From a virus: 42,860 bases of DNA. This document shows, one piece after another, positions 1-42,860 of the stretch. The stretch is taken from IMG/VR virus record IMGVR_UViG_3300045996_000661, positions 1-42,860 of that record. The stretch is one strand, 5' to 3'. Within the stretch, counting starts at the first letter, position 1. Each line of letters starts with the position of its first letter. Position numbers and translations under genes: made by a program. The notes below the pieces were generated by a model that worked only from the letters and a program-made list of their open reading frames with translations, was not told the DNA's origin and did no database searches.

Positions 1-127
1 CTTGTGGTCCTTCTAAGACAAGGAACTTATGGTTTGGTCGGTAGTAAAAAGAATTAACGACTCCTTCAAGCCATTCGTCTAGGACGTTAATATCCTGACC
101 ATCCTGAAGTATTAAACTCCTCTTAAG
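1..127. repeat. Terminal direct repeat, left copy (identical to 42161-42287)
   Basis: Bases 1-127 match 42161-42287 without a mismatch; at base 128 the copies differ (a against g) and stay homologous but diverged. The repeat lies inside the VirE-type gene. An exact 127-base match that starts at the first base of the window is what a k=127 de Bruijn assembly gives when a circular genome contains a strain branch point. That reading is inference. Confidence 0.9.
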
Positions 128-202
128 AAGGTCAATGTTACCTGTTGTCTCATTTAATGGATGAGTAAACAGATTATTAAATAGAATATCTCTTTGTTCC
201 AT
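1..202 (-). CDS. VirE/VapE-type ATPase, N-terminal fragment (copy A, cut by window end)
   Basis: Only the first 67 codons are present; the gene runs off the left edge just before the Walker A loop (it ends at LEGPQ). The start is the ATG at 202, three bases upstream of the stop of the preceding 98-residue gene. The product is clearly the same as the complete copy at 41778-42362: residues 21 onward match, but residues 8-16 differ (FNNLFTHPL against LNELYAHPI). VirE-family proteins are P-loop ATPases related to the helicase part of phage and plasmid primases. If the map is circular, this is a strain variant of the right-end gene and not a second gene. Confidence 0.75.
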   Translation of the reverse strand, partial: MEQRDILFNNLFTHPLNETTGNIDLLKRSLILQDGQDINVLDEWLEGVVNSFYYRPNHKFLVLEGPQ

Positions 203-205
203 ATA

Positions 206-502
206 TTAGTTTTGTCTTGGTTTCTGTCCTTTAGTAACATCGGCTTCATGGATTACTCTTCCAGCTTCAATTACAGCTTTCTTTAGTTCAATCATCTTGC
301 CAATGACTACTGGATATATACCCATAGATACATTTCCTGTACTGTCGCCAAGTAAAGCCTTGTGTTTAGCATAGGCTTTCACAATCTCTGGTCGAGAAGC
401 AAGTTCAACAAGCTGCTCTGCAGACTCGATATCGAGATTAGCCAGCTCATCCAATACGCGAGTCATTGCTTCCATAGTGAAAGCGATTCTGAGGGGGTTC
501 AT
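206..502 (-). CDS. Conserved phage protein of 98 residues (copy A)
   Basis: I do not recognise a family. The 98-residue product is mostly helical in appearance, with a leucine/glutamate-rich centre, and ends in a basic GQKPRQN tail. It differs from the right-end copy (42366-42662) at only four or five residues, for example ANLD/SNLD, KHKALL/EHKALI and EADV/EADI, so the sequence is under constraint. It sits 3 bp after a 71-residue gene and 3 bp before the VirE-type ATPase. This tight order is kept in both copies and suggests co-translation and a role near replication. ATG start at 502. Confidence 0.8.
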   Translation of the reverse strand: MNPLRIAFTMEAMTRVLDELANLDIESAEQLVELASRPEIVKAYAKHKALLGDSTGNVSMGIYPVVIGKMIELKKAVIEAGRVIHEADVTKGQKPRQN

Positions 503-505
503 AAC

Positions 506-721
506 TTATAGTTTTAATTTAGGTTTCCAGCTAATAGAATTATTTCTTCCATTTTTAATATAGTCTTCAAAAGACTCCAAATCTACAGTCCTACATACTT
601 GACTGTAGTCCTGGTTATTACGAACATTCTTCTTTGTGGAGCCTTCGTTGTAAACTTGTTTCACAACAGCTTCAACCTCGAATAAGGCTGGTGCTGATAC
701 GGTTTGTTTTTTCTTAGCCAT
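506..721 (-). CDS. Small basic protein of 71 residues (copy A)
   Basis: The product begins MAKKKQTVSAP and is rich in lysine and asparagine, ending GWKP/SWKPKLKL. No domain is recognised; it could bind nucleic acid, but that is a guess from charge. The right-end homologue (42666-42860, partial) keeps the frame and both termini while the middle has diverged strongly. That pattern of amino-acid substitution without frame loss supports a real gene. The start ATG overlaps the stop of the 39-residue gene upstream by 8 bp. Confidence 0.75.
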   Translation of the reverse strand: MAKKKQTVSAPALFEVEAVVKQVYNEGSTKKNVRNNQDYSQVCRTVDLESFEDYIKNGRNNSISWKPKLKL

Positions 722-833
722 TTCTTATGATTAAATATAAGAGGTGAGCAGATACAAGTATGCGAAAGCATACAAGTGTAGTCCAGCAGATTAAAGAGAA
801 TGCGAGCTCTGTTGCGATTGTTATTAGTTTCAT
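714..833 (-). CDS. Small membrane peptide, 39 residues
   Basis: A short reading frame encodes a 39-residue peptide that is almost entirely hydrophobic, with one or two membrane-spanning stretches (LAFSLICWTTLVC and ILVSAHLLYLII). It is supported by translational coupling on both sides: its ATG overlaps the TGA of the upstream gene as ATGA, and its TAA overlaps the ATG of the downstream gene. Function unknown; early phage membrane peptides often target host envelope processes, but nothing here shows that. Confidence 0.6.
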   Translation of the reverse strand: MKLITIATELAFSLICWTTLVCFRILVSAHLLYLIIRNG

Positions 834-1066
834 TTTCTGTAGTGGGTTAGTCTTTTTACAAAAGATACAGCGTTCTTCCAGAGATTAACTTCTTCGTCGT
901 CTGTGGCGAAGGTTACCTTAGCGTTACATCTTTGCTTTGCGTCAAAGAAGTTAAACGATAACTCTCTCATCTTGATGAGGTCAGTCTCGTTGGCTTTCTT
1001 CTCTTTAATATCTGTAACCAGACCATCAACAGAGAAGTCCATTAGTTGTTTTTGAAAGATATCCAT
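830..1066 (-). CDS. Hypothetical protein, 78 residues
   Basis: No family recognised. The product is soluble and mixed-charge, starting MDIFQKQLMDF and ending RLTHYRK. It lies 1 bp from the upstream gene stop and overlaps the following small membrane gene by ATGA, so it belongs to the same short early operon. ATG start at 1066. Confidence 0.65.
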   Translation of the reverse strand: MDIFQKQLMDFSVDGLVTDIKEKKANETDLIKMRELSFNFFDAKQRCNAKVTFATDDEEVNLWKNAVSFVKRLTHYRK

Positions 1067-1067
1067 C

Positions 1068-1328
1068 TTAGTAAAATTTAATTTGCTTAATTACTGCGAT
1101 AGCGTAAATTCTGGTAAAATGAGATTTTCCTGTTGCTTCGAAGTCTGCAATCTTAGAACCTGGACAGAAACGAACCATGTTCTTATTCAGCAGCTCGTCA
1201 TGGTCTTTGAGTTCTACGAACCTACCGTAAACAGGAGGAGCTGTGCAGTCCTTGAAATAAACTCGGCACTCCCTCTCTTCTATGAAGGAGGAAATTATTA
1301 TATCTTTTATCTCGTTAGTTTTGGTCAT
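1068..1328 (-). CDS. Hypothetical protein, 86 residues
   Basis: No family recognised. The protein reads MTKTNEIKD at the N-terminus and has a compact alpha/beta look, with one internal VYFKDC segment and a hydrophobic C-terminus (IYAIAVIKQIKFY). Its start overlaps the end of the 122-residue gene upstream by 14 bp, a normal arrangement in this operon. A plus-strand frame over the same bases is a shadow. Confidence 0.65.
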   Translation of the reverse strand: MTKTNEIKDIIISSFIEERECRVYFKDCTAPPVYGRFVELKDHDELLNKNMVRFCPGSKIADFEATGKSHFTRIYAIAVIKQIKFY

Positions 1329-1683
1329 GGCTGTGATTTTTAAAGGAGTTAAGGATTGACTGAACTGAGTTTTGGATAACCTCGCCTCTGAACTCTATAG
1401 AGTTCTTGCAGATGTATTCGTACAAGTCTTCTGAAATCCATTCATCCTCTTGTACTGCCCAGTAGGTTTCTACATCAAACCTGTCTTCAAGCTGAATGTG
1501 CTCTCCGCAGTGGTTTGACGAGTCATAAACCAGTTTGAGCTTATCCCATTGCTCAAGGAATCTGTTGAACTTGTGTAGAGGTATGGTTACTGGTACAAAG
1601 CAGTTATCGTTATCTATAGGCATAACGTTAACCTTAATTGTATCCTTCTCTGTTAACCATCCTACGATTCTAAAGTGTTTCAT
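1315..1683 (-). CDS. Hypothetical protein, 122 residues
   Basis: No family recognised. The N-terminus (MKHFRIVGWLTEKDTIKVNVMPID) looks like a beta-rich fold; the middle carries WDKLKLVYDSSNHCGEH, and the C-terminal third is helical. The start is preceded by the leader CACAAAAAATCTCACAA, which recurs upstream of several other genes here, so the start at 1683 is well supported. First long gene after the promoter-bearing gap at 1891-1983. Confidence 0.7.
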   Translation of the reverse strand: MKHFRIVGWLTEKDTIKVNVMPIDNDNCFVPVTIPLHKFNRFLEQWDKLKLVYDSSNHCGEHIQLEDRFDVETYWAVQEDEWISEDLYEYICKNSIEFRGEVIQNSVQSILNSFKNHSHDQN

Positions 1684-1713
1684 TGTTGTGAGATTTTTTG
1701 TGGTGAAAAGTAT

Positions 1714-1890
1714 TTATTTAGCTAATTCTTTTTCTACTATTTCCTGCTGTTCTCTTACAGAGCATAGGAACTTCATTTCTGTATTTGACTGTAGATGCTC
1801 GCTGTCACCAATAATATCTGCTCTGTCTAAAAAGTACTCATCGAGCTGGATTAACAACTCATAAAGCTCGCGTAGGTTAGATGCTGTCAT
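1714..1890 (-). CDS. Hypothetical helical protein, 58 residues
   Basis: The frame fills the space between the 122-residue gene and the promoter region. The product (MTASNLRELYELL to EIVEKELAK) is acidic and predicted entirely helical with heptad-like leucines, suggesting a small dimerising protein. ATG at 1890 lies 21 bp below the candidate -7 element, a suitable leader length. Function unknown. Confidence 0.6.
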   Translation of the reverse strand: MTASNLRELYELLIQLDEYFLDRADIIGDSEHLQSNTEMKFLCSVREQQEIVEKELAK

Positions 1891-1911
1891 AATTCGTATT
1901 TTTATATATAT

Positions 1912-1977
1912 GCAATATACAACAAAATAATGTTAACGAAAAGTTAAAATGAATAAATTTTGTTAATACTTTGTTAA
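1912..1977 (-). promoter_or_regulatory. Promoter region with four GTTAA/TTAAC boxes
   Basis: On the minus strand a -7-like TATATTGC (1919-1912) precedes the 58-residue gene. Upstream, TTAAC boxes (GTTAA on the plus strand) start at 1932, 1943, 1962 and 1973, so two pairs are each spaced exactly 11 bp. No clear -33 TTTG lies at the usual 20 bp, so this is a variant of the promoter type seen at 37141-37196 and 38134-38189. Confidence 0.55.
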
Positions 1978-1983
1978 TACAAA

Positions 1984-2208
1984 TTAGTCAAATAGAGCTG
2001 GATTTAGTGTATATATCTTGCCCTCCATCTCTCCTTTGCTATTATAACATTCAAACATATAGAAGTGATGAGCTGGTCCTCTATCAAGAGCCTCTATAAT
2101 TTTTTGCTTTATAATTTTATCTGTTGTAACCTCATCCTTGCACCAACGCCAGTTACCTTCTCCTCTGTTCATATCCCAGACGAAGAGCTTTGCCATAGCA
2201 TTATTCAT
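1984..2208 (-). CDS. Hypothetical protein, 74 residues
   Basis: No family recognised. Rich in aromatic residues (WDMNRGEGNWRWC, HHFYMFECY) and ending LNPALFD; a small single-domain protein with a probable beta sheet. The first ATG is used here, but an in-frame ATG four codons later (MAKLFVW) is equally possible. It follows the Nudix gene by 3 bp, so the two are co-transcribed. Confidence 0.65.
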   Translation of the reverse strand: MNNAMAKLFVWDMNRGEGNWRWCKDEVTTDKIIKQKIIEALDRGPAHHFYMFECYNSKGEMEGKIYTLNPALFD

Positions 2209-2211
2209 AAA

Positions 2212-2631
2212 TTAGTATTTTACTGGACAGTTAGCAATCCTATAGTCTATTCCATCCAAGCACATCGGTATAAGCCAGTACAGGTTAGAAACAACATTTA
2301 TTTTATCTAATTCATCCAATGATGCTAGGATAACTGCCTCTTCTTCCATACTTTTGTAATCCCATATATCACCAGACTTGCAGGTAAAAACATCTACGCT
2401 CCAGTCATTACCAGACATAGTTACTATATATCTCCAATAACTTTGCTCAATGCCAGTTTCCTCTCTAAACTCTCTTTTCATCGCCTCGAAAGAGTTCTCT
2501 CCTTCCTCGACTTTTCCTCCTATCCCATTAAACTTTCCTTTCTGCCATACGGGTCTTTTCTTTTCAATAAGAAGAACGTCTGTCTCATTTTCATTAAACA
2601 TGAAGCCGAGAACCATTTTAGATACTTTCAT
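2212..2631 (-). CDS. Nudix hydrolase
   Basis: The Nudix box G-x5-E-x7-REuxEExGu is intact at residues 39-61 (GGKVEEGE, then KREFREETGI), preceded by the typical VLLIEKKRPVWQKGKFNGIGG strand-loop. Length 139 fits a stand-alone Nudix protein. Such enzymes cleave nucleoside diphosphates linked to another group; in phages the usual roles are removal of damaged or modified nucleotides or processing of NAD-like or RNA-cap substrates. Which one applies cannot be told from sequence. The next gene downstream in the map (2635-2940) is another nucleotide pyrophosphohydrolase, pointing to control of the nucleotide pool. Confidence 0.9.
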   Translation of the reverse strand: MKVSKMVLGFMFNENETDVLLIEKKRPVWQKGKFNGIGGKVEEGENSFEAMKREFREETGIEQSYWRYIVTMSGNDWSVDVFTCKSGDIWDYKSMEEEAVILASLDELDKINVVSNLYWLIPMCLDGIDYRIANCPVKY

Positions 2632-2634
2632 ATA

Positions 2635-2940
2635 CTATATTTTAAGATGTTTTACATATCCTTGCTCATTAACATCTCCCCACTTACGATTGTAGTTAAC
2701 TTCCATCTTATCATCAATAGCTTTTACAATACTATCGTAATCCATACCAAGTTTATTTGCTACTGCAAATAATAAAAGAAAGCAGTCTGCCACTTCTGAA
2801 CGGCAAGAAGAATTTTTGATAATATCCTCCTTTAGTTCATTAACTTCCTCTGTCAAATGATACACACAGGAAAGTGGAGTAGCCTTAGTAAACACAGCAT
2901 CTTGCCATGTTGTAACTTTTTCAAACTGCTCTTTGTTCAT
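2635..2940 (-). CDS. MazG-like / dATP-dGTP-type pyrophosphohydrolase
   Basis: The all-helical pattern HLTEEVNELKED, then SEVADCFLLLFAVANKLGMDYDSIVKA, then KMEVNYNRKWG follows the MazG-like nucleotide pyrophosphohydrolases with the EExxE...ExxD metal-binding arrangement. The RKWG ending resembles the dATP/dGTP pyrophosphohydrolase group. Such enzymes hydrolyse (d)NTPs to monophosphates; in phages they are proposed to shape the dNTP pool or dampen host alarm nucleotides. 101 residues is the normal size. ATGA overlap with the upstream 73-residue gene. Confidence 0.8.
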   Translation of the reverse strand: MNKEQFEKVTTWQDAVFTKATPLSCVYHLTEEVNELKEDIIKNSSCRSEVADCFLLLFAVANKLGMDYDSIVKAIDDKMEVNYNRKWGDVNEQGYVKHLKI

Positions 2941-3158
2941 AATAATAGTTTTTTAATTTTTGATTCTACTACTTCGTGTTCAATATCTTCTGTGATTTCA
3001 ACCTCCTCTCTTGAGCCTCCTATATATGCTATTTTCTGACCTACATAAAATATCTTATCAATCGAATCTACTACTAAAACATTTTTTCCAGACCTAGTAG
3101 TATCTGCTATGTATTCATACTTGTACTTGTCAATTATATCCATTATAGTAGTAGCCAT
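2937..3158 (-). CDS. Hypothetical protein, 73 residues
   Basis: No family recognised. The sequence alternates short hydrophobic strands (KNVLVVDSID, KIFYVGQKIAYIGG) with charged turns, consistent with a small beta-barrel such as an SH3-like fold, but this is only a shape impression. It lies 10 bp after the primase stop and overlaps the MazG-like gene by 4 bp. Confidence 0.6.
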   Translation of the reverse strand: MATTIMDIIDKYKYEYIADTTRSGKNVLVVDSIDKIFYVGQKIAYIGGSREEVEITEDIEHEVVESKIKKLLL

Positions 3159-3168
3159 AACTATATTT

Positions 3169-5406
3169 TTAAAAAGGTAAATCTTCTTTATTATCTTCTT
3201 CTTTTATCTTGTCGGCTCCTGATGTATTATTAAAGGCTGCCGCTTGGTCTCTGTTAGTTCTTATTACACACCACTTCTTTGGTGTGGCTCCTCCTACTCG
3301 TGTAGTCTTTCTATCAAACTTTAATCTTTCCATTTCTCTTCCAATTATACTAAGGTTCAATCTCTGATGTGTCAAGATTTCAATTTCGACTAGTATCTCT
3401 GTTGAACTCAATCTTACATCGTCCCCTGGCTTGAAGTACTTATCAATCAATTCTCTTTCCTTTACAACCTGCTCGTACTTAACAGAATCGGTATTCAGAT
3501 AAGCTACGTCCTTTGCTCCTATTCGCCAGTCAAACCCTTCCTTGTATAATCGGAAGGCTTCCATAAAGAGGTCTCTTTTATCTATCGAATTATAAAGCTC
3601 TTTATCTATATCAATTACTTCAATCGGTATTATCCTCCTGTTTCCAGTAGGGTCTGAAAGTATTTCATTGTAATTAGAAGTTCCACACAGAACAGCTAAT
3701 CTTAATATCTTCTCGTTGTGGTCGCCATAAGGTCTGCGTAAACTGAAATATTGTTTAGATGTGATATTCTTGAGTTTCAAAGCATCTTGTTTGCTTTTAC
3801 CTCCAAGCTCATCATCCATTATTATCAAGTTCTCTGTCATTAGTAGTTCATCATCCTTCTCCTTATCCAACTTCGACTCGGCATAGTACGTACTTAATTC
3901 TTTGGGGAGTAACCTCCTGAAGAACTCGGTTTTACCTGTATTCTGAGAACCCAACAAACATAACAGTAGTGGCGAGTGAACCTTGTGAGCTGCCGACACT
4001 ACAGAAACGAGCCACTTCCGCAAAAAGAATAGTGTAAACGCTGGTTTCTCGTTTTTTATACAGGATGCAAGTAGGTCTATCAAAGGAGAGTTTGGGTCTG
4101 GCTGGTCATTCAGTGGGATGGCTGGTAGCATTACTGGTATTCCATCTGAACCAAAGAACTTAAAGAACGGATTGTAAGTCTCTATGAAGTCAGACTTTAG
4201 TAATCTTATCATTAAGTTATAGTCCAGTTTTGGTATCAACTTCTTTGCTGCGATGAATATCGAGTTAAGGTCGCTCGGAGATAGCTGATGTTCGTTTTGC
4301 TCTAAGTAACCAGTAACCTCATTCATCTTCAGACTGTAATTATTAGAAATGAATAATTCCAGTTGATATAATATAGACTCCTCGTCTGTACTAAACTCGT
4401 TATCATCTTGTTCCTCAAATATCTTATCTACAACCGTATCAGCATTTGTAATATTACTGAACTTCTTTAAGTTCTCTACGATTTGCTCTTTCTTTAATCC
4501 AGCCTTCTTTCCGTTCTTTGTTGTCCTTACGATAGTCCTGGTCTGTTCAGATACAATGCTAATATTATGTATCTTTGCAAGGTAGTAGAATGTAGATATA
4601 TTCACCTTCGTAGTACCACGAGCCTTCATACAAGCATCATACTGCTTATCTGTTGTAACAGCTCTGTACTTCGGAGAGAACCTACTAACATCATGGAAGT
4701 AACCTCTACCAGCTTCACCGAATTGCTCGCATATAGCAAATCCAACCTTTAGCCAGTCTTGGTACTCTTCGCAAATGTTAACACATCTTCCAGTTATCTG
4801 CTTCATTATCTTCTCGAAGTCTCCTGCCGTATGAACAAAGTCTGTCATACGCTTGATAGGAGTCTCCTTCGGATACCTCTTGAAAGTAGATACCTTGTTC
4901 CAATCCATATTTATATATAGATATGGGTCAAAGCTAACTATGTACGGCTTACTTACATTTACTCCGTTAGGGTCTGCTATAAGACCGTACTGCTCGTAAA
5001 GGTATGTAGATATTCCACGGAAAGCCTCTTGATGCTTCTTCGGGTCAATCTTGAAGAGTACTCTTAGTCCATCACCAGATGTACTCATGAATACAGATAG
5101 AACATACTTGTCATTTTCCAGAACGCGTTTCACAGCTGGCAAGTCTTGAACGTGGTCAAGGTCAATAGCGATAATTCCACTATGACTTACCAGTCCATTG
5201 TCAGCTCTATAGGTGAACTCTCCAGACAGAGTAGTGGTCGGCATTGTTTTCTTAAACGCCTTCCTCTCGTCTCCCTTGAGTAATCTGCATTTTGTAGTAA
5301 TATCCTCCCAGAAGCCGTCTCTGGTATGCTCAAGATATTCCTGTAGTTCCATGTTGAGAGGGTTCTGCACATTCTCAACATTCTTGAAAATACTAACTTT
5401 TGGCAT
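3169..5406 (-). CDS. Primase-helicase with BT4734-like N-domain and VirE-type ATPase
   Basis: A 745-residue replication protein. Residues about 1-170 match the BT4734-like/VirE N-terminal domain: AIDLDH near 80 resembles the hhhDhD metal motif of archaeo-eukaryotic-type primases, and STSGDGLRVLF near 108 resembles their second motif. A helical linker (about 195-290, PriCT-like) follows. Next comes a VirE-type P-loop ATPase with Walker A GSQNTGKT near 485-492, Walker B NLIIMDDE near 530 and NRRIIPIEV near 610. It would prime and unwind DNA at the phage fork. The C-terminus is acidic and ends EDLPF, like the tip of bacterial SSB proteins. It lies 14 bp after the SF2 helicase. Confidence 0.88.
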   Translation of the reverse strand: MPKVSIFKNVENVQNPLNMELQEYLEHTRDGFWEDITTKCRLLKGDERKAFKKTMPTTTLSGEFTYRADNGLVSHSGIIAIDLDHVQDLPAVKRVLENDKYVLSVFMSTSGDGLRVLFKIDPKKHQEAFRGISTYLYEQYGLIADPNGVNVSKPYIVSFDPYLYINMDWNKVSTFKRYPKETPIKRMTDFVHTAGDFEKIMKQITGRCVNICEEYQDWLKVGFAICEQFGEAGRGYFHDVSRFSPKYRAVTTDKQYDACMKARGTTKVNISTFYYLAKIHNISIVSEQTRTIVRTTKNGKKAGLKKEQIVENLKKFSNITNADTVVDKIFEEQDDNEFSTDEESILYQLELFISNNYSLKMNEVTGYLEQNEHQLSPSDLNSIFIAAKKLIPKLDYNLMIRLLKSDFIETYNPFFKFFGSDGIPVMLPAIPLNDQPDPNSPLIDLLASCIKNEKPAFTLFFLRKWLVSVVSAAHKVHSPLLLCLLGSQNTGKTEFFRRLLPKELSTYYAESKLDKEKDDELLMTENLIIMDDELGGKSKQDALKLKNITSKQYFSLRRPYGDHNEKILRLAVLCGTSNYNEILSDPTGNRRIIPIEVIDIDKELYNSIDKRDLFMEAFRLYKEGFDWRIGAKDVAYLNTDSVKYEQVVKERELIDKYFKPGDDVRLSSTEILVEIEILTHQRLNLSIIGREMERLKFDRKTTRVGGATPKKWCVIRTNRDQAAAFNNTSGADKIKEEDNKEDLPF

Positions 5407-5420
5407 TTGGTTTTAAGCAG

Positions 5421-7043
5421 TTAAACAGTAAAGGAATTTGGAACGCTTCTTGTTAGCTTTGGACTAACAGGCTTTAGTTTTTTCGCAAGGGTATCAAAGT
5501 TATTTCTGGCTCGCTTTATATGCCAAGCACTGTCTGTAATATCTCCTATATTTCCATTCTTGTAGGCAAGCGTGACTCTATACCATTCGATACATAGTCT
5601 ATAATAAGCTTTAAAGTACTTAATATGTATGTTCTCAGTAATATGCTCGGGTTTGTTCTCTTTATACATTCTCTTTACTACATCAACCGCAAGTTCCAAG
5701 AACGTATAGTATTCATACTTGCTGTTATTCTTATATATCAGCTCATGTATGTTTATGCCTTTAGTAATAAGAATCATTTCCTCCAGGTCTTGTTCCTCTG
5801 CAGATAACCTCCTTGCAAACTCATGACCACAGATAATAGTACTACCATCTTCTGTTACATCAACTGGAAGGTCGCACACTCTCTTAGCTGCATGGACAAG
5901 TCCTTCGCATGATGGACAAGTCTTAACAGGGGCTATACCATCCCCAGGTCTATCAGGATGATTGAAGATATAATCCCAGTCTCTATCGTCATTCCAGTCT
6001 CCGAACCTGACGCAGTTACCTCCCATATCTATGATATTGAAGTAATCTTTCCCAGGAAGCCATCTTGAACCCCTACCACAGCATTGAATGAATTTCGTCA
6101 AGCTCAGTGTACTAAAGTTTAATATAACATTCCTGATAGTAGGCTCATCAAAGCCAACTGTAGCAATCATTACATTGCACAGAATAGCATCATCTGTTTC
6201 TTCAAACCATTTCAATATCTCAGCTCTCTCTACATCACCTACGTTTGAGTCAAGATGCTTGCATGGTAATCCCATAAACTGGAAGCATTCAGTAACGTCT
6301 TTAGAATGCTCTATGTTTACATTAAAGATAATCGTTTTCTTTCCTTTGCAATAACGATTGTAGTTTTTAACTACGTTAGTTATATGCTTCGGTTGCTTGT
6401 ATTCAGCTGCCATTTGCCTTTCGTTGTAGTCTCCTTTCAATTTATCAATCTGGAATTGAGTAGAGTCAACGATATGCTTAGGACACCTTGTTATGTTCTG
6501 TGCAAGGAATTTTCCTTTTATCAGTTCACTTATCTGAGGCCCAGTAATTACGCAACTGTAGTATTTGTTTAACGGTTCTTTCTTTGAGGAGGATATAGGA
6601 GTCGCACTGAAGCCGATGATAAGCTCCTCAAGGAATAAATTGTGAACCTTGTTGAAGTTAGCTATATGGCACTCGTCAATTATGACTAAGCCAACGTTGT
6701 TAAACAAGTCCATCCTTGATAGCGTACTTTCAACCATTCCGATATATACTCGTGATATATAGAAATGCTTAGTTGTTGAGGTTATCAAGTATGGGTCTAT
6801 GCCCATAACTCTTTTAATTGTTTTCGCAGCTTGATACATAAGCTCCTGCCTGTGTACCAATATCAATACAGCCTTATCTGTGTTCCTTGTATAACGCTGA
6901 GCCAATAAAGAAAACTCCATAGTCTTCCCTCCGCCAGTAGGTAACTGAACGCAAACCTTCCTCCTTTGAGAAACGGCTTCTATTGTTGATTCTATCTGCT
7001 GTACTTGGTAGTCCCTGTTTTCAGGAGTGAAGTCCTTCTTCAT
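5421..7043 (-). CDS. DEAH/DECH-box SF2 helicase with C-terminal zinc-ribbon
   Basis: A 540-residue superfamily 2 helicase. Motif I is LPTGGGKT (about 38-45), motif II DECH (about 137), motif III SATP, and motif VI the QCCGRGSRW region, so both RecA-like domains are complete. After them, CPSC and a later C...ICGHEF form a likely zinc ribbon (about residues 375-410), followed by a helical tail. Family members unwind or remodel duplex DNA; many Bacteroidota phages encode one beside the primase. Start ATG at 7043 follows the leader CACAAAAAATCTCACAA. The intergenic region upstream holds an operator-like palindrome. Confidence 0.87.
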   Translation of the reverse strand: MKKDFTPENRDYQVQQIESTIEAVSQRRKVCVQLPTGGGKTMEFSLLAQRYTRNTDKAVLILVHRQELMYQAAKTIKRVMGIDPYLITSTTKHFYISRVYIGMVESTLSRMDLFNNVGLVIIDECHIANFNKVHNLFLEELIIGFSATPISSSKKEPLNKYYSCVITGPQISELIKGKFLAQNITRCPKHIVDSTQFQIDKLKGDYNERQMAAEYKQPKHITNVVKNYNRYCKGKKTIIFNVNIEHSKDVTECFQFMGLPCKHLDSNVGDVERAEILKWFEETDDAILCNVMIATVGFDEPTIRNVILNFSTLSLTKFIQCCGRGSRWLPGKDYFNIIDMGGNCVRFGDWNDDRDWDYIFNHPDRPGDGIAPVKTCPSCEGLVHAAKRVCDLPVDVTEDGSTIICGHEFARRLSAEEQDLEEMILITKGINIHELIYKNNSKYEYYTFLELAVDVVKRMYKENKPEHITENIHIKYFKAYYRLCIEWYRVTLAYKNGNIGDITDSAWHIKRARNNFDTLAKKLKPVSPKLTRSVPNSFTV

Positions 7044-7091
7044 ATAGTTTGTGAGATTTTTTGTGTATATATATATGCGCTAATAATGCCT

Positions 7092-7119
7092 GTGAAACGT
7101 ATTTTTAACCGTGTTTCAC
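7092..7119. promoter_or_regulatory. Operator-like inverted repeat GTGAAAC-N14-GTTTCAC (site A)
   Basis: Perfect 7-bp arms are separated by 14 bp in the 146-bp gap upstream of the SF2 helicase. A second site with the same arms and the same 14-bp spacing lies at 18933-18960, and the match extends on both sides (GTGAAACGT on the left, GTTTCACGnGGTT on the right). Two distant intergenic copies suggest binding by a dimeric regulator. The minus-strand TACGTTTC inside the site could also act as a -7 element. Confidence 0.6.
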
Positions 7120-7189
7120 GGGGTTAAATGATTGATTAATACCCACGTACAACAACGCGAAAAAACACGTTAAAACGTTCCAAAATTGA

Positions 7190-7519
7190 CTACATCTTTC
7201 CTATGTAGTTGAAGATACACTTTCCTTGTAATCGAAAAGCTTTCATTTCTTCATTCATTCCATTACTGATATATTTGCCTGTAAGCCAGAGCTCGTCAAA
7301 TATACCTGTCTCAATCATAGCGATACAGTTCTCTATTCCGCGTTTTCTCTGGAGCGCATCTGAATCATCCATAGCAACGCAGTCTCCGAAATACGGAGCA
7401 ACTGGAATTACATCTTCGTTGGTAAGATTTATCTCTTTTAATATGCGAGCTAAATCTTCCAGATTTTCTTTTACGGCTCCTCCAATGGGATGAGCGATGT
7501 AAACTATTCTTTTAACCAT
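7190..7519 (-). CDS. DUF4406 / nucleoside deoxyribosyltransferase-like protein
   Basis: The product begins KRIVYIAHPIGG, has a Rossmann-like pattern (VIPVAPYFGDC, then RKRGIENCIAMIETGIFDELWLTG, then ISNGMNEEMKAF) and ends after a GKCIFNY strand. This is the layout of the DUF4406 group related to nucleoside 2-deoxyribosyltransferases, which act on nucleotides; substrate unknown. I chose the ATG at 7519: the longer frame would extend through the neighbouring tRNA-like element. 109 residues fits the family. Confidence 0.75.
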   Translation of the reverse strand: MVKRIVYIAHPIGGAVKENLEDLARILKEINLTNEDVIPVAPYFGDCVAMDDSDALQRKRGIENCIAMIETGIFDELWLTGKYISNGMNEEMKAFRLQGKCIFNYIGKM

Positions 7520-7522
7520 AGC

Positions 7523-7640
7523 TCCCTGAGTGGGACTCGAACCCATCTGACACGCAGAAGTTGCAATCTCCTGTTTGTCGAGACATACTGACTCTGGTAC
7601 CAGCTTCAATATGAATGCTTACCGCTAAGCTAATCAAGGA
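7523..7640 (-). tRNA. tRNA-like element 1 (118 nt, enlarged)
   Basis: Read on the minus strand, the 5' TCCTTGA pairs with 3' TCAGGGA as a 7-bp acceptor stem (one G-U). A D-arm GCTT-AGCGGT-AAGC and a T-arm with loop TTCGAGT are present. AGGAG-ATTGCAA-CTTCT could be an anticodon arm with anticodon TGC, nominally Ala. About 44 extra nucleotides separate the D-arm from that arm and form their own hairpin (8 bp, AG/AG internal loop, then CTGG/CCAG). At 118 nt it is far too long for an ordinary tRNA, so it may be an inserted, recombined or decoy tRNA. It ends 3 bp before the DUF4406 gene start. Confidence 0.5.
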
Positions 7641-7703
7641 GGACACACCACAACTGTACAAAGTCTTTAAACGACCATTCACTACTCTTTTCCACATCTC
7701 TTG

Positions 7704-7727
7704 GTGTATAGCGTCGAAGCTATATCT
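7704..7727 (-). other. CCA-tailed minihelix-like hairpin
   Basis: On the minus strand TATAGC and GCTATA form a 6-bp stem closed by TTCGAC, a T-loop-like sequence, followed two bases later by CCA. It looks like a T-arm/acceptor minihelix without the rest of a tRNA. It lies between two tRNA-like elements and may be a relic. Low certainty, because a 6-bp stem can arise by chance. Confidence 0.25.
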
Positions 7728-7742
7728 TTGTCTACAGACCTC

Positions 7743-7770
7743 GGTGAGCGAAGTGGAATTGAACCACTGG
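7743..7770 (-). pseudogene. tRNA 3'-half fragment
   Basis: Directly after the CCA of element 2, the minus strand carries a perfect T-arm, AGTGG-TTCAATT-CCACT, followed by TCGCTCACC, which looks like the 3' strand of an acceptor stem. I could not find a matching 5' strand (TGAGCGA) within a plausible distance, so this appears to be a 3' half without a 5' half, perhaps left by recombination between tRNA genes. Confidence 0.4.
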
Positions 7771-7878
7771 TGCTACGACAGGATTTGAACCTGTATCCTA
7801 ACTGGTGCTAACAACTGCGCTTCTCCAGTACGGGCTGCTTTACCCGAGGACTCTACCAATGTCCTCTCGAACGTAGCA
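7771..7878 (-). tRNA. tRNA-like element 2 (108 nt, enlarged)
   Basis: The minus strand gives a perfect acceptor stem TGCTACG/CGTAGCA, a perfect T-arm ACAGG-TTCAAAT-CCTGT abutting it, and an encoded CCA. The base before the 5' end is G and the base after the 3' strand is C, reminiscent of the tRNA-His G-1:C73 pair. A D-arm-like GGAC-ATTGGTAGA-GTCC is present. A possible anticodon arm AGTTG-TTAGCAC-CAGTT has two G-U pairs. About 31 extra nucleotides, including a GGG...CCC hairpin, separate the D-arm from it. The acceptor identity and any decoding function are uncertain. Confidence 0.5.
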
Positions 7879-7886
7879 CTTAGATT

Positions 7887-8201
7887 TTAAAACGGGAGGT
7901 CGTCAAGATGGGAACCCCCAAGCTTGCCGCTCTCAACTCCAGGCTTAACCTCTTCAGAGTTACCTGCTCCTTGGGATGCAAAGATTTTGCAGTTACCCAA
8001 GATAGGCCCCTTAGTAGATTTGTCCTTTTTGTAAATCTCGGTAGGTACATCTTGTACTATCATACCGTTGTTACCGTAACCATCTTGCTCATCATTCTGA
8101 AGAACAGTAAAGTTAAGGTAATCTCCTTTTTCACCAGCGAAAATCCACTCCTTAATTACTTCTCGGACGTTGATTTTACACTTGATAATTCTGTCTGCCA
8201 T
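7887..8201 (-). CDS. Possible separate SSB product from internal start
   Basis: The ATG at 8201 opens the SSB half in the same frame as the KTSC-SSB gene. The bases before it (an A-run, then TCAACACAAAAG) resemble the leaders before other starts in this phage, such as CACAAAAAATCTCACAA. The 104-residue product would be a normal-size compact SSB with the DDLPF tip. Whether both forms exist cannot be decided from sequence. Confidence 0.4.
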   Translation of the reverse strand: MADRIIKCKINVREVIKEWIFAGEKGDYLNFTVLQNDEQDGYGNNGMIVQDVPTEIYKKDKSTKGPILGNCKIFASQGAGNSEEVKPGVESGKLGGSHLDDLPF

Positions 8202-8432
8202 CTTTTGTGTTGATTTTTTTAGTGAGAAATTTGGTTTTATCATGTGTAGATAGAATCTACCAAATGAACGTGCTATTGTAAACTCTTCAAAGTACGAAGG
8301 AGGAACTCTCTCGTACGTCAACTTGTCAACAAAGTATTTTCTAAAATGTATCGTAAGCTCAAGTGTCTTCTCGTCATATTCTATTTCAGATATGAGAGAA
8401 GAGTCAGTTTCTTGTAGCTCCATGTGAAACAT
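7887..8432 (-). CDS. KTSC domain fused to single-stranded-DNA-binding protein
   Basis: Residues about 17-70 (LTIHFRKYF, then YERVPPSYFEEFTIARSFGRFYLHMI) match the small KTSC domain. Residues 78-181 look like a phage SSB: ADRIIKCKINVREVIKEW, a basic/aromatic middle, a glycine-rich linker, and the acidic tip DDLPF that recruits replication partners. The two parts are in one frame with no stop. The join is a translated A-rich stretch resembling a Bacteroidota leader, followed by ATG (residue 78). So a separate SSB of 104 residues may also be made. The fused protein could start at M1 or at M4. Neighbouring exonuclease and annealing-protein genes fit a role in replication and recombination. Confidence 0.75.
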   Translation of the reverse strand: MFHMELQETDSSLISEIEYDEKTLELTIHFRKYFVDKLTYERVPPSYFEEFTIARSFGRFYLHMIKPNFSLKKSTQKMADRIIKCKINVREVIKEWIFAGEKGDYLNFTVLQNDEQDGYGNNGMIVQDVPTEIYKKDKSTKGPILGNCKIFASQGAGNSEEVKPGVESGKLGGSHLDDLPF

Positions 8433-8466
8433 AAAGATAACGATTTTTTTGTTAATAAAATGTTAA
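8426..8466 (-). promoter_or_regulatory. Promoter of the KTSC-SSB gene, near-leaderless
   Basis: The minus strand has TATGTTTC (8433-8426) as a -7 element, with TTAAC boxes (plus-strand GTTAA) starting at 8451 and 8462, again 11 bp apart. The ATG of codon 4 follows the -7 element by only two bases, so the transcript would have almost no leader, or translation begins at an in-frame downstream codon. Confidence 0.45.
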
Positions 8467-8495
8467 GTGGAAAACTTGTGGAAAACTATATTTGC

Positions 8496-8563
8496 TGCGT
8501 AGGCAGGAGTCGAACCTGCACCTGTAACTATCCCTAGCCAGTGCGCCTTTACACTACTACGCA
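8496..8563 (-). tRNA. tRNA-like element 3 (68 nt, six-base anticodon loop)
   Basis: The minus strand folds as a compact cloverleaf: acceptor TGCGTAG/CTACGCA (perfect), D-arm GTGT-AAAGGC-GCAC, anticodon stem TGGCT/AGTTA with two G-U pairs, five-base variable region CAGGT, and T-arm GCAGG-TTCGACT-CCTGC (perfect). The anticodon loop is only six bases (AGGGAT) and lacks the usual U33; base 26 is missing. No anticodon can be assigned in the normal way. CCA is not encoded. It may be a degenerate tRNA or a mimic. Confidence 0.55.
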
Positions 8564-8582
8564 AACCATTGTAGCAAATTTA

Positions 8583-8834
8583 CTATGCCTCTTCCTCCTC
8601 TTCTTCATCATCTTCTTCCTCAACTTCGGCTTCCTCTTCTTGGAGGGTAACCAGGTAGATAGAGCCAATCTTCAGCGATGCAAGCTCTTCCTCGTTTGTT
8701 ACAACGATTTGAGTCTGACCGTAGGCTGGTCTACCGGAAGTGGCGATAGTATTCTTTTCGTGAGGAGCATTCTCCGCAACGAAATTAGCGACATTTTTGC
8801 TAATCGCTGACAGCTTCATTCGTACTGATAGCAT
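8583..8834 (-). CDS. Hypothetical protein with polyglutamate tail, 83 residues
   Basis: No family recognised. The N-terminal 60 residues look like a small alpha/beta domain; the last 17 are almost all glutamate and aspartate (EEEDDEEEEEEA). Very acidic tails on small phage proteins can mimic DNA or bind basic host proteins; there is no direct sign of which. ATG at 8834; an in-frame ATG five codons later (MKLSAISK) is an alternative start. Confidence 0.65.
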   Translation of the reverse strand: MLSVRMKLSAISKNVANFVAENAPHEKNTIATSGRPAYGQTQIVVTNEEELASLKIGSIYLVTLQEEEAEVEEEDDEEEEEEA

Positions 8835-8868
8835 ATATAATAACCTTGGCTTACCGATACCAAGCGGT

Positions 8869-9159
8869 TTACTCGTCGTCTCCGTCTATGAAATCCATGA
8901 ACGAAGATGTAATTCTTGAGAATGCAAGACTTTCTGCAGTAATCCTTGCAATTCCTTCAACGAATACAAGAGGAACTTGTCCACATACGTGAGTATGCAG
9001 ACCGCACTGGTCTTCTTCCTCATCCTCATTATGGGTCATGCAGAAGAGTGCAAATTTGATTTTCTTTTTGTGGAGAATATCTACTACTTCATCCATAGCA
9101 TCTTTAACCTCCTGCTCGTGGGCTGTTAAAGGACTTTCATTTTTGTTTACGATACTCAT
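8869..9159 (-). CDS. Hypothetical acidic protein, 96 residues
   Basis: I placed the start at the ATG at 9159 (MSIVNKNESPL); the longer frame runs into the methyltransferase gene. The middle carries a cysteine/histidine-containing stretch, CMTHNEDEEEDQCGLHTHVCGQ (a possible metal site: C, H, C, H, H, C), and the C-terminus ends FIDGDDE. No family recognised. It follows the methyltransferase by 19 bp and so is probably in the same transcript. Confidence 0.6.
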   Translation of the reverse strand: MSIVNKNESPLTAHEQEVKDAMDEVVDILHKKKIKFALFCMTHNEDEEEDQCGLHTHVCGQVPLVFVEGIARITAESLAFSRITSSFMDFIDGDDE

Positions 9160-9178
9160 TGTGTGGGAGTTTATAGTT

Positions 9179-10000
9179 TTAGAATAAGAGACGTCCTTTG
9201 CTTGAAGAATTTTCGTATGCAGTAAGACCACTCTGGAAGTACGATTTTTCCCTATCTATAATAGTGAGATTTACGTTATTCTTGTGAGCAGCAACTGCAT
9301 GACTGAAGCTTCCTCCGTGGGTATCGAGAACCCTCTGTCCTCTGTCAACAAAGTTGAGGTGAAGGTAGTCGTAGAGGTAAACTGGTTTTTGTGTAGGATG
9401 CCTACGCTCTTTCTCTTCATCAGCTGAAGATGCGTTGCGAGGTCTTCGGATAATGACAGCATTCTTGTCAAACGTAGTTAGGGCTAATTCGCCAGCGGCA
9501 AAAGACATCTTGTCATTCTGCTTATCCCAAACGATAAAGCATCTTCCAGCCATAACTCCTTTAACGAACTCAACTGACTGTATTTTTGTCCTGTCCAGAA
9601 CAGTAAGGTCTTTAACGTGTTTATAGCTACCATCCTTGAATTCAACTTTGTATCCATCAGTAAAACTATCTGTGAAGTAGTTTCCTCCCCAAATAATTAA
9701 ATTGCGGCATACATAGTTTAACAGATGCCAGTATTCCAGTTCTGGTACTGAAGCATCCCATTCTCCCATTTCGTAGTTCCTTGGCTTAGAATCTTTGGTA
9801 GCACCGAGATTCATATTACCTACCGAGATACCGTAAGGAGGGTCTACTATCCCTACGTGAAAGTAGCCTTTCATCATTTCTTCCTTCATGTATCTTAGCA
9901 GAGCCATGTTGTCGCCATGAATAAAAGTAACTGGTTTTTTTTGGATTACCTGCTCGACTCCTTGAATGGATTGTAATTTGAGAGCTAGTTCTTCGTTCAT
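9179..10000 (-). CDS. DNA methyltransferase, N6-adenine/N4-cytosine type
   Basis: A 273-residue enzyme with catalytic DPPY at residues 53-56, NLIIWGGNYF at 100-109, FIVWDKQN, HPTQKP at 201-206, and then VLDTHGGS as motif I. The order IV, then X, then I is that of beta-class amino-methyltransferases of the N6_N4_Mtase family. Motif I is altered from the usual DPFxGSG, so the cofactor site is unusual but probably functional. Residues about 114-148 form an extra strand-turn-strand stretch not usual at that place. No restriction partner lies nearby, so it is likely an orphan that protects phage DNA. Confidence 0.88.
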   Translation of the reverse strand: MNEELALKLQSIQGVEQVIQKKPVTFIHGDNMALLRYMKEEMMKGYFHVGIVDPPYGISVGNMNLGATKDSKPRNYEMGEWDASVPELEYWHLLNYVCRNLIIWGGNYFTDSFTDGYKVEFKDGSYKHVKDLTVLDRTKIQSVEFVKGVMAGRCFIVWDKQNDKMSFAAGELALTTFDKNAVIIRRPRNASSADEEKERRHPTQKPVYLYDYLHLNFVDRGQRVLDTHGGSFSHAVAAHKNNVNLTIIDREKSYFQSGLTAYENSSSKGRLLF

Positions 10001-10043
10001 ATAAGCGTTTAATTAAGTTTCGTTCTTTTAAATACATAGGACT

Positions 10044-10133
10044 CTATTCTTGCCAGCCCTTGATTAGGGGCTTGATTAAGATTGCGGCTACGATTAACCA
10101 AGCGCAGCCAGTCAATACAAATAGTGTTTGCAT
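10044..10133 (-). CDS. Possible single-span membrane peptide, 29 residues
   Basis: The only frame of note in the 143-bp gap encodes MQTLFVLTGCAWLIVAAILI followed by KPLIKGWQE: one hydrophobic span with a positively charged, cytoplasm-type end. No family can be assigned at this size. The frame ends well before the methyltransferase start. Confidence 0.4.
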   Translation of the reverse strand: MQTLFVLTGCAWLIVAAILIKPLIKGWQE

Positions 10134-10143
10134 AGTAGTAGAT

Positions 10144-10371
10144 TTACCGTTGATACTTATCGAGAATCTTCTCGAATTCCTTTACAGCAGTCCTGGGCTT
10201 GAACGAGCCGCTGTTAACATCAGAAACAAACTTCTCTATGATAGGCACTGCTTCGGAACCAAGCTCTATTAGACGCTCATCCTCTTCGGTAGCGTCTTGA
10301 GACATTACTGCCAGTATCCTGTCATTGTCTTCCGCATCAAAGATGATGCCATTGCGAATCTTGAGTTTCAT
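10144..10371 (-). CDS. Hypothetical protein, 75 residues
   Basis: No family recognised. The N-terminus (MKLKIRNGIIFDAED) is strand-like; the rest is helical with acidic clusters (ATEEDERLIELG), ending EKILDKYQR. Lies 19 bp after the exonuclease gene and probably shares its transcript. Confidence 0.6.
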   Translation of the reverse strand: MKLKIRNGIIFDAEDNDRILAVMSQDATEEDERLIELGSEAVPIIEKFVSDVNSGSFKPRTAVKEFEKILDKYQR

Positions 10372-10390
10372 ACTTTATTGATTTTTGATT

Positions 10391-11272
10391 TTAAGCTGCC
10401 TCAGTGTCTTCCTCTTCGTCTTCGACAACTGAACTATATTGATTAAAGTTATTTAAATAGCCTCTACATTCCATTACGCGCTTCTCTATTCTTGCAATCC
10501 TCTCTTCTGACCTGCCAACTTCAAACGTGCGTATTCTTTCGTTCAAAGGAATATCATCATAGATGTGATTCCTGCGAAGCTCTTTGCAAGCTTCCTCGTA
10601 ATCCTCCTTGCTTCCAACGAAGTCGTAAAGCAATCTCTTTTCCTCCATTGCAATAAGATGCTCTGGAGTATTAAGAAGAACATAAACCAGCTTTCCCTTC
10701 TGCTTGTTCCATAGCCACATATAGCCATCAAGCTGCCAGTGGTACAGAGGCTTTATAGGTCTTGATGCAACTCGGTTATACTGGAAGATTGACCAGTTAA
10801 CCTTTGTATCAATAGCGAAAGTCTCATCTTCGAAGTCCATTTCTCCTTCTATGATTCCGTTGTTCTTCCGTTCAGTATTCTTCTTGTGGAAGGTATTTGT
10901 AAGCATAGAATATGCTGTAATTGCATCCTCCTCCATGAGTAATCCCTTCTCCAGATATTTGCTCTTTATATCTTCAATCCTGTTATACTTGGTAACAGTA
11001 TAAATGTCAGACAGATGAGTTTTACAGCTGTCGCTCAACATAGGAATATCTTTCTTCAATTCCAAGTCCTTGATTTTTTGCGTTAGCTTATCGCAATCGT
11101 CTTCAAGCTTGGCGTAGGTCTTTGTTGCAGTATTCATTGTCTGCATCTGCAAAATCTTCTTTGACCTTGACTCCTTTGCTTCGTTATACCTTTGGAGATA
11201 AGATTTCTCTTTAGGGTCTGTCATTATGTAACCTAAAGATGAGCACCTGAAAGTGAATTTACTGAAGTCCAT
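10391..11272 (-). CDS. YqaJ/lambda-exonuclease-type nuclease (PD-(D/E)XK)
   Basis: The 293-residue product carries GLLMEEDAITAYS, then GEMDFEDETFAIDTKVNW (the D...TK core of a PD-(D/E)XK site), then YHWQLDGYMWLW, the glutamine helix typical of YqaJ/RecB-like exonucleases. Residues about 25-75 form a coiled coil. Such enzymes resect 5' DNA ends to feed a single-strand annealing protein. The candidate annealing gene lies two genes away and SSB is nearby, matching the exonuclease-annealase-SSB sets of phage recombination. The C-terminus is very acidic (VVEDEEEDTEAA). Confidence 0.78.
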   Translation of the reverse strand: MDFSKFTFRCSSLGYIMTDPKEKSYLQRYNEAKESRSKKILQMQTMNTATKTYAKLEDDCDKLTQKIKDLELKKDIPMLSDSCKTHLSDIYTVTKYNRIEDIKSKYLEKGLLMEEDAITAYSMLTNTFHKKNTERKNNGIIEGEMDFEDETFAIDTKVNWSIFQYNRVASRPIKPLYHWQLDGYMWLWNKQKGKLVYVLLNTPEHLIAMEEKRLLYDFVGSKEDYEEACKELRRNHIYDDIPLNERIRTFEVGRSEERIARIEKRVMECRGYLNNFNQYSSVVEDEEEDTEAA

Positions 11273-11310
11273 TTTTTGTTAGTTTTATTTTGTGAATAGG
11301 ATTTCTTCTA

Positions 11311-11344
11311 CTGCCAAATCCCATCCTAAGATGGGAAATAGCAG
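11311..11344 (-). other. Hairpin between operon segments
   Basis: CTGC/GCAG and CCCATC/GATGGG arms form a two-part stem with a CTAA loop. No T-run follows on the minus strand, so termination is doubtful; an mRNA-processing or stability role is possible. It lies 21 bp after the stop of the 39-residue gene. Confidence 0.4.
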
Positions 11345-11364
11345 TCGTTGCAAGGATAATGAGG

Positions 11365-11484
11365 TTAGTCTTCTCCTTCTTTGTCTTCTTCGACGATTTC
11401 ATTTACATAGTCCAGCACGTCTTCTAACTGGTCTTCTGTCAACTTGTCGAGCTTCTCGAGGAGCTCTTTCTTTACTGATGCCAT
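11365..11484 (-). CDS. Small helical protein, 39 residues (DUF2281-like)
   Basis: The frame encodes KKELLEKLDKLTEDQLEDVLDYVNEI followed by an acidic end (shown here in two parts: residues 5-14 and 15-30). The pattern resembles DUF2281-type antitoxin-like helices, but the size is too small for certainty. It lies 11 bp after the annealing-protein gene. Confidence 0.5.
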   Translation of the reverse strand: MASVKKELLEKLDKLTEDQLEDVLDYVNEIVEEDKEGED

Positions 11485-11495
11485 ATATAAGTGGT

Positions 11496-12428
11496 TTACT
11501 CTTTAGCAGACAGCTCAGTCCATTTGGCGTCATAAGCAAGTTTGGATTCTGGCGTATTGCAATCTTTTAGTAATTTCTTTAATGTGTCCTGAGTTTTGCA
11601 GGAGTTTATTAGTAGGATTATTCTCTCTGCACTCTTATCTCCTACAACAGGAGGAGCTGGCGTTCCCCTTAATGTAGGTCTGAACACAGTTTCTACTGTT
11701 TGTTCTCCTTCGGCTATTGCCTTCTCGAGACCGATTAGAACAATAATCTCTTCTTCCTTGATATGCGAGATAGTTTCCTTTCCAACGGCACGAGCTATCT
11801 CTTCATCAGTTAGTTTATGTGAAGCATAGTTCTGCTTTATTGTTTCAATAAGCAGAGTCCTTCTGGCTACCAGTTTATTTATATCACTAAGGTCTCCAAC
11901 AAAGTTTTGCTTGGCTGCATTGTAAACCTTGTCTACCAAGTCCATACCAATACAATTAAAGATTGCATTTCTTAATGCTATCGCATTTCCTGCATTAGCA
12001 GTAATGGTACACATATCTTCAGAATACCTTCCAGATGAGCCAACGATTGACTTCTTTATCTGAGTCCTTACTGCATAGTTAGTTTCAAGGTCAAAACATA
12101 CAGCTTCGCAGGTAACGTGTGTAGCATCAAAGCCAACAACTCTATTCTCTACCCTCATGTTACCCATCTGCTGAGCCATTATCTTGGCAAGGTTTACGCT
12201 TGGTCCTACTATAGTTTTACCGCCTTTCTTTAAAGTGTAGAACATCTTCTCTGAAATGGATTTGTCCATAGTAACAAAGGTAATACACTTCTCGATTGCA
12301 CGCTTAAGGTCTCTTGGATATTGCTTTGCTGTCGCAATCTGCATATCAATAATAGCCTTATCCTGCTGGTAGACCTGTAGTCCATTCAGACCTACTTCTT
12401 CTGTTTCGATATATTCAAAGTCAGCCAT
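11496..12428 (-). CDS. Candidate single-strand annealing protein (RecT-like role)
   Basis: A 310-residue protein with conserved-looking blocks: CITFVTMDKSISEKMFYTL, GPSVNLAKIMAQQMGNMR, then VTCEAVCFDLETNYAV, and ITANAGNAIALRNAIFNCIG. The last block (ALRNA-type helix) occurs in phage proteins found beside YqaJ exonucleases. No P-loop is visible, so it is not a Sak4/RecA type. The call rests on gene order (exonuclease, SSB, methyltransferase) and these blocks rather than a firm family match; another DNA-binding replication role is possible. The C-terminal 90 residues look like a separate helical domain. Confidence 0.55.
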   Translation of the reverse strand: MADFEYIETEEVGLNGLQVYQQDKAIIDMQIATAKQYPRDLKRAIEKCITFVTMDKSISEKMFYTLKKGGKTIVGPSVNLAKIMAQQMGNMRVENRVVGFDATHVTCEAVCFDLETNYAVRTQIKKSIVGSSGRYSEDMCTITANAGNAIALRNAIFNCIGMDLVDKVYNAAKQNFVGDLSDINKLVARRTLLIETIKQNYASHKLTDEEIARAVGKETISHIKEEEIIVLIGLEKAIAEGEQTVETVFRPTLRGTPAPPVVGDKSAERIILLINSCKTQDTLKKLLKDCNTPESKLAYDAKWTELSAKE

Positions 12429-12459
12429 AATCTAAATTTTAGTTCTCTCAGCTAAAAGA

Positions 12460-12481
12460 CCACTGCTAAGAATAGCAGTGG
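12460..12481 (-). terminator. Intrinsic terminator
   Basis: CCACTGCT and AGCAGTGG form a perfect 8-bp stem with a six-base loop; on the minus strand TCTTTT follows. It ends the short transcript of the 61-residue gene, 31 bp before the annealing-protein start, so that gene needs read-through or its own promoter. Confidence 0.75.
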
Positions 12482-12511
12482 TTCCAATTAACCCTAAATC
12501 CAAATCCTACT

Positions 12512-12697
12512 CTAGCGAGCAAGGTGTTCAAAATTATATGCTTTGCGAAGCCTTTTCTTTAGATTCCTAATCATCCCTTGCAACGAGTAATAGGTTTTAG
12601 AGTACTTCCCATTTTCATCAGCTCTTTCCTGCGATAACCTATATTCTAAACAATGAATCTGGTTCTGGATTGAGCTTGCTTTCTGAGAATGATACAT
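12512..12697 (-). CDS. Small basic protein, 61 residues
   Basis: No family recognised. The product is helical and strongly basic (NLKKRLRKAYNFEHLAR), so nucleic-acid binding is plausible. It is a single-gene unit: a strong promoter with TATATTTG lies 24 bp upstream of its ATG, and a terminator follows the stop. The leader CACAAAAAATCTACGAAA is a variant of the one shared with other genes. Such a unit suggests an early regulator or host-directed protein. Confidence 0.65.
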   Translation of the reverse strand: MYHSQKASSIQNQIHCLEYRLSQERADENGKYSKTYYSLQGMIRNLKKRLRKAYNFEHLAR

Positions 12698-12720
12698 TTT
12701 CGTAGATTTTTTGTGAAGTA

Positions 12721-12777
12721 CAAATATACGAAACGATATGTTAAAACAATGTTAATATAAAGTTAATGATATGTTAA
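12721..12777 (-). promoter_or_regulatory. Promoter with four TTAAC boxes in 11-bp register
   Basis: The minus strand carries the -7 element TATATTTG (12728-12721). Upstream, TTAAC boxes (plus-strand GTTAA) start at 12740, 12751, 12762 and 12773, exactly 11 bp apart, putting them on one face of the helix. The lowest box lies between -33 and -7. The next gene stop upstream is at 12822. Confidence 0.65.
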
Positions 12778-12821
12778 AACGTATCCTATATACTATATGC
12801 TCCTGCGCGTGCGCGGGTATA

Positions 12822-13331
12822 TTATATATCCAAATAGCTTGTGCCAAAGATGAATTCTTTCTTACGATGTTTTTCAAGTAGAACCCTCCAGTTAAACGGA
12901 GACTTTTCAAAGTGAGGATAATCTTTAAACGAAGCTCCCCATTTCCAGCCATACTTTGTAAATATCATTACTACTTCCATCCAATCACAAATCTTATCTT
13001 TGTCCAGGTCTGCTGCCCTATCCCATATTATTTCTTCTTTGGTTATCTTACCGTCTTCGTTCTTGTCGTACAACAGGCAAAAGTCTACAGCTAATCCATA
13101 GTTATGATAGGATTGACCTCCTCTTGCATTTGTTACCTTAAGACCAGCTGTTGTTCTGCCCTGTGCAAACATTCTGTTTTGCTCTTCGAAGCTCCTGAAG
13201 ACCTGAACGAACCTGACTCCCACATTCCTTCCTTCGAATGCCTTGCAGATTTCATCATAGATTTTTTTTAACTCCTCAAAAAGAGAAGGATGAATATCCC
13301 TGATTCTTGCTTCTGTTACTGAGTCTCTCAT
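12822..13331 (-). CDS. Endolysin, M15 peptidase with embedded EF-hand pair
   Basis: A 169-residue VanY/L-alanyl-D-glutamate-type M15 peptidase. QVFRSFEEQNRMFAQGRT, then H76 and D83 (SYHNYGLAVDF), and H140 (YPHFEK) give the zinc site. Between them residues 89-100 are a canonical EF-hand loop (D, N, D, G, I, T, E at the expected places), and 108-119 form a second, weaker one. The phage T5 endolysin of this family is known to be calcium-controlled, so calcium activation is likely here. No signal peptide, so release needs the holin. ATGA overlap with the spanin gene; last gene of the lysis block. Confidence 0.88.
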   Translation of the reverse strand: MRDSVTEARIRDIHPSLFEELKKIYDEICKAFEGRNVGVRFVQVFRSFEEQNRMFAQGRTTAGLKVTNARGGQSYHNYGLAVDFCLLYDKNEDGKITKEEIIWDRAADLDKDKICDWMEVVMIFTKYGWKWGASFKDYPHFEKSPFNWRVLLEKHRKKEFIFGTSYLDI

Positions 13332-13900
13332 TTTTTTAATGCTTTATAAATTAATAATATAGCCAATAAGAGTAAACAAATAAGTACAAAGCTTACCGTC
13401 CTCCAGGTCTTAACCTTTCCTTCGGTTTTACGAGTAGTAGTCTCTGCCTTTATCCTGAGTTCCCTTTCGGCATTTATCTGTCTCTTGTCTGTAACAGTAT
13501 AGGTAGTTGTAGTTAAATAACTCTTGCACTCCTTTTTACCGTTATAGTATCCCTGCCAATAACAAGCATCGCATACATCTTTAGAATGCTCTTTTATACT
13601 TTTGCAGGTATCTCGGTACTTGATATTCTCTACATAAATCAAAGAATCGTATCTCACTTTTTGGACTTTTCCTTCAGATTCGTAGTAGCCGAAGCTGTCT
13701 GAATATACCTCTACGATAACAGTTTTTGTAACTGTATCTAACGGAAAAATCTTAAAGCATACCTTCGCAAGGTTTGCGCTGTCTTTTTGGGACTGAGGGT
13801 CTCTTCCAGTAATCTTTGTATAAGGATTACAACCAGAGAAGAGAAAGATTAAGCCGACTAAAATTAATAGTCGGCTTAAGAATTTGTTTTCTAAATTCAT
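13328..13900 (-). CDS. u-spanin: lipoprotein with C-terminal membrane anchor
   Basis: Residues 1-24 form a lipoprotein signal with lipobox FSGC (C24 lipidated). The periplasmic part contains several cysteines (near 99, 110, 113 and 126), and residues about 168-187 form a C-terminal transmembrane helix followed by KALKK. One lipid anchor in the outer membrane plus one span in the inner membrane is the plan of unimolecular spanins such as T1 gp11, which disrupt the outer membrane at the last step of lysis. Its place between holin candidate and endolysin, with 4-bp overlaps on both sides, supports this. Confidence 0.8.
   Translation of the reverse strand: MNLENKFLSRLLILVGLIFLFSGCNPYTKITGRDPQSQKDSANLAKVCFKIFPLDTVTKTVIVEVYSDSFGYYESEGKVQKVRYDSLIYVENIKYRDTCKSIKEHSKDVCDACYWQGYYNGKKECKSYLTTTTYTVTDKRQINAERELRIKAETTTRKTEGKVKTWRTVSFVLICLLLLAILLIYKALKK
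13849..13879 (-). promoter_or_regulatory. 12-bp hairpin inside the spanin signal-peptide codons
   Basis: TTAAGCCGACTA and TAGTCGGCTTAA form a perfect 12-bp stem with a seven-base loop, covering codons 8-17 of the spanin. Such a stable hairpin just after a start codon could slow translation. It lacks a T-run and is unlikely to be a terminator. Confidence 0.5.
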
Positions 13901-14286
13901 AACTTTGATTTTGTGTTCTCGTTTGGCCAGATGATTTTTGATGCAAAGTTGGCAAGGAAAACAATGAAGGTAATTACAGTCCTTATTACCTGCCTTGTAT
14001 GCTCAGACCAGCTTGGGAACCAATCGAGCCATTCGGATAGACCTCCGAAGAGAGCTACGGCAGACATAAAGAGCGTGTACTTGGCTGCAGCGTTCTGAAT
14101 TTCTTCACTTACCCACTGCTTGATAAGTGTAAATGCGCTCACAAGGAACAGGGTTATTGCGCTGATAATAGTTACGTTAGTTTCAGAGAATCCAAAATTT
14201 GGAATGTACAGCTGAAAAGCTGTAAGAAAGATAACGGCAATAGTCATCGCATTAGTCAGCCTTGCTTTGGTTGGTGAAAGTTCCAT
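13897..14286 (-). CDS. Holin candidate, 129 residues
   Basis: Three or four hydrophobic stretches are visible: about 12-30 (AMTIAVIFLTAFQLYI), 38-57 (TIISAITLFLVSAFTLI), 70-85 and 100-120 (TVITFIVFLANFASKII), with a charged C-terminus (NENTKSKL). Size, membrane topology and position directly before spanin and endolysin suggest a holin that permeabilises the inner membrane. No holin family is recognised with certainty. ATG at 14286; ATGA overlap with the spanin gene. Confidence 0.6.
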   Translation of the reverse strand: MELSPTKARLTNAMTIAVIFLTAFQLYIPNFGFSETNVTIISAITLFLVSAFTLIKQWVSEEIQNAAAKYTLFMSAVALFGGLSEWLDWFPSWSEHTRQVIRTVITFIVFLANFASKIIWPNENTKSKL

Positions 14287-14312
14287 TGTATTTGTTTTGG
14301 TGAGTAAAAGAT

Positions 14313-14588
14313 TTAGTTGTTAGAATGTCTGTTTTTGTTAGCCTCCTTAAGCTCATGTATATCCTTCCTTAACCTCCTGTTCTCTTCCTTCAACTCGGAT
14401 ACAAGTGATTTTAGTTGACCAACTTCTTTATGAAGGTCTTTGGCTAACGCTTGCCAAATAGTAGCTGCCTCCTTAATCATAGCTACTTCATAGGTTTCAA
14501 TTTCTCTTTGGTTCTTCTTTTTTGCTAATATCCATGTGAGACCTACAGAAAGAATAACAAGGAGGGCTTCAGGAAGGAACTTAATCAT
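14313..14588 (-). CDS. Membrane-anchored coiled-coil protein, 91 residues
   Basis: One N-terminal membrane span (residues 5-22, LPEALLVILSVGLTWILA) is followed by KKKNQ and then a long helix with heptad-spaced leucines (GQLKSLVSELKEENRRL). The plan resembles small lysis accessory or antiholin proteins, but no family is assigned. Its ATG overlaps the TGA of the 40-residue gene as ATGA, and it sits 26 bp before the holin candidate. Confidence 0.6.
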   Translation of the reverse strand: MIKFLPEALLVILSVGLTWILAKKKNQREIETYEVAMIKEAATIWQALAKDLHKEVGQLKSLVSELKEENRRLRKDIHELKEANKNRHSNN

Positions 14589-14707
14589 CGTTTGATTGTT
14601 TTAGAAGTAAGTAATCTTTTTCTTCTGGTTCTTTTAATTTCGTTGTCAAGGTCATTTATTATACGAGATAATAGAAATCCTACTACAACTCCAAATAGGT
14701 AAGACAT
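14585..14707 (-). CDS. Small membrane protein with basic tail, 40 residues
   Basis: A short frame encodes MSYLFGVVVGFLLSRIIND followed by a strongly basic tail (KRTRRKRLLTSKTIKR). One membrane span with a positive cytoplasmic tail fits a lysis-cassette peptide. ATGA coupling to the coiled-coil gene is the main support. Confidence 0.55.
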   Translation of the reverse strand: MSYLFGVVVGFLLSRIINDLDNEIKRTRRKRLLTSKTIKR

Positions 14708-14731
14708 TTTCTGTAGTTTTGGTATTAATAA

Positions 14732-15739
14732 TTAAAGGCGTTTCCCTAACCGAGATTCCAATATAGCAACATTGTTAACTACAACATTGCAGAATGTTTC
14801 TCCTCCATCAAAGATTCCAAGCCCAGGGCTATATAAGCTGTTTCCCATAGGCTCTGAGCCCATACGATAATTTGATACTAGCGTACACTCAGGATGCTTC
14901 CATTCCATCTGATGATTGAGCGTTAAGCTATGTCCAGCTTCATGAGCAACAATCTCAGATATATACTTTACGCTGTTAACAAGCCTATCGTTGAACACAA
15001 AGCAAGGAGTATCATCTCCCCAGCTAAATGAACCATTATAGGTTATTCCAGAGACTCCTGGCTTCCAAGCGCTGGTAGGTGTAATAACTACTCGTATTCG
15101 CGTAAGCGGATTAGCGTTGTTGTAGTCTGCTTCGTTTCGACTTACGAGAACGTTGAACCTACTATACATATACTTAACCCTGTTCAATATAGAATCCTGC
15201 TTCCATGTTTCAATACCAGAAGGAGCGCAATCGGTAACGTTCCAGTATTCGCTGATATTCTTATATCCATCGAAGTCAATATAAATAACAGCTTTCCATT
15301 CTCCTTGTGGAGTAGCGTCTCCTGAGTCAACAGGCTGCTGTGGTGTAAAAGGCGTATCTACTTTTGGAGGAGTTAATGGCTTTGGTCTTTTACGTCCTCT
15401 CGAACTTGCGGCATCTTTTAACCAAGGGTCTTCAAGATTGTCATTGCCTCCAAGCTTGGCCGAGTCTACAGGCGTATCTTTTTGCTCATTGCTCTTTCGG
15501 TCTGAATCATTGCATGAAATAGCCAGAGCCAAAATCAGCAAAACGATTGGAGTAGAACCCTTATTAGGAGATTCACCAAAGATAAGTATCAGTATCCCGA
15601 TAGCTATCATACCGAGACCTATACCTGAAAGTACTGTGTTCTCGAATACTCCTGCTAATCCGCAGATAACCCAAAGAAGCGCTCCGATTCCTATTAGCAA
15701 AAATGCAATCAATAGGAAGTTGTTTTTAAAGAAATTCAT
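14732..15739 (-). CDS. Metzincin-like metalloprotease with membrane/lipoprotein N-terminus
   Basis: HEAGHSLTLNH at residues 266-276 is the HExxHxxxxxH zinc signature of metzincins, and SEPMGNS about 20 residues later can supply the Met-turn. The N-terminus has two membrane spans (about 8-30 and 37-54), then a second hydrophobic segment ending ALAISC (C76), which looks like a lipobox. A proline/charged linker (about 95-140) leads to the catalytic domain. The layout suggests a small membrane protein fused to a lipoprotein protease. It lies between fibre genes and lysis genes, so it may be a virion-associated or surface-acting protease; the substrate is unknown. Confidence 0.75.
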   Translation of the reverse strand: MNFFKNNFLLIAFLLIGIGALLWVICGLAGVFENTVLSGIGLGMIAIGILILIFGESPNKGSTPIVLLILALAISCNDSDRKSNEQKDTPVDSAKLGGNDNLEDPWLKDAASSRGRKRPKPLTPPKVDTPFTPQQPVDSGDATPQGEWKAVIYIDFDGYKNISEYWNVTDCAPSGIETWKQDSILNRVKYMYSRFNVLVSRNEADYNNANPLTRIRVVITPTSAWKPGVSGITYNGSFSWGDDTPCFVFNDRLVNSVKYISEIVAHEAGHSLTLNHQMEWKHPECTLVSNYRMGSEPMGNSLYSPGLGIFDGGETFCNVVVNNVAILESRLGKRL

Positions 15740-15765
15740 AAACTTGTATTTTAAAGATGAATAAA

Positions 15766-17472
15766 CTAAGGATAAACAGTTATTTCAACAGGAGTAAACA
15801 ACAATCCCTCATCAGTTAAAGTTCCTCCTATTGACATACTAGAAGAAAAAAGATATAAACTACTTGCACCTCCTCCTAAGTCTGTATTGATAGCAAAATT
15901 CCAATAGATAGGACCAGAAGGGTCGTACCTATTTCCAGCAACAGTTGCAAGTGTCTTGTATGGTGTAAAATATCCATTTCCGCTAATTATCTCATATTCT
16001 CCTGGATTTATATAGTTAAAGGTTAAATCCTCTCCCATAGAGTTTTCTAGCACTATAGCATACGGTTCACTTCCCCAAACTAGGTCGCTACCATTTGCCC
16101 ATCCAGTAGGAGTGTCGCTTGTAGCCTGAAATACAGAACCGGTAGTATTTACAGTTCCGCTTATTAAAGTCATATTACTAAAATCATCGCCAGCAACAAA
16201 TGTAGATACTGTATAAATCTGACCAACTCTTAAAGAAATACCTCCTGTGCTATTACTTCCAGTTTGTTGTCCTATAAGCCCTTTCCATCTTTTTAATCCT
16301 TGTATTATTCCTGCATTTCTTATGGCTGTATCAAGTTGAGCGTTTGTAACAAGAGAAGTATCTCCTTGCAAAGTATCGTATGCGGCTGGTATAGGCACTA
16401 CCATAGATATAATACCGCTATCATTAGAAGTATAATCTGTTCCATTGAATCTAACTGCGTTAGCGAGTGTTCCAGAAATTGATGGTAGAAAAGCATTTCT
16501 CGCTAATCCTGCAGTCCTTGCCTTTAAGGTTGTTTCTGAACCTGTGTTATCAAACTTAATACCAGCAGCTCCTTGAATAAATATATTTCCAGTAGTAGGA
16601 ATTGAAACCTCATTTGCAATTATACCAGTGCTAAAAGTCTTTATTCCTGTGATAGTTTGATTTCCAGCCTTGAAAACAACTGCATTATTTGTGCTGTCAA
16701 TTCTATCAGCAACACTATCAAGCTGACTATAAGAAACTCCTGACGCTTCATTTGCCCATTCTATACCTGATACACCAGCCTTTAATATTTGACCTGTTAT
16801 AGGAACAGTTCTTGGAAATGAGTACTCTCCATTTTCTGTTTCAAATACTACACCAACTGAAGAATTAGATTGTAATTTTACTCTATTGAAACCTCCAGGA
16901 GAGCCTTCTGTAGCAGTCATAGAAACTTGTCCATCTCCTGTCTGTATTTGAGTTCCGTTACCGTTTACAGGATTTGTTGTCTGCGATACGATACTATTAG
17001 GAGCTACAGCAAAGTCAGAATTTATTGTAGAGCCTTCTGCAAATATCGTGTATTGAGCTGTATCTAAAAACAGTTGAATATATTTACCAGTAGAAGGACT
17101 TGTAGTAGTCCAAGCGAACCTCCTTCCTGTTGGGCTTGATACTGTATTATTCTGATTTAATACACTTCCAGCTATAAGAGTTTCTTCCCATGTTGGAGTT
17201 ACAGCAGGAGTTCCAGAACCTATCTGAAAAAATCCCTTTGCAAGAGACCATCCCCAAAAGGAGCTGTCAGCTCTGTTGTAAAAAATCTGCGCTGTTGTAT
17301 CAGCTGTGTTTGTTGTGGTACTATCCTTCTCTGGAACGTGTTGAGCACTGTCTGGCTTCAACCTGTTTACGTGCAATCCATAGGCGGTAGGATTGGCTGG
17401 AGTATAGATACCTTGCGAAAATGCAGTAACTCCACAAAGAAGAATGATTGCGATAATGATAAGCTTTCTCAT
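15766..17472 (-). CDS. Putative tail fibre/spike protein with signal peptide
   Basis: A 568-residue beta-rich protein with many S/T/N/G repeats, typical of fibre or spike shafts, including a segment (NQTITGIKTFSTGI) common in phage and bacterial trimeric fibres. Residues 1-20 (RKLIIIAIILLCGVTAFSQ) are a clear Sec signal peptide with an AFSQ cleavage site, which is unexpected for a virion protein. The C-terminus (about 430-568) looks like a compact beta domain. It overlaps the preceding fibre gene by 4 bp, so both are made together. It might instead be a secreted host-surface protein. Confidence 0.65.
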   Translation of the reverse strand: MRKLIIIAIILLCGVTAFSQGIYTPANPTAYGLHVNRLKPDSAQHVPEKDSTTTNTADTTAQIFYNRADSSFWGWSLAKGFFQIGSGTPAVTPTWEETLIAGSVLNQNNTVSSPTGRRFAWTTTSPSTGKYIQLFLDTAQYTIFAEGSTINSDFAVAPNSIVSQTTNPVNGNGTQIQTGDGQVSMTATEGSPGGFNRVKLQSNSSVGVVFETENGEYSFPRTVPITGQILKAGVSGIEWANEASGVSYSQLDSVADRIDSTNNAVVFKAGNQTITGIKTFSTGIIANEVSIPTTGNIFIQGAAGIKFDNTGSETTLKARTAGLARNAFLPSISGTLANAVRFNGTDYTSNDSGIISMVVPIPAAYDTLQGDTSLVTNAQLDTAIRNAGIIQGLKRWKGLIGQQTGSNSTGGISLRVGQIYTVSTFVAGDDFSNMTLISGTVNTTGSVFQATSDTPTGWANGSDLVWGSEPYAIVLENSMGEDLTFNYINPGEYEIISGNGYFTPYKTLATVAGNRYDPSGPIYWNFAINTDLGGGASSLYLFSSSMSIGGTLTDEGLLFTPVEITVYP

Positions 17473-18884
17473 AATATTACGAATTGATTGATTGAGTAAT
17501 TGTCTGGACGAGCTTCAGACCCGCCAGATGCACCTATTGTTTTGTCACCAAGTCCAGCATCATCTGCTAAACCTCTTGTTGATACAGTTCCAGAGCCATT
17601 ACCTCTAACAACATCAGCAGTTGTACTACCAGATGTTCCTGAGTTAATAGAACGAATAGTATGACCATGCTGCTTGTTCTGGCTGGCTTGGAAAGTTCCA
17701 GGAACTGGTGTTACAAGTCCTGTATTCCTTTGGAATGCGTTTCTCCTGTCAGGGAATCTGAACTTTCCAGCGTTGGCTGGATTCGCGGAGTTTGCAAGTG
17801 AGTAAAAATACTTGTTTGCAAGTGAGCTCCACGAATCGTAGTCAACGGCTTGTCCTAAAGGTAGATTCAGAACAACTTCATTATAAATTCTAGCATGCTT
17901 TTCAACATCGCCTATAGTACCATCCAAAATTTGGGAGTTGTAAGAACCAAGCTGCGACCTATCACTTGCAACCAAGTTTCCGCAGGTAAGGAAGTTTCCA
18001 ACAGCATCTACTACCCTCCACTCATCATCACCTACTGCTCTCCTGTACCTGTATATAGAGAAGGACTCGTTAGGTATAATGTATATAGTACCTCCCATAA
18101 ACTTAATTCCATCTGCTCCGAACGGCATTATCTTAGCGCACTTTACGATTGCACCAGCTTCAAAGCTGACCATCATCTTCCTGCCAACAGGAACTGTCAA
18201 TATATCAGGAAGTGTTACTTCGAGATAATCGCCAGCTGGTTCGATAAGGAGCATCTTTCCGAAGTTGGCAGAAGTTAGTGTTGTGTCTGCAGTTATCTTT
18301 ACAATTTCAAAATCTGTTATTGTAGGATAACTATTTCCTGCAGGGTCTGTTTGACAGTTGAAGTGAATGTTGTAGTATTGTCCATCTACTAACACATCTC
18401 CTGGCTGTAGTAATGAAAATACGCCAGTTGTACTATTCCACGAGTAGTCAATACCTTCTATCAATATACCACGAGCACCTGCAGTAAGTTCGGAAGGAAC
18501 TATCTCCCATCCTGTATAATCAGGAGCTCCTGCAGTACCATCAAAAGTTGCTGTTGTTGCTCCAGCTACAAATCCAGTAGTTGTTCCTACCTGTATTTGC
18601 TCATCATCCCTAACAAGCTCTCCGTCAATTTCTCCAGGAACAACATCGAATTGAGCAAGGTTTGTAACTACGTTTCCAGAGCCATCAATTTCATCAAGTA
18701 CAAAACCATAGTTATTCCTTGGCAGACCTGGGAATGACCATGTACGAGCAGGATGCCCTACTGTTGTATCTATAATCTGAGCAACAAATGCTTGCGGGTC
18801 AGATTGAAGATATATGGAAGCTCTTATCCTATTTGTTATAGAAGGATAAGCTTTTGAATAAGCATTTAGTACTACGGTAGCCAT
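17469..18884 (-). CDS. Tail fibre with collar-like C-terminus
   Basis: Residues about 88-175 form a module starting VRDDEQIQVGTTTG and containing DYSWNSTTGVF and QYYNIHF; it is clearly homologous to the N-terminus of the connector at 29418-30266. The C-terminal part (RFPDRRNAFQRNTG, then GTFQASQNKQHGH, ending SINQFVIL) follows phage tail-collar/short-fibre tips, where the HGH region binds metal and the last strand closes the trimer. Length 471. No signal peptide. The start at 18884 lies just below the operator-like site B. Confidence 0.8.
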   Translation of the reverse strand: MATVVLNAYSKAYPSITNRIRASIYLQSDPQAFVAQIIDTTVGHPARTWSFPGLPRNNYGFVLDEIDGSGNVVTNLAQFDVVPGEIDGELVRDDEQIQVGTTTGFVAGATTATFDGTAGAPDYTGWEIVPSELTAGARGILIEGIDYSWNSTTGVFSLLQPGDVLVDGQYYNIHFNCQTDPAGNSYPTITDFEIVKITADTTLTSANFGKMLLIEPAGDYLEVTLPDILTVPVGRKMMVSFEAGAIVKCAKIMPFGADGIKFMGGTIYIIPNESFSIYRYRRAVGDDEWRVVDAVGNFLTCGNLVASDRSQLGSYNSQILDGTIGDVEKHARIYNEVVLNLPLGQAVDYDSWSSLANKYFYSLANSANPANAGKFRFPDRRNAFQRNTGLVTPVPGTFQASQNKQHGHTIRSINSGTSGSTTADVVRGNGSGTVSTRGLADDAGLGDKTIGASGGSEARPDNYSINQFVIL

Positions 18885-18932
18885 CGGTTATTTTTTGGTT
18901 ATTTCGTTGTATAATAATCGAGTTCATTGTAC

Positions 18933-18960
18933 GTGAAACGTGGTTTATTTGCCGTTTCAC
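18933..18960. promoter_or_regulatory. Operator-like inverted repeat GTGAAAC-N14-GTTTCAC (site B)
   Basis: Same arms and same 14-bp spacer length as site A; here the arms extend to CGTGAAACG/CGTTTCACG. It lies in the 152-bp gap upstream of the collar-type fibre gene. The following GCGGTTTAAAT matches GGGGTTAAAT after site A. Confidence 0.6.
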
Positions 18961-19036
18961 GCGGTTTAAATACGTTTATGCGTAACACGTTGGAGGTCAT
19001 ATTTTTGGTCAAAAATCGGTTTAAAATGCGCTACTT

Positions 19037-22000
19037 CTATTCGTTGTCAACATTTATCGTAATTAGCGAACCAGTAGGCAAGCCGAATGCAGTAGCATCA
19101 ACTACCAATATAACACCCTCCAGAATCTCGTTAGGGCCACCAGCAAATACCTTTCCTTTGTTATTAGTTCTCAACGTAAGGTTAACATTGTAGTAGTATA
19201 ATGGATGCCCATCTACATCATCCGAAGGCTCTATCTTCTCATCTTGGTCAAGCGCATAACCTACTCCTTCTATAAACAAGTCTTCGTTTGTAAGCGCATT
19301 TGCAATCTTGAGATACAGATAGTCTGGCAATCCATAAGCTGTACCGAACCTGATAACTCTCTTTCTTGATACATTACCATACAGAAGCAATCCATCGCCA
19401 TCTTCTTCTTTAGCAACATTTGTAACAACATCAGGCTGCAACTTTTTGACAAGTCCTTCAGTTCTAATAATTGTTTTAAATCCTGTGGAGAAGAACACTC
19501 CAGGAAGATTTACTGTATGGTTTGACTCTATCAGAATAGTATCGTACCACTTCTCTCTAACCTCAACTCTCTCTGAAATACAAACAGGAGTTGCTCCAAC
19601 ATGGATAACAAAGAAAATCTGCTTGTCGGCATAATCTGCAAAGTCAATCTCTACTTCCTGCACAACATCTGGAGTTGGAACAGGAGCTGGAACTACAGGA
19701 GCGTAATTCAGAGTACCAATAAGGCTTCCATCAAAACAGTCATATACCTTAAGCGTAACGTCAGCTAAGCCATTGGTAATAATCTGGTCTCTTATAACTT
19801 CCGTCTCTTGGAACTTCTGTATATAAGGAGGATTGTTAAGCCATGCCTCATTCCTGTTCTCAAACCAGTCGTCATAGATTGTCTTATTATTATACTGCGG
19901 TAATGCTTGATAATTATAAGTAACCATATGCAACGAGTTGTAGTCGCTGTGGTATAGTGCGTTTTGCATTAGATTTACTGTTATTCCTGTTTTATAAAGA
20001 TTAAGCAAAGTCATATACTGGTTCGTTGGAGCGAGAAGTAACTTCCACTCCTGAACGCTGTCATTTATACTATTCATCTTCATACTTCCAATAGGCAGGA
20101 AGAATATTTCAGAACCTCTAAACGTTGCTTTAAGGTATCCTCCGCTACTGAAATTATAAAGTGTCTGAGCAAACGAATGTCTTGCAGCGACCTTTATGTT
20201 GGCATATTCTAACAAACCAATAGGACTCCCCAAAGAAGAAATAGGCACATCATCCCTTTCTGCTATTACCTCAGTTCCAAGTACAGTTCTTAAATTTCCG
20301 TTCTTGTCTGCTGTTTGGAAATAAATCTTCTCGTTTCTCTGCTGGTTCATTATCATGGACAGCTTAGACTTATGAGCCAACAACATTCTCTTTGGGGAGT
20401 ATTCAGTATTGAAAACTGTATTATCTGTTACTCCTGTAATAGAGCTGTATGCTGGTCTGCTTAACCTGTAACCTGTTACATTTATTCCTACAGTATGGTT
20501 TATTAAAGATGTTGATACTACACTCAATCCATTTCTTATAGGTGCAAGTACTGTTGATACACCACTTACTGGGTCTGGATATGATATTGGAGATACTTGT
20601 AAACTCCAGTTTCCGTTCGCGTCAGCTGTTGCTGTACCAAGCATTGCATAAGGGATATAATTAAGCCATACGGTAACTACAGTTCCTGGGATTGCAACTC
20701 CTTCTATCAACGGAAGGTTATCTACTAAAATAAATCCATCCAACTCAGAACCTATGTAGGTTATCAACGGAAACGCTACGCTCGAGTCAACTGTAAATGT
20801 AGCTGTATCTGCACCTGCGTTTACGCTCAATGTATGAGAACCATTAGTAAACGGAGTAACAACTTTATAACTCCATCTGCAAGAATTATCTGTAACTGCA
20901 GTATTTATAAGAACTCCATCTAATCTTATTTGAACAAGAGTTCCTGGAGCAGCAACGCCTTTTATTAGAGGCTTGTTGTTGTACAGGCTATCTCCTTGCT
21001 GTGGATATGTTATAATAGTTTCGGCTGCTACAGTTGTATCTATAATAACAGAAATAGTATCCAATGCTCCTGCCATAGTTGTATATGTAGCAGTAATATC
21101 ATGCTGACCATCAAAGACTCCTGGGTCATAAGATGATAATGAAGCAATTATCTGGTAAGTCCAATCTCCGTTTACGTCAGATACTGTACTTCCATCAAGT
21201 ACTCCGTCAACATAGATATTGACCGTTAGACCTGGAGGACAAACTCCTTTAAGGAACGGCTTGTCATTATTGATAACGTCTCCAGATAAAGGATGCTTGA
21301 TGTACGGTGCTAAAGGAGCATTGTTTACGTTTATATTCTCAAACGTCTGAACGTCCTCTACAGCTGTTCCAATCTGGTCTGTTATCCTCATCACATATAC
21401 ACTCTTGTCTCCTGTGTTATCCTGTGTACTTAAACCACGATAATCAAGAATCATAAACTGTATATCATAGCATCCAAGTCTGTACTTGGAAACAATATCC
21501 ATCTTCTTTTTCGAGTTAAACACAGGAAGAGAAAATCCATTTGTTGAGTTAAACTCGAGTCTTCCGCTTGGATGCCTGTAATCCTGCTTTGGTGAACCAA
21601 CGATTATCTCGTTTATGGAAAACTCTTTTGCAGGAATAAGCTGTACGTCTATTGCGTCACCCAGGTCTATGATTTCGTTATCGTCATTATAGACTTCGTC
21701 TGCTTGCTCTACGAATAATTCTCCGTTAGCAGAACGTATTGCAAGGAAATATATAGAGTCAAAAGTCTTAAACCAATCAGCAAATGATGTATATATCCTT
21801 GCATTTTCTATTCCACGTATAGCATCTCCGCTTGTGCAAACATCATACTTGTTAGTTGTAAAGAACTCGCTATCAATAGTATAACGACCTCTTGTAGCTT
21901 GAAACACTATTGCCTTCAATAGGTCAAGAGACCTTAGTCCGTACACGATAACAGGCTCTGCAGTAGTCTCTGTCTTTACATATATGTTAGTTACAATAGG

Positions 22001-22978
22001 AGTAATTGTTAACTCCCTTGCAGCTGAGTCTTGCAACTGTGCAATAAAGAACAGATTTTCTCCTGGCTGTAGATTCCATGTAAAGTCGAACTCTACAGTA
22101 TATATTTTTCCAGGAATAAGATTACCTGTAGGAGCTGAAAATATAAACTGGTTCTGACCAAAGCTTGACCTGAACAGTATAAATACAGCTCCTGAAGGCA
22201 ACGTGTTGGTACTCCAAGCAAACGTAAACGAACCTGAGATATTTACTCCATTTAATTGATAAAATGTAGTAAAGAAAAAGTTCTTTGACGTCTGTACATA
22301 TATACTGTAGTTAGCAGTATTTTCAAGAGTTTGACTACGAGTCAATATTCCAGAACTATCACCATCCTCATTTACAAGTACAAAAGGAATAGTGAAGCCA
22401 GGGTCTCCAGTATTCTGAACTATAGGAGCCTGAACAGTTTGAAAAGTATATCTGTTCTGCAATGTAATTCCATCTACAAGAACCTTTACGGCATCTGGAT
22501 TTGTCCTTGAACAATCTACAGAATATTCAACATCGTCATTCTGAGATAGAACACCCCATGCGCTATCATCTACTGTTGGTATCGAGAAGGCTCCTGACTT
22601 TGGGTCTTCCTTCTTTTGCAGGAAGTCGAATTTACCTTTGTAAGATAACTCGAACCTGTCTGTTATACCGTTCCATTCGATTATAGTTAGGTAAAGATTC
22701 TGTTCAGAGCCTTTCCCCAAAAAGTAAAACTGACGTATTATCGCTGCTCCATCCTTAACAAACTCTAAAGGAAATCCTATACTCCGTACCATAGAGAAGT
22801 ACTTCATATTAGTTCCAAACTCTATCTTCGATTGAAGTAGGTTTGTAGGATTATACCTTATAGGATACGGAGAGTTATTGCTTGTGATAGCATAGCTTCC
22901 GTTTGACTGCTGGACTGCCCTGTAGAACTTTCCGCTATCGTCAGATATAAAACAGTATATCGCTTGTTCTCTTGCCAT
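19037..22978 (-). CDS. Large tail-tip/baseplate protein with Ig-like repeats
   Basis: A 1313-residue protein just after the tape measure, the usual place of distal-tail and tail-tip proteins. Residues about 1-550 and 845-1313 are beta-rich structural parts. Between them lie three consecutive Ig-like (Big-type) domains, about 560-650, 650-735 and 737-840, each with the pattern NxKPxxxGVxxPGTxVxIxxDG, then DxNGxWxY. Such domains usually decorate phage particles and bind carbohydrate weakly. The host-recognition part is probably in the tip regions. Start ATG at 22978 overlaps the tape-measure stop by one base. Confidence 0.8.
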   Translation of the reverse strand: MAREQAIYCFISDDSGKFYRAVQQSNGSYAITSNNSPYPIRYNPTNLLQSKIEFGTNMKYFSMVRSIGFPLEFVKDGAAIIRQFYFLGKGSEQNLYLTIIEWNGITDRFELSYKGKFDFLQKKEDPKSGAFSIPTVDDSAWGVLSQNDDVEYSVDCSRTNPDAVKVLVDGITLQNRYTFQTVQAPIVQNTGDPGFTIPFVLVNEDGDSSGILTRSQTLENTANYSIYVQTSKNFFFTTFYQLNGVNISGSFTFAWSTNTLPSGAVFILFRSSFGQNQFIFSAPTGNLIPGKIYTVEFDFTWNLQPGENLFFIAQLQDSAARELTITPIVTNIYVKTETTAEPVIVYGLRSLDLLKAIVFQATRGRYTIDSEFFTTNKYDVCTSGDAIRGIENARIYTSFADWFKTFDSIYFLAIRSANGELFVEQADEVYNDDNEIIDLGDAIDVQLIPAKEFSINEIIVGSPKQDYRHPSGRLEFNSTNGFSLPVFNSKKKMDIVSKYRLGCYDIQFMILDYRGLSTQDNTGDKSVYVMRITDQIGTAVEDVQTFENINVNNAPLAPYIKHPLSGDVINNDKPFLKGVCPPGLTVNIYVDGVLDGSTVSDVNGDWTYQIIASLSSYDPGVFDGQHDITATYTTMAGALDTISVIIDTTVAAETIITYPQQGDSLYNNKPLIKGVAAPGTLVQIRLDGVLINTAVTDNSCRWSYKVVTPFTNGSHTLSVNAGADTATFTVDSSVAFPLITYIGSELDGFILVDNLPLIEGVAIPGTVVTVWLNYIPYAMLGTATADANGNWSLQVSPISYPDPVSGVSTVLAPIRNGLSVVSTSLINHTVGINVTGYRLSRPAYSSITGVTDNTVFNTEYSPKRMLLAHKSKLSMIMNQQRNEKIYFQTADKNGNLRTVLGTEVIAERDDVPISSLGSPIGLLEYANIKVAARHSFAQTLYNFSSGGYLKATFRGSEIFFLPIGSMKMNSINDSVQEWKLLLAPTNQYMTLLNLYKTGITVNLMQNALYHSDYNSLHMVTYNYQALPQYNNKTIYDDWFENRNEAWLNNPPYIQKFQETEVIRDQIITNGLADVTLKVYDCFDGSLIGTLNYAPVVPAPVPTPDVVQEVEIDFADYADKQIFFVIHVGATPVCISERVEVREKWYDTILIESNHTVNLPGVFFSTGFKTIIRTEGLVKKLQPDVVTNVAKEEDGDGLLLYGNVSRKRVIRFGTAYGLPDYLYLKIANALTNEDLFIEGVGYALDQDEKIEPSDDVDGHPLYYYNVNLTLRTNNKGKVFAGGPNEILEGVILVVDATAFGLPTGSLITINVDNE

Positions 22979-25900
22979 TAGTTTCCGTAAAGTAATTTAT
23001 TCTTATGAAGTTCAAATCCCAAGTCTACATTGACAGTATTCTTTATTACTGTTTTAACTTCCCTCTGACCTTTCCTGAATTGCTTTGCAATATACTTTGC
23101 TTGCTCCCAACCATCATCCTTTGCTGCAACACCGAACACAGGAGAATCTTTTATTGGTATAACCTGAGTACCTTTCGGCAAATCAGATACAGTTTCTCTT
23201 GTTACAAGATACGGAGACTTGTATGGCTCTTTAACTATCTCAGGACCAGCTTCACCGTATCTAGCTTTACCTCCTGGGTGATGCTCTGTACCAAACTCGT
23301 AAGATGGAACCTCTGTAGCCATAACGGTAGCAATCTGTATTCCTCCAAGGATTGCTCTTTGTGCTGCAAGTATTTCACCAGCTGGAGGAGGTATTGTCAA
23401 CGCTGCAGATACCGAGTCAGCTGTGTTCCATAGTATATGTGCAATAGCCAACTTCCTGTCAAATGCAGCCTTGTCCTGCTTCAGCTTTTTCTCTTGCGCT
23501 TCAGCATTCTTGTTGGCAACCATTTTCTCTGCTGCAAGTTGAATATCCAATGCAGCTTTATCTTTCGCATTGAGCGAAGACTTTTCTACAGCGGCTTCTT
23601 CAAGTCCGTATTGCTCTTGTACAGAAGCGTTTTGCTCCTGTATCTTCTGCATTTGACTTTGGAACTGAGCATCTTCGTATGTCTTATAAAGATTGAAAAG
23701 CCCATCAACTATTGCTCTGTTATTTGCAGCGTATTCAGCCTGATAAGATATAAGAAGGTCATACTTTCTTTTAGCCCTCTTTAGCTCATCATCCTCCAAT
23801 TCCATCTTCTCTTTGTCGAGCTCCTTCTCTACTTCCAGGATTTGTTTTGCTATCGCTTTGTTTTTACCAAGAACAGTATCGTAAGACTTCTCTGCATCAA
23901 GTAAACTTCCATCACCAGAAGTCTTCACATAATCAAGCTTTATTCCTTCTTCCTCTACCTCTTTGTCGGAGGCTGACTTCTCGCCCTTTAACCTTGAAAG
24001 CTCTGTTTGGATTCTTGAAATATCAGCTTTATCATCTGCTATCTCTTCATCCATTCCAGACAAAGTATATTTCTTGTCAAGGGCATCTCTTTTCCTTTTA
24101 TACTCTTCAAACTTAATATTCTTCTTTTCAAAAGACTTATTTAGGTTATTAAGCTCTTCAGCGTATGCTCTTGTATTCTCTCTGTTTTCTCTATCGTTCT
24201 CGTCCTTTACAAGCTTAAACCTCTTTTGTAATGAACTAGCAACAATCTCGAAAACCTGCCTTTCTGCATCAGCCTGTATATTAGCCTTTTGAGTATCCCT
24301 GTTTGATGCAAGAGATTCTATCTCTTTCTTTACAGTTGGGTCGTCAGCTCTTAGCCCTCTCTTATCAACATCTCTTGCATACTCTAAATTCTGAACGCTT
24401 TGTTTTTTAGACAAATAATTCAAGTACGCTCTGAACCTGTCTTCAAGAGTTTGATTATCATCCTTGAAAAGCTTTTCGTTTTTTATAGCCGATGCCTCTA
24501 GCTCATTCTTGTTTATATCAGTTTGAGCCTTTATAAACCTTTGATGATACTCTTCATTGAGTTTAGTAAGTTGCTCCCTGTGCTTTAATTCAGCCTTTTT
24601 ATCTTCTGTGCGCCTCTTCTCTTTTGCAATAGCTATATCAGCAGGAGTAGATGAATTGTTTTCTAAAACATTTCTTTCATCAAGCTTGTTTATCTCTTTT
24701 TGGTCAGCAAGGATTTTACGAAGAGCCGCTTGCTTTCTTTTCTGAGAGTTAACATCATCAGCAAGTGTTTTCTCTGATATTGTTTGCTCTACAGATAATC
24801 TTGCCTTTGCTGTTTCTATTGATTGTCTACGAGCCTCGTCCTCTTTAAACTTCTGTTGCTCTGCAAACTTTACAGAAAGGTTATCAATAGCTGTATAATA
24901 GTCCTGTGCATAAGTAAGAAGTATTTTATACTTGTCGTTTGCAAGCTTAAGGTTTGATTCTGCCTGAAGTTTAAATGCTTCAAGTTGGTCTCTTGAAAAT
25001 AATGAAAAGTAAGGATTAGCCTTTTCCTGCTTGCTTGCAGGAACTTTTGCAAGTATTTGCTGATGCCTTATCTCTTCCCTTTGCGCCTCCTGTAATTGCT
25101 TTGTATAAACCTGAACTTTGGAAAGCTGGTCTCCAATAGCCTTGTTTATATTAGCTGGACCTCCTACAGTTGTATATAAAACCTTAAGGGATTTATCTCT
25201 ATCATTCTTTGCAACTTCGAGTTCTTTATCAAGTATTTCGTTTTGAGCTATTCCTCTTGCCTTATCAATATTTACTCTCTTGTATTGATTTGTAATACTT
25301 TGACCGTCAAGCTCATTTAACTCTCTTATCTTTTCAACAACAGCAATCAATATACTTAATTGGTCTTGAAGGCTGGTATTTACAGCTATTGTCAATTTGG
25401 ACTGTTTCTCTATTGCGGAGTTAAACAATCCTAGCTCTTTTGCAGCCGCGCCAATAGCTTCGAAAGCCATATTGAATATACCAGCAATACCAAGACCTGG
25501 TAATACATAAGCCAAAGTTCTTATTGTACTAAATGCAGATGTAAGTTGTTTACCAACAGCTGAAAGACCGCCCTCTGATGTTCTTAAGTCTACATTTATA
25601 CCGTCAAGTATAGACGCTGTTTCCTGAGCTTCCCTTAATGATTTTTTAGTTCTTGGGTCGTCAGTCCCAAACTCTACAAAGTTATTTACATAAGTTTGTT
25701 GTTGGTCTTTAAGAACACTCTTGAGTTGCTGGTGTTTATTCCTGTTCTGCTCTTGAAGCCTTTGTTCTGCCTTTAGAGCCTCTTCTATTGTTTTATGATT
25801 CTTAAGAGCTTCTTTTGTTGCAGCCCTATCAGCTTCAATCTTTTCTTTTGCCGCCTTTTTCGCAGCATCAGCTTGGTCTTTTGCAGCTTGTTTCGCAGCC

Positions 25901-26535
25901 TGTTGTCTCTCTTTCAAAAGCCTCTTTTCTTCAGCAGCTGCTTCCCTTGCTGCAGCAACGGACTCTTTTGAAGCCTCTTTGTCAAGTCTCTTCTTCTCAT
26001 CCTGCATCTCTTTTGCAGCCTTCTTTATTTCAGCAGCGGCTTGAGCCTCTTGAAGCTTTTGTTGCTTTAACGACTCGATATTAGCCATCCTTGCCTTGTA
26101 AGCCTCATTGTTAGCCCTTGCCTCTTCAAGGAGTGCCTTCTTTACTTCTGCAAGTTGAACCTTTAATGCAGCAGCCTCTTTTGCACTTGTGGCATCAGCC
26201 TGTGCAAGTTTCTGCTTTAACTTTTCTGCTTCGGAAGACGTTTGATTGTTTCCTTTAAGAGCGTTGTTTGCCTCATTTATCTTGTTGGCTATATTTGAGT
26301 TCATTGAAGAACCAAGAGACGAAATCTTTGTATTTAACTCGTCGACAAGCTTTGATGTTGTCTGAAGAGCTTTATTGAATGACGTAAGACCTTCTCCCAT
26401 TACAGGATTGAACTTTGCTCCATCGTATTTTTGTAGCTTTTCAAATAAAGCTATAAATTCGTTTAGTGTATTCTTCTTTTTCTCCGTAAACGAAGTCAAG
26501 TCAATACCTAAACCAACAATGTTTTGAGCAGCCAT
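22978..26535 (-). CDS. Tape measure protein
   Basis: A 1185-residue protein with very long coiled-coil regions (about 60-330 and 560-930, rich in K, E, A and Q) and a hydrophobic stretch near 340-365 (LGIAGIFNMAFEAIGAAA). A second hydrophobic segment lies near 1085-1115, and the C-terminal region (GEAGPEIVKEP, then LPKGTQVIPI) is typical of tape measure proteins. It sets tail length; at about 0.15 nm per residue this predicts a tail of roughly 180 nm, confirming a siphovirus-type particle. It lies directly after the probable chaperone gene. Confidence 0.88.
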   Translation of the reverse strand: MAAQNIVGLGIDLTSFTEKKKNTLNEFIALFEKLQKYDGAKFNPVMGEGLTSFNKALQTTSKLVDELNTKISSLGSSMNSNIANKINEANNALKGNNQTSSEAEKLKQKLAQADATSAKEAAALKVQLAEVKKALLEEARANNEAYKARMANIESLKQQKLQEAQAAAEIKKAAKEMQDEKKRLDKEASKESVAAAREAAAEEKRLLKERQQAAKQAAKDQADAAKKAAKEKIEADRAATKEALKNHKTIEEALKAEQRLQEQNRNKHQQLKSVLKDQQQTYVNNFVEFGTDDPRTKKSLREAQETASILDGINVDLRTSEGGLSAVGKQLTSAFSTIRTLAYVLPGLGIAGIFNMAFEAIGAAAKELGLFNSAIEKQSKLTIAVNTSLQDQLSILIAVVEKIRELNELDGQSITNQYKRVNIDKARGIAQNEILDKELEVAKNDRDKSLKVLYTTVGGPANINKAIGDQLSKVQVYTKQLQEAQREEIRHQQILAKVPASKQEKANPYFSLFSRDQLEAFKLQAESNLKLANDKYKILLTYAQDYYTAIDNLSVKFAEQQKFKEDEARRQSIETAKARLSVEQTISEKTLADDVNSQKRKQAALRKILADQKEINKLDERNVLENNSSTPADIAIAKEKRRTEDKKAELKHREQLTKLNEEYHQRFIKAQTDINKNELEASAIKNEKLFKDDNQTLEDRFRAYLNYLSKKQSVQNLEYARDVDKRGLRADDPTVKKEIESLASNRDTQKANIQADAERQVFEIVASSLQKRFKLVKDENDRENRENTRAYAEELNNLNKSFEKKNIKFEEYKRKRDALDKKYTLSGMDEEIADDKADISRIQTELSRLKGEKSASDKEVEEEGIKLDYVKTSGDGSLLDAEKSYDTVLGKNKAIAKQILEVEKELDKEKMELEDDELKRAKRKYDLLISYQAEYAANNRAIVDGLFNLYKTYEDAQFQSQMQKIQEQNASVQEQYGLEEAAVEKSSLNAKDKAALDIQLAAEKMVANKNAEAQEKKLKQDKAAFDRKLAIAHILWNTADSVSAALTIPPPAGEILAAQRAILGGIQIATVMATEVPSYEFGTEHHPGGKARYGEAGPEIVKEPYKSPYLVTRETVSDLPKGTQVIPIKDSPVFGVAAKDDGWEQAKYIAKQFRKGQREVKTVIKNTVNVDLGFELHKNKLLYGN

Positions 26536-27140
26536 TATCTACGATTTTTAAGAGATTCGTATTCTTCTTGCTGTTGCTTTATCATCAACGCAAGTTCTTC
26601 TACGGTTGTAGTATCCTTGTCAATTTTATAACCTATCTTTCCTAAAGAGTTAAGCGTTCTTACGAAAGCCTCTCTTGTTTTATTCATATCCTTTTCCTTA
26701 TCCTCTTCGTCTTTTTCCTCTTCGGATTTTTTACTTTTGTTTTTCTTTAATTCGTTGAGCTCTTTAATCTTTCCTTCGAGAACAGAAATATACTTTTTCT
26801 CTTTGTTCTCGATTTTTTCCAAATCCGCTAAGAACTTTCCTACGTCTCCTGTCCACTTTAAATAGTGACCGAACTCCTCAAAGAAAGAGAACGCGGGTTG
26901 ATAAGGAGCATCGAATTCTAATAGAAACATTCTCTGTAACCTTAGACCGAGTTTAACAGAATTTATCCTATTATTAAGGAAGTGTATATAAGTAACTCTT
27001 TCAAACTCATCTGTTTCATACAGTCCAGCTGTATCAACATACTCTGTATAAGCTACATTAAAATGCTCTTCACTCATTTGAGAAAAATCCTTCTTAAACC
27101 AAGCGTTCATAAATTGTCTTACGCTGTAATCTTCATACAT
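26535..27140 (-). CDS. Tail assembly chaperone candidate
   Basis: The 201-residue product has a globular first half (MYEDYSVRQFMNAWFKKDF, YLKWTGDVGKF) and a highly charged coiled coil (about 105-160, K/E-rich). Directly before the tape measure is the usual site of tail assembly chaperones, which bind the tape measure during tail building. No family match is clear and I see no frameshift product as in lambda G/GT. One-base overlap with the tape measure. Confidence 0.5.
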   Translation of the reverse strand: MYEDYSVRQFMNAWFKKDFSQMSEEHFNVAYTEYVDTAGLYETDEFERVTYIHFLNNRINSVKLGLRLQRMFLLEFDAPYQPAFSFFEEFGHYLKWTGDVGKFLADLEKIENKEKKYISVLEGKIKELNELKKNKSKKSEEEKDEEDKEKDMNKTREAFVRTLNSLGKIGYKIDKDTTTVEELALMIKQQQEEYESLKNRR

Positions 27141-27141
27141 C

Positions 27142-27612
27142 TTATCTCGAATTAAACCTTTGCTTTAATTGAGGTATAACTACCTCATTTGCGAGCCTTG
27201 CCATATTTACAGAGTCGAGTTCCATTATTACAGAACCACTTCTGGCTATAATATCATTAAAGTATTCTACATCACTTGTAATCTCGAAAACGCTCTCTGC
27301 AGTCCTTACCTTGAGCATAGAATAGAATGTTCCAGAGTCATAGTTGGTAATATGGTCAGTTATCTTTCCAATTCCAACTCCATGCCTTTCCTTATAGAAT
27401 ATTGTACTGTCGGCATAAAAGTCTCTACCAAATAGAGTTACGGGTTTTCCTTGTCCATCCCTACCAGACGCAAGCTGACCTCTTAAAAGCTCTTTTATAA
27501 AGTCAGCGTTCTTCTCTATTATATCCATTGTTTCTGCAACAGGGTCGAACTCTTGCACTTTCTTAATTCGGCTTATAATATCTTCATAACCCATCTTAGC
27601 CCAAAAGTCCAT
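27142..27612 (-). CDS. Tail component, 156 residues
   Basis: The text GQLASGRDGQGKPV, then HITNYDSGTFYSMLKV, with strand-rich spacing, resembles small neck/tail-completion proteins in related phages. No named family is certain. It lies one base before the chaperone candidate, in the tail block. Confidence 0.5.
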   Translation of the reverse strand: MDFWAKMGYEDIISRIKKVQEFDPVAETMDIIEKNADFIKELLRGQLASGRDGQGKPVTLFGRDFYADSTIFYKERHGVGIGKITDHITNYDSGTFYSMLKVRTAESVFEITSDVEYFNDIIARSGSVIMELDSVNMARLANEVVIPQLKQRFNSR

Positions 27613-27656
27613 CTCTTGTAAGAGTATGGACTAAAGGAATTTTAAACCCCCACAGT

Positions 27657-27863
27657 TTAAAAGTCTTCTTCTCGCTCTTCATCGTCAGAGTTGACGTTGA
27701 GCTTTGCGAGCAATTCATTCTCGGCATCTTCTTTCAGTTTGCCTGAAAGGTGCTTAAAGATATTCAACTTTTGCAGGTCTGCAAGAGTTCTTACATCCTT
27801 AAAATCAGGAGATTCCAAGTTGATGTTTGAGCCAGCAATGATTGTTTTCTCTTTCTTTTCCAT
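27657..27863 (-). CDS. Small acidic protein, 68 residues
   Basis: No family recognised. Lysine-rich N-terminus (MEKKEKTIIAG), a helical middle (LADLQKLNIFKHLSGKL) and an acidic end (NSDDEEREEDF). It sits between a terminator and the tail genes, so it may be transcribed from read-through or an unseen promoter. Small size and tail-block position would also fit a tail chaperone. Confidence 0.55.
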   Translation of the reverse strand: MEKKEKTIIAGSNINLESPDFKDVRTLADLQKLNIFKHLSGKLKEDAENELLAKLNVNSDDEEREEDF

Positions 27864-27900
27864 AAAAATAATTTTAAGATTAAAGTTCTTTCAGCCAAAA

Positions 27901-27926
27901 AGCCTGCACAATTTACTGTGCAGGCT
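27901..27926 (-). terminator. Intrinsic terminator after the tail-tube gene
   Basis: AGCCTGCACA and TGTGCAGGCT form a perfect 10-bp stem with the six-base loop ATTTAC; on the minus strand TTTTTGG follows. The same loop with its closing ACA/TGT occurs in the terminator at 37357-37380. A terminator here would lower expression of later tail genes relative to the tube. Confidence 0.8.
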
Positions 27927-27946
27927 TAAAACAGGCGTTTTAAGGA

Positions 27947-28879
27947 TTATGGAATAAGAATGTCTACTCCATCACTTCCTGTAGAGGAAGCGTCATATCC
28001 TTCGATATCATTACCGTACCAGATGAAAGGAGAGCTACCTATAACATTGTAAGTCGCTGCACTTGCAAATGTTCCAGTAATTACCAGTTCACCACCTACG
28101 ATGGCAATAGCTGTAGGTACAACTACAGCACCGGTAGCTTTGTTGGTTACGATAACGTTAGTGAGGTCAGCAAGTGGTGCTCCTATCAACGCAACCAAGT
28201 CAGCTTCGGCACACTCTGTCCTCAGTCCAACTGATAACTCAGTTGTACTTCCTGCAGATGATTCGAAGAAGTCGGCATTGATTAAGCCCATCTTTGACAG
28301 CAAAGAAGTAGCCCCTTTAAAGATGATTCCGTTGTTTACTAACTCAACAGGGCTGAATGAGTATTGGAACCTGGTTTTCCAAGGAGTATTCTTGAAGTCT
28401 GCCATGATAGGGGCAGGAGAATACATGAAGTCTGTGATGAGACCGCTGTAAGTACCATCATCGTTCTTCCTTGCGAGCATCTGACCCTGCTGGTCAATTT
28501 CGATGATGCTGTAACCGCTGTTCAGGAAACTTGCAAGTGCCTCTGCGTAGCAAAGCCCGCCCGAAGTTGTTGCAAAAGAACGGTTGTAGATACCATACCT
28601 CAAGAACACCTGAGTACCATCATCAAGGGTAACCAAGATGTCTGATTCAGGATTGTTGTTGATTTCTCTGATAGGAGCCTGTTGTCCGAACAAAGGAAAT
28701 GCTTTCCTTTCATGGATTAGTCCTTCTAACCATGCAACAGGGTCTTCCAGGTCTGTGTCAGTAAATGTGAGACCTCTCTGGATTGCTATCAGCATTGCTG
28801 TAGCGACCATCGCGGTATCACACTCTTTACCAGTGTTTTTGACAGAAGTCTCGACACTGCAAGCTTTAATTATAGCCAT
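27947..28879 (-). CDS. Major tail (tube) protein
   Basis: A 310-residue protein starting MAIIKACSVETSVKNTG. Its beta-rich core (WLEGLIHERKAFPLFGQ, then SPAPIMADFKNTPWKTRFQYSFSPVEL) and position between neck genes and tape measure fit the tube subunit. The last about 85 residues (LIGAPLADLTNVIVTNK, then GGELVITGTFASAATYNV) look like an Ig-like decoration domain. I chose the ATG at 28879; four codons upstream is another ATG that would overlap the preceding gene. A strong terminator follows, as expected for a highly expressed gene. Confidence 0.7.
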   Translation of the reverse strand: MAIIKACSVETSVKNTGKECDTAMVATAMLIAIQRGLTFTDTDLEDPVAWLEGLIHERKAFPLFGQQAPIREINNNPESDILVTLDDGTQVFLRYGIYNRSFATTSGGLCYAEALASFLNSGYSIIEIDQQGQMLARKNDDGTYSGLITDFMYSPAPIMADFKNTPWKTRFQYSFSPVELVNNGIIFKGATSLLSKMGLINADFFESSAGSTTELSVGLRTECAEADLVALIGAPLADLTNVIVTNKATGAVVVPTAIAIVGGELVITGTFASAATYNVIGSSPFIWYGNDIEGYDASSTGSDGVDILIP

Positions 28880-28884
28880 GATTT

Positions 28885-29421
28885 TTAACAATTTTTGATT
28901 TGAGATAATATAAGTTCCAGGTTTAGTATTTCTAAAGTGTCAACATAATCTGAAAGACCTTCTCCGATAGGCTGTTGGCACGGATTGTCTATCTTATCAT
29001 GGACAAAATCATCTGGGTCTCCTCCTATAACATTAGGTGATTGAGCCAGCCTCTTTAGAAATTCGTAGTATAATGGATATAGTATCTTCTGATAAGTTCC
29101 GCCTGTGGCGAATCTGTCAACTACTGACTCGTTATCATAGTTTACCATAGTCGCAAACACTATCCTTTTTATTGTTACATTTGCGTAGTAACCTAAACCA
29201 CGTTTCTCCGCAACTGGAAGGAGCATAGCAAACAATGGATACTTTGCTCCTTTAAATGTGATAGAATTATCGTCCTTGGATAGGCTTTCCAGAATTTGAA
29301 TACTTCTTCCAGGCTCATAGTTAATAACGAAATTTGCTGCTGGACTTGCATCTGGATTTGGTACAGTCATAGACTCAACAACAGCTTTCATTATGTTCAC
29401 TATCATTACATCTTCGTTCAT
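28885..29421 (-). CDS. Neck / tail-completion protein
   Basis: 178 residues; no firm family. It carries FKGAKYPLFAMLLPVAEKRG and DNESVVDRFATGGTYQKILYPLYYEFL, the kind of mixed fold seen in tail-terminator or head-closure proteins. The order connector, this gene, tube protein fits such a role. Its ATG overlaps the connector stop by ATGA. Confidence 0.55.
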   Translation of the reverse strand: MNEDVMIVNIMKAVVESMTVPNPDASPAANFVINYEPGRSIQILESLSKDDNSITFKGAKYPLFAMLLPVAEKRGLGYYANVTIKRIVFATMVNYDNESVVDRFATGGTYQKILYPLYYEFLKRLAQSPNVIGGDPDDFVHDKIDNPCQQPIGEGLSDYVDTLEILNLELILSQIKNC

Positions 29422-30266
29422 AGTCCAAAGAGATTATTTTTTCTGAATTTTGAAAGATTTTTGCAATACTGAACAGATGTAAATTCTGGATAAACTCGAA
29501 CCCCATCCGAGTCCTTTTTACTCCACAAAAAGTAAGATAATTGTTTCGTATCTTCGCTAAAAGCATTCCAAGCGCGAATCATCTTGTCTCCTGGAGATAC
29601 CGCCATTGCTGCCTCTTTCTTTGACACTTTAACACCAGTTCCTGATGTTTGCTGTGCCAAGGCTTGTTGGTAGTAGTAATAAATGTAATAAGCAATTAGA
29701 CTTAAATCACCATGTACTAAACCAACCCAATTAAGCGTTCTTCCGTTTTCTCCTACATAAGTTGCTCCGTTAAGAAGCTCTGTCATGCGGAGTGAATTCT
29801 CGGTAAGGAACAAGTTGTATAGTTCTGAACCGAGTATTCCTTCAAGACATTTTGGTTCGTATTCTGAAATAAAAGAGTTTAAAGTTTCTAACTCCCTGTT
29901 TGTTGAAGTAGCAGGTAAAAGGTTAGGAATGTTTATACTCCTTATAAAGAACGAAGCATTTATCAATGCAGCTGTATCCGCAGCAAGCGGTTGCTGTATA
30001 TTCTGAAAGTGTACGTTGTAGTACTGATTAATACGGAAGATGTCTCCTGGAAGGAGGAGGTTAAATGCTCCTGTGGTGTAATCCCAAGAGTAATCAAGTC
30101 CTCTTACCATTGGCGACCTTCCGTTAATCTCAGAAATAACTATATCATAATACCTGTAGTCTGGTTTGCCACCAGTGCCATCAAAAGTAAAGGACGATGA
30201 ACCAGTTATTAGACCAGTAGTCGTTCCAACTTTAATTTGCTCATCGTTCCTTACTATAAGAGGCAT
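29418..30266 (-). CDS. Head-tail connector with N-terminal module shared with a fibre
   Basis: The C-terminal part (about 105-282: SFISEYEPKCLEGILGSEL, then YYIYYYYQQALAQQ, then PEFTSVQYCKNLSKF) is the helical connector type found downstream of capsid genes in Bacteroidota phages (DUF6712-like). Residues 1-86 are an added beta module (VRNDEQIKVGTTTG, DYSWDYTTGAF, QYYNVHF) homologous to residues about 88-175 of the fibre at 17469-18884. The connector would sit under the portal; the module may point outward or dock other virion parts. Confidence 0.7.
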   Translation of the reverse strand: MPLIVRNDEQIKVGTTTGLITGSSSFTFDGTGGKPDYRYYDIVISEINGRSPMVRGLDYSWDYTTGAFNLLLPGDIFRINQYYNVHFQNIQQPLAADTAALINASFFIRSINIPNLLPATSTNRELETLNSFISEYEPKCLEGILGSELYNLFLTENSLRMTELLNGATYVGENGRTLNWVGLVHGDLSLIAYYIYYYYQQALAQQTSGTGVKVSKKEAAMAVSPGDKMIRAWNAFSEDTKQLSYFLWSKKDSDGVRVYPEFTSVQYCKNLSKFRKNNLFGL

Positions 30267-30312
30267 TTCAGAATATTTTAATGTAGTTAAAAAATTGTGG
30301 AGTCAGGCTGGT

Positions 30313-30735
30313 TTAATAATAAGACCTGCCTACCAAACTGGCCGCTGCAGTTGCAACCATTGTACCAGAACCAGTAACAAGCCATCTGTATCGTTTACTT
30401 ACATTATTTGTCTTCGTAAAGATAAACGATTGAGAAGCTACGTTAGTGAGTGTTGCAGTATCGCCTGTGGCTACGTAATTAGTGCCATCAATGCTTGAAT
30501 AAAGAACACCACTTCCAGCAACTGTTCCAGAGGTCTTCGTAACCGTAAGCTGAATACCTACAATATTGCTGGCAGTGCTGTTGAGGCTGACTGTCATAGT
30601 GTCAGTACCAGTATTGGTTATCGTACCAGTTGGATTGCTGGCGGTTTGAGAGAAAGACACTTGTGCCTTAATCTCATTGCCCTGGAAGCAAATTAATGCT
30701 ACCAGAGCGCATAAGCAGAAGATTATTTTTTTCAT
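30313..30735 (-). CDS. Small beta-rich protein with signal peptide, 140 residues
   Basis: Residues 1-24 (KKIIFCLCALVALICF, then a NEIKAQ cleavage site) form a Sec signal peptide. The mature part is rich in T, S, V and G (SFSQTASNPTGTITNTG, and a YRWLVTGSGTM end) and looks like a beta-sandwich. It lies between the major capsid and connector genes, where a capsid decoration or head-fibre protein is usual. Why it should carry an export signal is unclear; it may be secreted, or the signal may be removed during assembly. Confidence 0.6.
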   Translation of the reverse strand: MKKIIFCLCALVALICFQGNEIKAQVSFSQTASNPTGTITNTGTDTMTVSLNSTASNIVGIQLTVTKTSGTVAGSGVLYSSIDGTNYVATGDTATLTNVASQSFIFTKTNNVSKRYRWLVTGSGTMVATAAASLVGRSYY

Positions 30736-30793
30736 CTTTAAAAGATTACTTTTTAGAAAGATTGTTTAGTCAACTCCAAAGGATGGTTAATCC

Positions 30794-32179
30794 TTAGGCA
30801 TTCAGGGCAGTGATGATATTTGTAAAGGTATCATAGATAGCGAAGCCATCATGATTCTCACTGTGGAACTGGTGCAGCCTCATCTCACCGATGGCTGTAC
30901 GCAGGTTCTTGGTGAAGTCGTCATTCTCCAATCCCCAGGTGATAGTGAAACCTTTGTAAATCAGGATTTTGTAGTAATCCATAGCTGCAACCTGCAGGTA
31001 GCCAACTGGAATGTTAGGGTCTTCCACGATGGTAGCACCTGTTACAGGAGGAATGAAGGTCTGACCCTGATTCTGTGCTTTGGTCATTACCATGTTAGCA
31101 TAGTCAATCGGGTTCATAAAAGCAACAATCCTTCCTTTGAAAAGCGCATAGCGAAGCTGGGCAACGGCTGCGCGAACGGCATCCCAGTTGTTGGCGTTGG
31201 TTGTTGTCAAGCCAAGCGTTGTAGCAAATGGTACAGACAAAGTCTGGATACCTGCTGGCACGGTGCTTGAAGCAACTCCTGTCATAAGGGTAGTATTTAC
31301 CTTCTCCATTACCTTGAACCTCAGTTCGTCCTCAACCCAGGAAGTGAATCCATCAATATCTTCCAGCAATTCGATTGCCATCTTCTCGGAAGCTGCAATC
31401 TTCTTTGCATTGGATATTTCTGTGTTGATTTCGAAGCTGATGTTTGGCTTGTAAACGCCAGGAGCGATGAACGCAGCTTCTCCTTGTGGATTTGTCTTGT
31501 TAACCCACACATACGCAGCGGAGCCAGTAGTACCTTTCCTGATGTAATCCCAGAAAACAGGCTCGGCACGCAGAACATCAACCAGACCTGGAGCATATTC
31601 AGGACGTGGCAGGTAGGCAGAACCATTCAGGGTATTAGAAGGAAGCATTGGGTTTGCAGCTGCCCTTGTAGCAAGCTGAATGTCAAATGCTGGCAAAGTA
31701 GCATTTTGCTCTCCTGCCTTAATTTTTGCGATGGCTTCTTTGTTCGCATCCATCCAGGCTTGTGCTTGGCTCCTGATGCTCATATCCTTCGGCTGGTTCT
31801 TCAAAGTTGTTTCCAACCTTTTCAGTTCCAAACCTTGGGCAGCAAGGATAGCCATAACGCCCTTGTCAGCGTCTGCCATCTGGCGCAATGCGTCAAGCGG
31901 GAAGCCGCCAGTACCGTCTTCATTCGGCTTCAGAAATTTCAGTTGCTCCTGAATTTCCTTCAGCTCATCTTTCGTAGCCCTGGTAGCCAGTTGCTTCGAA
32001 ACCTGATTTTTAATCTTTTTGATAAGCACGTCAGCTTCATCATCACCATCTTCTCCTCCATCGGTCAGGTAAGCTCTGTTAGCTCGTCCTTCGTGGCTGT
32101 GACCAAAAATCCTTCTGCTAACAATGTTAGGAAGGCGATTTTGGTTTAGCATTCCTGGATTGAAATAAGTTTTTTTCAC
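30794..32179 (-). CDS. Major capsid protein, HK97 fold with delta-domain
   Basis: A 461-residue HK97-type capsid protein. Residues about 45-165 form a coiled-coil scaffolding (delta) region that the protease would remove (near the ATRAAANPMLP stretch), and the shell part follows (PVFWDYIRKGTTG, E-loop region KTNPQGEAAFIAPG, later LRYALFKGRIVAFMNP and TAIGEMRLHQFHSENHDGF). The frame opens with GTG (KKTYFNPG); the first ATG is at residue 10 (MLNQNRL), so the start is open between these. Protease and portal precede it, as in HK97-type head modules. Confidence 0.9.
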   Translation of the reverse strand: MKKTYFNPGMLNQNRLPNIVSRRIFGHSHEGRANRAYLTDGGEDGDDEADVLIKKIKNQVSKQLATRATKDELKEIQEQLKFLKPNEDGTGGFPLDALRQMADADKGVMAILAAQGLELKRLETTLKNQPKDMSIRSQAQAWMDANKEAIAKIKAGEQNATLPAFDIQLATRAAANPMLPSNTLNGSAYLPRPEYAPGLVDVLRAEPVFWDYIRKGTTGSAAYVWVNKTNPQGEAAFIAPGVYKPNISFEINTEISNAKKIAASEKMAIELLEDIDGFTSWVEDELRFKVMEKVNTTLMTGVASSTVPAGIQTLSVPFATTLGLTTTNANNWDAVRAAVAQLRYALFKGRIVAFMNPIDYANMVMTKAQNQGQTFIPPVTGATIVEDPNIPVGYLQVAAMDYYKILIYKGFTITWGLENDDFTKNLRTAIGEMRLHQFHSENHDGFAIYDTFTNIITALNA

Positions 32180-32208
32180 TTTTTAAATTTTTAAGTTAAA
32201 ACAATTAG

Positions 32209-32982
32209 TTACAGGCTAAATCTATTAGCCAATGCAGTATAATCAATCCCGACCTGCTTCGGCTTGCTTTCGCCCAGTGTCTTTTGACGAAGCTCCAACG
32301 GCTGCGCTTTAGCAAGTGATATGTGTCTGTCAATTAAACTTCTGATTTCAAGTTGATGTTTCCTTGGAACAAGCTTAATGAGTTCCTCGGTTTCTTCATC
32401 AAGGTAAGGGTCTGTGTAGGTTCCATCTGCGTTACGAACAGCAAATGTTTCTCTTTGTGAAGCTATGCTCACTGGGGAGATTTCAAACAGATTAGCCTCT
32501 TTCATTATGATACCTTCTAGGTTATCATCCCACTCCATCTTATCCCAAACGTAGTTAAATCCGTAGCTACCTTGGTTGATTGTTCCAGAGCGAACTTGTG
32601 TTACGCATCTGTCTCCTGATGGAACTGGGTCTGGAACGTACTCAGCGTACAATCCAATCTCATCCTCTTTTAAAACTGTAGGGATACAAAGAGGGTCTCT
32701 CTGGTCGTGGCACCAGAGAACAACTATTTTAAAGGTAGAGTTAGTATTAGGACCTCTTTCTTCGATTGACTTTTTGAAGCAACCTTTGATTGGAATACAG
32801 CCCAAGTCGTCCTTCACATTCCATATAGCAAAGTACTGCTTCAAGAGACGAGGATTCTCGCTGCTTGGAGTTGAGTTCATTGCTCTGATAGCTTCAGGCT
32901 GTTCAAACGCCATAGACTTATGCAACGGAGTAGAGCCTACGCTATTCTTCAGTTGCTGTATCTTTGGGTGTAGGTTCATCAT
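32209..32982 (-). CDS. Prohead protease, HK97 U35 type
   Basis: The product carries the U35 layout: FAIWNVKDDLGCIPIKGCF, then VVLWCHDQRDPL with the catalytic-type His, then the serine-containing RSGTINQGSYGF, and LFEISPVSIASQ. Such proteases cut the delta-domain from the capsid protein during head maturation. 257 residues is a normal length. Two ATGs in a row (MM) open the frame, within the last 41 bp of the portal gene. Confidence 0.82.
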   Translation of the reverse strand: MMNLHPKIQQLKNSVGSTPLHKSMAFEQPEAIRAMNSTPSSENPRLLKQYFAIWNVKDDLGCIPIKGCFKKSIEERGPNTNSTFKIVVLWCHDQRDPLCIPTVLKEDEIGLYAEYVPDPVPSGDRCVTQVRSGTINQGSYGFNYVWDKMEWDDNLEGIIMKEANLFEISPVSIASQRETFAVRNADGTYTDPYLDEETEELIKLVPRKHQLEIRSLIDRHISLAKAQPLELRQKTLGESKPKQVGIDYTALANRFSL

Positions 32983-34411
32983 TTTCAGTTTTTTCAGTTT
33001 TGTCAGTAGTCTTTTTATCTTGTGGATTCAGAGATATTCCATTCTTTTTAGCCCACTCAGGATAGTAAATATCCATGCCAGCTACGGCATCCATATTCTT
33101 GGCTCTCCTCCACTCATTCCAAGTAATATATCCGCCTTTAAAGTCTAAGTCAAGTGATTTTGAAAGTGCTTCTGCAGCCTGCCCTGCGTTGAGAACATCC
33201 TCTTGGAGTACAGGAAGATGGTCATAATCCAAGGACAATAGGTCTTCTTCCAACTCAAAGAACTCGTTATAACGAGCCATTCTCCGCAAAGAGAAAGGAA
33301 TTACGTTGTTCTGGTAGAGAAACTTTTCAGCTGAATTTCTGTTCTCGTATGTAGCGTTCTTACCGCTCATAAGTTCCGCTGGATAACCGAACCTATCACA
33401 GATTCCATCAATACCTTGCCTAACAGTCTCTTTCGTCATTAAGTCTCTTAGGTTGAAACTCATTGCGTTCCACTTAAGAGGCGTTTTACTGATAACGTAT
33501 TGAAGCTGACCGAAAGTCAATCCATACCTCTTAAGGTCGTCTTGAAGTTCGTCTTTCTCCGTTGGGTCTAAAGGAGTCCATCCAGCAATATCTGGTTTTG
33601 GGTCATGGCTGAAAACTCCTAAGGGGCCTTTCTTTTTCAACAACACATTATCAGCTTCCATTGCAGCACAGATGTTACTTACAAAGTAATCCAATCCTGC
33701 AACCTTGCTTATTGGCAATCCAAACTCGCCTATCCTTGAATCAATAAAACCGTCTTTAATCAGGAGTATATCTGATGATGGAACACGATAGCTTTCGCCT
33801 CCGATGCTCGCTGTCCACTCTGTTATCTGAGAACCTTTTGAACTGAAGTAATTGAATTCAGTGTTTCTTACTGGCTGCCAAACAAATGGGTTAAGGTTAA
33901 TCAAAGCCTTTGTCCAGCTCTTATCCATACCAGAAGGTCCTATAGCCCATACTGGACAATAACCGAATATCTTGCACATTACAACTTGCTCGGAATCGAA
34001 TTCCTCCCAGGTCTGCCAAGGGTTAGGATTTTTCATCCTCCTCATTATCCTAACAAGCTTTTGATTCTTTCTCCACTTCGTATTAGTAGTACCATCCTCT
34101 TTTACGAACTCGATTATACCATTAGCATCTGCTTCTGCAAGCCTGTCAACAACAGCAGCAAGTGGACTGCAATAATTATAAGCCCAAAACTGCATTGCCT
34201 TCGATGATAGTCCAAGCCATGTAGCATTTACGTTTACGCTATCTCCTGTTAAGTCAATAACGTTTCCTATGCCATCTGCAGGAACGAAGTCGTAACCACC
34301 TCCTATGCCGATTTGCCTACCAGCAATAGAACCAAAGAGATTATTGGAAGCAGTCAAGTTAACAGTTTGCTCTCTTATCGCAAGTTGTTTTAGGTTATTG
34401 TTTCTGCTCAT
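32942..34411 (-). CDS. Portal protein
   Basis: A 489-residue portal: CSPLAAVVDRLAEADANG near the N-terminus (the clip/stem entry helix of HK97-type portals), DILLIKDGFIDSRIGEFGLP in the middle, and DRFGYPAELMSGKNATYENR near residue 345-365, typical of this family. It forms the dodecameric DNA channel at one capsid vertex. The C-terminus is an acidic/proline tail. Overlaps the following protease by 41 bp and the preceding 73-residue gene by ATGA. Confidence 0.88.
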   Translation of the reverse strand: MSRNNNLKQLAIREQTVNLTASNNLFGSIAGRQIGIGGGYDFVPADGIGNVIDLTGDSVNVNATWLGLSSKAMQFWAYNYCSPLAAVVDRLAEADANGIIEFVKEDGTTNTKWRKNQKLVRIMRRMKNPNPWQTWEEFDSEQVVMCKIFGYCPVWAIGPSGMDKSWTKALINLNPFVWQPVRNTEFNYFSSKGSQITEWTASIGGESYRVPSSDILLIKDGFIDSRIGEFGLPISKVAGLDYFVSNICAAMEADNVLLKKKGPLGVFSHDPKPDIAGWTPLDPTEKDELQDDLKRYGLTFGQLQYVISKTPLKWNAMSFNLRDLMTKETVRQGIDGICDRFGYPAELMSGKNATYENRNSAEKFLYQNNVIPFSLRRMARYNEFFELEEDLLSLDYDHLPVLQEDVLNAGQAAEALSKSLDLDFKGGYITWNEWRRAKNMDAVAGMDIYYPEWAKKNGISLNPQDKKTTDKTEKTENDEPTPKDTATEE

Positions 34412-34629
34412 TCTATAGTTATTGCCAGTACCATCGGTACTATTTCTTGAATGTTTACTACGAAGTTTCCTTCTGGTATATCTACACCGTCAACTCTGTA
34501 AACTGTTACAGTATTATTTGATGTAATTAGTTTTTTAATTTTAGCCTTATACTCCCTCCTCAGATATTTGAACGCTATTCGCTTTATATCTGAGCCATTG
34601 AACTCGTTTGATACCTGAAGCTTTCCCAT
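34408..34629 (-). CDS. Hypothetical protein between terminase and portal, 73 residues
   Basis: No family recognised. Basic (KYLRREYKAKIKKLITS) with strand-rich end (NFVVNIQEIVPMVLAITIE). It is coupled by 1-4 bp overlaps to both neighbours, so it is certainly part of the packaging operon. Confidence 0.65.
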   Translation of the reverse strand: MGKLQVSNEFNGSDIKRIAFKYLRREYKAKIKKLITSNNTVTVYRVDGVDIPEGNFVVNIQEIVPMVLAITIE

Positions 34630-35771
34630 TATGCTCTTCTGTTTCTAAGATATTTAGTGTAAGCACCATATCGAATAGCATCAAAGGAGTGGTTATTGTT
34701 TCCTACCGGAATGTTGGTAAGCGAACCAGTTACTTTATCTGTTTCCCATACATACAAACTTCTCTCTCTGTGCAGGTTTTGGCTACCGCAGGTATATTTT
34801 ACATCAAACGTATGAAGTAGTTCTATACCAGCGTTTATACTTCCGGCTCCTTTTCTCGCGGGTAAAGCGTTCTTTACTCCTGCAAGTCTTAAGCCTTTAA
34901 TCATATCAGGGTCGTGCTCGCAATATAGCGGTGTTGTATTAGTAAAACCGTTTGCTCGCAATATCTGAACTATGCTTTTTGGAGGTAGACCAGTTTCGTA
35001 GGCTATCTCCTTTACGAAAAGCGTATTTCCTATTAAAACTTGTTTGATAATACAGGTCGGGTCGTTAGTATATCCAAAGTCAATACTAAATACACAGTCT
35101 TCATCATCTGGAAAGTCAGCATCGTCAATCATTTCCCAGTCTGGAAAGATAACTCCTATGACATTTCCTGTAAGACCTCGTGAATAAACCTTGAATAACT
35201 CGCCTTTGTAAGATTCGATTTCCGCGTGCTTCTGTGGGGATAAGAACGGGTTGTGCCTATGGTCTGATATGATGAGCCTATTGCCATCTTGTCCTATCAG
35301 TTTCTCATGACTCCAAAATCGAATCGAAGGGTTGTAGTCTATTACAGATTGTTCTGACCTCGAGTCCAGCTGGAAAAATACCATGTAATCGAACTTATTT
35401 GCTTCGTTTACAAAAAGCCTTTTTCTCTTCTGTCCTCTCGCAGCCATCTCGTTCTCGAAGACCTTGAACTCCAACATGGAGCCAGACTTGAACGTAAAGA
35501 TGTGCTTAGTTTTATGATACTGCTTTATTGCTGACTTGAAAGTAGGGTAAACGTACATTTCAAAGTCTCTTAATGCTCCGCCATTAAGGTGAGGAAAAGA
35601 CATTGATGTTACAGTAGTAACTGCTCCATCATCCTCCTCCGCACACAATGTAGCTAATGCCGCTAATATATTTACAGTCTTCCCGCTATACTGACCTCCC
35701 TGATGAATCACCCTTCTGGTTCCCATCCGAAGCTCTTGTAGTGTCTCAGTTAATATTGGTGAAGCTTGCAT
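34629..35771 (-). CDS. Terminase large subunit
   Basis: A 380-residue packaging motor. Walker A GGQYSGKT lies at residues 25-32. RLFVNEAN near 118-125 is in the place of Walker B, with N-E replacing the usual D-E. The nuclease domain opens with SIDFGYTNDPT near 228 and ends with a HSFDAIRYG block near 360, both typical of PBSX/P22-like terminases. It pumps DNA into the head and cuts it. ATG at 35771 lies 38 bp below a promoter with -33 TTTG and -7 TACTTTTA. The small subunit is not adjacent but 2.9 kb upstream. Confidence 0.9.
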   Translation of the reverse strand: MQASPILTETLQELRMGTRRVIHQGGQYSGKTVNILAALATLCAEEDDGAVTTVTSMSFPHLNGGALRDFEMYVYPTFKSAIKQYHKTKHIFTFKSGSMLEFKVFENEMAARGQKRKRLFVNEANKFDYMVFFQLDSRSEQSVIDYNPSIRFWSHEKLIGQDGNRLIISDHRHNPFLSPQKHAEIESYKGELFKVYSRGLTGNVIGVIFPDWEMIDDADFPDDEDCVFSIDFGYTNDPTCIIKQVLIGNTLFVKEIAYETGLPPKSIVQILRANGFTNTTPLYCEHDPDMIKGLRLAGVKNALPARKGAGSINAGIELLHTFDVKYTCGSQNLHRERSLYVWETDKVTGSLTNIPVGNNNHSFDAIRYGAYTKYLRNRRA

Positions 35772-35808
35772 ACATAGTTAGTAGTTGTGTTGCCTTGCAT
35801 ACACGTTA

Positions 35809-35840
35809 TAAAAGTATGAAGAAAATTCCATACCTCCAAA
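35809..35840 (-). promoter_or_regulatory. Promoter for the packaging/virion operon
   Basis: The minus strand has -33 TTTG (35840-35837), a spacer of exactly 20 bp and -7 TACTTTTA (35816-35809; consensus TAnnTTTG). The sequence AAATTTGGAGGT around the -33 is shared with the promoter at 38134-38189. No TTAAC pair lies upstream here, so it may belong to a different timing class. Confidence 0.6.
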
Positions 35841-35883
35841 TTTATTTATCAACATTTGTGAATTACTTATTTACCACAAACGC

Positions 35884-36243
35884 TTACGAGAAGTACTTTT
35901 TAAATTGGTCTAGCGCAATCCTGTCTGAATTCTCTAGTTTAATCCACTCGTTGATTAGCTCTATACATTGCTTTTCCAGACTAAAGTCAACAATGTTGAT
36001 AAGTTTAGCGCAATGCTCTTTTCTCTTGTGGATAACAGGAATTCCTACAAAAGTACGCACAGGATTACTGATTGAATTAAAGTCAATCTTGTAATATCTA
36101 TCGTAAACTGTTTTGTAAGTATCGAAGAGGAACCAGTCATTGGTCTTGACCTGGACTTCGATTAGGATAACGGCAATTTCGCCTTTAACAGAAGTGGCGA
36201 CTGCTCGTATGTTTGGGCTGTACTCGTAAATAGTCTTTCTCAT
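35884..36243 (-). CDS. Hypothetical protein, 119 residues
   Basis: No family recognised. The product (MRKTIYEYSPNIRAVATSV, then EIAVILIEVQVKTNDWFLFDTYKTVYDRYY) has a strand-rich first half and a helical second half ending FKKYFS. The ATG lies only 8 bp after the stem of a terminator hairpin, so expression depends on read-through or a promoter inside the hairpin region. It is one of the small units between small and large terminase. Confidence 0.6.
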   Translation of the reverse strand: MRKTIYEYSPNIRAVATSVKGEIAVILIEVQVKTNDWFLFDTYKTVYDRYYKIDFNSISNPVRTFVGIPVIHKRKEHCAKLINIVDFSLEKQCIELINEWIKLENSDRIALDQFKKYFS

Positions 36244-36251
36244 AACTAAAA

Positions 36252-36280
36252 GAGGGACACACTATGATAGTGCATCCCTC
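36252..36280 (-). terminator. Terminator/attenuator just before the 119-residue gene
   Basis: GAGGGA/TCCCTC and CACTA/TAGTG form a two-part stem around a TGA loop, followed on the minus strand by TTTTAG and, two bases on, the start codon region of the next gene. It ends the DUF3606-like transcript or acts as an attenuator for the 119-residue gene. Confidence 0.65.
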
Positions 36281-36318
36281 ACGTCTCCGCAAAGAAGGAA
36301 CAGACCGAACTCGTCGAA

Positions 36319-36498
36319 TCAGCCTATTTTTTGGAGTAGCCTGATTATAATATTTTCATAGATTTTAGTTCGACTCCTGTAGTACGTTCCGTCTGATTTT
36401 CTCATTGCCATCCTTACGAGTGCAACAGGAATGTTGAATTTTTTAGCGATATAAGAAACCTCATACCTCTGTTTTGATGCGACCAGCTTTTTATCCAT
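36319..36498 (-). CDS. DUF3606-like protein, 59 residues
   Basis: The frame encodes a short protein containing RYEVSYIAKKFNIPVALVRMAM, then a SRTKIYENI helix. This follows the DUF3606 pattern (YEVxYWxKKFxVxxxxLxxAV), a small helix-turn-helix-like domain common in Bacteroidota. It may bind DNA. ATG at 36498 lies 16 bp after a terminator stem, and a second terminator lies between it and the next gene, so it looks like an isolated unit. Confidence 0.6.
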   Translation of the reverse strand: MDKKLVASKQRYEVSYIAKKFNIPVALVRMAMRKSDGTYYRSRTKIYENIIIRLLQKIG

Positions 36499-36513
36499 AG
36501 TAATTTTATTTTA

Positions 36514-36548
36514 AAAATAGCCCTACCGAAAGTACGAAGGGCTATTTT
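36514..36548. terminator. Bidirectional terminator/attenuator
   Basis: AAAATAGCCCT and AGGGCTATTTT form a perfect 11-bp stem with a 13-base loop; A- and T-rich arms allow termination on either strand. On the minus strand it lies 16 bp before the DUF3606-like gene. Confidence 0.75.
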
Positions 36549-36719
36549 GAGAGCAGTTAGAAACTGACTGGGGGCATCACTAAGAATCGGTAGCGGCTGA
36601 ATCCTCGCGGTTTCGCTTGTGTTACTTCTTCAAGCCTCTCTTACGTCAACACGGAATATCTATAGTACGTTAATTTCAAAGTTGGTCAAAAATTTGTGTG
36701 TGGACTCTATTGGCGCAAA
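36549..36719. other. Non-coding structured stretch
   Basis: No supported reading frame. Short hairpins are visible (CAGTT-AGA-AACTG at 36554-36566; GCG-GTTT-CGC near 36638), plus a GGGGGC run, and the base composition is more mixed than in the AT-rich gaps. It is bounded by terminators on both sides. It could hold a small RNA, but nothing shows this directly. Confidence 0.3.
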
Positions 36720-36748
36720 CTCAAACCTGCTTTTTTGTCAGGCTTGAG
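36720..36748 (-). terminator. Terminator-like hairpin after the 42-residue gene
   Basis: CTCAAACCTG and CAGGCTTGAG form a 10-bp stem with one mismatch and a nine-base loop; TTTGC follows on the minus strand. Weak T-run. Confidence 0.5.
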
Positions 36749-36766
36749 CGTGCTGTTTTGTCAGTG

Positions 36767-36895
36767 CTATTTTGTCGCAGCAAACTGAGCAATCCAAGTG
36801 CCGTTATGGCAGGCTGTCATTCCAGCAATCATGACTGCTATTATGGCAATCAAAATAATAGTTCCTGTTACGTCAATAAAGCTGTTGTGTTTCAT
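36767..36895 (-). CDS. Small membrane protein, 42 residues
   Basis: The frame encodes MKHNSFIDVTG followed by one membrane span (TIILIAIIAVMIAGM) and a short tail with a cysteine. It is preceded by the full leader CACAAAAAATCTCACAAA directly before the ATG, the same as for the helicase and the 122-residue gene, which strongly supports the start. It shares a promoter with the 60-residue gene upstream. Function unknown. Confidence 0.6.
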   Translation of the reverse strand: MKHNSFIDVTGTIILIAIIAVMIAGMTACHNGTWIAQFAATK

Positions 36896-36927
36896 TTTGT
36901 GAGATTTTTTGTGATTGAAATTAGTGA

Positions 36928-37110
36928 CTATTTTTGTGATAAGAACTTGGTCAATAACGCTGAGATTTTTTCCAGCTGTTTTTGGCTCAAGGTATTGTTA
37001 CCGATTGCTTCGCTCCACGCGTTAACCATACCTTCTACTTGCCCAAGCTGTCGGCAAATATTTCTTTCAAAATCGGTTAACTGTGGCATGATTGTTGTAG
37101 ACTGTTTCAT
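36928..37110 (-). CDS. Small helical protein, 60 residues
   Basis: No firm family. The product (PQLTDFERNICRQLGQVEGMVNAWSEAI in two helices, ending LTKFLSQK) is all helical; the RQLGQVEGMV stretch faintly resembles CsoR/FrmR regulators, which is probably chance. It has a good promoter 31 bp upstream and forms a two-gene unit with the small membrane protein. Confidence 0.55.
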   Translation of the reverse strand: MKQSTTIMPQLTDFERNICRQLGQVEGMVNAWSEAIGNNTLSQKQLEKISALLTKFLSQK

Positions 37111-37140
37111 TGTGCTTTTGTTTAATTGTTATTGATACAG

Positions 37141-37196
37141 CAAACATACAGCGTTAAACCAGACAAAGCAAATTTTAATTGTTAAAATTTAGTTAA
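37141..37196 (-). promoter_or_regulatory. Promoter with TTAAC pair, -33 and -7 elements
   Basis: On the minus strand TTAAC boxes (GTTAA at 37192 and 37181) are followed by N8, -33 TTTG (37172-37169), 20 bp and -7 TATGTTTG (37148-37141). This is a complete example of the promoter architecture of this phage. It drives the 60- and 42-residue genes. Confidence 0.72.
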
Positions 37197-37311
37197 AGCA
37201 ATCAATCGTTTCTAAGGCCATTTTTAGCCGTTTTACGGGCTTTAATACTATTCTGGGACAACCATACCAGCCACCTTGAGATAAGCGATTGTCGCGTAAA
37301 TTCGATAATTC

Positions 37312-37339
37312 CAAATTTTTTTAGTTAAAATTTAGTTAA
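37312..37339 (-). promoter_or_regulatory. Half promoter module: TTAAC pair plus -33 TTTG
   Basis: TTAAC-N6-TTAAC-N8-TTTG occurs with exact spacing, but no TAnnTTTG lies 20 bp downstream. It sits right after the terminator of the 220-residue gene. It may be a promoter of another class or a decayed one. Confidence 0.45.
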
Positions 37340-37356
37340 CGTCTTCTAGCCTAAAA

Positions 37357-37380
37357 CCCCGTACAATTTACTGTACGGGG
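37357..37380 (-). terminator. Intrinsic terminator of the 220-residue gene
   Basis: CCCCGTACA and TGTACGGGG form a perfect 9-bp stem with loop ATTTAC; TTTTAG follows on the minus strand. It lies 20 bp after the stop codon. Confidence 0.82.
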
Positions 37381-37400
37381 TGCTTTGGCATGATGTTTGC

Positions 37401-38063
37401 TTACGCAGCAATCTCACCGTCCTTTACCATTTGCGTGCGAACGGCTCCGGTAGTGCCTCTTGAATAACCTTCGGCAATTACGGCTTTCACGGCTTCAGTA
37501 CTTGTCATACCTCCAGCGATATACGCTGTCAGCTTGTCATGTATCTCTTTGCTGGTCTGCCCTTTTGTACCTGCTGGCTTGTCACTGTTCGCTGTCGCAG
37601 TGGCAGTGGCTCTTGCGGATAACCCGCCAAGCAACCTGTTTTCCAGCTCAACCCGTACATTTTTAAGCCTGTCATAGGCTTCATTTTTGGCTTCGATGGA
37701 TGCTTTTTTGTCAGCTTGTACTGCCAAATTAGCATCATGGGCTGCCAAAAGCTCATCCAATTTACCTACGATTGCTGAACGTTTTTCGGCAAGAACGGCT
37801 TCGGCTTCGGCTTTGCGAATATTCGCAATTTCGGCTTCGATTGCCTTCTTTACCTTGTACGTTTCCAACATTGCACTCTCGGCTTCGGTGCTTCCGGGTT
37901 CTAAACCTGCCATTTTTGCCCACTGCGTTTTGTACTCTTCGCGCAATTTTGTGAGCGTTTCGGACTGTGGCTCAGGCTTTGCTGCTGCTGCCTGTACTGC
38001 ACTTGCTGCGCCTACTGCGCCTTCTGCTGCTGCTGTGAGCAGCATGAAAATGAATTTTTTCAT
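37401..38063 (-). CDS. Coiled-coil protein of a self-contained unit, 220 residues
   Basis: No family recognised. The N-terminus (KKFIFMLLTAAAEGAVGAAS) is hydrophobic and alanine-rich, possibly a signal or an anchoring helix. Residues about 35-145 are a charged coiled coil. The last 55 (SKEIHDKLTAYIAGGMTS, then TEAVKAVIAEGYSRG) resemble a helix-turn-helix domain. The coding bases are visibly richer in G and C (runs of gct/gcc) than the neighbours, a sign of separate origin. With its own promoter and terminator it has the form of a phage moron. Role unknown; anti-defence or host modification are possibilities. Confidence 0.65.
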   Translation of the reverse strand: MKKFIFMLLTAAAEGAVGAASAVQAAAAKPEPQSETLTKLREEYKTQWAKMAGLEPGSTEAESAMLETYKVKKAIEAEIANIRKAEAEAVLAEKRSAIVGKLDELLAAHDANLAVQADKKASIEAKNEAYDRLKNVRVELENRLLGGLSARATATATANSDKPAGTKGQTSKEIHDKLTAYIAGGMTSTEAVKAVIAEGYSRGTTGAVRTQMVKDGEIAA

Positions 38064-38133
38064 TTTTGTTTAAATTTAGATTATCAAAGAACTTAGGGTT
38101 AATGGTCTGTTACCGTTTCCCCCGTTAACAATA

Positions 38134-38189
38134 CAAATATACAACAGGATACCACGACCTCCAAATTTTTATTGTTAAAATTTTGTTAA
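38134..38189 (-). promoter_or_regulatory. Promoter of the 220-residue gene
   Basis: On the minus strand: TTAAC boxes (GTTAA at 38185 and 38174), N8, -33 TTTG (38165-38162), 20 bp, -7 TATATTTG (38141-38134). All spacings match those at 37141-37196. The transcript would have a leader of about 65 bases. Confidence 0.75.
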
Positions 38190-38667
38190 CGTATAGAAAC
38201 GATTTTTGCACATACATATATATATACATGGTCAAAACGGCAATTTCCCCAAATTTGGCTTATCTCAGTTCAGGTAATGGTATTGTACCAGAACAAACCA
38301 AAAGCCCGTAAAACGTCTTATTTGCGCTCATGGTAAACAGATGAGATAACCAAATAAAAGAAGTTAAAATTTTGTTAAACCCTACTGTCATTGGATGGAT
38401 TGCCGTAACTTCGTATTATGGTAAAATTTATAAAATAGACAGTACTATGTAACACTTACTACTCGATATGAAACAATACTATTTAAAGCACAGAACCTGT
38501 TACAGCATGGTTCTATGTATGCTTCAATACTTTGCAATGACTACTACCATGCGATACATACTACCTACGAATTTTGACGGCGTAAAATTGCGCCATGAGA
38601 AAATAGCGCAGAATCAAAAATCCAATTTCGCGCAAGTAGATTGCTCTTTTGGATATTTCTCTTTTGA
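38190..38667. other. Non-coding gap upstream of the 220-residue gene
   Basis: No frame here is convincing. It holds another TTAAC-N6-TTAAC-N8-TTTG module (38351-38378) without a clear -7 element. CGTAAAACGTCTTATTTGC (38307-38325) resembles the left half of operator site B. An alternating TA tract lies near 38217-38228. The low coding content suggests regulation or an insertion scar. Confidence 0.45.
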
Positions 38668-39168
38668 CTATTTTATCTCGACCTTTTCCGCTTCTAGCTT
38701 TTCCAAAACCTCCTTTTCTGAATTTGATAAAGTCGGCAGGTCGGTTACTACGTTGATGGTTATCGCTTGAGCAGGAGCATCGTCCTCGCCAATGTTAAGC
38801 ATCTTCGCGGTGAAGATAGGATTGAATACTCCTACTGTCGCCAGCTCCACGTTTTGAATATAGATAAGGTACATTATCTTACTCACTACAATGTAATACA
38901 ACGAGCCCTGGTCTTTGGACCTTCTTATATCTCGCAGGTACTCTTCCAATATACCACAGTGAAGGCAGAGCCCCTTGACGCTATAAGGTCTCGGTGTCTC
39001 GGTCTCAACCTGCTTACCTACCTCCTTGCCAGACGTTATCGTTCGCTTGATTTTGATAGGGTTCTGGTCGCACCATGAGAAGTAAGCGATTGCGTTTTGC
39101 CAAAGCTCCTCAGCGCTGTTGGATACCGTAGTCTTTCCTGAATTTACTATCTCCCAATGATTCTGCAT
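38668..39168 (-). CDS. Terminase small subunit, gp3-like
   Basis: A 166-residue protein with the layout of the P22 gp3-type packaging subunit: ELWQNAIAYFSWCDQNPIK, then PRPYSVKGLCLHCGILEEYL, then IYIQNVELATVGVFNPIFTAKML, and an acidic, helical C-terminus. These proteins bind the packaging site and recruit the large subunit; gp3-type packaging is usually headful, which agrees with a circular map. It lies 2.9 kb from the large subunit with an island between. Start ATG overlaps the nuclease gene by 22 bp. Confidence 0.8.
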   Translation of the reverse strand: MQNHWEIVNSGKTTVSNSAEELWQNAIAYFSWCDQNPIKIKRTITSGKEVGKQVETETPRPYSVKGLCLHCGILEEYLRDIRRSKDQGSLYYIVVSKIMYLIYIQNVELATVGVFNPIFTAKMLNIGEDDAPAQAITINVVTDLPTLSNSEKEVLEKLEAEKVEIK

Positions 39169-39479
39169 ATTAGATTTTTAAAAGAGTCGAAGTCTCTTAT
39201 AATGATATAGTAGTGACCTCTGGACAATACCTTGTCGCGAAAGTCATCTTGTTCTTTACTGGTTGTGTTATTGCCGACCTTCAATTCTATAAACCACATA
39301 ACTCCTTGGTCGACAAAAGCCAAATCTGCAACTCCAGGAGTCACACCAACTGCCTTCTTCTTGTTACCCGCAATCCTATCATGCGAGTTATTATTGACGC
39401 AGAATAGCATACGTCTGTGTTCGGGGTATGTGTTCCAGCACCACTGGTAACACATGGCTTGTAGTTGTTCTTCTGTCAT
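39147..39479 (-). CDS. VRR-NUC nuclease
   Basis: A single VRR-NUC domain of 110 residues: NNNSHDRIAGNKKKAVGV near the start, then TPGVADLAFVDQGVMWFIELKVG with the catalytic D...E-x-K, then SKEQDDFRDKVLSRGHYYIII. The family contains structure-specific nucleases; stand-alone phage forms can cut Holliday junctions. It probably resolves branched DNA before packaging, which fits its place next to the terminase small subunit. I chose the ATG at 39479 over an upstream TTG. Confidence 0.85.
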   Translation of the reverse strand: MTEEQLQAMCYQWCWNTYPEHRRMLFCVNNNSHDRIAGNKKKAVGVTPGVADLAFVDQGVMWFIELKVGNNTTSKEQDDFRDKVLSRGHYYIIIRDFDSFKNLICRIIGR

Positions 39480-39499
39480 GCTCCACAAAGAATAAGTGA

Positions 39500-39823
39500 T
39501 TATTGAACTCTCCAGATAGTGTACCTCACTTCTGAATTTATAGTTTCCTTCTTGTACCTGAATATTTTCTGAGCCACGTAGCCTCCGATTGAATTTTGCA
39601 AGACATTTCTTCGCCTTCTCATCTTGCCACTCCTGTTAGGTATATGATTTTCCAATTCATCCAGTCGCCTGAGTTCATCGAGTACCAGTTTACCTTTCTC
39701 TTCCAAGTCGTCAGAGCCTACAACGAAACCCTTGACTAAACAGGATTGGTTCAATACAAAGTGATAAAAGATTTTCTTAGCAGTTTCCTTTACTGAGTCC
39801 TCAGCATATATACGTGTATCCAT
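39500..39823 (-). CDS. Hypothetical protein, 107 residues
   Basis: No family recognised. Acidic helical first half (DSVKETAKKIFYHFVLN) and a basic second half (SGKMRRRRNVLQNSIGGYVAQKIFRYKKE), ending YTIWRVQ; DNA binding is plausible. I chose the ATG at 39823, not an upstream TTG. The -7 element TATATTTG lies four bases before this ATG, so the message would be nearly leaderless. Being the first gene after the repeat-rich gap, it could bind those repeats, like a plasmid-type initiator or regulator, but that is inference. Confidence 0.6.
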   Translation of the reverse strand: MDTRIYAEDSVKETAKKIFYHFVLNQSCLVKGFVVGSDDLEEKGKLVLDELRRLDELENHIPNRSGKMRRRRNVLQNSIGGYVAQKIFRYKKETINSEVRYTIWRVQ

Positions 39824-39827
39824 GCAA

Positions 39828-39835
39828 CAAATATA
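39828..39835 (-). promoter_or_regulatory. -7 element TATATTTG directly before a start codon
   Basis: A perfect TAnnTTTG lies four bases upstream of the ATG at 39823. No TTTG is seen at 20 bp; the repeats of the origin-like region begin just upstream. Confidence 0.45.
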
Positions 39836-39841
39836 TGTCAA

Positions 39842-40325
39842 TTTTGGTATATAGTTATTAACAAGTTACCCACAAAATTTGTGGTAACCTGTGGTAGGCT
39901 GTGGTAACCTTGTACGAAGGTCTTCCTACCACGCGTAACGTGTTGAAAATCAACGAATTACGAGCAAATGTGGTAGTGTGGTAACCAAAAAACCGAACTT
40001 CACCGTTATAAAATAACATAAATTATATTTCTATGTTGGTTCTATTATCAATCCCATAACTTAGGTAGTAAAACATTACTATTGGTGAAATTTTTTTAAA
40101 AAAATCGAAATTCCCGCGTAATGTTTGCCACTTTTGGTTACCACGTTACCACAAATGGCTATAAGTGATTGAAATACAATGAATTACGTGTGGTAACCTG
40201 CCATCTTGACAAGTTACCACATCTTACCACAAAATCGTTGAAACCCGTTGTGGTGGCGGGTTTGAGGGCTTTTGGTCGGTGGTTACCACACTTTTCGGGT
40301 AATGACAAGCTGGCATGATACTGGA
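39842..40325. repeat. Iteron-rich non-coding region, candidate replication origin
   Basis: About ten copies of GTGGTAACC (or its complement GGTTACCAC) occur in 410 bp. Forward copies start at 39881, 39891 (variant GTGGTAGGC), 39901, 39970 (partial), 39978 and 40190. Reverse copies lie at 39926 (partial), 40136, 40145, 40213, 40223 (variant) and 40281. The first three are tandem with a 10-bp step. A very AT-rich stretch (40000-40110) separates two clusters. This layout is like plasmid and phage origins bound by an initiator. No supported gene lies inside; a frame at 40159-40395 is made mainly of the repeats. Confidence 0.65.
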
Positions 40326-40589
40326 TTATAGCTCCTCGAATTCCTGTATCAAGAGGCTCCTTTCCCTCTTCAGGTTTAAAAGCAGCGACTCCCATCTTAC
40401 AAATTCCAGCTTTATAGGTAACCTGAAGTCAAAATCAACTGTTTCCTGTGATGGAGCTGCAACAGTGATTGCGACTCTTATATCTTCAGGAGGCTCATGC
40501 AATCTTTCGAGATATTTAATCTTCCTTTCAATCGTTGGAAGGAGCTCTTCTTTAATTTCCTTTCCACGTTCAAGTGATTTCTCTGTCAT
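40326..40589 (-). CDS. Hypothetical helical protein, 87 residues
   Basis: No family recognised. Helical with charged heptads at both ends (LERGKEIKEELLPTIERKI and LLLNLKRERSLLIQEFEEL) around a short strand-rich middle; it could be a small coiled-coil dimer. ATGA overlap with the upstream membrane gene. Confidence 0.6.
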   Translation of the reverse strand: MTEKSLERGKEIKEELLPTIERKIKYLERLHEPPEDIRVAITVAAPSQETVDFDFRLPIKLEFVRWESLLLNLKRERSLLIQEFEEL

Positions 40590-40948
40590 TTTACTTCTTT
40601 TAATTTGGTTAATAATTCTGAGTATGTTATCCTTGCAACTGGGTGGCAGTCAAGAGCCTTTGATTGCACTTCGAGGAATACTTCGAGGTCGGATACTATC
40701 TGTTCTGCCTTTATAGCACGTTCTGCCATATCTTTTATGTTACGTCTCCTTTCCTTTGTGGAGTCTCCTTCGAATGGGTCAAGCCAAATAATGACCACGT
40801 TCGAGACTGCGATTGCGAAGGCAACGAAGCCTCTGACTCCTTCTCCCCAAAGAGAAAGGTTAAATGTTGCCTCTGCGAAGCTACCGTAAAGGTAACATAG
40901 AGCTGCAGCCACAGCGAGTGCAATGGCTTCCTTGTAAATCTTCTTCAT
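40586..40948 (-). CDS. Membrane protein, 120 residues
   Basis: Two membrane spans (residues about 7-24, AIALAVAAALCYLYGSF, and 38-56, VRGFVAFAIAVSNVVIIWL) are followed by a charged cytoplasmic helix (about 62-120, with STKERRRNIKDMAERAI). No family recognised. It is in a tight run with its neighbours and may act on the host membrane. Confidence 0.65.
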   Translation of the reverse strand: MKKIYKEAIALAVAAALCYLYGSFAEATFNLSLWGEGVRGFVAFAIAVSNVVIIWLDPFEGDSTKERRRNIKDMAERAIKAEQIVSDLEVFLEVQSKALDCHPVARITYSELLTKLKEVK

Positions 40949-41218
40949 TTATGATTGGTTTTTAGTGTCGAGAATATGAGTTATCTCATCTGCGTTGTAA
41001 GCGAGAATAATGTCTTCGCTGTGTTTCTCCAGGGCTGAGGACAGCATGGAAATTATGCCCATAGGAGAATCAGAGCTCATGTGGTAAGGTATCTTTGCTA
41101 CCCTAGCTTCATAAACTGTGTTCTCCTCGTAAACATGTATTGAGAGTATAACAAGATGAGTATTATGCAACTTGCATATTTCTCTTAGTCTTTTATTCAA
41201 GTCATTTAGCGTTAGCAT
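40949..41218 (-). CDS. Hypothetical protein, 89 residues
   Basis: No family recognised. A strand-rich core (HLVILSIHVYEENTVYEARVAKI) with helices on both sides. It overlaps the preceding gene by 17 bp and abuts the membrane-protein gene, so all belong to one transcript. Confidence 0.6.
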   Translation of the reverse strand: MLTLNDLNKRLREICKLHNTHLVILSIHVYEENTVYEARVAKIPYHMSSDSPMGIISMLSSALEKHSEDIILAYNADEITHILDTKNQS

Positions 41219-41648
41219 AGTTTTCTTTCATTTTGATTTTCCAGACAAATAATGTTTCACAGCCTATATCCTTTGTAGCCTGCAGAGCAAAAGTAAGTTC
41301 ATCTATCTCCTTTACCCTCTCTGCTTGAGCTTTACCTGTACTAAGTCTCCATACTTCGATGAAGTGAGTGTACTGTTTCATATCTTTAGGTTTAGTTCTG
41401 CCTGCCATTTGCATATAACGAAAAGCGTCTGACATAGGATAACTAAGTGCCAGCGATTCTGTCTCATCACCAGTCAATTCCAAGAAGTAACATTGACTCC
41501 AGCCACAAGCTTTAAGAAATCCCTCAAGAACATAGAACGGCTGAAAGAGAGCATGATGATTTACTTTCTTAATAACGTTGTAGATACGTCCTTCTATAGG
41601 ATGGTTATCTCCTGAAAAGCCAGTATGGTCTATACATATAACTCTCAT
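41202..41648 (-). CDS. Hypothetical protein, 148 residues
   Basis: No family recognised. The first 60 residues (MRVICIDHTGFSGDNHPIEG, then IYNVIKKVNHHALFQPFYVLEGF) have the look of a small SH3-like barrel. The second half (about 85-148) is helical (THFIEVWRLSTGKAQAERVKEI). The ATG lies 5 bp below the end of the shifted VirE frame. Confidence 0.6.
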   Translation of the reverse strand: MRVICIDHTGFSGDNHPIEGRIYNVIKKVNHHALFQPFYVLEGFLKACGWSQCYFLELTGDETESLALSYPMSDAFRYMQMAGRTKPKDMKQYTHFIEVWRLSTGKAQAERVKEIDELTFALQATKDIGCETLFVWKIKMKENYANAK

Positions 41649-41653
41649 AAAAC

Positions 41654-41779
41654 TTAATTATATAGTATTTTAAATATATCCATATACGAGTACTCCTCCG
41701 CTGTGTCTAAAGGTTCTGCCTTTATAAACCTATGCGGTAGTGAGCAAAGATACATCATTGCCAAGTATTCGTCTAATCT
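41654..41779 (-). pseudogene. +1-shifted C-terminal extension of the VirE-type ATPase
   Basis: The zero frame of the ATPase stops at TAG (41780-41778), but the +1 frame continues for 41 more codons (RLDEYLAMMYLCSLPHRFIK and on to DIFKILYN) and ends 5 bp before the next start. The text joins smoothly (ELFNKYKPDAF, then RLDEYLAMM), and no other gene fills this space. At the junction the codons are TTT TAG in a TTTT run, where tRNA-Phe can slip +1 and re-pair perfectly. It is either a programmed +1 frameshift or a one-base insertion. Confidence 0.55.
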
Positions 41780-42362
41780 AAAAGGCATCTGGTTTGTATT
41801 TATTAAATAGTTCAACCCATAATTGTCTCTTATCAACATTGTTGAAGACGGCATGGGCTACAGCAAGTATTTTAAGAACGATTTGACGCTGAGACTTAAA
41901 AACCCAAGTATCGTTAGTGGTAACAATAAATGACGAGAGCCTCTTTGTTGCTACTGGCCTGTCAGTATATGGCAGCCTTACTTCAAAGCAATCACTTGCA
42001 GCCAATGCCGAAAGAACTTTAAAATCATTCTTGGTATTGACTTCGTAATTGATTATAGGAATATCGTACAAAGCTCGTTTATCAAGAGATGGACTAAAGA
42101 AATCCATAAACCATCCGCTCCAAGGAGCCAGCTCAGACACCCAAACGCTTTTGCCGATTCCTTGTGGTCCTTCTAAGACAAGGAACTTATGGTTTGGTCG
42201 GTAGTAAAAAGAATTAACGACTCCTTCAAGCCATTCGTCTAGGACGTTAATATCCTGACCATCCTGAAGTATTAAACTCCTCTTAAGGAGGTCAATATTG
42301 CCAGTTGTTTCTTTTATTGGATGAGCGTACAGCTCATTCAATAGAATGTCTCTTTGTTCCAT
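41778..42362 (-). CDS. VirE/VapE-type P-loop ATPase
   Basis: The 194-residue zero-frame product has Walker A GPQGIGKS (near 63-70), a strand followed by IPIINYEV where Walker B is expected (acidic residue shifted), and SSFIVTTND (near 145), the sensor-type strand of VirE helicase domains. It lacks the primase domain of the 745-residue protein and is shorter than typical VirE ATPases; the +1-shifted tail of 41 residues would restore a length of 235. Role: probably helicase loading or remodelling near the origin-like region. Start ATG at 42362. Confidence 0.72.
   Translation of the reverse strand: MEQRDILLNELYAHPIKETTGNIDLLKRSLILQDGQDINVLDEWLEGVVNSFYYRPNHKFLVLEGPQGIGKSVWVSELAPWSGWFMDFFSPSLDKRALYDIPIINYEVNTKNDFKVLSALAASDCFEVRLPYTDRPVATKRLSSFIVTTNDTWVFKSQRQIVLKILAVAHAVFNNVDKRQLWVELFNKYKPDAF
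42161..42287. repeat. Terminal direct repeat, right copy
   Basis: Identical to bases 1-127; lies inside the VirE-type gene and covers its Walker A region. Homology continues beyond it to the right edge (42288-42860 against 128-700), with strong similarity in the 98-residue gene and clear divergence in the next one. Confidence 0.9.
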
Positions 42363-42365
42363 ATA

Positions 42366-42662
42366 TTAGTTTTGTCTTGGTTTCTGTCCTTTGGTAATAT
42401 CAGCTTCATGGATTACTCTTCCAGCTTCAATTACAGCTTTCTTTAGTTCAATCATCTTGCCAATTACTACTGGATATATACCCATAGATACATTTCCTGT
42501 ACTGTCGCCAATTAAAGCCTTGTGTTCAGCATAGGCTTTCACAATCTCTGGTCGAGAAGCAAGTTCAACGAGCTGCTCTGCAGACTCAATATCGAGATTG
42601 GAAAGCTCATCCAATACGCGAGTCATTGCTTCCATAGTGAAAGCGATTCTGAGGGGGTTCAT
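42366..42662 (-). CDS. Conserved phage protein of 98 residues (copy B)
   Basis: Same length and termini as copy A at 206-502, with a handful of conservative substitutions. Nucleotide changes are mostly silent, indicating purifying selection. Function unknown. It lies 3 bp before the VirE-type ATPase. Confidence 0.8.
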   Translation of the reverse strand: MNPLRIAFTMEAMTRVLDELSNLDIESAEQLVELASRPEIVKAYAEHKALIGDSTGNVSMGIYPVVIGKMIELKKAVIEAGRVIHEADITKGQKPRQN

Positions 42663-42665
42663 AAC

Positions 42666-42860
42666 TTATAGTTTTAATTTAGGTTTCCAGCCAATATTGT
42701 TTCCTCTACCGTTAGAGATATAATCTGCAAAAGCTTCCATATCTCCAGTCATACCGAGACCTCTATAGTCCTGGGTATTACGAGCATTCTTCTTTGTGGA
42801 GCTCTCGTTGTAAACTTGTTTCACAACAGCATCAACCTCGAATAAGGCTGGTGCTGATAC
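42666..42860 (-). CDS. Small basic protein (copy B, 5' end cut by window)
   Basis: The last 64 codons of the homologue of the 71-residue protein are present. VSAPALFEV, VVKQVYNE and the WKPKLKL end are kept, while the middle (NTQDYRGLGMTGDMEAFADYI) differs widely from copy A. The start lies beyond the right edge. Confidence 0.7.
   Translation of the reverse strand, partial: VSAPALFEVDAVVKQVYNESSTKKNARNTQDYRGLGMTGDMEAFADYISNGRGNNIGWKPKLKL

What the first reader, a model, noticed from the sequence alone, without database searches (positions are those of the whole stretch)
7523..8563. Cluster of tRNA-like elements with intact ends but abnormal anticodon halves
Three minus-strand elements have perfect or near-perfect acceptor stems and T-arms. 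Their middles are wrong for a tRNA: two have 31-44 extra bases between D-arm and anticodon arm (one forming a neat hairpin), and the third has a six-base anticodon loop without U33. Ends kept and middles altered suggests selection on the acceptor/T half. Possible roles: decoys for host anticodon nucleases or tRNA-binding defence factors, processing signals in the message, or decaying tRNAs.
Basis: partly seen in the sequence, partly recalled or inferred. Interest (0 to 1): 0.75.

Follow-up and report, generated by a model that had tools for sequence, protein, structure and literature searches.

The report
Non-decoding tRNA-like RNAs in phages
This virus of bacteria carries three RNA genes that look like transfer RNAs at both ends but have no working anticodon, and they prove to belong to a large, apparently undescribed group of such RNAs scattered through many phages, which suggests that phages keep tRNA-shaped RNAs for jobs other than decoding.

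Summary
Three minus-strand elements (E1 8563-8495, E2 7879-7770, E3 7640-7522) have 7-8 bp acceptor stems and T-arms (T-stems 5/5, 5/5, 4/5 pairs) but no usable anticodon arm. ARAGORN calls only E1 ("tRNA-???"), and none with an intron. They are not decay products. Relatives have such elements at the same junctions (after the SSB gene, before DUF7768), with nearly all acceptors different yet paired; some are cut down to acceptor plus T-arm (43 nt) or replaced by plain hairpins.

The pattern is much wider: (a) a phage family with a conserved D-loop hairpin (NAATGAATA) and no anticodon (98.7% of cells paired, 19/26 pairs compensated); (b) 191 distinct elements with near-constant AGTCAGG...CCTGACT ends and unrelated middles (1/191 has an anticodon arm, the chance rate), up to 12 per contig, often beside ordinary tRNAs. 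Neither is an Rfam family, nor found described; named phages carry unannotated or "tRNA-Undet" examples.

Best reading: non-decoding tRNA-like RNAs kept for recognition by tRNA-handling enzymes; in this operon most likely RNase P/3'-tRNase cut sites between messages, with trans-acting decoys the main rival. Identity and selection are shown; function is inferred.

The parts
8495..8563 (-). E1: tRNA-like element. Acceptor 8563-8557/8502-8496, D-arm 8554-8541, GGCT-AGGGAT-AGTT arm with six-base loop 8539-8526, T-arm 8519-8503, G73 at 8495; sits between an 83-aa ORF and the SSB gene
   Evidence: (Rfam tRNA 36.1 bits); same acceptor and flanks but different middle in L006 23-97
7770..7879 (-). E2: tRNA-like element directly after the SSB stop codon. 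8-bp acceptor 7879-7872/7777-7770, T-arm 7794-7778, 6-bp D-stem, extra hairpins, no anticodon loop
   Evidence: relatives have tRNA-like elements or plain hairpins at the same place
7745..7768 (-). Lone T-arm AGTGG-TTCAATT-CCACT (7768-7752) followed by TCGCTCA; no 5' acceptor partner found
7522..7640 (-). E3: tRNA-like element ending 2 nt before the DUF7768 start codon. Acceptor 7640-7634/7529-7523, D-arm 7630-7617, extra hairpin 7613-7584, long anticodon-like arm with ATTGCAA loop 7573-7555, T-arm 7546-7530, G73 at 7522
   Evidence: minimal acceptor+T-arm element at the same site in L019/L259
7190..7519 (-). DUF7768 gene; start MVKRIVYIAHP at 7519 agrees with homologues in L007 and L019
7887..8432 (-). 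KTSC domain fused to an SSB-like protein with acidic DDLPF tail; E2 follows its stop codon
8583..8834 (-). 83-aa ORF upstream of E1

Best explanation
E1, E2 and E3 are non-decoding tRNA-like RNAs: the coaxial acceptor/T-arm half (and usually a D-arm) is kept under selection, while the part that would carry the anticodon is free to change and cannot decode. They lie between co-directional genes of an early replication operon. The proposed mechanism is that the long transcript is cut by the host's tRNA maturation enzymes at these elements (RNase P at the 5' side, a 3' tRNA endonuclease after N73), as tRNAs punctuate mitochondrial transcripts. The cuts would fix the 3' end of the SSB message and free the DUF7768 message with a leader of about 2 nt; the released RNAs may also act in trans. 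Shown: existence, covariation of the ends in relatives, loss of any anticodon arm, repeated use of the same junctions, minimal acceptor+T-arm forms, a wide class of such RNAs in phages. Inferred: transcription, cleavage, and that cleavage is the main effect in this operon.
For: Ends kept, middles lost: of 15 elements in the wider helicase/SSB relatives, 14 acceptors differ in sequence; 13 pair 7/7 and two 6/7; T-stems 4-5/5. Same junctions: directly after the SSB gene, tRNA-like elements stand in the window, L003, L013, L020 (two in tandem) and L019; acceptor/T-arm minihelices with a degenerate T-loop and a compensated acceptor pair stand in L017/L018 (TCCCRCT/AGYGGGG); plain 7- and 11-bp hairpins stand in L014-L016. 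Before DUF7768, L019 has only acceptor+T-arm (AGCGGTG-12 nt-TCTGGTTCGAGTCCGGA-CACCGCT) with ATG 1 nt after the stem. An acceptor/T minihelix is a known minimal RNase P substrate (established knowledge). Distance from N73 to the next ATG: abnormal elements 0,0,1,1,2,2,11.. against a minimum of 5 among ordinary phage tRNAs that could be scored. Wider class: NAATGAATA family, 98.7% of cells paired, 19 of 26 pairs with changes on both sides, covariation 0.774 against 0.222 shuffled, 0/500; AGTCAGG type, 1 of 191 with a strict anticodon arm against 156 of 206 other tRNA-sized elements and 1.0% in shuffled middles.
Against: No transcript or cleavage data. In large phages many elements stand in tRNA arrays with no convincing gene between them (L416), where punctuation has no message to cut, so it cannot be the purpose of the whole class. 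AGTCAGG ends are constant in sequence, not only in pairing, which RNase P alone would not require. E1 lies 62 nt before the SSB start, not at it. The ORF-start distances rest on a simple ORF rule. The window elements are not sequence members of the two well-sampled families (model R1 gives E1 31 bits against 55-98 for members).
Confidence: 0.5

Rival explanations
1. Trans-acting decoys or effectors: the released tRNA-like RNAs are the product. They occupy host or defence factors that read the acceptor/T half (for example toxins that modify the tRNA 3' end), and cannot enter decoding because they have no anticodon. Copies differ in the middle so that they do not recombine, or because the middle meets its own target.
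For: Up to 12 AGTCAGG elements per contig, beside complete ordinary tRNA sets and without convincing ORFs between them; ends constant in sequence; conserved middle modules in some subfamilies (NAATGAATA; shared middles with different acceptors in L431 against L293/L326/L353, and in L276/L301/L354). The antiphage-type toxin FaRel2 reads acceptor pairs 1, 2, 4 and 5 and acts on minihelices (PMC11559606).
Against: No partner known; middles of the AGTCAGG type fold no better than shuffles (mean z 0.06) and show no antisense match to their own contig; in the window clade the acceptor sequences differ between phages and can be replaced by plain hairpins, which suits a cis role better.
Confidence: 0.3
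2. Decaying tRNA genes: former phage tRNAs that have lost the anticodon arm and are on the way out.
For: Phages gain and lose tRNA genes; E3 keeps a 7-nt ATTGCAA loop; a lone T-arm lies between E2 and E3.
Against: Decay would hit stems and loops alike; here acceptors and T-stems stay paired through sequence change in many independent elements, while 190 of 191 AGTCAGG elements lack an anticodon arm and keep the ends.
Confidence: 0.08
3. Working tRNAs with an intron or an unusual fold that is spliced or read in some new way.
For: E3 has a plausible U33-containing loop; some elements have a D-arm of tRNA-Leu type and A73.
Against: ARAGORN in intron mode finds none in the window; minimal forms of 43-55 nt have no room for an anticodon arm; the NAATGAATA loop does not vary as an anticodon would (10 of 11 identical apart from its first base, one TGA to TAA change); bacteria have no known splicing endonuclease for such inserts (established knowledge).
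Confidence: 0.04
4. Integration-site remnants: tRNA 3' halves carried by a temperate phage as attachment sites.
For: Lone T-arm at 7768-7752; integration into tRNA genes leaves tRNA fragments (PMC9897764).
Against: Both acceptor strands are present and paired; several elements per genome; they sit inside an operon.
Confidence: 0.02

Closest known systems
Ordinary phage-encoded tRNAs (and tRNA arrays)
   Same: Acceptor stem, T-arm, usually D-arm with GG; found in the same arrays (L163, L416)
   Different: No usable anticodon arm; lengths 43-190 nt; in one branch ends constant and middles variable
tRNA punctuation of mitochondrial polycistronic transcripts
   Same: tRNA-shaped units between co-directional genes, start codon within 0-2 nt of the 3' end in several cases
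   Different: The mitochondrial punctuating RNAs are working tRNAs; here they cannot decode; cleavage is untested
tmRNA tRNA-like domain
   Same: Acceptor and T-arm kept, anticodon replaced by a large insert
   Different: No tag reading frame recognised, no G3-U70 alanine determinant; ARAGORN reports no tmRNA
Viral tRNA-like RNAs: TMERs of murine gammaherpesvirus 68, tRNA-like 3' ends of plant RNA viruses
   Same: Viral RNAs that use the tRNA shape without ordinary decoding
   Different: Other viruses, no linked microRNA or genome end; bacterial hosts (from general knowledge, not tested here)
YrlA (bacterial Y RNA) tRNA-like module
   Same: tRNA-like domain lacking a normal anticodon arm
   Different: In YrlA the ends form a Ro-binding stem; here the ends form a tRNA acceptor stem; no Ro protein was looked for (from general knowledge)
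Laboratory 'tRNA scaffold' RNAs
   Same: Foreign RNA placed where the anticodon arm was, flanked by tRNA ends that give processing and stability
   Different: Engineered; here natural and multi-copy

Membership tests
Canonical tRNA | 7-bp acceptor and T-arm with TTCRANY loop | tested here: met
   (E3 T-stem 4/5)
Canonical tRNA | Five-pair anticodon arm with seven-base loop and U33 at the normal place | tested here: not met
   E1 six-base loop; E2 none; E3 only after a 43-nt insert; ARAGORN tRNA-??? or no call
Canonical tRNA | Aminoacylation and decoding | not testable with these tools
   needs biochemistry
Intron-containing tRNA | Ordinary tRNA left after removing an insert in the anticodon loop | tested here: not met
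   ARAGORN intron mode, no call in the window
tmRNA | Tag reading frame and tmRNA signature | tested here: not met
   ARAGORN tmRNA search empty
Any Rfam 15 family other than tRNA | Score above the family's gathering cut-off | tested here: not met
   NAATGAATA members score only as weak tRNA, 28-34 bits
RNase P / 3' tRNase processing unit between genes (punctuation) | Acceptor/T-arm minihelix between co-directional ORFs | tested here: met
RNase P / 3' tRNase processing unit between genes (punctuation) | Cleavage at the predicted ends in cells | not testable with these tools
   needs RNA ends from infected cells
NAATGAATA D-hairpin tRNA-like family (found here) | Hairpin NCGR-NAATGAATA-YCGN in the D-loop | tested here: not met
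   absent from E1-E3; R1 gives E1 31 bits, members 55-98
AGTCAGG constant-end type (found here) | AGTCAGG...ACAGGTTCGAATCCTGT-CCTGACT ends | tested here: not met
   E1-E3 have other acceptors
YrlA / Y RNA | Ro-binding terminal stem and a Ro protein | not tested
   no Rfam match; no search for Ro made

The most novel reading that the evidence does not exclude
Phages, mainly of Bacteroidota and neighbouring groups, encode a large class of trans-acting RNAs built as natural tRNA scaffolds: tRNA ends (in one branch letter-for-letter constant) give maturation, stability and binding to tRNA-handling or tRNA-attacking factors, while the anticodon domain is replaced by a variable or lineage-specific module. 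A phage can carry a dozen. The three window elements are members at the small, operon-embedded end of this class.
Probability: 0.35. Interest if true: 0.9.

Novelty: new variant of a known kind. Interest (0 to 1): 0.77.

Why it matters
Phage tRNAs are usually explained by codon usage or by replacing tRNAs that host defences destroy. RNAs that keep the tRNA ends and drop the anticodon fit neither, are hidden in annotations as 'tRNA-Undet' or left out, and occur in phages that can be grown (Bacteroides phage BS-TP2, Tenacibaculum phage pT24) or sampled easily (crAss-like phages). That makes simple tests possible: are they processed, charged, stable, and needed, and in which hosts. It would also tell tRNA gene finders and phage surveys what they are miscounting.

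Tried and rejected
Near and distant DNA search of the window region in INPHARED: nothing. Rfam gathering scan of the whole window: nothing; only the focused scan shows E1 as tRNA. Close relatives by the DUF7768 protein: none. Idea that the NAATGAATA loop is an anticodon: relaxed-loop scan gave the same loop in 10 of 11 hits (first base aside), so rejected. Idea that the middles are antisense guides against the phage's own genes: no excess over shuffles after correcting a script error in which minus-strand elements matched themselves (wrong, right). Idea that AGTCAGG middles are strongly folded: mean z 0.06, rejected as a general rule. Idea that AGTCAGG ends were copied from the phages' own tRNA-Leu: those have other acceptors, mostly GCC or GCT. 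The 3' end of the AGTCAGG type was not found in six bacterial genomes tried; a phylum-wide search failed for want of a handle. Of the 16 genome-contig hits to the NAATGAATA pattern only four are real elements (L219, L223, L226, L227); the rest are chance. The 304 'non-decoding' elements are a loose count and are not used as evidence; the strict comparison is. Literature searches for tRNA-like RNAs without an anticodon in phages found no description, but bioRxiv and most subscription papers are not held.

Full report
WHAT IS IN THE WINDOW. The window is an IMG/VR virus record of 42,860 bases with head, portal, terminase, primase (BT4734-like), helicase and SSB-like genes, whose best cultured helicase matches are Flavobacterium and Cellulophaga phages; a Bacteroidota host is likely but not shown. 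On the minus strand, in the early operon exo - ORF - methyltransferase - ORF - ORF - [E1] - SSB - [E2, lone T-arm, E3] - DUF7768 - helicase - primase, lie the three elements of the finding. Each has a full acceptor stem and a T-arm with a TTCRANY loop. E1 has a D-arm and a six-base loop where the anticodon loop should be. E2 has an 8-bp acceptor, a 6-bp D-stem and extra hairpins. E3 has a D-arm, an added hairpin, and a long arm with an ATTGCAA loop that is displaced by the insert. ARAGORN names only E1, as tRNA-???, and no intron form is found. Rfam's tRNA model accepts E1 at 36.1 bits and misses the others.

NOT CHANCE, NOT DECAY. A scan for T-arm plus 7-bp acceptor gave 22 hits in 1.97 Mb of window and relatives against 2 in one Markov-1 shuffle. 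Relatives were found with the helicase and the SSB. At the junction after the SSB gene, the window, L003, L013, L020 and L019 have tRNA-like elements; L017 and L018 have a reduced acceptor/T-arm form with a compensated acceptor change; L014-L016 have plain hairpins. In L019 the element is only acceptor plus T-arm, 43 nt, and ends one base before the DUF7768 ATG; in the window, two bases separate N73 of E3 from the same gene's ATG. Among 15 elements of the wider helicase/SSB relatives, 14 acceptor sequences differ while 13 pair 7/7 and two 6/7. E1 and L006 share acceptor and flanks, differ by a compensated pair at the end of the T-stem, and have unrelated middles.

THE PATTERN IS MUCH WIDER. 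Three relatives shared an odd D-loop hairpin. A pattern scan of IMG/VR for it (GCGTAANCNNNAATGAATAYCG) returned 55 contigs, and nearly all are clearly tRNA-like: acceptor, D-stem closed around the hairpin NCGR-NAATGAATA-YCGN, one hairpin of variable length with no conserved anticodon, then a short linker, T-arm and acceptor. On 21 distinct members the proposed structure pairs in 98.7% of cells; 19 of 26 pairs show changes on both sides; the covariation score is 0.774 against 0.222 for shuffles and 0.08-0.14 for slid controls. A relaxed-loop scan shows that the loop is fixed (10 of 11 apart from its first base; one NAATAAATA), so it is not an anticodon. Rfam has no family for it; members score as weak tRNA, while a model built here gives members 55-98 bits.

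A second branch came from the 3' ends. Whole contigs carry up to 12 copies. In L416 a full set of ordinary tRNAs alternates with at least a dozen such RNAs and no convincing genes between them; in L415 they alternate with short ORFs. Over all loci held, 191 distinct AGTCAGG-type elements contain a strict anticodon arm once, which is the rate in shuffled middles (1.0%), against 156 of 206 other tRNA-sized elements. Middles are conserved in related phages with compensated stems (L289/L333/L343, L267/L327), and in a few cases the same middle carries a different acceptor (L431 against L293/L326/L353; L276/L301/L354). The middles as a set fold no better than shuffles and are not antisense to their own contig.

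Named phages hold the class too: Bacteroides phage BS-TP2 (107 nt, unannotated, just before NinG), crAss-like cr4_1 (79 nt, unannotated), Caudoviricetes MW202828 (107 nt), and Tenacibaculum phage pT24, where two 'tRNA-Undet' have a long arm with a three-base loop.

HOW IT MOST LIKELY WORKS. What all these RNAs share is what RNase P, the 3' tRNase, the CCA enzyme and T-arm modifiers read; what they lack is what the ribosome reads. For the window clade, position at gene junctions, reduced forms, replacement by hairpins, and start codons 0-2 nt after the element in several phages favour a cis role: cutting or insulating messages. For the arrays of large phages, with no message between copies and sequence-constant ends, a trans role is more natural, for example as a decoy for factors that read the acceptor half. 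The toxSAS FaRel2 does read acceptor pairs and acts on minihelices (PMC11559606), which makes such decoys conceivable, no more. I rank cis processing first for E1-E3 (0.5) and trans decoys second (0.3).

LIMITS. Nothing here shows transcription or processing. The window elements are linked to the two large families by architecture, not by sequence. Hosts are inferred. The literature library lacks bioRxiv and most subscription papers, so absence of a description is weak evidence. ORF starts were taken by a simple rule, checked by homology only for DUF7768.

Noticed in passing
window 7044-7189: Gap before the helicase holds GTGAAAC/GTTTCAC repeats (CCCGTGAAACACGG..CGTTTCAC); similar repeats lie before the helicase in L004 and in a gap between SSB and helicase in L005. 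Possibly an origin or operator.
   Followed up: no
window 41778-42362 and 3169-5406: Two separate ORFs match the VapE-like domain (PF05272): the long primase and a 194-aa ORF near the other end.
   Followed up: no
window 7887-8432: KTSC domain fused to an SSB-like protein ending in the acidic tip DDLPF, conserved in the closest relatives.
   Followed up: partly
L048 567, L067 1208, L069 183, L070 582: Lone T-arm hairpins (6-7 bp stem, T-loop) without an acceptor in short gaps between ORFs of other SSB-bearing phages, above rough chance expectation.
   Followed up: partly
L276, L301, L354: About 150-nt tRNA-like elements with three different acceptors and a strongly conserved middle (CACTCGTC..GTGGGCGCTGAA, GGGTTGACCACAAAGCCGGC).
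   Followed up: no
L155 8418-8552 and L243: Two phages with 135-nt elements of the same length, Leu-like D-arm and partly similar inserts (AGAGT..ATCG..GGGTG).
   Followed up: no
L204 545-720: A NAATGAATA element next to a tRNA that reads UAA (ARAGORN tRNA-Stop), so possibly a recoded phage.
   Followed up: no
Tenacibaculum phage pT24 LC168164.1 192032-192477 (L432): Two near-identical 'tRNA-Undet' genes flank a 'tRNA-Pro' whose own anticodon arm also looks abnormal.
   Followed up: partly
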